IMG/VR virus record: IMGVR_UViG_3300015603_000046
Span: 1 to 30,261 of that record
DNA length: 30,261 bases
Direction: 5' to 3' (one strand)
From: a virus
The notes beneath the pieces were generated by a model. The model was not told where the DNA came from and did not search any database. It saw only the letters and a list, made by a program, of their open reading frames with translations. Both the position numbers and the translations under genes were made by a program. Positions 1 through 30,261 of this stretch are shown here, one piece after another. The stretch's first letter is position 1, and every line of letters starts with the position of its first letter.

Positions 1-237
1 AAAAAAAGTTCTGAATCATATGCGAGAGGATATGAAAACGGACTTGAAGATGGCATAGAAGAAATGAGACTCAAAAACGCAGGACTGTATAGGCAGTTAT
101 TCGGTGAAATGAGTGATGATAAAACATTCACGCCGAAAGCACTCTGGACACTATTCAATGATTATCGCCCTCTCTTTACCCCAGAACAATTAGAAGATAT
201 TAAAAAAACTATAACTGAACCATTTAAGAAATTATAA
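1..237 (+). CDS. Hypothetical protein, 5' end outside window
   Basis: An open frame runs from the first base to a TAA at 235-237 and gives the last 78 residues of a protein whose start lies upstream. The visible part is charged and probably helical (SYARGYENGLEDGIEEM, then LYRQLFGEM), and ends in a lysine-rich helix. I recognise no family. It is followed 2 bases later by the next gene, so the two are probably co-transcribed in a run of small phage genes. Confidence 0.6.
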   Translation, partial: KKSSESYARGYENGLEDGIEEMRLKNAGLYRQLFGEMSDDKTFTPKALWTLFNDYRPLFTPEQLEDIKKTITEPFKKL

Positions 238-239
238 AT

Positions 240-437
240 ATGCAAGAAATTCAATTCGCATTTCGAGTTATCAAACCAAAAGAGTTTACCCTCCAACAAT
301 TAATAAGTAATTTGGAGGAGGCACAGTGGCAATTAGAGAAAGAAGGAAAGGCTAACTCGTATATTGTCGCCACGCAATATGAAGATTTGACAGACCGTTT
401 TGGTAAGAAGTTCTGTATATTATTCAAGAAAAAATAA
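240..437 (+). CDS. Small hypothetical protein (65 aa)
   Basis: The ATG follows the previous stop by 2 bases and the stop is followed 2 bases later by another ATG, the tight packing typical of phage genes. The product is a small soluble protein with a beta-like start (EIQFAFRVIKPKEF), a central amphipathic helix (LQQLISNLEEAQWQLEKEG) and a basic tail ending FKKK. No SD sequence is visible; the leader is A/T-rich like most genes here. No family recognised. Confidence 0.55.
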   Translation: MQEIQFAFRVIKPKEFTLQQLISNLEEAQWQLEKEGKANSYIVATQYEDLTDRFGKKFCILFKKK

Positions 438-439
438 GT

Positions 440-592
440 ATGAATTATTTGAAAAATCATATACAGGCTTGTTATTATAGGACTCTTCCGTGCATAGATT
501 TTGACAACGGAGGAAAAAGAACAGAGGGGATGTCTTGGGGAAAAAGTATTTATCTAATGTTTTATTACTTGATAAAGAAACTAATTAAATAG
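440..592 (+). CDS. Small hypothetical protein (50 aa)
   Basis: A 50-codon frame starts with ATG 2 bases after the stop of the preceding gene and ends TAG at 590-592. It begins MNYLKNHIQACYYRTLPCID and ends in a hydrophobic then basic segment (IYLMFYYLIKKLIK) that could be a short amphipathic or membrane-associated helix. Coding status is inferred from the tight spacing only. No SD site and no recognised family. Confidence 0.4.
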   Translation: MNYLKNHIQACYYRTLPCIDFDNGGKRTEGMSWGKSIYLMFYYLIKKLIK

Positions 593-619
593 TTTATAGT
601 TATGGAAGAGAAAACTAAA

Positions 620-655
620 CTGTAAAACCTTTTAGAGAATAATATCGTTTTACAG
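620..655. repeat. 9-bp perfect inverted repeat in intergenic gap
   Basis: CTGTAAAAC (620-628) and GTTTTACAG (647-655) are exact reverse complements separated by 18 bases. They lie in the 593-769 gap between small genes. There is no T-run after the second arm, so it is not an obvious terminator; a protein-binding dyad or an RNA hairpin is possible. Nothing else is recognisable in this gap except an AAGAGG at 741-746. Confidence 0.45.
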
Positions 656-769
656 GCTTACATAATTTGGTAAACATCAACTATCAACCTGATACATAAA
701 GCCCCGCAAACGTCAAAATAGAATATAAAGAAACGATTTTAAGAGGTGGAACTTTTAATAAAAACAGAT

Positions 770-1048
770 ATGGAAGAGGAAATACTAAAGAGAGGTCTCG
801 TCGGTGGCAAGGTGAAGTATGAAATTTATCGTCCAGGGAAGCCTCTTCTCGGAAAGCCGTTCACTCTCACTTCAAAGAATATCGGAGCCGTTTTCCGAAG
901 GGTGGAGAGGTTATTAGATACTCAATGTGTCGACTACCCGAAGCGATTCTATACTCAATACGGAACAGGAAGAATGGAAGCAGACGGTCGCATCATTTTC
1001 GATGCTTGGGATAATCCACCGAAAATTCTAACAAAAAAAGATTTCTAA
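770..1048 (+). CDS. Small hypothetical protein (92 aa)
   Basis: I chose the ATG at 770 (MEEEILKRGLVGG), preceded by an A/T-rich leader like most genes here. A GTG at 746 would add eight residues but sits directly on the AAGAGG motif and is less likely. The product is small and mixed alpha/beta with several basic residues around the middle (FRRVERLL, YPKRFYTQYGTGRME) and ends PPKILTKKDF. The next ATG starts 2 bases after its stop. No recognised family. Confidence 0.55.
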   Translation: MEEEILKRGLVGGKVKYEIYRPGKPLLGKPFTLTSKNIGAVFRRVERLLDTQCVDYPKRFYTQYGTGRMEADGRIIFDAWDNPPKILTKKDF

Positions 1049-1050
1049 AT

Positions 1051-1296
1051 ATGGAGAAACAAAAGCGACTGTTGGAGATAATCAAGGAAGTAGAAGATCA
1101 CGGGATAGGAGAGGTAAAGATAACCTTGAAAGAAGATGGAGTATGGATTATACGGGCCGAGAAGTGGACTGAAGAGCCGTCTGAAGTCTGCATATCATTC
1201 GCTATTGAGACTATAAAGGGATGGGGATTTGGAGGAATCGAAATACGAGACGGAGAATATAAGCTTTTGAAACAAGGAAAAACGATAAAAATTTGA
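1051..1296 (+). CDS. Small hypothetical protein (81 aa)
   Basis: The ATG is 2 bases after the preceding stop. The product is a compact charged protein with an N-terminal helix (KQKRLLEIIKEVEDHG) followed by beta-like stretches (EVKITLKEDGVWIIRAEKW, GGIEIRDGEYKLL). No domain is recognised. Its stop codon TGA (1294-1296) is part of the -35 hexamer of the next promoter, so this gene marks the end of the upstream transcription block. Confidence 0.55.
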   Translation: MEKQKRLLEIIKEVEDHGIGEVKITLKEDGVWIIRAEKWTEEPSEVCISFAIETIKGWGFGGIEIRDGEYKLLKQGKTIKI

Positions 1297-1321
1297 CAGA
1301 AACCAAGAAATGTGCTAGGCT
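1293..1321 (+). promoter_or_regulatory. Sigma70-type promoter upstream of terS
   Basis: A perfect -35 hexamer TTGACA (1293-1298) is followed after 17 bases by TAGGCT (1316-1321), which matches 3 of 6 positions of the -10 consensus but has the extended TGn element (TGC) directly before it. Predicted start of transcription is near 1328. The -35 box overlaps the stop codon of the preceding gene. Confidence 0.6.
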
Positions 1322-1354
1322 GTAAGTAATTGAATATGCTGACCGATGAACGGA

Positions 1355-1388
1355 GGCGACAACCATTATGGTTTTGTCGTCTTTTTTT
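1355..1388 (+). terminator. Intrinsic terminator in the terS leader
   Basis: GGCGACAA (1355-1362) pairs with TTGTCGTC (1374-1381; one G-U pair) and is followed by seven T (1382-1388). It lies only about 30 bases after the predicted start at 1328, so transcription from the promoter at 1293 would either end as a short RNA of about 60 nt or read through into terS. A GGAGG (1352-1356) overlaps the foot of the stem. Confidence 0.65.
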
Positions 1389-1405
1389 GCGTTTGTTTTT
1401 TGAAT

Positions 1406-1488
1406 AGCGATTAGGTTCTCACTCACCTATCGACAGCACTCTGGGTTCGTCAAGACTGATAACCTCAGCCCCTCACAACCCTATCGCT
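1406..1488. other. Folded spacer before terS, possible packaging site
   Basis: Between the terminator and terS, AGCGAT (1406-1411) and ATCGCT (1483-1488) are reverse complements that bracket about 70 bases containing a second imperfect pairing (CTGGGTT with AACCTCAG). The gap has no convincing reading frame. Packaging (pac or cos) sites often lie in or next to the small terminase gene, so this is a candidate by position only. Confidence 0.25.
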
Positions 1489-1505
1489 GTTTAGGAAATA
1501 AATAA

Positions 1506-2009
1506 ATGGCAGAAACCAACCCAAATGGAGCGAATCAATATCAATTAGACCCGAGGCAGAATCTGTGTTGGGAACTTTATATAAATCCAATCTCAGAAAC
1601 ATTTAGTAATGGGCTCCAATCAGCCATAAAGGCAGGATATGAACCAGAGTATGCGGCTCAGATAACTACAACGGCATGGTTCATAGAAAAAGTGAGAAGA
1701 ATAAACATGCTGAGTAAGGCCGAAAAAGTTCTTGATGAAATGCTTGAAATGCCAGTGGAAGTTCTCGAATGGGAAGGACACGGAGAAGATGCAGAACAGA
1801 TAGTCAATACCAGTCCGGCATTAGTAAAGATAAAACAAGATACAGCTAAGTTCATAGCTGAAAGAGTGGGTAAAGATATTTATAGTAATAGGAGCGAACT
1901 AACAGGAAAGGGTGGCAAAGATTTAATACCGGATGAAGTTTCAAGAAAGCGATCGGATGAAGCAATTAAAAACTTCCTCAATGAACATCCAAGAAATAAT
2001 GAAGAGTGA
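1506..2009 (+). CDS. terS: Terminase small subunit
   Basis: The 167-residue product is probably the DNA-recognition subunit of the packaging motor, which binds phage DNA and passes it to the large subunit. Residues 34-60 (SNGLQSAIKAGYEPEYAAQ) match the helix-turn-helix style of small terminases, in which an alanine-rich helix and an 'AGY' turn precede a second helix. A helical oligomerisation segment follows (around KVLDEMLEMPVEVLEW) and the C-terminus is basic, then acidic. Its length is normal for the family. An AGGA lies 9 bases before the ATG. It overlaps the large subunit gene directly downstream, the standard arrangement, which is the strongest support for the call. Confidence 0.8.
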   Translation: MAETNPNGANQYQLDPRQNLCWELYINPISETFSNGLQSAIKAGYEPEYAAQITTTAWFIEKVRRINMLSKAEKVLDEMLEMPVEVLEWEGHGEDAEQIVNTSPALVKIKQDTAKFIAERVGKDIYSNRSELTGKGGKDLIPDEVSRKRSDEAIKNFLNEHPRNNEE

Positions 2010-3522
2010 TGATAAGAAGCTCAAGAAAGCCCTTTTTCAATTTAGCAGAAAGAACAGCCCAAAAGAAGTAGTTTTGAAGTTCAATCTCTGGTCAAGGGAG
2101 TTTTTCCCGAAGTATTTTACTTCAAAAGACGCTCCATTCCACGAAGAGATAGACATGGATAACCTTTCGACTTACTGGGGGACTATCCGATCATACGTCA
2201 ATATAGCCTTTCGTGGAGCTGCTAAGACAGCAAAAACGAAACTCTTTCTGGCTTACTGTATAGCGAATGATACTGACCATTATCGGAAATACATTAAAGT
2301 TCTTTCAGCCGATGGAGATAATAGCACTCAGATCGTCACGGACATGTATAACATGCTCGCTAATGTATCAGCCTATTACCCCGAATTGTTTGAAGATACC
2401 AAAGAGAAGCGAGAAGAGCGGATGTCATCCTTCACTACTTCTACAGGAATAAAGGTCAAGGCAGATACGGTAGGCATGGATCAGCGTGGAGCTATTCAGG
2501 AAGAGAACCGCCAAGACCTTATATGGTACGAAGATTTCGAGAATAGAACGACCTTGAGAAGTGCCAGAAAGACAAAGTCAATCTGGGAAAACATGGAAGA
2601 AGCTCGGACTGGTCTCGCTGTTAATGGATCGTGTATTTATACCGCCAACTATATTTCAGAATCAGGAAATGTCCATACCCTCATTACCAAGAAAAGTACC
2701 GATAAGAAAGTTTTAATAATCCCAATCAAAGAAAACGGAGAAAGCACATGGAAAGATAGATACTCATTGGAAGACATCGAGCAGATGAAGCAAGACGACG
2801 ATGATTTCTGGGGAGAAAGAATGTGCAAGCCATCAGCCGGAAAAGATGTGTTATTCAATCGAGAAAGTGTTGAGAAGCAAGTGCCGAAAGAGCCAATCAG
2901 AGAAACCGCCGGATTCAAGATATTCAGAGAGTTCGATCCAAGCCATAGGATAGCCTCAGGACACGATGTGGCAGGAGGAGTAGGACTGGACAGCTCAACA
3001 TCGGTATTCATAGATTTCGACGTTATACCATCACAAGTGATAGGAACTTTCCACAGTAATGAGATAAAACCAGAAGCATTCGGTTACGAAGTGAAAAGAG
3101 AGAACGACATTTTCGGAGGCTGTCTCTCTGCTATAGAGAATAACAAGTTTGATTCTTCCATACAGATAGCCAAGCAAGAAGAAGTAAATCTTTATACGAC
3201 AGAGGGTAAGGCGATGGCAATGAATGTTCCAATCCCAAAGAACTACGGATGGAATACAAATGCCTTAACGAAACCAAAGATGCTCCTTTCGTTCTCAAAA
3301 GCAGTAGAAGACGGACTGATAGATCTCAATGATATAGACCTCATTAACGAATGCAAAAGCTATACCAGAAACGACCTGATTGATGATGAGAAAGACCCAC
3401 GACTGACAACACGACATTTTGACATATTGATAGCGGCCTGTATCGCCTGGCAGATGAAAGATCACGCGAGGAATAAAACAGTACAGAATCTTAATTTCCC
3501 TCAGGAAAACACAATCTGGTAG
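2002..3522 (+). CDS. terL: Terminase large subunit (ATPase and nuclease)
   Basis: The 506-residue product is the packaging motor: an N-terminal ATPase that drives DNA into the prohead and a C-terminal nuclease that cuts it. A deviant Walker A loop is seen at about residues 70-79 (FRGAAKTAKT). A Walker B-like strand lies at about 173-180 (LIWYEDFE). The RNase H-like nuclease core shows GHDVAGG near 320-326 (D322), an acidic residue in SAIENN near 379 and RHFDILIAA with Asp near 474. Earlier in-frame ATGs exist at 1933, 1957 and 1981, but they overlap terS more; 2002 gives an 8-base overlap. Length is normal for the family. Confidence 0.92.
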   Translation, partial: KSDDKKLKKALFQFSRKNSPKEVVLKFNLWSREFFPKYFTSKDAPFHEEIDMDNLSTYWGTIRSYVNIAFRGAAKTAKTKLFLAYCIANDTDHYRKYIKVLSADGDNSTQIVTDMYNMLANVSAYYPELFEDTKEKREERMSSFTTSTGIKVKADTVGMDQRGAIQEENRQDLIWYEDFENRTTLRSARKTKSIWENMEEARTGLAVNGSCIYTANYISESGNVHTLITKKSTDKKVLIIPIKENGESTWKDRYSLEDIEQMKQDDDDFWGERMCKPSAGKDVLFNRESVEKQVPKEPIRETAGFKIFREFDPSHRIASGHDVAGGVGLDSSTSVFIDFDVIPSQVIGTFHSNEIKPEAFGYEVKRENDIFGGCLSAIENNKFDSSIQIAKQEEVNLYTTEGKAMAMNVPIPKNYGWNTNALTKPKMLLSFSKAVEDGLIDLNDIDLINECKSYTRNDLIDDEKDPRLTTRHFDILIAACIAWQMKDHARNKTVQNLNFPQENTIW

Positions 3523-3525
3523 CGT

Positions 3526-5658
3526 ATGGCAATAAAAAAAGAACAACTAAAAGAAGCACAAGACGACTCAAAGTTGTTGTCTGAGCTTATCAACCATTAT
3601 AACGAAAGCGAAAAGTATATCGCTCAGATACGAGATAACGCCGACTTCACCTGGGATGATCGAGAGAATATGCTCGTTGGCGTACTCACTGATATCGGTT
3701 CAAAGACAACAAAGAGCAAAGTGAATACGCAAGACCTCGTGAACTTGATACTCGATGGAGCATCTCGTGTTATGGCTCAGTTTCCTACCGGTACCATTCA
3801 AGCAATCAATACAGAAGACGATAAAGGCAAAAACATTTTAATGAACTTGGTACATGAGAAATACATAGTACCTAATGCAGACTCACAATTTGATTTTCTT
3901 ACTAAACTTCGTATTTGGGACATTTATTCTCGTGTGTTTGGATCAATGCCAGCACTCGTAGATTATCGTGTTGATGATGACTATATCGGACCAGATATGT
4001 GGCTCATTCATCCTCGAAACTTCTTTCCTCAAGCAGGATGCACAAACATTAACTCAATGGATTATGCTCAGGTTTCTACTTGGGTGTCTGTTGAATATCT
4101 TAAAGGACGAGATAAAAAGGTTTGGAAGAACCTTCCGGAACTTATTAGGAAAGTAAAAGAAGGAGGAAAAACAAAGCAACAAATGGAGCAAAAACATTTG
4201 CCTGTCAATGAACGATTGAATTCAGTCTTTGCATCAGAAACAGGAGAATTTGCACAGTGTGAATTACTTACTGAATATAGAAAGAATCGTTGGATTACCT
4301 ATTCAAAAGAATACAATCTTGTTGCTCGTGATATGCCGAACCCACAAGATAACAACGAGCTTCCTATCGTGATGAAGCATTGTTTCCCTTTGATAGATCG
4401 CCTCTATGCACTCGCAGAATTTGAAAGAGGACATACATTACAGAAAGCGGCCAACTCGCTCGTCAATCTCTATTTTGAAGGAGTTCAGATGAGTATTTTC
4501 CCTCCGCTTATTCTTGACCAGAACGGCATTGTAGCATCGACCATTGAATACAAAGCCAAAGCAAAATGGATTCGTACAAAGGCAGGAGCTATCGAACAGA
4601 TGAAACTTTCTCCAGAAGGATTGAACACTTTCAACTCGACATACGGCTTCCTCAAGTCTCAGATGTTGAACCTCGGAGCGACTACTGATACGACAGTTTC
4701 AAAAGATACAGACCCTGGACAGGGAAAAACTCCTCAGGCTTTGAAGATGCAAGGAGCACGAGAGGGTGCTCGTGATAATTGGGATCGTTTCATGATGGAA
4801 CAGGCTCTTGAGCAAGTAAACCAGAAATTCATTGATCTCCTTTCAACCAAACAAGAGAAGCCTATCGACATTACTCTTTTCAAGTCAGACCTCAAGAAAC
4901 TTCAAGAAGCATATCCGGATGAAGACCTTTCTACTGTATTTGGACTTAAGGCATATACATCAGGAAACGCAGGGAAGTTGACCGTGGCTTCTGATACCTG
5001 GAAGGACGGCAAGAGCAACATAAAATTCAAGTACATCATCGATTCGGGCTCAACCATGAAGAAGGACGATGAAGAAGAACACGATGCTCTCGTAGAAATA
5101 ATGGCTTTGATTCTCAAATTTCCAGATGCTCTTCCTCAGATTACTCAGAAAGGGACATTTACCCTTGGAGATAAGACATTTAACTTCGGAGAGGCCATCA
5201 AGCGTTACATTATCACATCAGGCGTACAGGATTCCGAGAAAATCATCAGTGATAACAAAGACCAACAGGGACAGCCTGGAGCTCAAGATCAGAACGCCCA
5301 GAGCCAAGCACAGGTTCAGCAACTCACTCAACAAGTACAACAACTCATGCAAGGGATGCAACAGATGCAGGCCGAGATAGCAAAAAAGCCAGAGAAGAAA
5401 GTAGAGGACTCGATTTCCTATAAGGATGTTCCTGATGACGTGAAACGGCAGATAGAAGCGAAAGCAGGATTGACACCATCGAGTGAATTTTCAGTCGGAG
5501 AAGGGGAAGACCCTGTTCATAAAGCTATGAATCTTATACGAGGCTCAAGGGCGGTAGAAGAGCCAGTGCCAACGCTCAATCAAGAAGCTCCAAAGCCAGA
5601 TTTCGCTTCAATGCTAGGCGGAGCACCAAATAATTCACCTGCACCAGCAGGACAATAA
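3526..5658 (+). CDS. Portal protein
   Basis: The 710-residue product is probably the dodecameric portal through which DNA enters and leaves the head. It follows terL by 3 bases, the normal position, and has the size of podovirus-type portals. Visible features are a helical N-terminus, an alternating alpha/beta body with NSLVNLYFEGVQMSIFPPL near 325-345 and a C-terminal glutamine-rich coiled coil at about 587-625 (QQLTQQVQQLMQGMQQMQ), followed by a proline-rich tail. Glutamine-rich C-terminal helices resemble the barrel or crown extensions of some podovirus portals. The call rests mainly on position, length and general pattern, with no single diagnostic motif. Confidence 0.82.
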   Translation: MAIKKEQLKEAQDDSKLLSELINHYNESEKYIAQIRDNADFTWDDRENMLVGVLTDIGSKTTKSKVNTQDLVNLILDGASRVMAQFPTGTIQAINTEDDKGKNILMNLVHEKYIVPNADSQFDFLTKLRIWDIYSRVFGSMPALVDYRVDDDYIGPDMWLIHPRNFFPQAGCTNINSMDYAQVSTWVSVEYLKGRDKKVWKNLPELIRKVKEGGKTKQQMEQKHLPVNERLNSVFASETGEFAQCELLTEYRKNRWITYSKEYNLVARDMPNPQDNNELPIVMKHCFPLIDRLYALAEFERGHTLQKAANSLVNLYFEGVQMSIFPPLILDQNGIVASTIEYKAKAKWIRTKAGAIEQMKLSPEGLNTFNSTYGFLKSQMLNLGATTDTTVSKDTDPGQGKTPQALKMQGAREGARDNWDRFMMEQALEQVNQKFIDLLSTKQEKPIDITLFKSDLKKLQEAYPDEDLSTVFGLKAYTSGNAGKLTVASDTWKDGKSNIKFKYIIDSGSTMKKDDEEEHDALVEIMALILKFPDALPQITQKGTFTLGDKTFNFGEAIKRYIITSGVQDSEKIISDNKDQQGQPGAQDQNAQSQAQVQQLTQQVQQLMQGMQQMQAEIAKKPEKKVEDSISYKDVPDDVKRQIEAKAGLTPSSEFSVGEGEDPVHKAMNLIRGSRAVEEPVPTLNQEAPKPDFASMLGGAPNNSPAPAGQ

Positions 5659-5665
5659 CAAAACT

Positions 5666-5803
5666 ATGGCAAAGAAAATGATGCAGACGATGAAGTCTCC
5701 ATTCGGAGGAAAGATGATAACAAACAAACGTGTACCAGTACCAGTGAAGAAAGGTGCTAAGTGTAAAGATTGTGGAATGCCAATCGCTAAATGTAAATGC
5801 TAA
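5666..5803 (+). CDS. Small zinc-binding protein (45 aa)
   Basis: A 45-codon frame starts 7 bases after the portal stop and ends TAA at 5801-5803. The N-terminal part is basic and methionine-rich (MAKKMMQTMKSPFGGKM); the C-terminus has CKDCGMPIAKCKC, giving four cysteines in a CxxC...CxC layout able to bind one zinc ion. Short proteins of this kind between portal and scaffold are frequent in phage metagenomes, but their role is unknown to me. The next gene starts 2 bases after its stop. Confidence 0.6.
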   Translation: MAKKMMQTMKSPFGGKMITNKRVPVPVKKGAKCKDCGMPIAKCKC

Positions 5804-5805
5804 GT

Positions 5806-6156
5806 ATGGAATCATCACCACCCGTAAAATTTGGACTCCCAAAAGCTCACGAAGAACTCAATCCTGTGGTTGAGAAAGCTATTGGAGAAGATGAGATAAT
5901 CGCTCGGCTTTTTGGCGACCCAGCTTGGGAGGCGTTGAAGGCAAGAATACAGCGAAGAATGAAATCTCTTGAAGATACCACGAGAGTTACTCAAGACTCA
6001 GTAGAAGCGATTGATGACATGGCAATTTTCGGATTTAAGTGTATGGCAAAAGATCTCCTCATGGAAGCTTACCAAGGAGTAATCGATGATGTAGATGCAA
6101 CCGCCATAATCCTTAAAGAAAAGGAAAATGAATCAGGAAAAGACAGTAAGCGATGA
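5806..6156 (+). CDS. Hypothetical head-region protein (116 aa)
   Basis: I chose ATG 5806 (MESSPPVKFG), 2 bases after the preceding stop; an ATG at 5797 would overlap the zinc protein. The product is acidic and mainly helical, with WEALKARIQRRMKSLEDTTR in the middle and a long helix toward the end (VIDDVDATAIILKEKENE). No family is recognised. Its place between portal and scaffold suggests a minor head or assembly protein. It overlaps the next gene by 29 bases. Confidence 0.55.
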   Translation: MESSPPVKFGLPKAHEELNPVVEKAIGEDEIIARLFGDPAWEALKARIQRRMKSLEDTTRVTQDSVEAIDDMAIFGFKCMAKDLLMEAYQGVIDDVDATAIILKEKENESGKDSKR

Positions 6157-6349
6157 GGAAGAATTTATTGAAGAATCAACTATTCATCAACTGAGTCCTC
6201 CAACAGTAGGGAGAAATCACGGGTGGATTCAGCAAGGTCCCTATCTCAACTATTTCAAATGCGATTCTCCTCATGGAATAAATATAGGAATCAACAAGAT
6301 ATTCAAAGGATATACCAAAGAAGGTACGTTAAAAATCGAAGATAAATAA
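6128..6349 (+). CDS. Hypothetical protein (73 aa)
   Basis: The ATG lies within the 3' end of the preceding gene in another frame, preceded by AAGGAAA. The product starts acidic (SDEEEFIEEST) and continues with aromatic, glycine-rich sequence (VGRNHGWIQQGPYLNYF, SPHGINIGINKIFKG) that looks like a small beta fold. I do not recognise it. The gap after it to the scaffold gene (6350-6410) has no clear promoter or terminator. Confidence 0.5.
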   Translation: MNQEKTVSDEEEFIEESTIHQLSPPTVGRNHGWIQQGPYLNYFKCDSPHGINIGINKIFKGYTKEGTLKIEDK

Positions 6350-6410
6350 GGTGGCAGACCGACCGTGCGTGTGCAAAATATGGTGTGAATAATTCGTTAA
6401 TCTTACAGCA

Positions 6411-7217
6411 ATGTTAGATAACAGAGACCTAGAGGCGATAAATAATCCTGTCGAGGAAACAGAAACGCCGACTGTTGAAACTGAAGAGGTTGAAACCCCT
6501 CAGGAAAGTCCTGAAATCGCTCCTGAGCCAGCGAAAGAGCCAGATGTGGAGGCAAATCCTCAAGAGGAAACTCAACCAGCCACTCCGGCAGTAGAGTATC
6601 CCAAGCCAGGTCGAGCCGAGTCGAGGATAAAAGAGGTCATTGCTGAAAGGCATAACCTTGCCAATGAGAATGCGGAGTTGAAGGCACAAATTGCTAACTT
6701 CAAAACTCAACCAGCTCCAGAGATGGAAGGCGACATGACTTACGATGATCTCAATCGTACGATAAATGAGAGAGCCATGCAGGCAGCTGAATTGATTGCA
6801 AAAGGTAATCAGGTAGAACAAGAGTATACGGGACAAGTCAAAACATGGGCTACAGACTTTGAAAAAGTAAAGGAATCAAATCCTGCACTCAATCCGGAGT
6901 CCCCAGACTATGACCCAGAACTCGACGCTACGCTTGCAAGACTTTTGGATGACGGACACGGAAACCCACGAGTTGATATTCTTGTCTCAGATGTACTGAA
7001 GACACTCAATAAGAGAGAATCTGCTGTCACTTCAAAAGCAATCGAGAAAGGAAAGTCGGAAGCGAATGCTACTCTCGCCAGACAGTCTGCTGAAGGTGCA
7101 ATCACTCCGTCGAACAAGGTGAGCAAGACTGAAGAATATACTCAAGATGAAATTGACAATATTCAACAGACGAACAATCGCTTGTATACCGAACTCGTAG
7201 CACAAGGAAGAATTTAA
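6411..7217 (+). CDS. Capsid scaffolding protein
   Basis: The 268-residue product probably guides assembly of the major capsid protein into a prohead and is then removed. It sits directly before the capsid gene. It has the expected composition: residues 1-65 are a low-complexity Glu/Pro/Thr-rich segment, residues about 65-105 form a predicted coiled coil (ESRIKEVIAERHNLANENAELKA), and the rest is helical and highly charged with no cysteine. The C-terminal helical segment (QDEIDNIQQTNNRLYTELVAQGRI) is the usual place for the capsid-binding element. No protease motif is visible. Confidence 0.8.
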   Translation: MLDNRDLEAINNPVEETETPTVETEEVETPQESPEIAPEPAKEPDVEANPQEETQPATPAVEYPKPGRAESRIKEVIAERHNLANENAELKAQIANFKTQPAPEMEGDMTYDDLNRTINERAMQAAELIAKGNQVEQEYTGQVKTWATDFEKVKESNPALNPESPDYDPELDATLARLLDDGHGNPRVDILVSDVLKTLNKRESAVTSKAIEKGKSEANATLARQSAEGAITPSNKVSKTEEYTQDEIDNIQQTNNRLYTELVAQGRI

Positions 7218-7255
7218 ATAAAATTTATAGATTGTCAGGGAATCGCTAAAAAGAA

Positions 7256-8368
7256 ATGGCAACATTAGGAGCAAATCCAGGAGAGGCCTTTGGCCGTAAC
7301 TCCTTGAAGAAGTATTTTGCCTCTGCTATTAGCCCAAAAATTACCAACTCAAAGTGGGAGGGTGAAGTCAAGGGTGGCAGAGGTGATCGTGTAAACATCC
7401 TTACTTACGGAAACGTAGCGTGGGCTGACTACACAGGTGCTGATATCACATTCGCTGATATCCCAGAAGTAGAGGGTCAAATGATCCTTGAGAAGCAACG
7501 AAGCAATGCGTTTCGTATTCTGGATTGGGACAAATTTAAGAGCTATGCAACTGATGCAGATTCTACTGAGTCTGAAAACACAGCTGCTCTCTTGAAGCAA
7601 GAAGTTGATGCATACAACCTTGGTTTCTATGTCGATGCCGCTGCTGCCAACAAAACTGGTGCTGCTGCGTATGCAACTGGAACAGTCACGGTTGATGTGA
7701 CGACAGGTGCAGTTACAGGTTCTGGAACGACTTTTACTACTGCTATGGCAGGTGGAAGTTTCAAAGCACTTGGTCACACTGCAACATATCGTGTAAAAAC
7801 ATTTACAAACACGACTTCAATCGTGATTGAAGATGACAATGATGATGTGGTTTCTGCTTACACAGGTGGTGCAATCGCAGGTGGTGCAACATTCACACTC
7901 GGTGGATATGCAAAGTTGCAGGTTACCAAAGACACGATTGACGCTGTTGTTCTCGGACTCAAAGAATCTCTTGACCAGAAGGATGCTAACGATAAAGCTA
8001 CTTGTCCAACTGACGGTCGTTTCCTCGTTATTCCTTCAAAGATTGAAAGCCTCTTGCTCCAGTCTGGACAACTCACTCCTTATACCCCATCGGTATACGA
8101 AGATGTGATCAAACTTGGTATCATCGGTCAATTCCGAGGGTTCAAAGTATTCCGTTCTGAAGAAGTTACTGGAAACAACACCACTGGTTACCACATTCTC
8201 GCTGGTCATCCAATGGGTATCACTCACGCCTTTGTTCAAATCAACTCAACAGTCGTAAAAGACCTTGAGAAGAACTTTGGAAAGGGTTACAAGAGTCTCG
8301 TTGCTTACGGTTCAAAGGTGCTCGATGAGCGTCGTAAGTACCTCGCAACGGCATGGGTATACGTTTAG
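7256..8368 (+). CDS. Major capsid protein with inserted beta domain
   Basis: The 370-residue product is probably the main shell protein with the HK97 fold. Support comes from its place after the scaffold gene and from typical sequence: an N-terminal arm, GDRVNILTYGNVAWADY near 43-60, and a C-terminal part with FRGFKVFRSEEVTG and a terminal TAWVYV strand. Residues about 141-217 are a Thr/Gly/Ala-rich segment with the pattern TGTVTVD...VTGSGTTFTT..., which looks like a separate small beta domain inserted into the shell protein, possibly exposed on the outside. The upstream leader (gctaaaaagaaATG) has no SD sequence although this should be the most expressed gene. Confidence 0.85.
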   Translation: MATLGANPGEAFGRNSLKKYFASAISPKITNSKWEGEVKGGRGDRVNILTYGNVAWADYTGADITFADIPEVEGQMILEKQRSNAFRILDWDKFKSYATDADSTESENTAALLKQEVDAYNLGFYVDAAAANKTGAAAYATGTVTVDVTTGAVTGSGTTFTTAMAGGSFKALGHTATYRVKTFTNTTSIVIEDDNDDVVSAYTGGAIAGGATFTLGGYAKLQVTKDTIDAVVLGLKESLDQKDANDKATCPTDGRFLVIPSKIESLLLQSGQLTPYTPSVYEDVIKLGIIGQFRGFKVFRSEEVTGNNTTGYHILAGHPMGITHAFVQINSTVVKDLEKNFGKGYKSLVAYGSKVLDERRKYLATAWVYV

Positions 8369-8411
8369 AGCTTAGATAAGCCATAAACATTACAATTTAA
8401 TAGTTTTATGT

Positions 8412-8436
8412 GGAGGGGCGACTGGCTCGCCTTTCC
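8412..8436 (+). terminator. Hairpin after the capsid gene
   Basis: GGAGGGGCGA (8412-8421) can pair with TCGCCTTTCC (8427-8436), 10 pairs including two G-U, with a 5-base loop. No long T-run follows, so termination would be weak. A partial terminator or stabilising 3' hairpin after the capsid gene is common in phages. Confidence 0.35.
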
Positions 8437-8460
8437 CATAAGATTACTAATAAGAAAACT

Positions 8461-8778
8461 ATGCTTACTCTCTCATTCAATCTCGCGCAGACAAAAAAAG
8501 GCTACCGGCTTACTTTAACGGCGGATGAAAACGGAACGATATTGCACGAAGAGAAAATGAAAGCGATTGATGTAACAAAAATGCTCAGTGTACGAAAGAA
8601 AACAATGAACCTCGGAGGAAAAGCACTCACAATAGGCATAAATGTTATCGGAAAACGAAATGAAAAAGTTAAGGAAGTTAAGGAAGCTAAGAGTATTAGC
8701 AATCGGAGACCGGCACAGCGGGTGTTGGATGGCAAGAATACAAAGACCTCTCGTAGAGTTAGCAAAAAGAGGGCATAG
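8461..8778 (+). CDS. Hypothetical protein (105 aa) overlapping the glycosyltransferase
   Basis: I chose ATG 8461 (MLTLSFNLAQTKKGY); a GTG at 8410 would place the start inside the hairpin before it. The first 60 residues look like a small alpha/beta domain (GYRLTLTADENGTILHEEKM, GKALTIGINVIGK). The last 45 are very basic (KVKEVKEAK, RRVSKKRA) and are read from the same DNA as the start of the next gene. The 119-137 base overlap in different frames is much longer than elsewhere in the window, so the tail may be a by-product of a lost stop. No family is recognised. Confidence 0.5.
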   Translation: MLTLSFNLAQTKKGYRLTLTADENGTILHEEKMKAIDVTKMLSVRKKTMNLGGKALTIGINVIGKRNEKVKEVKEAKSISNRRPAQRVLDGKNTKTSRRVSKKRA

Positions 8779-9700
8779 TATTTTTTTCACCGACCTTACT
8801 GAACCGATTCGAGTAGATGGTTGGGATATAGTGATCTTTAACAATTTGTTAGAAGCAGAACCTGGAGAAATTGAGCGAATGGTTGCTGATTTCAAGAAAG
8901 GTGGAGCAAAGATTGTCTATGATTGTGATGATAGTCAAGATATTATTCCTGACCATATTGTCAATCTCACACAGGCAAAAACGAGTATTGGTTCGTTCTA
9001 TCTTTTTCTGAGAGAAGCCGATCTCATAACGACAACGACTGAAATATTGAGAGAATATTTGCAAAGTAAAACAAAAAAACCTGTTGTAGTGTTTCCAAAT
9101 TGTCTCAATCCTGCTGATTTCCCTCAAAGAAAGCAGTATGAAAAGTTGAGAATAGGACTGGCTGGAAGCGTAACGCATATCAAAGACATTTTGATGGTCA
9201 TTGATGAGTTGAATACATTACACAGGCAAACAGATTTTGAATTCGTGCTCTTTGGATTCGGAAAAAAAGATTTCAATGCTTGGGTTAAGGCTTGCAAAAA
9301 TACAAACTTGCAGTATTTAGCTCTGGACTTGAAAAGCAAGGTCAGAAGACTCAATTTAGTCTGGGTTCCATCATCAAAAGCAGAAGAATATCCATCAAAA
9401 CTCGCTGAGATTGGATTGGATATAGGTATCTGTCCTCTTGAGGCAAATGAATTTAATCGGAATAAGAGTTGTATAAAGTTTTACGAGTACGCAATGGTGC
9501 AGACAGCTTGTGTCGCTTCCGATGTTCTCCCTTATAGCCTCGAACCGATAACGAGGTGGAAAGATCTCGAGAAAATGATCACTGACAAAGATTTTCGAGA
9601 GGCTGAGAGAAAAAAACAGCAAGAGTGGGTTTTCAAAAACCGAGACGTAACAAAAAAAGTAGAACTATGGGAAAAGGCATACCAGAAGTTAATACTGTAA
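8660..9700 (+). CDS. GT-B type glycosyltransferase
   Basis: The 346-residue product looks like a glycosyltransferase with two Rossmann-like domains (GT4-like). The N-terminus has the typical opening RVLAIGDRHSGCW...VELAKRGHSIFF. A linker leads to the second domain at about residue 170 (LRIGLAGSVTHIKDILMVIDEL). The donor-binding part is seen at DIGICPLEANEFNRNKSCIKFYEYAM, where FYEY corresponds to the conserved acidic element of the family. An ATG at 8642 would add six residues. The gene lies between capsid and ejection genes and is followed 13 bases later by a methyltransferase, so the pair may modify the virion, DNA or host surface; the acceptor cannot be told. Confidence 0.85.
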   Translation: MKKLRKLRKLRVLAIGDRHSGCWMARIQRPLVELAKRGHSIFFTDLTEPIRVDGWDIVIFNNLLEAEPGEIERMVADFKKGGAKIVYDCDDSQDIIPDHIVNLTQAKTSIGSFYLFLREADLITTTTEILREYLQSKTKKPVVVFPNCLNPADFPQRKQYEKLRIGLAGSVTHIKDILMVIDELNTLHRQTDFEFVLFGFGKKDFNAWVKACKNTNLQYLALDLKSKVRRLNLVWVPSSKAEEYPSKLAEIGLDIGICPLEANEFNRNKSCIKFYEYAMVQTACVASDVLPYSLEPITRWKDLEKMITDKDFREAERKKQQEWVFKNRDVTKKVELWEKAYQKLIL

Positions 9701-9713
9701 GTTTATAAACAAC

Positions 9714-10343
9714 ATGGAACACGTTAATTTCCCAGATTCAAACCTCGCTCATAAGTATTTGGATATGTTAAAAGGTATTGAGATTGGCGGTGCCGCTCAC
9801 AATTCCTTCCACCTACCCAACTGCATCAATGTTGACTACACCGATGACATGAATACTGTTTTCAAACTCGGAGAAGAAGAACTCTGTGGAGAAAAGATGA
9901 AGGTTGATGTAGTGGCACAGGGTGATGATTTGCCTTTCGAAGATGAAAGCCAGGACTATGTGATTTCTTCACATGTGATGGAACACTTCTTTGATCCAAT
10001 CAAGGCTCTCAAAGAATGGTATCGAGTAATTAAACCGGGTGGATTTATTTTCATTATCGCACCGACACACTACTCACTCGCAGGAGAAACACGACCATGT
10101 ACAAAACTTCAAGAACTTATTGATCGTCATGAAGGAAAATTAAAAAAAGAAGATGTTGATATGGATACACTCGGAACGTTTGCGGGGAAAGGAGCACCGA
10201 TGAATGAGCATGGTCATTGGAGTGTATGGGATCTCGTTGACTTTCTTCCGATATGTGAGTACTTAGGATATAAAGTTGTTGAATCGTTAGAAAAAGACGA
10301 TAAGGTCCGGAATGGATTCTGTGTAGTAGTTCAGAAAAGTTAG
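9714..10343 (+). CDS. Class I SAM-dependent methyltransferase
   Basis: The 209-residue product has the Methyltransf_11-type pattern. Motif I is GIEIGGAAHN (21-30). An acidic residue follows at INVDY (39-43). Motif IV and its surroundings are LPFEDESQDYVISSHVMEH (73-91). The IKPGGFIFIIAP strand (106-117) is typical post-motif sequence. The substrate is not evident; such genes next to glycosyltransferases usually act on sugars or other small molecules rather than DNA, and no DNA methylase motif (DPPY or PC) is present. The stop is 2 bases from the stop of the convergent minus-strand gene, with no clear terminator between them. Confidence 0.85.
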   Translation: MEHVNFPDSNLAHKYLDMLKGIEIGGAAHNSFHLPNCINVDYTDDMNTVFKLGEEELCGEKMKVDVVAQGDDLPFEDESQDYVISSHVMEHFFDPIKALKEWYRVIKPGGFIFIIAPTHYSLAGETRPCTKLQELIDRHEGKLKKEDVDMDTLGTFAGKGAPMNEHGHWSVWDLVDFLPICEYLGYKVVESLEKDDKVRNGFCVVVQKS

Positions 10344-10345
10344 CC

Positions 10346-10825
10346 CTAGTTATTTGAAAAAAGATTGATTTCAGTACGAGTACACCTTTTCCCATAGGAA
10401 GTATCTACCCACGAACGGCAGGTCTCTACTGGGTTGAGTTTCATAGGTTCTATCTTGATTTTTTCAGGAGGTGGAGATACTCGGAGCGGTTCAAGTTTTG
10501 GTGGTGGAGTAAAAGACTTTGGTTGGGTAATAAAAATGGTTTGAGGGGCAGTATATTGTGAGTCACTTTTAGAAGATTTCTTTTTCTTAATAACCTTCGG
10601 TTCGCTAGGAACAGCAGGTTTCACAGGAACAGAAACAACAGGTTCAGCAACGGTTTTCTCTACAGGAGTATAAAGAGTCTCAATAGGAGTCTCAATAGGC
10701 TCAAGAGCCGGAGTTGAAGAAATCGGAGTCGAAGTAATTGGAGTATCAGTAAAGTTCATTCGTTGAATGGCAAAGCCACCAGTAAACAGGGCGATCATAG
10801 CGATAAGAAGTGGAATTACTGGCAT
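10346..10825 (-). CDS. Membrane-anchored proline-rich protein (159 aa)
   Basis: Read on the minus strand. Residues 4-20 are a hydrophobic segment (IPLLIAMIALFTGGFAI) that could be a membrane anchor or signal. Then comes a long Pro/Thr/Val/Glu-rich linker with repeated short units (TPITSTPISSTP, IETPIETLYTPVE), a lysine cluster (KKKKSSKS) and a second proline-rich stretch. The end has two cysteines in CRSWVDTSYGKRC. The layout resembles a periplasm-spanning linker of the TonB or spanin kind, but no family is recognised and no lipobox is visible. It is the second gene of a two-gene minus-strand unit inside the virion module. Confidence 0.6.
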   Translation of the reverse strand: MPVIPLLIAMIALFTGGFAIQRMNFTDTPITSTPISSTPALEPIETPIETLYTPVEKTVAEPVVSVPVKPAVPSEPKVIKKKKSSKSDSQYTAPQTIFITQPKSFTPPPKLEPLRVSPPPEKIKIEPMKLNPVETCRSWVDTSYGKRCTRTEINLFSNN

Positions 10826-10840
10826 AGGTTATTGGTTAGT

Positions 10841-11014
10841 CTAATAACGATGTTTGATTCGATAGAAGAAGTATGATCCTAAAGTTAAGAAAACAAAAGT
10901 AATTGGTAAAAACACATCAAAGTTAAAACCACCTCCAAATTCAAGAGTAAGTGGAATACCAATGAGTAGTGGCCAAAAAAGGTATGGAGAAATGAGTTTG
11001 TTGATAGTTTTCAT
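10841..11014 (-). CDS. Small membrane protein with two helices (57 aa)
   Basis: Minus strand, ATG at 11014-11012. The product MKTINKLISPYLFWPLLIG... has two hydrophobic segments (about 9-24 and 31-50) joined by a short glycine-rich turn (EFGGGFNF) and ends basic (FFYRIKHRY). Small two-helix proteins can be holins, antiholins or exclusion proteins, and nothing here decides between them. The promoter -10 element lies so close to the ATG that the message may have almost no leader. An upstream TTG at 11029 would add five residues but lies inside the promoter. Confidence 0.6.
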   Translation of the reverse strand: MKTINKLISPYLFWPLLIGIPLTLEFGGGFNFDVFLPITFVFLTLGSYFFYRIKHRY

Positions 11015-11020
11015 ACCCAA

Positions 11021-11049
11021 TATATACAATAAAACATTAAATAAGTCAA
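11021..11049 (-). promoter_or_regulatory. Promoter of the minus-strand pair
   Basis: On the minus strand TTGACT (11049-11044, 5 of 6 matches to -35) is followed after 17 bases by TATATA (11026-11021), or after 19 by TATATT (11024-11019, 5 of 6 matches). Transcription would start around 11014, at or next to the ATG of the first minus-strand gene. Confidence 0.55.
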
Positions 11050-11074
11050 GTATTTCAGGGATACAAATAACGTT

Positions 11075-12211
11075 ATGGGTTTACCAGATTTCGGGTTAAG
11101 CGAGGGAGGAAGTATGTTGGGAAACTTTCTCAAGAACAATATTTTCACGCCTACTGCGTCAGCGAGCAACAACATGGGCAGTTGGACACAAGCACCATCT
11201 GTTCCTTCATTCAATTCAGGTTCACTGTATGCCTCTGGAGTAGCACCTGTTAAAACTCCAACAAGTTCTCTTACAAATACAAATACTGTAAAGCAAACAT
11301 CAAGTGGTTCTACGACTTCTGCACAAGACAAAACCAACGCAGCCGAAGATAAACTTCGCAAATCTCTTTCCGGTTCTTTTGGTTCAACAATCGATGCCTA
11401 CAAAAATATGATTGGTTGGCTCCCAGGTGATCAACAGAATCTTACCGATCAGGTAGGAACGATGGCTGATACCCAGAAGAATAGTGTCCATGATGCTTTG
11501 AATGCTGCTCTAGCAAAATATCAAGGATATAGAGGTGAAGTAGCAGGAAATCAAAAAGCAACATTGCAAGACCTTGCAGACAACACGAGAAACCTTTTCC
11601 AGGCAGGAAACAACTACCTCGGAGCAAAAGGAGCAGGGGATTCTTCAGCAACAGGGATGTACTCGGCCGCACTTACTCAGCAAGCGAATAAACAGCGTGG
11701 AGACGTTCAAACCTCTGTCAACAAGCAATATAACGACATCAATACTTCGGAAGCTGATACAACCTCAGCCAGTCAGCAACAAATTGACTCCATAGATACT
11801 TGGAAGGCTTCTCGAACATCTGAAATCGTTCAACAGTACCAAGATTTGAAACGTCAGTTGACAGTTGCAAAAGCTCAAGCAGACGACTCAAAGAAAGCAG
11901 CCCTTTCTCAGTTGGATGCTTCTCTTTTTAACTCGGCTATCAATAACTTGAATAACATCCAAAGTACGGCGGCTACTTATAAGTCTCAAATTGGTTCAAC
12001 TATCAATGACCAGAATACTATCAATGCTGGGAAAGTAGCCGGTATTGGAGCAGATGCTACTGCCGCAGGAGCAAGCGTACAGCCGATCACAATCGATACA
12101 GGCAATATGAATATCCAAGTAACTCCACAAGGAGATGGAACCGCTCTCGATTCTATGACTGGTCTCAAATACGCACAAAAAGAAGACGGAAGTTGGTATC
12201 AAATACAGTAA
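11075..12211 (+). CDS. Internal virion / DNA-ejection protein (378 aa)
   Basis: The product is rich in Ala, Gln, Ser, Thr and Asn and has no cysteine. Residues 1-85 are low complexity (SGSTTSAQDKTNAAEDK region). Residues about 95-325 form long helices (KNSVHDALNAALAKYQGY, SASQQQIDSIDTWKASR, EIVQQYQDLKRQLTVAKAQ) and the end is a short beta-like piece (DGTALDSMTGLKYAQKEDG). This composition, the place before a very large protein and the position between head and tail genes fit ejection proteins of podoviruses, which leave the head with the DNA. The helical segment may oligomerise. Identification is by composition and position only. Confidence 0.6.
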   Translation: MGLPDFGLSEGGSMLGNFLKNNIFTPTASASNNMGSWTQAPSVPSFNSGSLYASGVAPVKTPTSSLTNTNTVKQTSSGSTTSAQDKTNAAEDKLRKSLSGSFGSTIDAYKNMIGWLPGDQQNLTDQVGTMADTQKNSVHDALNAALAKYQGYRGEVAGNQKATLQDLADNTRNLFQAGNNYLGAKGAGDSSATGMYSAALTQQANKQRGDVQTSVNKQYNDINTSEADTTSASQQQIDSIDTWKASRTSEIVQQYQDLKRQLTVAKAQADDSKKAALSQLDASLFNSAINNLNNIQSTAATYKSQIGSTINDQNTINAGKVAGIGADATAAGASVQPITIDTGNMNIQVTPQGDGTALDSMTGLKYAQKEDGSWYQIQ

Positions 12212-12228
12212 TCGTTCAATAAAACACT

Positions 12229-15200
12229 GTGAATCTCTCAGACCTCTACAATAAAGCCAAATCCTTCATAGGAAATGCCGGACAAACATATAACAATGTT
12301 GTCGGGAATGCTGGGCAATCGTTCAATAACGCGAATGCGGTTGTTCAGCAAATGCCATCGGCGATGAATGATACTTTTAGTATGCTTTCTCAAAAGGTTC
12401 AGGACTTTGGTGGACAGGCGAATAACTTTGTTCAAAACTCTGCCAATTACATCGGTCAAGGAGGGTTAGACAGAGTTACTGGAAAAACAAACATACTCCC
12501 GACACTGAATAACAATGCCGGATTTTTCAATTCTCCAAAAATGACTGTAGCGAAAGGTGCATACAATCTTGGAGCTTCGGTAGTAAATGCTATCGGTACA
12601 GAAGGAATCATCAAGCCAGTTAATGATTTATCTCAAGGCATTGCTGATTTCTCAATGGGAAACAATGTCGATAGAAACACTTTCAAGAGTGGTGCTTTCA
12701 GATTGGGTGCAGATATAGCAGGTGGCGGACAGAATGCTCAGACCGTACTCGCAGACTCCGCTCAGACGATTATGCCTATCCTCAATGCTTGGGGAGGTGG
12801 TAAGGTTTTGAGTGCTTTTGAAGGGAACGCTATCAAAGATGTCTTGGCAGGGAAGTTTGGTCAAGACCTACAGAAAAAAGCTTTTCAACAGATGGTTATC
12901 AATTCTACTAAACAAGGAGCAAAAGTCGGAGGGAGTATCGGGGTGGCTCAAGGACTCCAGGACAATCAAGGACAGTCTTTGGGAAGTGATTTGCTCAATT
13001 CTGGAATATCGGGCGTAGCTGGTGGTGTCTTAGGGGCGGGTCTTGGAATGGCTACACCATACGCAGGAAGGGGATTGAGTAGGATGCTTGCAGATTACAA
13101 GGCAAAGATGAATCCAAATGTTACGAAAGTCGTTACCGCAAACATAAGTGGAGAGCAGATGACTCTTCCACAACTTGAAGAACACTTGGCTCAAGTAAAT
13201 CAGGACAACTATGTAGGGCAGTATAGCCAGCAAGAAGTGAAAGACTGGGCGAAAAAGTTGTTTGATAAAGCAGAAAAGAAAGTTGTAGAAATGACTCAAC
13301 CGTTCCAGCCACAGAATGCTGTAGGAAAATTTATACAAAACCCTCAGGCAGGAATGAGTATTAAAGATGTATCGAAGGAGACTACCGGTACTGCTCTTCC
13401 AGTTGAGAATCGTACGGGTATGGGTGATAATCTTGGTATGCCGAAGGTTGACTTGCCACAGGCGGGCCAGCAAGGATTTGGAAAAGAGTTACCAATACAA
13501 AAAACAGGATCACGAGTAATCCCTTCCATTGGCTCTTCAGTTGATAATAAAGGTGTTTCATACCAAAATTCTACTCCTGGACAGTCAGTTTTGCAAGGAA
13601 ATACTAATAGAGTAATAAAATTGTCAAATGGAAAGACGGTAATGATAAATGGCCAAGAGGGGGCACTTTCTGGATCTACTGCAAGGATTACTCGGAAAGG
13701 AAACAAACTCACTGGAGTACAACTTGAAAATCAAGGAGTTCCAACACATACACCCATTGAAGGAACACCAGGACTTCCTGCGGGACCCACAAATGAACAA
13801 CTTTTATTGGGGACCAACAAGTCGCTCGAACTTCCGCAGGGAAAGATGCAAGCACCTACAACGACTATTCCTTCAGGTCCAACAATCCCACTTACTCAAG
13901 AATCACGACTGCTCAATCCTGAAACAGCAAAGCAAGAAGTAGTTGCTGGATTACAGACGAAGTTTGATAACTTTGAAAAAGGGATTTACGGAAATACTAC
14001 ATCTGAATTGCAAGGTGGTACGAAAGGTGGAACAAGGTTTCAGAATCTCGTTCGTCCCGTTCGTGATGCAGCAAACAAGAAAATTGAGCAAGGTCTTTCA
14101 AGCGAGAATGGATTGATACGAAACATATCACGAGGTATCAGAGGATTGATGGGGGGTGCTGGAAACACCGCGGAGAGAACTGTTATGCAAGGGCAAATGA
14201 AAGGCGGAGTTGATACATCACGGAATCTTGCCAATGATTTTCAGGCACTCGGAGACAAAATGCTTCCTGATAAACTTTCACGAGAAAAAGTATGGGCACA
14301 CCTTGACCCTGAACTTTCTGGTGTAAAAGTTGGAATGGAACATCTTACGACGGAAGAACAAAAAGCAGTTGAAGTTTTGAGGACTGCTTCTGACCTTATC
14401 AATGACCAAAACTTCGCTCTTGGACGCATCTCTCACGAAACATGGTTACAGGGTCGGAATGGAAAGTATATCACTCGTGCATATTCAGAGTATGATCTCC
14501 CGCCTGAACTTTCAGATGCATTCGTCAAAGGGAGAGGGAAACTCGACCTTGGTCAATTCAAACAACGAACTGATGTCAATGGTTGGAAACAAGAGAATGC
14601 TATTAAAGACCCATTCTATCTCGCTTCTAAACGTATTCAGTCGACATTTTCCAACAAAGCCATCACTGATTATGGAAATTGGGTGTCTAAACAGGCAAAT
14701 ATGGTGAGTGATGTCGCTAAAAATGGTTACACACAGCTTTCAGACAGCCCAATGTGGGGAGATTTAGCAGGAAAGAACGTTAGACACGATGTTTTGGAGG
14801 GGATTAAAGGATTTTATTCAGATAATAAGGCTCTCCAGGGGATGTATGACGCTCTCAATGCGTACGACAGATGGGCACCTCGTCAAATCTTAAAGAAAAC
14901 GAAGACAGTTTATAACCCAGCAACGCGACTTGGAAACCAGATATCAAACCGAGTATTCGCAATTTTCAATGGAATCAATCCGATTTCCTTTGAAAAGAAT
15001 ATGCAGACTTTCGCTAAGAAAGAACTCGCTGACAATGGGCAATATGCTCGACTTCTGAGAAAACACGGTGTCCTCGGAACAGATATGACGAAATACGAAC
15101 TGGTGCAGAATCTAGCTGGAACAGATGGGAAAGTTGGAACACTAGGAAAAATAGACAATAAGGTCGCCTCATCTTATGGTGCTGTCGATGATAGAGCAAA

Positions 15201-16854
15201 GATTTCCGCTTTCAAGTATTGGCTAGATCAGGGGAAAACAATCAAAGAGGCTGTCCATAAAGTAGCAAGCGGATTTCAGGACTACTCAAAAGTTGGTCAA
15301 TTCTATGATATAGGAGCAAAACTCCCTATTGTAGGAAAACCATTTATTCGTTTCCAGTCTGAATTAGCAAGAATTATAAAAAACTCAGCATTGGAAAATC
15401 CGTTTCGTATTCCTCTGGTTGTCGGTTCGATTGCCTTGATAGGCGAAATGGCTTCTAAGGCATCCGGTGAAACTGCTCAGGATAAACAAACAAGAGAAAA
15501 TCGTTTTGGTACTCCTGTTGTTCCGTTTACTAATGTTCCTCTTGTTTTCCAGACACCAATAGGAGAAGTCAATGTGGCTAGAATGTTTGGTATGTATGAA
15601 ACCGCTGGAGCCGATACAACTAACAGAAACCTAATTCAAAGAGCATCAAAGTATCTTCCAATTGATGTGCCACTTAATAAAGCAGATGCTTTGAAAATGG
15701 CATCCAATGACGTTCTAACTGGTGGAATAACTTCTTTGATAACCGATACTGATTTCCGTGGGAAGTCTATCGCTGATCCAAATCAGAATCAGTATAAAGC
15801 ATCCAATCTTACTCCGTTGGAACAAAATATCAATCGAGCAAAATATCTTGGGTACAACTATAATCTTCCTGTTATCAATAGTGCTATCGGTGTCGGACAA
15901 GCAATAGCTGGAAAACCGAACCAATACGATCAAACGAAGACTCCTACACAAGCTATCTCAGCGATGTCTGGTTTTAAGATTAACCAATTCGGTCCAAAAG
16001 AAGCCAGTGACCAACGTATCAAAGACCAACAGTTCGACCAGTACAAAAAAGACGACGTAAAAAAGAATATCAATTCTATTCTAAAAGAACAACAAGCGGG
16101 AAAGATTGATGCCACAACAGCTAAGGCAAGAATTGAAAATCAACAAAGTCTCCTTACACCAACTTCACAACCAGTTGGATCATTGAAACTCTCAGGAGCA
16201 AGAGCACAAGCATCTTCCTACTCTGACAAGATCGTCGAAAATCCAAGTGGTGGATTTAGCTACATCGATTCTAACGGTGACTTTAAGACGGCAAAAACAA
16301 GACAACTTGCAGAACGGGTACTCCAAAAAGAAGATCTTCTCGCTTCTGATAAAAACTCAATGAAAGTCAATGGTGGTTACTTGAGAAAGTCAGAAAGCGG
16401 AGATACAGCAACCTTCATGTCAGACAATAAATATAACGAAACAAAATACGCAGGCCAACTTACGAGTCTCAAGAAAAATGAAGACTACACAGGTTGGATG
16501 GACACTGCTCAAAAGCAAATGGATACGTTCATTGCTCAGATGAAAGACCCGAATGCTGATGAAGTAGACAATCAAGCACTCCAGAATAAACTCGATACGC
16601 TGACAGCAGAATATGCTAAATACAATGTGTATAAAGGCTTTACACAGCCAAAAGCAGGCAAAAAGGCAGTAAAACTTGCAACAAAATTTACCTATACACC
16701 AAAGAAACTTTCTCTTCCAAAATTCACTTCTCCAAAAATATCATCGACAAAACTTCCATCTCTTAAACAATTTACAGCAAAGAAACTTAACCTCGCAAAA
16801 TTAACTTATAAACCATCTTACGCTTCAGTTCAGGGAGTGAAGAGACTCGCATAA
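12229..16854 (+). CDS. Giant ejection / polyvalent-type protein (1541 aa)
   Basis: The start is a GTG with no SD sequence. N-terminal 170 residues are Asn/Gln/Gly-rich. A glycine-rich hydrophobic stretch lies near 225-285 (GISGVAGGVLGAGLGM), which could insert in a membrane. A Gln/Pro/Thr-rich linker follows, then a helical globular region from about 600 to 1060. Residues about 895-1055 (NPATRLGNQISNRVFAIF, then DYSKVGQFYDIGAKLPIVG) resemble C-terminal regions of large phage proteins that enter the host with DNA (polyvalent proteins). A second hydrophobic segment lies at about 1059-1076. The last 70 residues are a Lys/Ser/Pro/Thr-rich repeat tail. I see no lysozyme or protease motif. Confidence 0.65.
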   Translation: MNLSDLYNKAKSFIGNAGQTYNNVVGNAGQSFNNANAVVQQMPSAMNDTFSMLSQKVQDFGGQANNFVQNSANYIGQGGLDRVTGKTNILPTLNNNAGFFNSPKMTVAKGAYNLGASVVNAIGTEGIIKPVNDLSQGIADFSMGNNVDRNTFKSGAFRLGADIAGGGQNAQTVLADSAQTIMPILNAWGGGKVLSAFEGNAIKDVLAGKFGQDLQKKAFQQMVINSTKQGAKVGGSIGVAQGLQDNQGQSLGSDLLNSGISGVAGGVLGAGLGMATPYAGRGLSRMLADYKAKMNPNVTKVVTANISGEQMTLPQLEEHLAQVNQDNYVGQYSQQEVKDWAKKLFDKAEKKVVEMTQPFQPQNAVGKFIQNPQAGMSIKDVSKETTGTALPVENRTGMGDNLGMPKVDLPQAGQQGFGKELPIQKTGSRVIPSIGSSVDNKGVSYQNSTPGQSVLQGNTNRVIKLSNGKTVMINGQEGALSGSTARITRKGNKLTGVQLENQGVPTHTPIEGTPGLPAGPTNEQLLLGTNKSLELPQGKMQAPTTTIPSGPTIPLTQESRLLNPETAKQEVVAGLQTKFDNFEKGIYGNTTSELQGGTKGGTRFQNLVRPVRDAANKKIEQGLSSENGLIRNISRGIRGLMGGAGNTAERTVMQGQMKGGVDTSRNLANDFQALGDKMLPDKLSREKVWAHLDPELSGVKVGMEHLTTEEQKAVEVLRTASDLINDQNFALGRISHETWLQGRNGKYITRAYSEYDLPPELSDAFVKGRGKLDLGQFKQRTDVNGWKQENAIKDPFYLASKRIQSTFSNKAITDYGNWVSKQANMVSDVAKNGYTQLSDSPMWGDLAGKNVRHDVLEGIKGFYSDNKALQGMYDALNAYDRWAPRQILKKTKTVYNPATRLGNQISNRVFAIFNGINPISFEKNMQTFAKKELADNGQYARLLRKHGVLGTDMTKYELVQNLAGTDGKVGTLGKIDNKVASSYGAVDDRAKISAFKYWLDQGKTIKEAVHKVASGFQDYSKVGQFYDIGAKLPIVGKPFIRFQSELARIIKNSALENPFRIPLVVGSIALIGEMASKASGETAQDKQTRENRFGTPVVPFTNVPLVFQTPIGEVNVARMFGMYETAGADTTNRNLIQRASKYLPIDVPLNKADALKMASNDVLTGGITSLITDTDFRGKSIADPNQNQYKASNLTPLEQNINRAKYLGYNYNLPVINSAIGVGQAIAGKPNQYDQTKTPTQAISAMSGFKINQFGPKEASDQRIKDQQFDQYKKDDVKKNINSILKEQQAGKIDATTAKARIENQQSLLTPTSQPVGSLKLSGARAQASSYSDKIVENPSGGFSYIDSNGDFKTAKTRQLAERVLQKEDLLASDKNSMKVNGGYLRKSESGDTATFMSDNKYNETKYAGQLTSLKKNEDYTGWMDTAQKQMDTFIAQMKDPNADEVDNQALQNKLDTLTAEYAKYNVYKGFTQPKAGKKAVKLATKFTYTPKKLSLPKFTSPKISSTKLPSLKQFTAKKLNLAKLTYKPSYASVQGVKRLA

Positions 16855-16858
16855 CATT

Positions 16859-17317
16859 ATGAAAATAGCAGAAGTAATGCAATCAATATATACGAGATTT
16901 GAGAAATCTCCTGATGCACCTGACATAACATCGGAAGATTTCGGTGTCCGTCTTGAATATGCAAACTCGTCGATTGATAAATGGGAAAACGAACAGGGAG
17001 TTGAATGGAAAGAGCTTTTTGGAACGATAACTGGGACACTCACGAATGGAGTATGCAGTGACAATGTTTTTTCTCTTTTAAGTTTCAATCGTCCTGCTGG
17101 ATTCCTAAAAGTTGGTGAAGACAAATATACCTACGTTCGCCCAGAAGCAATGGAAGTGGTGGAACGAGAATATCCAAGTCACAAAGTTTACACGGTAACT
17201 GGCTCGAAAGGAGGGTATTCAGTCGTTGTAAACCCTGTTGTCAGCGGAACATTCTCAATGAACTACAGAAAAAGTGCTGATAAGTTTACTACCGGTGAAG
17301 AGACAACTCCAGTATAG
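16859..17317 (+). CDS. Probable head-tail adaptor protein (152 aa)
   Basis: The ATG follows the ejection protein stop by 4 bases. The product starts with a helix and a DFGVRLEYANSSIDKWENEQG segment, followed by a beta-rich body (KYTYVRPEAMEVVEREYPSHK, GGYSVVVNPVVSGTFSMNY). The size and its position before a nozzle-like protein suggest a ring-forming adaptor or head-completion protein. The next gene starts on the base after its stop. No diagnostic motif is seen; a minor tail protein is an alternative. Confidence 0.5.
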   Translation: MKIAEVMQSIYTRFEKSPDAPDITSEDFGVRLEYANSSIDKWENEQGVEWKELFGTITGTLTNGVCSDNVFSLLSFNRPAGFLKVGEDKYTYVRPEAMEVVEREYPSHKVYTVTGSKGGYSVVVNPVVSGTFSMNYRKSADKFTTGEETTPV

Positions 17318-17509
17318 ATGAGCGACCCATCTTTCATTATCCACGATGTACTTTCTCAGCTCTATCTCGATGATGACAACACTACTCAAGCAACGGTAGA
17401 AATGCAAGTGGCGAGTGCAAAAATTGATGCTATGCGACTTGCCAACGAAATTGACCCATTCTATCAAGGAAACGAAATACCAAGCGATTCGATAGCTTTT
17501 GGAATGTAA
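17318..17509 (+). CDS. Small helical protein between adaptor and nozzle genes (63 aa)
   Basis: The ATG starts directly after the preceding stop (TAG ATG). The product is acidic and probably helical (DVLSQLYLDDDNTTQATVEMQ, ASAKIDAMRLANEID). No family is recognised. Its tight packing between two structural genes suggests a virion or assembly role. Confidence 0.55.
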   Translation: MSDPSFIIHDVLSQLYLDDDNTTQATVEMQVASAKIDAMRLANEIDPFYQGNEIPSDSIAFGM

Positions 17510-17513
17510 AACA

Positions 17514-19484
17514 ATGAATATAAAAATCCCGACTACAACTCGAAAGAAACGCCCACTTATTATTGTGGATGATTTTTCTAAGGGAACAGCGACGCTTATC
17601 GATGAGGCTCGCATATCTTCAACGATGGCGAAAGAGTCAATCAACCTGATTCAAACACAGGATGGATTGTGGAGCAACCGTTGGGGAAGAGATCACTACG
17701 GTATTGCTATCCCAGGCGAAGATACTTTGGATGGTGCTGAAGAATATGTAAAAGACTCCACACATAGAGAAATTATTGCTGTCGGTGGTACGACTGGTAA
17801 AGTCTATCGTTCTCAAGATGACGGAGGCTCGTGGATAGAACTTACCGGCGTGACCTTGACTCCAGGGCACATAGCTTTTTTCATGCAGATTCATTCCATT
17901 ATGCTCATTACGAATGGTGTGGATTCTCTTACTCAGTACGATGGAACGACTACTTTAGCAAACTTCTCATCTCTTTCAGCTCCTGGAACGGTAACTCCAA
18001 CTCGCAATACGCTTTCAGTAGGTTCTTACACAATGTATTACCAGGTAACGGCCTTGAATGGTGTTGGGGAAACAACTGCTTCGGCTGAGACATCTATTAC
18101 AGTAAATAAGATTCGTGATAATTGGAACGGAACGACAGAAACAATTTCTCTTGCATGGTCAGCAGTCGCTGGTGCTACTCGATACCAAATTTATTGGTCA
18201 GATGAATCAGGACACGAGGCTTACATCGACTCAGTGACAACAAATGCATATATCGACGATGCTTCAATGCAACAAAATCCTTACACTATCGTCCCGAATG
18301 ACAACACAACCACTGCTCCAAAATTCCGTCAGATGGAACTCTCTGGAAATAGAATTTGGGGGACTGGTGATACAGCGAATGAGTATAGGGTTCACTTTAC
18401 CGGTGTAGGACAAGACATACTTCGATTTTCTGAATGGTATGGCGGTGGGTATGTAGATTTGGATAAAGGAGGACGTGAAATGCCTATCTCAGTCAAACAC
18501 TATCGCACCGGAGGGGGAGTGCCTGCTGTTACGGTGTTTTGTATGAATCCAGAAGGAACGGGGTCTATTTGGCAGATAAATCTTGAGTCTATCCAAATTG
18601 GATCTATTACGTTTACTGTTCCTATTCCTCAAAGAATCGTTGGGTCAACTGGTACAGTCGCTCCTATGGGTGTTATCAAAGCCGGTAATGACCTCATTTT
18701 CCCGAATAAACAAGGTGTTTTTACACTTTCCAATGCTATAAATATCAACAATGTTCTTTCAACTACTGAAAAATCTCAGATTATTCGCCCATCTTATCGG
18801 TCAATGAATCAGGCTTTGGTAGGAGATATTTGTGGAATCTATCACGATGCTAAAGTATTTTTCTCTTGTGCTGTCGGTACAGAAAACGATACGACATTTA
18901 TTCTTGATACGGAACGGAAAAACTGGAACTGGAGTTGGAATTTCGGAGCAAAACAGTGGCTCAAATCGACTGATGCCAACGGGAAAACACACCTGCTTTA
19001 CATCCCTACGACTGGTGGACAGTTGGTAGAGGTTTCAGAGGCTTTTGATACAGATTTCGGACAACCAATTAGAACATCATATATTTCAGGACTGATGTCG
19101 TTTGATAAAGATACGACTTCCTTCGCCAAAGTAAAAGAATGTGTGGTGACTATTGGTCGATTGAAAGGAACGCTTTTAGTAGAGGTTTTAGGAATTGAAG
19201 CCAAACGAGGATTTTCCACCGTTGGATCAAAACAAATTTCTGATTCGGCATCATCGACAATGTTTGTGGAAAGTATTTTTGGGTCGTATCGATTCTCTCA
19301 CCGAGATGGAGCACCAAAAACTTTCGCTCAGGCAAACGTAAAAAAGAGAATTAGAGTTGGTAAGAAACTTAACAAAGTACAACTACATGTTTCATCTGCC
19401 AATGCAGGAACTCAATACACGATTCTGGACTATCAATTCACTGGGGCCAGGATCCCAACGGCTTTGCCCTCTGCGTGGAGATAG
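17514..19484 (+). CDS. Tail hub / nozzle-like protein with FN3 domain (656 aa)
   Basis: I chose ATG 17514 (MNIKIPTTTRKK); a TTG at 17499 would overlap the preceding gene. The product is almost all beta. The first part has repeated blade-like patterns (REIIAVGGTTGKVYRSQDDGG, SIMLITNGVDSLTQYDGTTT) as in the propeller-like tail nozzle or stabilisation proteins of podoviruses. Residues about 155-250 look like a fibronectin type III domain (YTMYYQVTALNGVGETTAS, then AVAGATRYQIYWSDESG). More blade-like sequence follows (IQIGSITFTVPIPQRIVGS, KNWNWSWNFGAKQW). Place after the adaptor agrees. A fibre-base protein is the main alternative. Confidence 0.68.
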   Translation: MNIKIPTTTRKKRPLIIVDDFSKGTATLIDEARISSTMAKESINLIQTQDGLWSNRWGRDHYGIAIPGEDTLDGAEEYVKDSTHREIIAVGGTTGKVYRSQDDGGSWIELTGVTLTPGHIAFFMQIHSIMLITNGVDSLTQYDGTTTLANFSSLSAPGTVTPTRNTLSVGSYTMYYQVTALNGVGETTASAETSITVNKIRDNWNGTTETISLAWSAVAGATRYQIYWSDESGHEAYIDSVTTNAYIDDASMQQNPYTIVPNDNTTTAPKFRQMELSGNRIWGTGDTANEYRVHFTGVGQDILRFSEWYGGGYVDLDKGGREMPISVKHYRTGGGVPAVTVFCMNPEGTGSIWQINLESIQIGSITFTVPIPQRIVGSTGTVAPMGVIKAGNDLIFPNKQGVFTLSNAININNVLSTTEKSQIIRPSYRSMNQALVGDICGIYHDAKVFFSCAVGTENDTTFILDTERKNWNWSWNFGAKQWLKSTDANGKTHLLYIPTTGGQLVEVSEAFDTDFGQPIRTSYISGLMSFDKDTTSFAKVKECVVTIGRLKGTLLVEVLGIEAKRGFSTVGSKQISDSASSTMFVESIFGSYRFSHRDGAPKTFAQANVKKRIRVGKKLNKVQLHVSSANAGTQYTILDYQFTGARIPTALPSAWR

Positions 19485-19523
19485 TGGCTTAAATAAAGCA
19501 ATAAATAACTTAAATATAATTTT

Positions 19524-20216
19524 ATGGCAGCAAGTGCAAGTGATCGTTTTATCAAGGCAGCAGTTGATTGGATCGGAGCAGTCGGAGGTGGTGGAGTAGC
19601 AGATGCTTCAGTCACTACGGTTCCTTTGGTTTCTGGAACTTCTCTTCCTACAGATACGGCAGTACAAATAACTATTGATCGTGTCGATGCGAATGGGACA
19701 GTTACTCAATCTAAAAAAGAAGTTATTACTGGAGTAGTTTCTGGATCAAACATTATCAACTGTGTTCGTGGCGTAGAAGGAACAGCTCAAGCTCATTCGG
19801 TTGGTGCAGTTGTGGAATACATGCTCACAGCAGCAATGTGGAACTCTTTTGTTGATGCCATGCTTGGAGGACATAACCAGGATGGAACTCTCCGTAACAT
19901 CAATTCAGCAGCTACTTATACTCCAGCAGGAGCAGGAACAACCACTATCTATCCTACTACAGCTAAGATCAATACGATCACGATGCCAGCAACAACACAG
20001 ACCATAGCCGTTTCTGGAGACGTAGCGAATCAATATTTCGTAGTTGAAATAGTTAATGTCACTTCTCAAGGTGCTCTCACATGGTTCACAACAATCAAGT
20101 GGGCCGATGGAGTCACCCCTACTCTTTGTGGTGTCAACGGAAAGATAGACACATTCGGATTCAAAGTAGTGAGTGCAGGAAATTATCTTGGATATGTAAT
20201 GAGTCAAAATCAATAG
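19524..20216 (+). CDS. Tail fibre / structural protein (230 aa)
   Basis: The N-terminal half has a pattern often seen in phage fibre proteins: VPLVSGTSLPTDTAVQITID, then IINCVRGVEGTAQAHSVGAVVEY, followed by a short helix with a tryptophan (AAMWNSFVDAML). The C-terminal half is Thr/Ala-rich beta sequence (TTIYPTTAKINTITMPATTQ). It begins a row of fibre-type genes. The leader is the AT-rich string ATATAATTTT directly before the ATG, shared with the gene at 25180. Confidence 0.65.
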   Translation: MAASASDRFIKAAVDWIGAVGGGGVADASVTTVPLVSGTSLPTDTAVQITIDRVDANGTVTQSKKEVITGVVSGSNIINCVRGVEGTAQAHSVGAVVEYMLTAAMWNSFVDAMLGGHNQDGTLRNINSAATYTPAGAGTTTIYPTTAKINTITMPATTQTIAVSGDVANQYFVVEIVNVTSQGALTWFTTIKWADGVTPTLCGVNGKIDTFGFKVVSAGNYLGYVMSQNQ

Positions 20217-20219
20217 ATT

Positions 20220-21473
20220 ATGCTAATCAAAAACGGAATCATTTTTATCTGGACAGGTACACACGCCTTAATCCCTAGTGGGTGGAGTCGTGTTACTGAT
20301 ATGGATGACAAATATCCTAAGGGTACAGCCTCAGCTACCAATCCGAATACGACTGGTGGTGCTGCTACGCACACCCATACATCTCCAGCTCACACTCATA
20401 CAGCTCAGGCTCATACCCATGCTCTTACTATAAGTGCTGGTATCGGTGGTGGTCAGGGAACAAACAACGGTGGTGGCCCAATCCAGTCGCATAGTCATGG
20501 AGCATTAACATCAGGTTCTATTGCTGGTTTTTCTTGTAGTTCTCCAGCATCCACTTATGGTAGCGTTTCAAATCACCCTCTATTTTATACGATAATTTAT
20601 GTAAGTCCAACAACATTTTCTACTGTTATTCCTACTGGGATTATTGGACTAGCTGACGCTGCTGCACCAACAGGATTTAATATTTGCGATGGTACAAACT
20701 CAACTCCAAACTTGGTAGATAAATATTTACTTGGTGCCTCTGCCGGAGCTGATGCTGGAACAACCGGTGGTTCTGTAACTAATGTCCACGCACTTTCTCA
20801 TACTCACTCGCTTTCTCACTATCATTCTGCGGTTACTTCTGGTGGGTCTACTCCTAATGCTGGGGCAACTCAAAACGCAGCTGCTACTGCTACAGATGCT
20901 CATACACATAGTGTTCAAACAAATTCGGATACTACTGGGACAACAGACAACGTATCTCTTACAACTGCTGAAACAGTTGAACCTGCTCACACTAAACTTC
21001 TCGCCATTCAATCATCGGGGAATCTTTCTGCTCCTCTTGGTATCATCGCTCTTTGGAAGGGACTTTTATCTGCAATTCCCATTGGATGGAAACTTTGTGA
21101 CGGTGATGGTGGAACGATAGATATGAGAGATCGCCATTTGAAAATAACAGGAACGGTCGGGTCAGTAGGAACAACCGGAGGAAGCAATACACATACTCAT
21201 GCCTCTCAAACACATAGCCACACTGTTTCTCACTCTCATACTGTAAATAATTTGTCACATAACGCAACAAGAGATACGCAAAGCTCAACGCCACAGGTAT
21301 CAACAAAATCAGCAACGTACCATACTGTTACTTCTAATATTGTCAATTTAACTCTTGATAATGCCTCGACTACTGCCGACTCCTCAAATAACGAGCCTCC
21401 ATATAGAACAGTTGCTTTCATAAAATTCGTTTCAAATGTCAGTCCAGCATCATTTATTTTTAACATGTTGTAA
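20220..21473 (+). CDS. Triple tail-collar fibre protein rich in HxH motifs (417 aa)
   Basis: Three related modules follow one another at about residues 1-85, 140-210 and 274-345. Each has the collar pattern: 'G-I-I-x-L' or similar, then 'P-x-G-W/F-x-x-C-D-G', then a 'D-K/R-Y/H-L' turn and TTGG, as in PTGFNICDGTN and PIGWKLCDGDG. Each is followed by a run of His-x-His pairs (THTHTSPAHTHTAQAHTHA, SHTHSLSHYHSA, THASQTHSHTVSHSHT). In T4 short tail fibres such HxH motifs hold iron ions in a trimer. This one probably forms a trimeric metal-stabilised needle or fibre tip. The gene starts 3 bases after the previous stop. The first module lacks the CDG cysteine. Confidence 0.82.
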   Translation: MLIKNGIIFIWTGTHALIPSGWSRVTDMDDKYPKGTASATNPNTTGGAATHTHTSPAHTHTAQAHTHALTISAGIGGGQGTNNGGGPIQSHSHGALTSGSIAGFSCSSPASTYGSVSNHPLFYTIIYVSPTTFSTVIPTGIIGLADAAAPTGFNICDGTNSTPNLVDKYLLGASAGADAGTTGGSVTNVHALSHTHSLSHYHSAVTSGGSTPNAGATQNAAATATDAHTHSVQTNSDTTGTTDNVSLTTAETVEPAHTKLLAIQSSGNLSAPLGIIALWKGLLSAIPIGWKLCDGDGGTIDMRDRHLKITGTVGSVGTTGGSNTHTHASQTHSHTVSHSHTVNNLSHNATRDTQSSTPQVSTKSATYHTVTSNIVNLTLDNASTTADSSNNEPPYRTVAFIKFVSNVSPASFIFNML

Positions 21474-21475
21474 AT

Positions 21476-21685
21476 ATGAAGAAGATACTCTCGGTCACAA
21501 TGCACAAGTCGACAGGAGACCAAACAATGGAAGTTGGTGCGTTTCTAATGAATGCCGATGAAAAAACGAAGTCTGATATTTTTGTCAGTAGAATCATCAT
21601 TATTTTTAAGACTGTAAGAGTATATTTTTCAGATGGGAGAATGTTTCTTTTCAAAGGACTACCCTTTACTATAATCAAAAAATAA
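21476..21685 (+). CDS. Small hypothetical protein (69 aa)
   Basis: The ATG is 2 bases after the fibre stop. The product is a small beta-like protein (DIFVSRIIIIFKTVRVYFSD, GRMFLFKGLPFTIIKK) with no cysteine. It follows a fibre gene and may be a fibre chaperone or structural piece, but this is only by position. No family recognised. Confidence 0.5.
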   Translation: MKKILSVTMHKSTGDQTMEVGAFLMNADEKTKSDIFVSRIIIIFKTVRVYFSDGRMFLFKGLPFTIIKK

Positions 21686-21694
21686 AAACAAAGT

Positions 21695-21756
21695 AGAGAG
21701 CTTTTGCTCTCTCATAAAGGCACTGCACCCCTGAATGCAGTGTCCCTACGAGAGAG
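21695..21756 (+). promoter_or_regulatory. Intergenic RNA fold with two exclusive pairings
   Basis: AGAGAGC (21695-21701) pairs with GCTCTCT (21706-21712) over a TTTT loop. The same middle segment, CTCTCTC (21707-21713), also pairs perfectly with GAGAGAG (21750-21756), and that longer stem would enclose a hairpin of CACTGCA (21721-21727) with TGCAGTG (21736-21742). There is no T-run, so it is not a standard terminator. Confidence 0.45.
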
Positions 21757-21779
21757 TAAGGTCATAAGAATAAAAGTAT

Positions 21780-22730
21780 ATGGCAGAGACAATCTGGGAC
21801 GAAACCCAACAAGAACAAAATTCTAAGATAGCTGATAAAAATGTTTCCGAAGTAAGGAAGCAGACTGTTTTCTTGATGGAAATTCTCAAGCAAATTGGGG
21901 AGTCCATTCAAGAGAACAAAAGTGTAACAGTAGAAAACATTGTCCGGCAGGTAGTCGGCAAGGTTGCCATCGAGAGACCAGACTGGATCTCAGAACTCAA
22001 AGCTGATACCAAACCAATCGAGAAGAAACTCGACTATATCGCTTCGGCCATCATCCGGAAGGAAGTGATCCGTAAAATGGATTTCAACCGGCCGGACTGG
22101 ATCAAAGAACTCATACCAAAGGAGATTGAGATCCCGGAGGCTCAGGATTTCACCAAACCGACAGTCGACATTTTGAAGGAGATCTTGATCGCTATCAATG
22201 AAAAAGAGATCACCGAACAGGTAGAAGTTACCAATGCCATCGAGATCAAAGAACCGAAGTGGTGGAAACTCCCGGACATTGCTGGGCCAATCGTCTCTCT
22301 CGCAGAAGCTTTGAAGAAGTATTTCGATAAAACTACCATAAAGGTCCAGTCACAAGACGGATCCACCGTAAAGATCGAAAATCCAGTCACTGAGGTCACT
22401 ATCAAGAATCCGGTGAAAGAGGTGGAGGCAAAAGGAGTTGTGACAGCCCTGAAATTGATCTCAGCACAGCTTATAGCAATCGGGAATACTGGAAGCAATG
22501 GAGGCCAGAGTGCTATCTCTGATCCACTGATTGAATATAAATCAGCTGGAATGGACATATCAGGAACACCGATGTACTTCGGATATGTAGCGACAGATGG
22601 GAGTTGGTACATCAAAGCCTTAGACACCACATCAGGAACAACTTATTGTAAAGGAGACTCAAACTATGCAACAGCGTGGACAGGAAGAGTAGGACTGACA
22701 TATGATTTATTCAACGTAATTTTCGGATAA
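21780..22730 (+). CDS. Tail/fibre-associated protein with RPDWI repeats (316 aa)
   Basis: The N-terminal 160 residues are helical and charged, and contain a duplicated unit ending RPDWISEL (66-73) and RPDWIKEL (104-111). The middle has a short beta-like repeat (VKIENPVTEVTIKNPVKEV). The C-terminus (about 245-316) is a domain I have seen in other phage structural proteins: LIEYKSAGMDISGTPMYFGY, DGSWYIKALDTTSG, then a Tyr/Trp-rich end. The stretch from 21.95 to 22.45 kb uses more C and G at third positions (many ATC, CCG and CGG codons) than its neighbours, which may mark a separate origin. The next gene starts 1 base after its stop. Confidence 0.55.
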   Translation: MAETIWDETQQEQNSKIADKNVSEVRKQTVFLMEILKQIGESIQENKSVTVENIVRQVVGKVAIERPDWISELKADTKPIEKKLDYIASAIIRKEVIRKMDFNRPDWIKELIPKEIEIPEAQDFTKPTVDILKEILIAINEKEITEQVEVTNAIEIKEPKWWKLPDIAGPIVSLAEALKKYFDKTTIKVQSQDGSTVKIENPVTEVTIKNPVKEVEAKGVVTALKLISAQLIAIGNTGSNGGQSAISDPLIEYKSAGMDISGTPMYFGYVATDGSWYIKALDTTSGTTYCKGDSNYATAWTGRVGLTYDLFNVIFG

Positions 22731-22731
22731 C

Positions 22732-25047
22732 ATGGCTACCGCAAAAGTATTGGTTATAGCTCAAGGTGGTGGCGGCGGAAGCTTCGGTGGTGGCGGCGGA
22801 GCTGGCGGCGTTGTTTATAATGCATCATTTTCGGTATCAGCTGGAACTTATTCAGTCACTGTCGGAAGTGCTGGCGGTACTGGAGCTAGTACAACTTCGA
22901 GCACAGGTGGACTTGGTAGTGACTCTATATTCAGTACAATCACAGCAAAAGGCGGCGGCGGTGGCGGTTCAAGATCCGCTTCTGGCGGTATTGTTAATGG
23001 TGCTAGTGGGGGCAGTGGTGGTGGTGGCAGTCCTGGAGATAATGGTTCTACATCCGTTGCGGCAGGAACAAGTGGTCAAGGTAATAATGGTGGGGTACTT
23101 GTTAATGCCTATGGCTGGGGTGGTTCTGGTGGCGGTGGAGCAGGAGCTGTTGGTGTAAATGATGTTGGAAATACTGCTGGTGCCGGAGGAATAGGAGTGT
23201 CAAACTCAATCACTGGGTCAGCTGTTTATTATGGTGGTGGCGGTGGTGGATGTTCATATTCAACTGGCACAGCGGCTGCTGGAGGAAATGGAGGTGGTGG
23301 TGCTGGTAGTAAAACTGGAAACGGAACAGCTGGCACAGATAATACTGGTGGAGGTGGAGGTGGTTCTACTTATGGAGGTTATACTGGAGGGAAGGGTGGC
23401 TCTGGTATAGTTGTTGTTCGTTGGACTACGGCAGATTTTGGTTCTTGTTCTGTAACAGGAGCAGGAAATGCAATTACTACAAACGGTGCAGATAGTATCG
23501 CAAAATTTATAGTAAGTGGAAATCTTGTTATTGGTGCACTCGTCGCTCCAACTGTAACGACAGAATCAGTATCTTCAATAGCTCAAACAACTGCCACAGG
23601 AAATGGAACAGTCTCAAGTGATGGAGGTGCTACGATAACAGAAAGAGGAACAGTTATTTCAACAAGTGTAAACCCAACAACAGCTGATCACAAAGATACT
23701 TCTGGAGGTACAACTGGTGCTTTCACAACTTCAATAACAGGGCTTACTCAAAATACTGCTTACCACGTTAGAGCCTATGCAATAAATAGTGTAGGAACTT
23801 CTTATGGGGCAGATACTGGATTCACTACTGATTCAGCTGACCTCTCTATAGGCGATTCTGGTTCTGCTTCTTCTGCTGATAATGTTGCATTGATTGGAAA
23901 TCTTGGTAGTATTGATGATTCCGGAAGTGCAAGTTCGGCAGACAACGTAGGAATCTCAAGAAATGGTGGAGACTTAACAATCGCAGATAATGGGAGTGCA
24001 AGTAGTTCGGACAATGTAATTATTGCTCGTAATGGAGGAGACTTAACGATTCAAGATAGCGGTTCTGTTAGTTCAACTGATAATGTTTTCTTAATTGGGA
24101 ATTTAATCGTTGCAGGTTCAGGTTCAGCAAGTTCTACTGACAATGTTGGATTAATACGAAACGGTGGAGATTTCACAATCGCAGACAGCGGAAGTGCTTC
24201 ATCATCCGACAATGTTTCTCTCATCGGGAATTTAATTATTCAGGATTCAGGCAGTGTTTCGAGTTCAGACAATGTAGCAATATCAAGAAATGGTGGAGAT
24301 TTTGGGATAGCAGATTCGGGAAGTTCCTCTAGTACCAACAACGTTGACTTAATAGGAAATCTACAAATAGACGACTCAGGTTCTGTATCTTCGGCAGACA
24401 ATTTCACACTTATCACAGTAGGGCATCTCGCAATAGATGATTCGGGGTCTCTGAGTTCTGCTGGAAACGTGGATTTAGTCCAAGCAAGTGGTTTGTTGGC
24501 AGTCGATAATTCAGGAAGCACCTCATCAGCAGACAACATTTCTCTCATTGGATACTTTCTCATAGATGGTTCTAGTTCAGTAAGTTCAGCAGAAAATGTT
24601 TCACTCATAAGAAATGGTGGAGACTTCATAATTGATGCTTCGGGAAGTGCTTCATTCTCTGAAAATGTTGTTTTAGTTTTTGCAAGTGGACAGTTATCAG
24701 TAGATGATTCAGGAAGCGTATCAAGTGCAGATAATGTAGTTTTGATTGAACTATCAAGTTTGTTCATAAATGATGCTCAAAGCATCTCCTCTACTGACAA
24801 CGTAGATCTGATTGGAAACTTACAAGTAAATGACAGTAGTTCAGGTTCTTCTGCTGATACCGTAGAAATTGTAAGAAACGGTGGAGACCTAATAATTAAC
24901 GATTCAGGTTCAAGTTCAAGTGCAGGAAATCAAACAATCTGGGAACCGTTACCAGTCCAATATAAAACAATCATTCTCGCAGACACAGGTGAAATAGCAA
25001 TATGGACAGGATTTGGAAATATCTATATTCACGCACCGCCTCATTAA
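22732..25047 (+). CDS. Glycine-rich adhesin with FN3-like domain and 17 repeats (771 aa)
   Basis: Probable receptor-binding or fibre protein. Residues about 10-230 are glycine-rich with many runs of four to five Gly (GGGGGSFGGGGGAGGV), as in phage adhesins that form polyglycine helices. Residues about 273-369 look like an FN3-type beta domain (TTESVSSIAQTTATGNGTVS ... AYHVRAYAINSVG). Residues about 371-738 are 17 tandem repeats of 20-23 residues with consensus DSGSxSSADNVxLI. A short C-terminal cap follows (ILADTGEIAIWTGFGNIYI). The gene starts 1 base after the previous stop. Phage-type glycine-rich fibres support the call; the receptor is unknown. Confidence 0.7.
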   Translation: MATAKVLVIAQGGGGGSFGGGGGAGGVVYNASFSVSAGTYSVTVGSAGGTGASTTSSTGGLGSDSIFSTITAKGGGGGGSRSASGGIVNGASGGSGGGGSPGDNGSTSVAAGTSGQGNNGGVLVNAYGWGGSGGGGAGAVGVNDVGNTAGAGGIGVSNSITGSAVYYGGGGGGCSYSTGTAAAGGNGGGGAGSKTGNGTAGTDNTGGGGGGSTYGGYTGGKGGSGIVVVRWTTADFGSCSVTGAGNAITTNGADSIAKFIVSGNLVIGALVAPTVTTESVSSIAQTTATGNGTVSSDGGATITERGTVISTSVNPTTADHKDTSGGTTGAFTTSITGLTQNTAYHVRAYAINSVGTSYGADTGFTTDSADLSIGDSGSASSADNVALIGNLGSIDDSGSASSADNVGISRNGGDLTIADNGSASSSDNVIIARNGGDLTIQDSGSVSSTDNVFLIGNLIVAGSGSASSTDNVGLIRNGGDFTIADSGSASSSDNVSLIGNLIIQDSGSVSSSDNVAISRNGGDFGIADSGSSSSTNNVDLIGNLQIDDSGSVSSADNFTLITVGHLAIDDSGSLSSAGNVDLVQASGLLAVDNSGSTSSADNISLIGYFLIDGSSSVSSAENVSLIRNGGDFIIDASGSASFSENVVLVFASGQLSVDDSGSVSSADNVVLIELSSLFINDAQSISSTDNVDLIGNLQVNDSSSGSSADTVEIVRNGGDLIINDSGSSSSAGNQTIWEPLPVQYKTIILADTGEIAIWTGFGNIYIHAPPH
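23842..24945 (+). repeat. 17 tandem 60-69 bp protein-coding repeats
   Basis: Each unit encodes 20-23 residues: a short beta strand (LxI), then D-S-G-S-x-S-S-A/S/T-D-N-V, then a hydrophobic strand (xLI) and often RNGGDL. The protein consensus is strong but DNA copies differ widely, with serine encoded by TCx and AGx codons in mixed order. Unit length varies by up to three residues, always in frame. Confidence 0.9.
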
Positions 25048-25081
25048 AATGTTTTAACATCTAACCAATAAGGACAAATTT

Positions 25082-25162
25082 ATGCCCGAAGAAGAAAAAA
25101 AAGTCGAAGGTACTCTTGAAATCCAAGATGCCAAAAGCGAAGCCTCGGCAGATGATAATTAA
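25082..25162 (+). CDS. Very small acidic protein (26 aa)
   Basis: A 26-codon frame ends TAA at 25160-25162 and has an AAGGA (25070-25074) 7 bases before its ATG, a better ribosome site than most genes around it. The product is acidic (MPEEEKKVEGT...) and its second half (EIQDAKSEASADDN) resembles one repeat unit of the adhesin just upstream. It could be an independent micro-gene or the separated end of a longer repeat array. Confidence 0.45.
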   Translation: MPEEEKKVEGTLEIQDAKSEASADDN

Positions 25163-25179
25163 AAAAATAATATAATTTT

Positions 25180-25551
25180 ATGGCAAAGTATTTAGATCAC
25201 ACAGCAGTTATGGATGCAGGATTAGGTGTAATAAAATCAGGGGCAATTCGCATGGTTTTTTGTAGTGCTGCACCAGCTAACTATGCAGGAGTCGCAGCCG
25301 TTGCTTTGATGACTGTCACTATTGCAACAGGTGATATGACACTCGCAGATGATGCTTCGGGTCGTAAATTAACTGTGGGAGCAAAAGCAGGAGCTACTCC
25401 TTCAGCAAACGGAACAATAATTTATGTAGTTCTGACAGATAATTCGGCGATTATGTACGCAGGAACAACAGTGACGTCACAGGCTGTTTTGACAACTCAA
25501 ACTTGGAACACTCCTGCTTTCAAGATTGCAGCAATATCTGACCCAGCATAA
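25180..25551 (+). CDS. Phage structural protein (123 aa)
   Basis: The product opens MAKYLDHTAVMDAGLGVIKS and continues with alanine, threonine and valine-rich beta sequence (TVTIATGDMTLADDASGRKL, ATPSANGTIIYVVLTDN). This is a pattern I associate with small phage virion proteins placed near fibre genes, without an assigned function. The leader ATATAATTTT before the ATG is almost identical to that of the gene at 19524. A decoration or fibre-associated role is possible. Confidence 0.5.
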   Translation: MAKYLDHTAVMDAGLGVIKSGAIRMVFCSAAPANYAGVAAVALMTVTIATGDMTLADDASGRKLTVGAKAGATPSANGTIIYVVLTDNSAIMYAGTTVTSQAVLTTQTWNTPAFKIAAISDPA

Positions 25552-25559
25552 TTGGTCTT

Positions 25560-25587
25560 TAGGGGACTCATTACGAGTCTCCTCTAA
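25560..25587. terminator. Hairpin between structural and lysis genes
   Basis: TTAGGGGACTC (25560-25569 region) pairs with GAGTCTCCTCTAA (25575-25587), about 11 pairs with one G-U and a 5-base loop. No T-run follows on either side, so it may slow polymerase or protect a 3' end rather than act as a strong intrinsic terminator. It separates the fibre genes from the holin. Confidence 0.4.
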
Positions 25588-25615
25588 GGTTAATTAGAAT
25601 AATAAAACGGTCGAT

Positions 25616-25912
25616 ATGAATGAAGAACAAACAGGTAACAACACCAACAATACGATACTTCGGGAACTCTCGGACATAAAATCGAGTCTCGCAGTCAATA
25701 CCAACGAAACGGCGAATATCAAGGCATCTATCTCTGAAATAAAGGTGGATATCAAAGAAATAAAGAATGACTTTGTGAATCGGAGAGAGTTTACCGACTC
25801 CTTGATAGAAATCCGCAAAGAAATCTCCCCAATCAAAAAAATTGTTTATACGATTGGAATGGCTATCATAATCGCAGTTATCGGAGCTCTTTTGAAACTC
25901 ATCATCAAGTAA
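25616..25912 (+). CDS. Holin-like protein, coiled coil plus one membrane helix (98 aa)
   Basis: Residues about 14-70 form a charged coiled coil (LRELSDIKSSLAVNTNE, ISEIKVDIKEIKNDFVNR) and residues about 75-97 are one membrane helix (IVYTIGMAIIIAVIGALLKL) with a terminal lysine. This layout matches the XhlA type of phage membrane proteins that help the endolysin cross the membrane. The gene lies at the head of the lysis region, 1.1 kb before the probable endolysin. A different single-pass virion protein cannot be excluded. Confidence 0.65.
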   Translation: MNEEQTGNNTNNTILRELSDIKSSLAVNTNETANIKASISEIKVDIKEIKNDFVNRREFTDSLIEIRKEISPIKKIVYTIGMAIIIAVIGALLKLIIK

Positions 25913-25972
25913 AGGTGCAGAGAAGGGAATAAGCATTGCAACCTTCGCTGTTCTTTCACAAAGGAGGTCAAC

Positions 25973-26191
25973 ATGAGCCACAAACCCGTTGTTTTAACTC
26001 GCCATCACCGTAGACCTAAATCTATTGGAGGTTGCGACCAAGACTGGAACATAATTATGCTTCCAGAAAAGAAACATCAAGCGTGGCATTGTCTCTTTGA
26101 GAATATGTCTGCGTTTGAAATCTGCAAGGTGATTAACGAAAAATACCTTGATACCAGATACATCCTGAACATTGACGTGAGAAGTCATTAA
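25973..26191 (+). CDS. HNH-like small protein (72 aa)
   Basis: The sequence RHHRRPKSIGGCDQDWNIIML (residues 10-30, with H11-H12 and N26), followed by H35 and H39 (KKHQAWHCLF), has the order of the HNH nuclease core: His pair, 'GG', Asn in a 'NI/NL' strand, then H...H. There is no CxxC zinc pair and the protein is short, so it may be a minimal or inactive member. It has a near-perfect SD (AAAGGAGGT, 25961-25969), unlike the structural genes. HNH nucleases in phages help DNA packaging or act as homing enzymes; far from the terminase here, the role is open. Confidence 0.6.
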   Translation: MSHKPVVLTRHHRRPKSIGGCDQDWNIIMLPEKKHQAWHCLFENMSAFEICKVINEKYLDTRYILNIDVRSH

Positions 26192-26202
26192 AGGAGAACG
26201 AA

Positions 26203-26466
26203 ATGAAATTCTTTCATAAATGCATTCACTCTGTCGTCCGTTGGATAACGCCGATAGAAGATGTCTTCCTGGCTTTTGAGCGTTACGATGCAGAAATCAC
26301 TGCTCGTGACAACAAACTTAACAAGGAGAACGAAAATGCAGATAACACGAGAAATGAATGGGGGTATCCTGTTGTACTTCCCACAAGTGGAACTGAAGGT
26401 TGCATTGGGGATTCTCAAAGCAATCTACACCTGCTCCAAACTGTCATTCGTGAAAGAAGCAATTGA
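26203..26466 (+). CDS. Small hypothetical protein overlapping next gene (87 aa)
   Basis: The ATG is preceded by AAAGGAG, a strong SD. The first 45 residues look genuine: a helical basic start (MKFFHKCIHSVVRWI) and an acidic helix (FLAFERYDAEITARDNKLNK). The remaining residues are read in a different frame from the gene that starts at 26336 and look random. I think the real protein may have been shorter and lost its stop, but the frame is open to 26466. No family recognised. Confidence 0.45.
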   Translation: MKFFHKCIHSVVRWITPIEDVFLAFERYDAEITARDNKLNKENENADNTRNEWGYPVVLPTSGTEGCIGDSQSNLHLLQTVIRERSN

Positions 26467-26647
26467 TGATTTGGAAATAGACCTACGACCAAGACTTACA
26501 TTGGTCAGCCATTTCCATTACTGTGTCCGTTGTACGAGAGAAATCAACGACCAAGTCGGAGATAATTTCGTACACTACACGAATGGAGATAAAGATGAAT
26601 GGCGACACAGGAAGTGTGAACCATTCAAAAAAGAGACTCCCGAGTGA
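26336..26647 (+). CDS. Small zinc-binding protein (103 aa)
   Basis: The start is set by CAAGGAG 8-9 bases before ATG 26336. The N-terminal half is alpha/beta (MNGGILLYFPQVELKVALGIL). The C-terminal half has CVRC, then an INDQVGDNFVHY strand and WRHRKC, giving Cys, Cys, His and Cys ligands of a zinc-finger-like fold. Proteins with this 'C..C...G.....H..C' layout are common among small phage genes. It overlaps the upstream gene by 131 bases. Its stop lies inside the first arm of the downstream hairpin. Confidence 0.6.
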   Translation: MQITREMNGGILLYFPQVELKVALGILKAIYTCSKLSFVKEAIDDLEIDLRPRLTLVSHFHYCVRCTREINDQVGDNFVHYTNGDKDEWRHRKCEPFKKETPE

Positions 26648-26754
26648 GGTTGCCATCGTACAACCTCACCACTCTCTCCCCCATCGTAAGCGATCCTTAC
26701 TATGGAAAACAAACAAACCCCACGGTGGATTCACCTCCTTCCTGTGGGGGAGAG
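26644..26754. other. Dense set of hairpins with competing arms
   Basis: GTGAGGTTG (26644-26652) pairs perfectly with CAACCTCAC (26661-26669). CTCTCCCCCA (26674-26683) pairs perfectly with TGGGGGAGAG (26745-26754), 10 bp. Inside, CCCCAC (26718-26723) competes for GTGGGG (26744-26749), and GGTG (26724-26727) pairs with CACC (26732-26735). The segment is rich in C and G compared with its flanks. It may be a structured RNA or a terminator region between small genes. Confidence 0.45.
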
Positions 26755-26794
26755 GGGAAAGACCGCACCTACGCTCTGTGGCACTAATCAGTAA
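26702..26794 (+). CDS. Possible micro-protein (30 aa)
   Basis: A 30-codon frame with ATG at 26702 encodes MENKQTPRWIHLLPVGERG then KTAPTLCGTNQ. The 'W-x-H-L-L-P-x-G ... T-x-C-G' spacing resembles very small phage and plasmid proteins with a similar His/Cys pattern. No SD is visible and the DNA also forms the hairpins described for this segment, so the frame could be chance. Confidence 0.3.
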   Translation: MENKQTPRWIHLLPVGERGKTAPTLCGTNQ

Positions 26795-27011
26795 CATCAA
26801 ACATATAGAACTCTATGAAGGAACAACTTTACAACAACGATTCGCAAGATTCAAACACAACAAGACACTTCAGCGATGCAACGATACAGTTATTGTTACT
26901 ATCATTTTGCTTATCTTACTGGTCTCTTTTGCTTTCTACATTGTTCATAAAATGGCTGGAAGTGTAGAACCGAAAGAGTATCCGACGCAGCATAATCCTT
27001 TCAAAAAATAA
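26778..27011 (+). CDS. Small single-pass membrane protein (77 aa)
   Basis: The frame ends 2 bases before the endolysin ATG. It has a basic helix (LQQRFARFKHNKTLQR), one membrane segment (VIVTIILLILLVSFAFYIV) and a polar tail (GSVEPKEYPTQHNPFKK), a layout possible for a lysis or anti-holin protein. The start is uncertain: GTG 26778 is the best in-frame codon after the hairpins and has no SD. A 50-codon frame at 26815-26967 in another frame also encodes a hydrophobic segment; I think it less likely because of its codon pattern. Confidence 0.45.
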   Translation: MALISNIKHIELYEGTTLQQRFARFKHNKTLQRCNDTVIVTIILLILLVSFAFYIVHKMAGSVEPKEYPTQHNPFKK

Positions 27012-27013
27012 CT

Positions 27014-27673
27014 ATGTTTTACTCACAGCATGACCCTGCATACAAGAAGATAAGACTTGGTACTTGTACGACCACTCTCTATGAATCGTCTTGTTTCCTG
27101 ACCTCGTTCTGTAATTTTCTTTCACTGCAGGGGATAGATATTGATCCGATTGTGCTCAATGAATTATGTAAAAAGAAAGGATTTTTCAGTAATGGCTGTA
27201 TGTTCAATGCTTCCGCCGTTGCCAAATATTTTGGATTCACTTACGAAAGGATAAACAAAAAAGATGTAAAAATGTTGCCCGGACTATGTGTCATGGAGAC
27301 TGATATGTATAAGCTAAAGTTTCCGCAGCATTTTGTCCTGTTTCGCCCGTCGAGTAATGAGCGCGTAGATCCGCTTGATAGTTTCACCCCAATATGGGAA
27401 ACAAATAACTATCCTATCGTTTCTTACAGAGTATTTACTGTCAAAGATATACCCATTGTTGCTTTAGATAAGCCAATAGAAACACCAGTAGTGCCTATAA
27501 TCACTCAGGACGAATCTAATACAAAAAGTGATGTATTGGTACCAGTTGACCCTATTCAAACGCAGGATTCTATAGAGACACAACCGGTGGAGGCGAATAC
27601 AGTTGTTACTTCGGTCGATGTGACGATATTGAAAAGATTTATTCAATGGTTAATTTCATTTTTTAAGAAATAA
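27014..27673 (+). CDS. C39-type cysteine peptidase, probable endolysin (219 aa)
   Basis: Residues 1-135 have the papain-like pattern of C39 peptidases: a Cys after a small turn (YESSCFLTS, C27), His in a strand (PQHFVLF, H106) and Asp thirteen residues later (RVDPLD, D119). In phages such domains next to holin genes often cut cell-wall peptides or help lysis. Residues about 150-200 are a Pro/Thr/Asp-rich linker, and the last 15 form an amphipathic basic helix (ILKRFIQWLISFFKK) that could bind membrane. The next gene, a typical small holin, starts 4 bases after the stop. A processing protease is the alternative. Confidence 0.72.
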   Translation: MFYSQHDPAYKKIRLGTCTTTLYESSCFLTSFCNFLSLQGIDIDPIVLNELCKKKGFFSNGCMFNASAVAKYFGFTYERINKKDVKMLPGLCVMETDMYKLKFPQHFVLFRPSSNERVDPLDSFTPIWETNNYPIVSYRVFTVKDIPIVALDKPIETPVVPIITQDESNTKSDVLVPVDPIQTQDSIETQPVEANTVVTSVDVTILKRFIQWLISFFKK

Positions 27674-27677
27674 TTTT

Positions 27678-27857
27678 ATGCAAGGATACAGAACATACAT
27701 TTCAATTGTGCTTTCTTTATTAGGAGCTTTCGGAGTATTTGAAAAAACAGGTGTCACTCAGGCGGACGTCGCGAGTGTTCTCGATACAGCGCTGGCTCTC
27801 GGATCAGGTATGGCAGCACTCTATTACAACTATCAGAATCACAAGAAAATGGCTTAA
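27678..27857 (+). CDS. Small phage holin (59 aa)
   Basis: A 59-codon frame begins MQGYRTYISIVLSLLGAFGVF and continues with TGVTQADVASVLDTALALGSG and MAALYYNYQNHKKMA. The pattern 'M-x-G-Y-R/K-T-Y-I' followed by one hydrophobic helix, a short polar loop and a second weaker helix is typical of small phage holins. It follows the C39 peptidase by 4 bases, so the pair should act together: the holin opens the membrane and the peptidase reaches its target. Confidence 0.75.
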   Translation: MQGYRTYISIVLSLLGAFGVFEKTGVTQADVASVLDTALALGSGMAALYYNYQNHKKMA

Positions 27858-27881
27858 ACAGAGGCGACTTGACAGAATTAT

Positions 27882-27910
27882 TTGACAATAAATGTTGTAT
27901 AATATACCAT
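27882..27910 (+). promoter_or_regulatory. Promoter before the cloverleaf element
   Basis: TTGACA (27882-27887) is followed after 17 bases by TACCAT (27905-27910, 4 of 6). A perfect TATAAT lies at 27898-27903 and another TTGACA at 27869-27874, but these two are 23 bases apart. The site therefore has two -35-like and two -10-like boxes in 42 bases and probably starts RNA near 27917. Confidence 0.5.
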
Positions 27911-27951
27911 ACTTTATATAAGAGAAGAAACGAAAAAAGACCCTTTCAAAA

Positions 27952-28038
27952 TCAATTCGGTGGAGGTGAGGAGGTTTGAACTCCTGCGACCGTAGGTTAT
28001 AAGTCATGGCGCGTACCATACCACCCCCACAGAATTGA
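27952..28038. ncRNA. Cloverleaf-like structured element, tRNA-like on minus strand
   Basis: The outer stem is long: TCAATTC (27952-27958) with GAATTGA (28032-28038), one mismatch, then GTGGAGGTG (27960-27968) with CACCCCCAC (28022-28030). On the minus strand 28028-27961 reads as tRNA-like: a 7-bp acceptor stem, a 4-bp D-like stem (ATGG/CCAT), a 5-bp T-stem (AGGAG/CTCCT) with the canonical T-loop TTCAAAC, discriminator A and CC. The anticodon arm is abnormal (weak stem, about 10-base loop) and the D-loop lacks GG. On the plus strand it lies between a promoter and a terminator. It may be a plus-strand RNA, an odd tRNA, or an attP with the 3' part of a host tRNA gene. Confidence 0.5.
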
Positions 28039-28058
28039 CCTCGATTGAGGTCTTTTTT
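28037..28058 (+). terminator. Intrinsic terminator
   Basis: GACCTC (28037-28042) and GAGGTC (28047-28052) form a 6-bp stem with a GATT loop, followed by six T (28053-28058). It shares two bases with the outer stem of the cloverleaf element, so the two folds are linked. It ends transcripts from the lysis genes and from the promoter at 27882. Confidence 0.75.
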
Positions 28059-28080
28059 ATTTGCAAAAATAAAACTCCCT

Positions 28081-28180
28081 TGATCGGAAGTCCATATTCC
28101 TATGGACTCACCATCGAGAGAGTCAACCGCTGGCTACAATTTAGGTGAATTATTTCTCCGATCACTCAGGAAGGCTGAGT
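28081..28180. ncRNA. Second structured element, coding strand unknown
   Basis: TGATCGGA (28081-28088) pairs perfectly with TCCGATCA (28157-28164). Directly inside is an 8-bp hairpin AGTCCATA (28089-28096) with TATGGACT (28101-28108); its loop is TTCC on the plus strand and GGAA (a GNRA tetraloop) on the minus strand. CACC (28109-28112) can pair with GGTG (28144-28147). A 6-bp hairpin ACTCAG (28164-28169) with CTGAGT (28175-28180) follows. On the minus strand a TATACT box lies upstream (near 28200) and a T-rich tract follows (TTTTATTTTT near 28065), which favours a minus-strand RNA. Confidence 0.4.
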
Positions 28181-28284
28181 ACCCTACTACTACATATAGT
28201 ATACACGAAATAAAAAATAGCACAAGAGCAGTTATGCACTTTCTATTATAATTTGACAGAAAATCAAAGAGGGTGTAAACAGCG

Positions 28285-28420
28285 ATGTTGGAAACAACTA
28301 ATCCGTAGAGGCGCGAGCCTGTATCAGCTACGGCGTATGCTATAATAAATTTATCCCTCTGCTACCCAAAAGATAGCCAGGGGATAGCAACGCTTCTCTG
28401 CTGATACGGAGGAGCGTTTG
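28285..28420 (+). promoter_or_regulatory. Structured integrase leader
   Basis: GTTG-GAAA-CAAC (28287-28298) is a GNRA hairpin. CCGTAG (28303-28308) pairs with CTACGG (28328-28333) around AGGC-GCGA-GCCT (28309-28320), another GNRA hairpin, leaving GTATCAG unpaired. GTATCAGC (28321-28328) is exactly complementary to GCTGATAC (28400-28407), next to the SD of the integrase. AACGCT (28389-28394) pairs with AGCGTT (28413-28418), enclosing most of the SD GGAGGAG (28408-28414). An extended -10 box TGCTATAAT is at 28338-28346, so the upper part is present only on transcripts that start upstream. Confidence 0.45.
28338..28346 (+). promoter_or_regulatory. Extended -10 promoter of the integrase
   Basis: TGCTATAAT (28338-28346) is a perfect TATAAT with the TGn extension. 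No good -35 hexamer lies 16-18 bases upstream, which extended -10 promoters can tolerate. Transcription would start near 28353, about 73 bases before the integrase ATG. An isolated TTGACA at 28253-28258 may serve another start. Confidence 0.45.
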
Positions 28421-28425
28421 CGTTT

Positions 28426-29331
28426 ATGAAAGTTTTTGATGTAGTAACTGAATACATCTCTTGGAGGAATATAAACTCTCGATCGTCGACGGTCAGGGGG
28501 TATACTGTCGATATTAAAGGTTTTTGTCTCTATATGAGAAACATTGACATTGAAAAAGTAACTATTAAAAACATCATCGAGTACCTAGAACTTATGTCCT
28601 ATATGGGCTGGGCGAATAATACTATTTTCAGAAAAGCCGAATGTATAAAAGGATTCATCGAATATGCTCATTTAAACGGCTATTGCAAACTCAATCCTCT
28701 TCTCGTCCCTATACCAGAAAAAGAATTCAAAATCCCTCGTGTAGCAGATGATGAGAGTTACCGAGATTTTTTTAATGCTATCGGAACAGACCGAGATCCT
28801 AAGAACGTCAGGAACCGTGCACTCATTTCTCTTCTGTGGGATTCTGGTATGAGAATCGGTGAACTGCTCTCTATAGATGTTGATGATTTAGACCTTGAGA
28901 AAAATAAGGCATTGATACGAACCGAAAAGGCAAAGACGAAGCGACCGATTCGAGAAGTATTTTGGTCACAAGAAACAGGAAAACATATTAGGAAGTGGCT
29001 CGTCAGGAGAGAGAGTTTGCTTCTCAATTTCAGAAAGCTGAACGAAGAGTCAGTCTTCATTGCAGTCAACGGACAGAAACGTGGAGATCGCTTACACGTT
29101 AGTTCTCTTCGTGGGACATTCAATCTTCTTTCAGACAAAGCTGGACTCGAACCGAGACTCAACCCTCATTCTTTTCGACATCATATGGGAGTGAAACTTG
29201 CAAAACAAGGAGCAAATAATTCTATCATCTCAAACATTTTGGGGCATTCTGATTTGGGAAGCTCGTATGTCTACACAATGCTTTTTGATAAAAATCTTGA
29301 GGAAGAATACCATAAATTCAACAAGGGTTGA
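28426..29331 (+). CDS. int: Tyrosine recombinase (integrase)
   Basis: The 301-residue product is a tyrosine recombinase of the XerC/XerD size class. It has an N-terminal SAM-like DNA-binding domain (about 1-90; helices around YTVDIKGFCLYMRNID) and a C-terminal catalytic domain. The catalytic set is complete: R143 (SGMRIGELL), K168 (TEKAKTKR), H248 and R251 (PHSFRHHMG), H274 (LGHSDLG) and Y283 (YVYTM). It probably integrates and excises the phage chromosome; a Xer-like role in dimer resolution is less likely given the phage context and the att-like element upstream. A strong SD (GGAGGAG) lies 11 bases before the ATG but within a hairpin, suggesting control of translation. Confidence 0.92.
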   Translation: MKVFDVVTEYISWRNINSRSSTVRGYTVDIKGFCLYMRNIDIEKVTIKNIIEYLELMSYMGWANNTIFRKAECIKGFIEYAHLNGYCKLNPLLVPIPEKEFKIPRVADDESYRDFFNAIGTDRDPKNVRNRALISLLWDSGMRIGELLSIDVDDLDLEKNKALIRTEKAKTKRPIREVFWSQETGKHIRKWLVRRESLLLNFRKLNEESVFIAVNGQKRGDRLHVSSLRGTFNLLSDKAGLEPRLNPHSFRHHMGVKLAKQGANNSIISNILGHSDLGSSYVYTMLFDKNLEEEYHKFNKG

Positions 29332-29355
29332 CATTCGGACAATTAGGAGTAATAT
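29328..29355 (+). promoter_or_regulatory. Promoter/operator block 1, before the HTH gene
   Basis: TTGACA (29328-29333) is followed after 16 bases by TAATAT (29350-29355, 4 of 6). The spacer contains CGGACAATTAGGAGTA (29336-29351). The -35 overlaps the integrase stop codon. Transcription would start around 29361-29363, at the ATG of the HTH gene, so the message may be leaderless. Confidence 0.6.
29336..29351. repeat. Operator-like repeat, copy 1
   Basis: CGGACAATTAGGAGTA (29336-29351) matches copy 2 at 29577-29592 at 15 of 16 positions, and a shorter match CGGACAAAT is at 29542-29550 inside the end of the HTH gene. Both full copies fill the spacer of a promoter, the normal place for a repressor site. 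Confidence 0.65.
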
Positions 29356-29361
29356 AAAAAT

Positions 29362-29559
29362 ATGAAAACAAACAAACGACCAATGAGAAGACCATATAAG
29401 TATCCACCTGAGACTTTTTTTATTGCACGAAAATTAAAAGAAGAGGGGAAGAATAATACTGAGATAGGTAAGATTTTAGGAATACCGCACGAAAAGCAAG
29501 TGAGGCGTATTTTATTGTACCCGCTAGAAAAAATAACAAGTCGGACAAATGGTGCATAA
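29362..29559 (+). CDS. Small helix-turn-helix DNA-binding protein (65 aa)
   Basis: The protein starts very basic (MKTNKRPMRRPYKYP) and has a helix-turn-helix: first helix TFFIARKLKEEG, turn KNNT, second helix EIGKILGIP, then a recognition-like helix HEKQVRRILL. It resembles small HTH proteins of the resolvase or terminase HTH kind and could be a repressor, Cro-like protein or excisionase. It is placed directly after the integrase and flanked by two near-identical promoter spacers, so these are its likely binding sites. Its own promoter at 29328 would be autoregulated. The family is not certain. Confidence 0.62.
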   Translation: MKTNKRPMRRPYKYPPETFFIARKLKEEGKNNTEIGKILGIPHEKQVRRILLYPLEKITSRTNGA

Positions 29560-29567
29560 CTATATAC

Positions 29568-29596
29568 TTGACACATCGGACATTTAGGAGTACACT
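29568..29596 (+). promoter_or_regulatory. Promoter/operator block 2, after the HTH gene
   Basis: TTGACA (29568-29573) is followed after 17 bases by TACACT (29591-29596, 4 of 6). Its spacer holds CGGACATTTAGGAGTA (29577-29592), almost the same as in block 1. Transcription would start near 29603 and run into the leader described next. Confidence 0.62.
29577..29592. repeat. Operator-like repeat, copy 2
   Basis: CGGACATTTAGGAGTA, one mismatch from copy 1 at 29336-29351, in the same position relative to a TTGACA box (3-4 bases later). Confidence 0.65.
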
Positions 29597-29627
29597 TGTG
29601 ATATAGAACATTAAAAACATAAGAAAT

Positions 29628-29701
29628 CAACGAGGTGGACAAGTGCATCAAGTGGGATTAAATCGCTTGTCTACAGCCTAAATCAAATAGGAACCTCGTT
29701 G
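29628..29701 (+). promoter_or_regulatory. Attenuator-like leader with exclusive pairings
   Basis: Segment A, CAACGAGGT (29628-29636), is perfectly complementary to segment B, ACCTCGTTG (29693-29701). Segment B is also the first arm of the terminator at 29692-29717, whose second arm repeats segment A (AACGAGGT). So B can pair with A or with the terminator arm but not both. Inside, GACAAG (29638-29643 region) pairs with CTTGTC (29666-29671). Segment A carries the ribosome site (GAGGTGG) of a short reading frame. Confidence 0.6.
29643..29681 (+). CDS. Possible leader peptide (12 codons)
   Basis: A GTG at 29643 follows GAGGTGG (29632-29638) at close spacing and opens a 12-codon frame (MHQVGLNRLSTA) that ends TAA at 29679-29681, before the terminator. 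There is no run of one amino acid. A ribosome sitting on GAGGTGG would cover segment A and free segment B for the terminator, so translation of this frame would favour termination. Its expression is inference. Confidence 0.35.
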   Translation: MHQVGLNRLSTA

Positions 29702-29717
29702 AAAAACGAGGTTTTTT
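29692..29717 (+). terminator. Intrinsic terminator with GNRA loop
   Basis: AACCTCGTT (29692-29700) and AACGAGGTT (29705-29713) form a perfect 9-bp stem with a GAAA tetraloop; T runs from 29712 to 29717. It would end transcripts from the promoter at 29568 after about 115 bases. Confidence 0.8.
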
Positions 29718-29722
29718 CTTTA

Positions 29723-29761
29723 TTTCTGCTGAAGTATCCTATCTTTTTACTTCAGCAGAAA
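29723..29761. repeat. Perfect 14-bp inverted repeat
   Basis: TTTCTGCTGAAGTA (29723-29736) and TACTTCAGCAGAAA (29748-29761) are exact reverse complements separated by 11 bases. It starts 5 bases after the terminator T-run. With no T-run of its own it could be a protein-binding site, an RNA hairpin, or part of the terminator on readthrough. Confidence 0.6.
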
Positions 29762-29922
29762 CAAGTACAAAACCAGATAGAGCAAGATATATCTTTCGCT
29801 CGGAAGTCTCAAAGTAGTACTTAAAGTAAAAGAATCCGACTTCTAACAGGGTTCGTGAATAGCAGGTTGTGGCGGGTAGAGGGAGCGGTTATTCCTTCCT
29901 CCGCCATTACCTAACAAACCTT
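29762..29922. other. Leader region before the next gene, no gene seen
   Basis: It contains the palindrome AAGATATATCTT (near 29784), GAAGTC/GACTTC arms, and TGGCGG (29870-29875) with CCGCCA (29901-29906). No SD site or promoter is clear. The frame of the next gene could begin at a GTG (29869), but that start falls inside the TGGCGG/CCGCCA hairpin. Confidence 0.35.
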
Positions 29923-30165
29923 ATGGACATCTTTAATTCAATGGTGACACAGCTCAAGGACGACAAGCAGAAGACCAGAGAGACAACGGACTTACGCCGT
30001 CAGAACTTGGGAGACGTAATCGGATCGTGTGAAGACTTCGATGAATGGGCAGGGAAAGCCCTTCTAAGAGGAATCAAAGGCGACGAGATAAAGGAACTTT
30101 GGGACGAATACTGGTCGGATATCGTCGAAGAACAGAGAGAGAACGAGATGATGGATAACCTGTAA
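29923..30165 (+). CDS. Hypothetical acidic protein (80 aa)
   Basis: I chose ATG 29923 (MDIFNSMVTQLKDDKQKTRE); GTG 29869 would add 18 residues encoded by a hairpin. The product is acidic and helical (DVIGSCEDFDEWAGKALLRG, GDEIKELWDEYWSDIVEEQR). No family is recognised. It starts the block after the control region, where early phage genes are expected. Confidence 0.5.
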   Translation: MDIFNSMVTQLKDDKQKTRETTDLRRQNLGDVIGSCEDFDEWAGKALLRGIKGDEIKELWDEYWSDIVEEQRENEMMDNL

Positions 30166-30169
30166 AAGT

Positions 30170-30261
30170 ATGAAAACACAAAAAGAGTTGGTTATAGAAT
30201 ATGTCAAAACATTTGGAGAAATAGTTCCAGCAAAGATAGGCGGGAAACAATGGAATGGAGG
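30170..30261 (+). CDS. Hypothetical protein, 3' end outside window
   Basis: The ATG is 4 bases after the preceding stop. The visible 30 residues begin MKTQKELVIEYVKTFGEIVP, followed by AKIGGKQWNGG. The start is a helix followed by a turn, as in small winged-helix-like proteins; I recall similar openings in small phage proteins but cannot name a family from this fragment. Confidence 0.5.
   Translation, partial: MKTQKELVIEYVKTFGEIVPAKIGGKQWNG

Follow-up and report, generated by a model that had tools for sequence, protein, structure and literature searches.

The DNA analysed here, referred to as the window, is the complete IMG/VR virus record IMGVR_UViG_3300015603_000046, which has a length of 30,261 nt and is classed as linear. 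Its genes encode a terminase large subunit, a portal protein with a weak likeness to that of P22, a major head protein, and tail proteins. Near the right end of the window, the plus strand carries a gene for a tyrosine recombinase (integrase) of 301 amino acids (28426–29331) that belongs to the Phage_integrase family (PF00589, E = 1e-28) and has XerA, XerC, and XerD as its nearest relatives. The protein is of the XerA/XerC-like two-domain form; the alignment with the two-domain XerA/XerC/XerD recombinases spans nearly its full length, and an N-terminal arm-binding domain could therefore hardly be accommodated. The last coding gene upstream is a small plus-strand ORF of 59 amino acids with a single hydrophobic stretch (27678–27857), for which no family was found above the cut-off. 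The intergenic region between this last lysis-side ORF and int (27857–28426) accounts for about 2% of the genome, is devoid of any plausible gene, and holds a tRNA-like element whose plus-strand terminator is located 368 bp from the start of the integrase gene.

No relatives of the integrase or of the lysis-region protein were found among the viral contigs searched. Related phages were obtained via the terminase (53–64%, L002–L010) and via the portal protein (about 68%, L205–L208). In these records, which either stop before the region in question or differ from it, neither an integrase nor a detectable counterpart of the element was found; the element thus rests on one sequence. When the terminase was compared to 400 genomes of the phylum of L025 (a match labelled 'Gracilibacteria'), just two weak matches with 24–25% identity were returned. 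Weak Shine-Dalgarno sites and sigma70-like promoters gave us the impression, and only that, of a Patescibacteria host, which we suspect. In phages with related terminases, a tRNA with the anticodon CAT occurs upstream of the terminase genes (L006:1205–1279, L002:6442–6514).

The tRNA-like element comprises 71 nt on the minus strand (27958–28028). Read from 28028 to 27958, it consists of GGGGGTG, 36 nt of a degenerate D/anticodon region, the canonical T-arm AGGAG TTCAAAC CTCCT, CACCTCC, A, and CCG. All seven acceptor pairs are formed between GGGGGTG (28028–28022) and CACCTCC (27968–27962), with a wobble pair at G3·U70. The discriminator A73 (27961) is followed by CCG, and CCA is not encoded. 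G3·U70 and A73 are the main identity elements for alanyl-tRNA synthetase in tRNA-Ala and tmRNA. The T-arm is perfect, with a stem at 27985–27981/27973–27969 and the loop TTCAAAC at 27980–27974. A T-arm with this loop, a 7-bp acceptor stem and the discriminator A on the minus strand had been predicted originally, along with abnormal D and anticodon arms, and the sequence bears out each of these points: a D-arm and an anticodon arm with a 7-nt loop were not found, the stem around CTTATAA is unpaired, and ARAGORN detected neither a tRNA nor a tmRNA in the element. At the gathering threshold, Rfam gave no match. A permissive Rfam search returned tmRNA (RF00023) as the closest family, matching 27958–28028 on the minus strand at 30.4 bits (E = 1.8e-10; cut-off 47). 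Neither this family nor the G3·U70 identity pair figured in the original prediction. Two further Rfam matches were rejected, as mir-3817 (26 bits versus a cut-off of 90) is a mere reflection of the long hairpin and snR50 was at chance level.

The 3' end of the element, AGGAGTTCAAACCTCCTCACCTCCA (27961–27985, minus strand), is of a type common to host tRNA-Ala and ssrA genes. In the bacterial genome collection, the generalised T-arm plus acceptor pattern, AGGAGTTCRANYCTCCTCACCTCCA, had at least 119 matching stretches from many phyla, and it also occurred in 65 viral contigs. Wherever ARAGORN assigned a type to a match, this was a tRNA-Ala or a tmRNA gene; some of the viral matches, which were permuted tmRNAs, fragments or short elements, received no type. 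Position 60 of the T-loop is a C in the element; among the matches listed, all 15 that share this C were tRNA-Ala. Because the typed matches are tRNA-Ala or tmRNA, we concluded that an alanine-acceptor RNA gene is represented in the phage by its 3' end. In the search for the 3' half that had been suggested with the original prediction, the generalised pattern gave matches, and exact sequences of 24–26 nt gave none in partial searches. Exact searches with a 36-mer and a 26-mer gave no matches in the viral and genome collections (for the 26-mer, none in genome_contigs), an exact 24-mer was found in 0 of 827 genomes from three phyla in a partial search, and the exact T-loop of the window was absent from the viral contigs searched. 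The missing exact match is a weak negative and does not refute an attB in such a gene. The viral contigs also show a permuted (two-piece) tmRNA arrangement, with T-arm and acceptor ahead of a short loop that leads to GGGGGTG (L141, L149, L151, L160, L179, L194, L197, L199, L201).

Pairing continues well past the tRNA ends. On the minus strand, the 5' arm of this extended stem, TCGAGGTCAATTCTGT (28044–28029), pairs with the 3' arm, ACCGAATTGATTTTGA (27961–27946), through U-1:A73 and G-2:C74, one mismatch, and 13 further pairs including three G·U; the original prediction had described the same arrangement with seven pairs after the mismatch. In total, 15 of the 16 positions beyond the acceptor pair, compared to 5.0 ± 1.9 (maximum 11) in 154 comparators comprising tRNA-Ala, tRNA-like-domain-only (TLD-only) RNAs, and odd phage tRNAs. 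This indicates that the window does not simply contain a tRNA-like gene and that the acceptor belongs to a long inverted repeat, so that no true tRNA 5' half is needed to explain why the 5' acceptor strand matches. Flanks that 'mimic a tRNA', as the region had been described, are better put as one long inverted repeat including the acceptor stem. As RNA, the extended stem would lock the 3' end, and charging would require cleavage. A perfect 10-nt inverted repeat encloses the structure on the plus strand, with AAAAAAGACC (27933–27942) as the left and GGTCTTTTTT (28049–28058) as the right arm. The latter doubles as the 3' part of an intrinsic terminator identified by the terminator scan, GACCTCGATTGAGGTC-TTTTTT (28037–28058, plus strand), and AAAAAAGACC is able to compete with the terminator stem.

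RNA folding of the region 27920–28062 yielded −54.9 kcal/mol (z = −6.48) for the minus strand and −47.0 kcal/mol (z = −4.05) for the plus strand, and none of 200 shuffles was as stable on either strand. The minus-strand fold contains seven G·U pairs versus two in the plus-strand fold. A structured RNA on the plus strand, as considered earlier, is thus consistent with the folding but is the weaker idea compared to an RNA on the minus strand, as both the z-score and the G·U bias favour the latter. The plus strand was also thought to be framed by a TTGACA promoter and a T6 terminator. Terminator-like sites exceeded expectation (2 versus 0.5 in shuffles), whereas promoter-like sites occurred at chance level (3 versus 2.9 in shuffles), and TTGACA-17-TACCAT (27882–27910, plus strand) is one of these three; a perfect TATAAT (27898) is located just 10 nt past TTGACA. 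Hence, the terminator half of the proposed frame stands and the promoter half does not, and a promoter-driven small RNA on the plus strand would have its terminator but no promoter above chance. The promoter scan revealed no promoter-like site on the minus strand near the element.

Further structured sites were observed elsewhere in the window. The intergenic stretches 26640–26790 and 21690–21770 fold strongly, and in stability they rank near the top of all 140-nt and 75-nt windows of the genome. A structured leader occurs right before int (28290–28425), with the complementary sequences GTATCAGC/GCTGATAC as well as a hairpin close to the start codon, and may control int expression. At 29627–29720, a stem TCAACGAGGT/ACCTCGTTGA is followed by the terminator AACGAGGT-T6, which reuses the same strand in an arrangement of the terminator/antiterminator type. 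The repeat TCGGACANTTAGGAGTA is present at 29335–29351 and 29576–29592, inside two TTGACA-type promoters flanking an ORF of 65 amino acids, and looks like a pair of repressor operators.

The element combines a 3' half of the tRNA/tmRNA type with an adjacent tyrosine integrase gene. In mycobacteriophages, attP is located immediately upstream of int and typically matches 30–45 bp of a tRNA 3' half, and in M. smegmatis 10 of 10 attB sites of tyrosine integrases overlap tRNA or tmRNA genes (PMC10865867). The reading that we prefer, at about even chances, is that the element is an attP built on a host tRNA-Ala or ssrA gene, of which it has taken the 3' end, and that this attP lies within a long inverted repeat with a second role as a terminator. 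The minus strand would supply the T-arm, the acceptor strand, and the discriminator of the host alanine-acceptor RNA gene, and the XerA/XerC-like integrase would recombine attP with the host tRNA-Ala or ssrA gene. Crossover would probably take place across the T-loop, so that the T-arm (27969–27985, minus strand) is the proposed recombination core with the T-loop as overlap, and at one junction the 3' end carried by the phage would make the host gene whole again. Around this 3' end, the matching 5' acceptor strand is joined with the extended stem in one long inverted repeat; on the plus strand, this repeat and the T6 terminator would close late-gene transcripts before int.

The attachment site suggested in the original prediction is thus supported by a 3' half of the alanine-acceptor class that immediately precedes the gene for a tyrosine recombinase. 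Counted against it are CCG in place of CCA, the matching 5' acceptor strand, and the lack of an exact host match in the searches described above; nor was a prophage junction seen. To our knowledge, ordinary attP sites have no matching 5' acceptor strand. The element resembles tRNA/tmRNA attP sites such as that of mycobacteriophage Boilgate (PMC10865867) in that a tRNA 3' half occupies an intergenic position beside int and in that the integrase is a tyrosine recombinase. It differs in its long inverted repeat with the matching 5' acceptor strand and in a recombinase that seems to be without an arm-binding domain. Compared to tRNA-Ala, the G3·U70 acceptor stem, the T-arm, and C60 in the T-loop are alike, whereas the element is without a D-arm or anticodon arm recognised by ARAGORN and reaches its discriminator after 68 nt rather than 73. 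If the element is an attP, the class of insertion target of an uncharacterised temperate phage is identified, with the attachment site inside a long inverted repeat.

The attP reading and its rivals are not fully exclusive. In an unlikely alternative, and the one that survives best, the minus strand would carry the gene of a phage TLD-only tmRNA, an RNA that could act as an alanine-chargeable decoy for SmpB or tmRNA. DS6A is the phage case named for such a molecule, which inhibits tmRNA, perhaps by titrating SmpB; TLD-only tmRNA also occurs in some organelles (PMC4131195, PMC11915505). The Rfam match of the element is to tmRNA, its minus strand has the stronger fold with more G·U pairs (z about −6.5), and it shares with tmRNA and DS6A-type TLD-only tmRNA the G3·U70 acceptor, A73, the T-arm, an ATGG after the acceptor at tmRNA-like spacing, and the lack of an mRNA-like domain. 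The related RNAs nearest by sequence, L275 and L348, have GGGGGTG-NN-ATGGTA like the element. With a covariance model of 34 TLD-only RNAs from viral contigs, the element scored 34.7 bits (E = 2.2e-5 in the window; 13.6 bits for the other strand), a value that overlaps those of tRNA-Ala (25–33) and odd phage tRNAs (29–39), while clear TLD-only RNAs reached 45–56. In the D region, ATGGTACGCG, the spacing of GG fits but TCGA is absent. The GAC before the T-stem is replaced by CGC, the T at the end of the T-loop is replaced by C, and CCA is missing. P2 is poor, with an unpaired position in the model alignment and an alternative 5-bp bulged stem that has a pairing probability of 0.04. Moreover, a 15-pair clamp, absent from the comparators, closes off the ends, recognisable neighbouring genes are on the plus strand, no promoter-like site was found nearby on the minus strand, and the element lies beside int, whereas clear TLD-only members adjoin replication genes and not integrases. 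As two motif tests, one for TCGA and one for P2 with GAC, were negative, the element was not filed as a TLD-only tmRNA.

Slightly less likely still is that the locus is just a plus-strand terminator or structured RNA, either the 3'-terminal part of the late mRNA or a small RNA, and that its tRNA likeness is a functionless relic. The good terminator at 28037–28058, the plus-strand z-score of −4.05, the other strongly folding intergenic stretches of the genome, and the ability of AAAAAAGACC to compete with the terminator stem all agree with this explanation, but a hairpin terminator has no need of a canonical T-arm with alanine-acceptor identity, the minus strand folds better than the plus strand, and the promoter is at chance level. 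We attach a low probability to a combined function, in which a TLD-only tmRNA decoy, a divergent member of a widespread viral family, would double as attP; a crossover in the shared T-arm on integration into ssrA or tRNA-Ala would then regenerate the decoy as well as the host gene, and release of the decoy would be controlled by a clamp open to processing. Lower still we place a decayed phage-borne tRNA-Ala or ssrA gene acquired by imprecise excision, which might still serve as attP. Fragments of ssrA in prophages have been ascribed to imprecise excision in a paper on a marine phage (PMC9004378), and in the element the acceptor and T-arm are intact with D and anticodon arms degenerate, but 7/7 acceptor pairs and 15/16 pairs outside the gene are not expected of decay. 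The attP reading remains the one that we prefer. Integron attC and CTX-type attachment sites are likewise hairpin DNA near a Xer-related tyrosine recombinase, and an attC-like reading was rejected, as the integrase is not IntI (53.6 bits versus the integron-integrase cut-off of 265). A GTTRRRY core was not seen.

The viral contigs contain a family of short tmRNA-type elements. An 81-nt element in L184 scored 56.8 bits, above the Rfam tmRNA cut-off, without an mRNA-like domain, and a 48-nt element in L178 (2391–2438), located just upstream of terminase and portal genes, scored 39.9 bits against the same family. A gapped pattern search of the viral contigs, which left the T-stem bases free and did not include P2, returned at least 119 stretches. 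In 114 of the 119 matches listed, the T-stem pairs at all five positions (chance about 1%). An alignment of 34 representatives has the form GGGGGTG-N2-4-GG-TTTCGAC-[P2 hairpin]-GGAC-T-arm-CACCTCCA. The four pairs of P2 are formed in 94% of the cells of this alignment, with 59 two-sided changes, and the covariation score of the whole structure was 0.524 versus 0.138 in shuffles. We concluded that the short elements of this family are TLD-only tmRNAs. Their count is a lower bound, as one acceptor sequence was searched, and several of the contigs are near-duplicates. Members of about 60–70 nt occur in loci L227–L345 (L251:301–363, L256:4019–4081, L268:3014–3075, L279:8489–8552, L246:5426–5488, L228:7487–7550, and others), and several lie right beside DnaB helicase genes. 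DnaB-like helicases accounted for 7 of 82 neighbouring proteins, which also included Erf and replication initiators. Integrases were not among the commonest neighbour families, and a motif scan near the TLD-only elements revealed integrase-like frames in just two loci, and at one of these the frame overlaps the element. When the TLD-only RNAs were compared to annotated phages by BLAST, the matches were 3' ends of tmRNA or tRNA, and no clear TLD-only gene was present in the six regions inspected. Minimal tmRNAs devoid of the mRNA-like part are apparently much commoner in phages than DS6A, the single phage case named in PMC4131195 and PMC11915505, would suggest, and such RNAs could block host ribosome rescue. 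This family, barely recognised so far, matters more than the attP finding itself.

Two further groups of alanine-type elements were observed in the viral contigs. Smaller elements of about 48–50 nt consist of an alanine acceptor and a T-arm with 13–18 nt between them (ACCAATAGGGGTTTTA in most) and a covarying T-stem (L229:10110–10157, L289:6804–6851, L298, L333, L344, L299, L336, L242, and L178:2391–2438); they are natural counterparts of an alanine minihelix. In addition, tRNA-like genes with alanine-type acceptors, mostly GGGGGCG/CGCCTCC, display shrunken D-arms and long anticodon arms (L236, L284, L252, L307, L312, L285, L300, L314, L240, L270), and their apparent anticodons include CTA and TTA, which correspond to stop suppressors.

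Follow-up and report, generated by a model that had tools for sequence, protein, structure and literature searches.

A candidate bistable transcription attenuator in the leader beside the integrase gene of an uncultured phage

Can a short leader RNA of a phage decide on its own whether transcription proceeds into the next gene? This question is raised by an IMG/VR virus record of an uncultured phage. The window, i.e. the whole stretch of DNA that was analysed, comprises 30,261 bases. Its left part carries the TerS, TerL, portal and major head genes. At its right end the integrase is followed by a 65-aa ORF of helix-turn-helix (HTH)-like type, the leader discussed here, a further ORF of 80 aa and the start of an ORF which is cut by the contig end (Table 1). 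The phage is probably temperate. This right-end region had zero matches among 50,697 phage records, and domain and family profile searches found no family match for the 80-aa ORF.

Table 1. Features at the right end of the phage window.
Feature	Position	Strand	Basis or remark
Tyrosine integrase gene	28426..29331	+	Pfam Phage_integrase 1e-28; PHROG 3.8e-39
P1, promoter-like, TTGACA-N16-TAATAT, 5' of HTH-like ORF	29328..29355	+	consensus scan, 10/12 matches
65-aa ORF, helix-turn-helix-like (P0002)	29362..29559	+	HTH_28 match, E 0.05, weak, below cut-off
P2, promoter-like, TTGACA-N17-TACACT, 5' of leader	29568..29596	+	consensus scan, 10/12 matches
Box TCGGACATTTAGGAGTA within P2	29576..29592	+	direct repeat, 16/17 identical to copy at 29335-29351 within P1
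Segment A, 5' strand of antiterminator helix, includes SD-like GAGGT	29627..29636	+	direct reading, stem list
Central hairpin, 9-11 bp, two G-U pairs	29637..29672	+	folding; adjoins A:B in antiterminator fold
GTG frame, 12 codons, VHQVGLNRLSTA and stop	29643..29681	+	ORF reading; chance test
Small hairpin CCUA-N7-UAGG, third junction arm	29677..29691	+	folding
Intrinsic terminator: B, second AACGAGGT copy and U tract	29689..29717	+	terminator scan
Segment B, strand common to antiterminator and terminator	29693..29702	+	folding, stem list
Further strongly structured leader, four hairpins, about 200 bases, from terminator to next gene	29720..29922	unsettled	z -5.0 plus, -4.8 minus
80-aa ORF, first gene 3' of leader	29923..30165	+	98 aa with GTG start at 29869

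The leader lies behind P2, the second of two promoter-like sites which flank the HTH-like ORF 3' of the integrase. Seven promoter-like sites were found in the region against 4.3 expected, and P2 taken alone is weak evidence. P1 and P2 have a 17-bp box in common, TCGGACAWTTAGGAGTA, a repeat that had escaped the initial annotation. A search allowing up to 3 mismatches returned no third copy in the window. Judging from the sequence the box is a probable operator. Because P1 and P2 share it, it is reasonable to propose that a single repressor controls both the HTH-like ORF and the leader transcript; the HTH-like ORF itself is a possible regulator of both sites. As a separate observation, several related phages carry a DnaA-box-like motif, TTATCCACA, shortly 5' of TTGACA promoters (L215 at both promoters, L217, L167 at 9990, L172 at 2905 and 9495 (minus), L042 and L060 at about 2303). 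TTGAC followed within 30 bases 3' of 9 out of 51 copies of TTATCCACA, as compared to 2/51 for its reverse complement and 1/57 for four control 9-mers. The motif may link phage promoters to host DnaA.

What does the leader contain? Segment A reads CAACGAGGT at 29628-29636; with U29627 added its complement to segment B reaches 10 nt. The A:B helix has 10 perfect Watson-Crick pairs, UCAACGAGGU (29627-29636) with ACCUCGUUGA (29693-29702). Since AACGAGGT is present twice, at 29629-29636 and 29705-29712, B is complementary to two leader sites, 29627-29636 upstream and 29705-29713 downstream. The initial annotation had noticed that A and the second terminator arm carry the same sequence and that both are complementary to B; its coordinates were correct and the pairing is slightly longer. 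It had also noticed a GAGGTGG 5' of the GTG frame, which we read at 29632-29638. The terminator stem consists of 12 pairs (29689-29700/29705-29716) with a 4-nt loop and is followed by the U tract. Two terminator-like sites were detected in 28500-30261, the second being the reverse complement of the first. Two additional elements had been missed, a central stem of 11 pairs (29635-29645/29664-29674) and a small 4-bp hairpin (29677-29680/29688-29691). In folding, A:B, the central hairpin and the small hairpin form a three-way junction which is closed by A:B. The RNA 29603-29730 folded at -33.0 kcal/mol (z -4.1) and 0 of 200 shuffles were as stable.

The initial claim of mutually exclusive stems was borne out by folding: the antiterminator and terminator helices share B. 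Switching was modelled by folding successive prefixes from 29603, a procedure which represents equilibrium folding, not kinetics. The central stem formed first, followed by the A:B junction at a probability of about 1.0 once B was exposed and up to an exposed end of 29710. An abrupt change from A:B to the terminator occurred at exposed ends of about 29710-29713, coinciding with the point where the terminator hairpin must form. RNA polymerase covers roughly the last 8 or 9 RNA bases at release. Therefore, the exposed end at release is placed near 29709-29711, where with free A the antiterminator A:B still had a probability of 0.75-1.00. A ribosome footprint on the GTG reversed the outcome at these same ends (terminator, 0.90-1.00), and masking of A alone gave a terminator probability of 0.99 at exposed end 29709. 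A modelled ribosome at the stop codon resulted in an intermediate state. The A:B fold was calculated at -27.0 kcal/mol versus -29.5 for stem plus terminator, a gap of about 2.5 kcal/mol, and in the terminated RNA the terminator form prevailed (about 0.7). Direct reading and folding models thus demonstrate two competing helices of near-equal predicted stability. That transcription starts at P2 and ends at the terminator, and that any input regulates it, we infer.

In trp-type attenuators and in ON riboswitches such as the adenine pbuE leader an upstream segment pairs with the 5' arm of the terminator, and the two helices exclude each other. The present leader follows the same logic with an upstream segment competing for the terminator 5' arm. 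As in trp/his-type attenuators, antiterminator and terminator are mutually exclusive on one common strand; as in ON riboswitches, the competing fold is closed by the shared strand, here as a three-way junction. Unlike these systems the leader has no known aptamer (Rfam), no regulatory codons and no conserved family; it adjoins a phage integrase and the gene downstream is without a family match. Its position fits a regulatory leader: promoter-like P2, which has its box in common with P1, lies on the 5' side and a same-strand gene on the 3' side. With moderate confidence we propose that the leader of the P2 transcript is a cis-acting bistable transcription attenuator, i.e. a terminator/antiterminator pair, with readthrough as the default. 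A would pair with B as the RNA leaves the polymerase. Together with the central and small hairpins this would create the three-way junction, which would withhold B from the terminator and by default let a substantial share of transcription continue through the structured leader into the gene at 29923. If A were occupied or removed, whether by a ribosome starting translation, by a protein or by antisense RNA, B would be freed, the terminator would form and transcription would stop near 29718.

Which of these inputs might operate? The initial annotation had proposed that translation of the leader would free B and favour termination. The direction of this logic was right because masking A gives the terminator and free A the antiterminator. 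Translation as the input fared less well. Ribosomes initiating on the 12-codon frame would cover A and cause termination, and poor initiation would result in readthrough; we consider this clearly unlikely. The SD-like GAGGTGG is located a few bases 5' of the GTG, and placing a ribosome on the start codon in the model drives the RNA into the terminator form. Yet, an SD-like 4-mer with a start codon and a frame of 8 or more codons arose in 512 of 3000 shuffles (17%). This puts SD and frame at chance level and leaves the leader-peptide reading unsupported. Further, SD and GTG are partly paired within the central stem, VHQVGLNRLSTA has no run of regulatory codons of the trp/his type, and an SD is missing from most genes of this phage. 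The frame is probably fortuitous. Its translation is one possible input to the attenuator; nothing in the sequence singles the frame out. That a phage early operon is gated by the translation state of the host is a guess.

Does such a competitor arise by chance? The 86 nt upstream of the terminator were dinucleotide-shuffled (n = 3000). A Watson-Crick complement to the terminator 5' arm of at least 9 bases was obtained in 4/3000 shuffles and of at least 8 bases in 15/3000; 10 were observed. Among 130 terminators in 1.3 Mb of loci only two, those in the window and in L124, had at least 10 complementary bases. We then scored 218 terminator-like sites of the window and its TerL relatives by energy. 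The window ranked seventh, and only in the window and in L124 was a terminator classed as strong (-13 kcal/mol or lower) opposed by an upstream competitor of more than 10 kcal/mol. The switch architecture is thus probably beyond coincidence, although odds of one in several hundred fall short of overwhelming when the best finding of a scan is what gets reported.

Using blastn, the leader matched nothing credible in phage and plasmid collections and no homologous leader in the records of relatives, and a single-sequence structure model run against 1.17 Mb of loci scored significantly only on the window itself; the collections used may omit very near records of this phage. In IMG/VR the exact A-B-T arm pattern had 5 unrelated, GC-rich matches and the exact box pattern 36 matches in unrelated, mostly coding contexts; single queries with the integrase and the downstream ORF had none. 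Rfam gave zero matches on the window at gathering score and low-score matches only at relaxed E. Based on Rfam and a tRNA search, the leader was judged to be neither a tRNA nor a member of a known RNA family. No host genome was found in genome contigs via TerL or integrase alignment. A promoter-like match in L051 was discarded since it sits within coding sequence on the opposite strand. A search with TerL recovered more than 80 viral contigs. The TerL relatives share little with the window beyond TerL and TerS, and an integrase of the window type was not found in them. Therefore, they are no test of leader conservation.

The searches yielded only two close integrase relatives, L218 and L219 (41-42% identity). 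Their layout is integrase, a promoter with a 35-bp repeat, an HTH-like ORF and a second promoter with the repeat at 89%. The repeat differs in sequence from the box of the window. In L219 the ORF at the position of the 65-aa HTH-like ORF has weak HTH matches; the L218 contig stops at the second promoter. Because L218 and L219 share the layout in spite of a different repeat, the integrase-promoter-HTH module is a recurring arrangement. The leader behind the second promoter of L219, about 200 bases, has a different fold without a strong forward terminator, and the RNA model of the window finds no match in it. Thus, over this distance at least, the switch does not belong to the constant components of the module. 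At present it is known from one sequence, with no covariation and no sign of selection.

Accordingly, an ordinary terminator has to be weighed, with the second arm copy as a chance match or the relic of a duplicated terminator. Evidence of conservation is lacking, the related module in L219 is without the element, and one-in-several-hundred matches are expected when many windows are read. On the other hand, the perfect 10-bp match directly adjoins a strong hairpin and is at most about 60 nt away from a strong terminator; the probability of this is in the order of 1e-3 per terminator. We regard an ordinary terminator as rather unlikely.

Equally doubtful in our view is a 115-nt small RNA gene, 29603-29717, which would end at an ordinary terminator, use A:B in its three-way-junction fold and feed the next gene by some readthrough as in the IsrK locus. 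IsrK of Gifsy-1 acts in trans on the translation of its own readthrough transcript (PMC4825925). IsrK and the leader resemble each other in the prophage promoter, in a short RNA that is structured and carries a terminator, in alternative structures and in readthrough to short ORFs further 3'; a sequence similarity was not found. Expectedly for such a gene, the RNA is compact, structured and bounded by a promoter-like site and a terminator, and other compact structured RNAs ending in U tracts are present in TerL-related phages. Yet neither a homologue nor a candidate target was found, and the terminator form, not the junction, dominates the terminated RNA.

The compact RNAs of phages with a related TerL have two interleaved long stems (pseudoknots) and end in or beside U tracts: L124 9284-9385, L140 13080-13170, L060 2357-2470, L078 from 6819 (minus), L054 8450-8545, L135 3037-3140, L207 from 6431 (minus) and L089 at about 5040-5160. 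Some are behind promoter-like sequence, some directly 5' of scaffold or capsid genes. Interleaved stem pairs numbered 24 compared to 8.5 in Markov-shuffled sequence.

Could the attenuator be operated in trans? In the immunity of satellite phage P4, with seqA, CI RNA and seqC, the outcome is premature termination (PMC4825925). By analogy, a leader RNA containing B would pair with A of new transcripts, cause termination and keep the prophage silent. The arrangement A-B-T, in which B is complementary to the copy on either side, is reminiscent of seqA-CI-seqC, and the leader adjoins the integrase of a probably temperate phage. Here, however, B has its downstream partner in the terminator arm, only a few bases away, and B and T together are the terminator. 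A separate processed B RNA is not evident, B pairs with T in the terminated RNA, and a trans-acting RNA is only hypothetical. We rate this mechanism as very improbable. Slighter still is the likelihood of a new class of small elements, riboswitch-like or protein-binding, in phages of uncultured bacteria, with the three-way junction acting as sensor and A:B being stabilised or opened to choose between early expression and silence.

Two further structured elements were observed. The stretch 29720-29922 holds a perfect 14-bp inverted repeat (29723-29736/29748-29761). Its z-scores are similar on both strands, and it may continue the leader structure or represent a DNA site, for example an origin or an attachment site. 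Between the late genes and the integrase, 27912-28062 is a structured noncoding element (z -6.9 minus, -4.1 plus) with a terminator, 28037-28058, at its edge. Its minus strand folds tRNA-like with a very long acceptor stem; neither ARAGORN nor Rfam made a call. An attachment site or a tRNA-like RNA is possible.

The kind of mechanism proposed here, a bistable attenuator, is well known; this instance is new. As a single strand exchange converts one state into the other, the switch is easy to test in vitro. If real, it would place a compact RNA-based decision element immediately 3' of a promoter and beside an integrase, and attenuation control would become known from a phage lineage whose regulation is almost undescribed.
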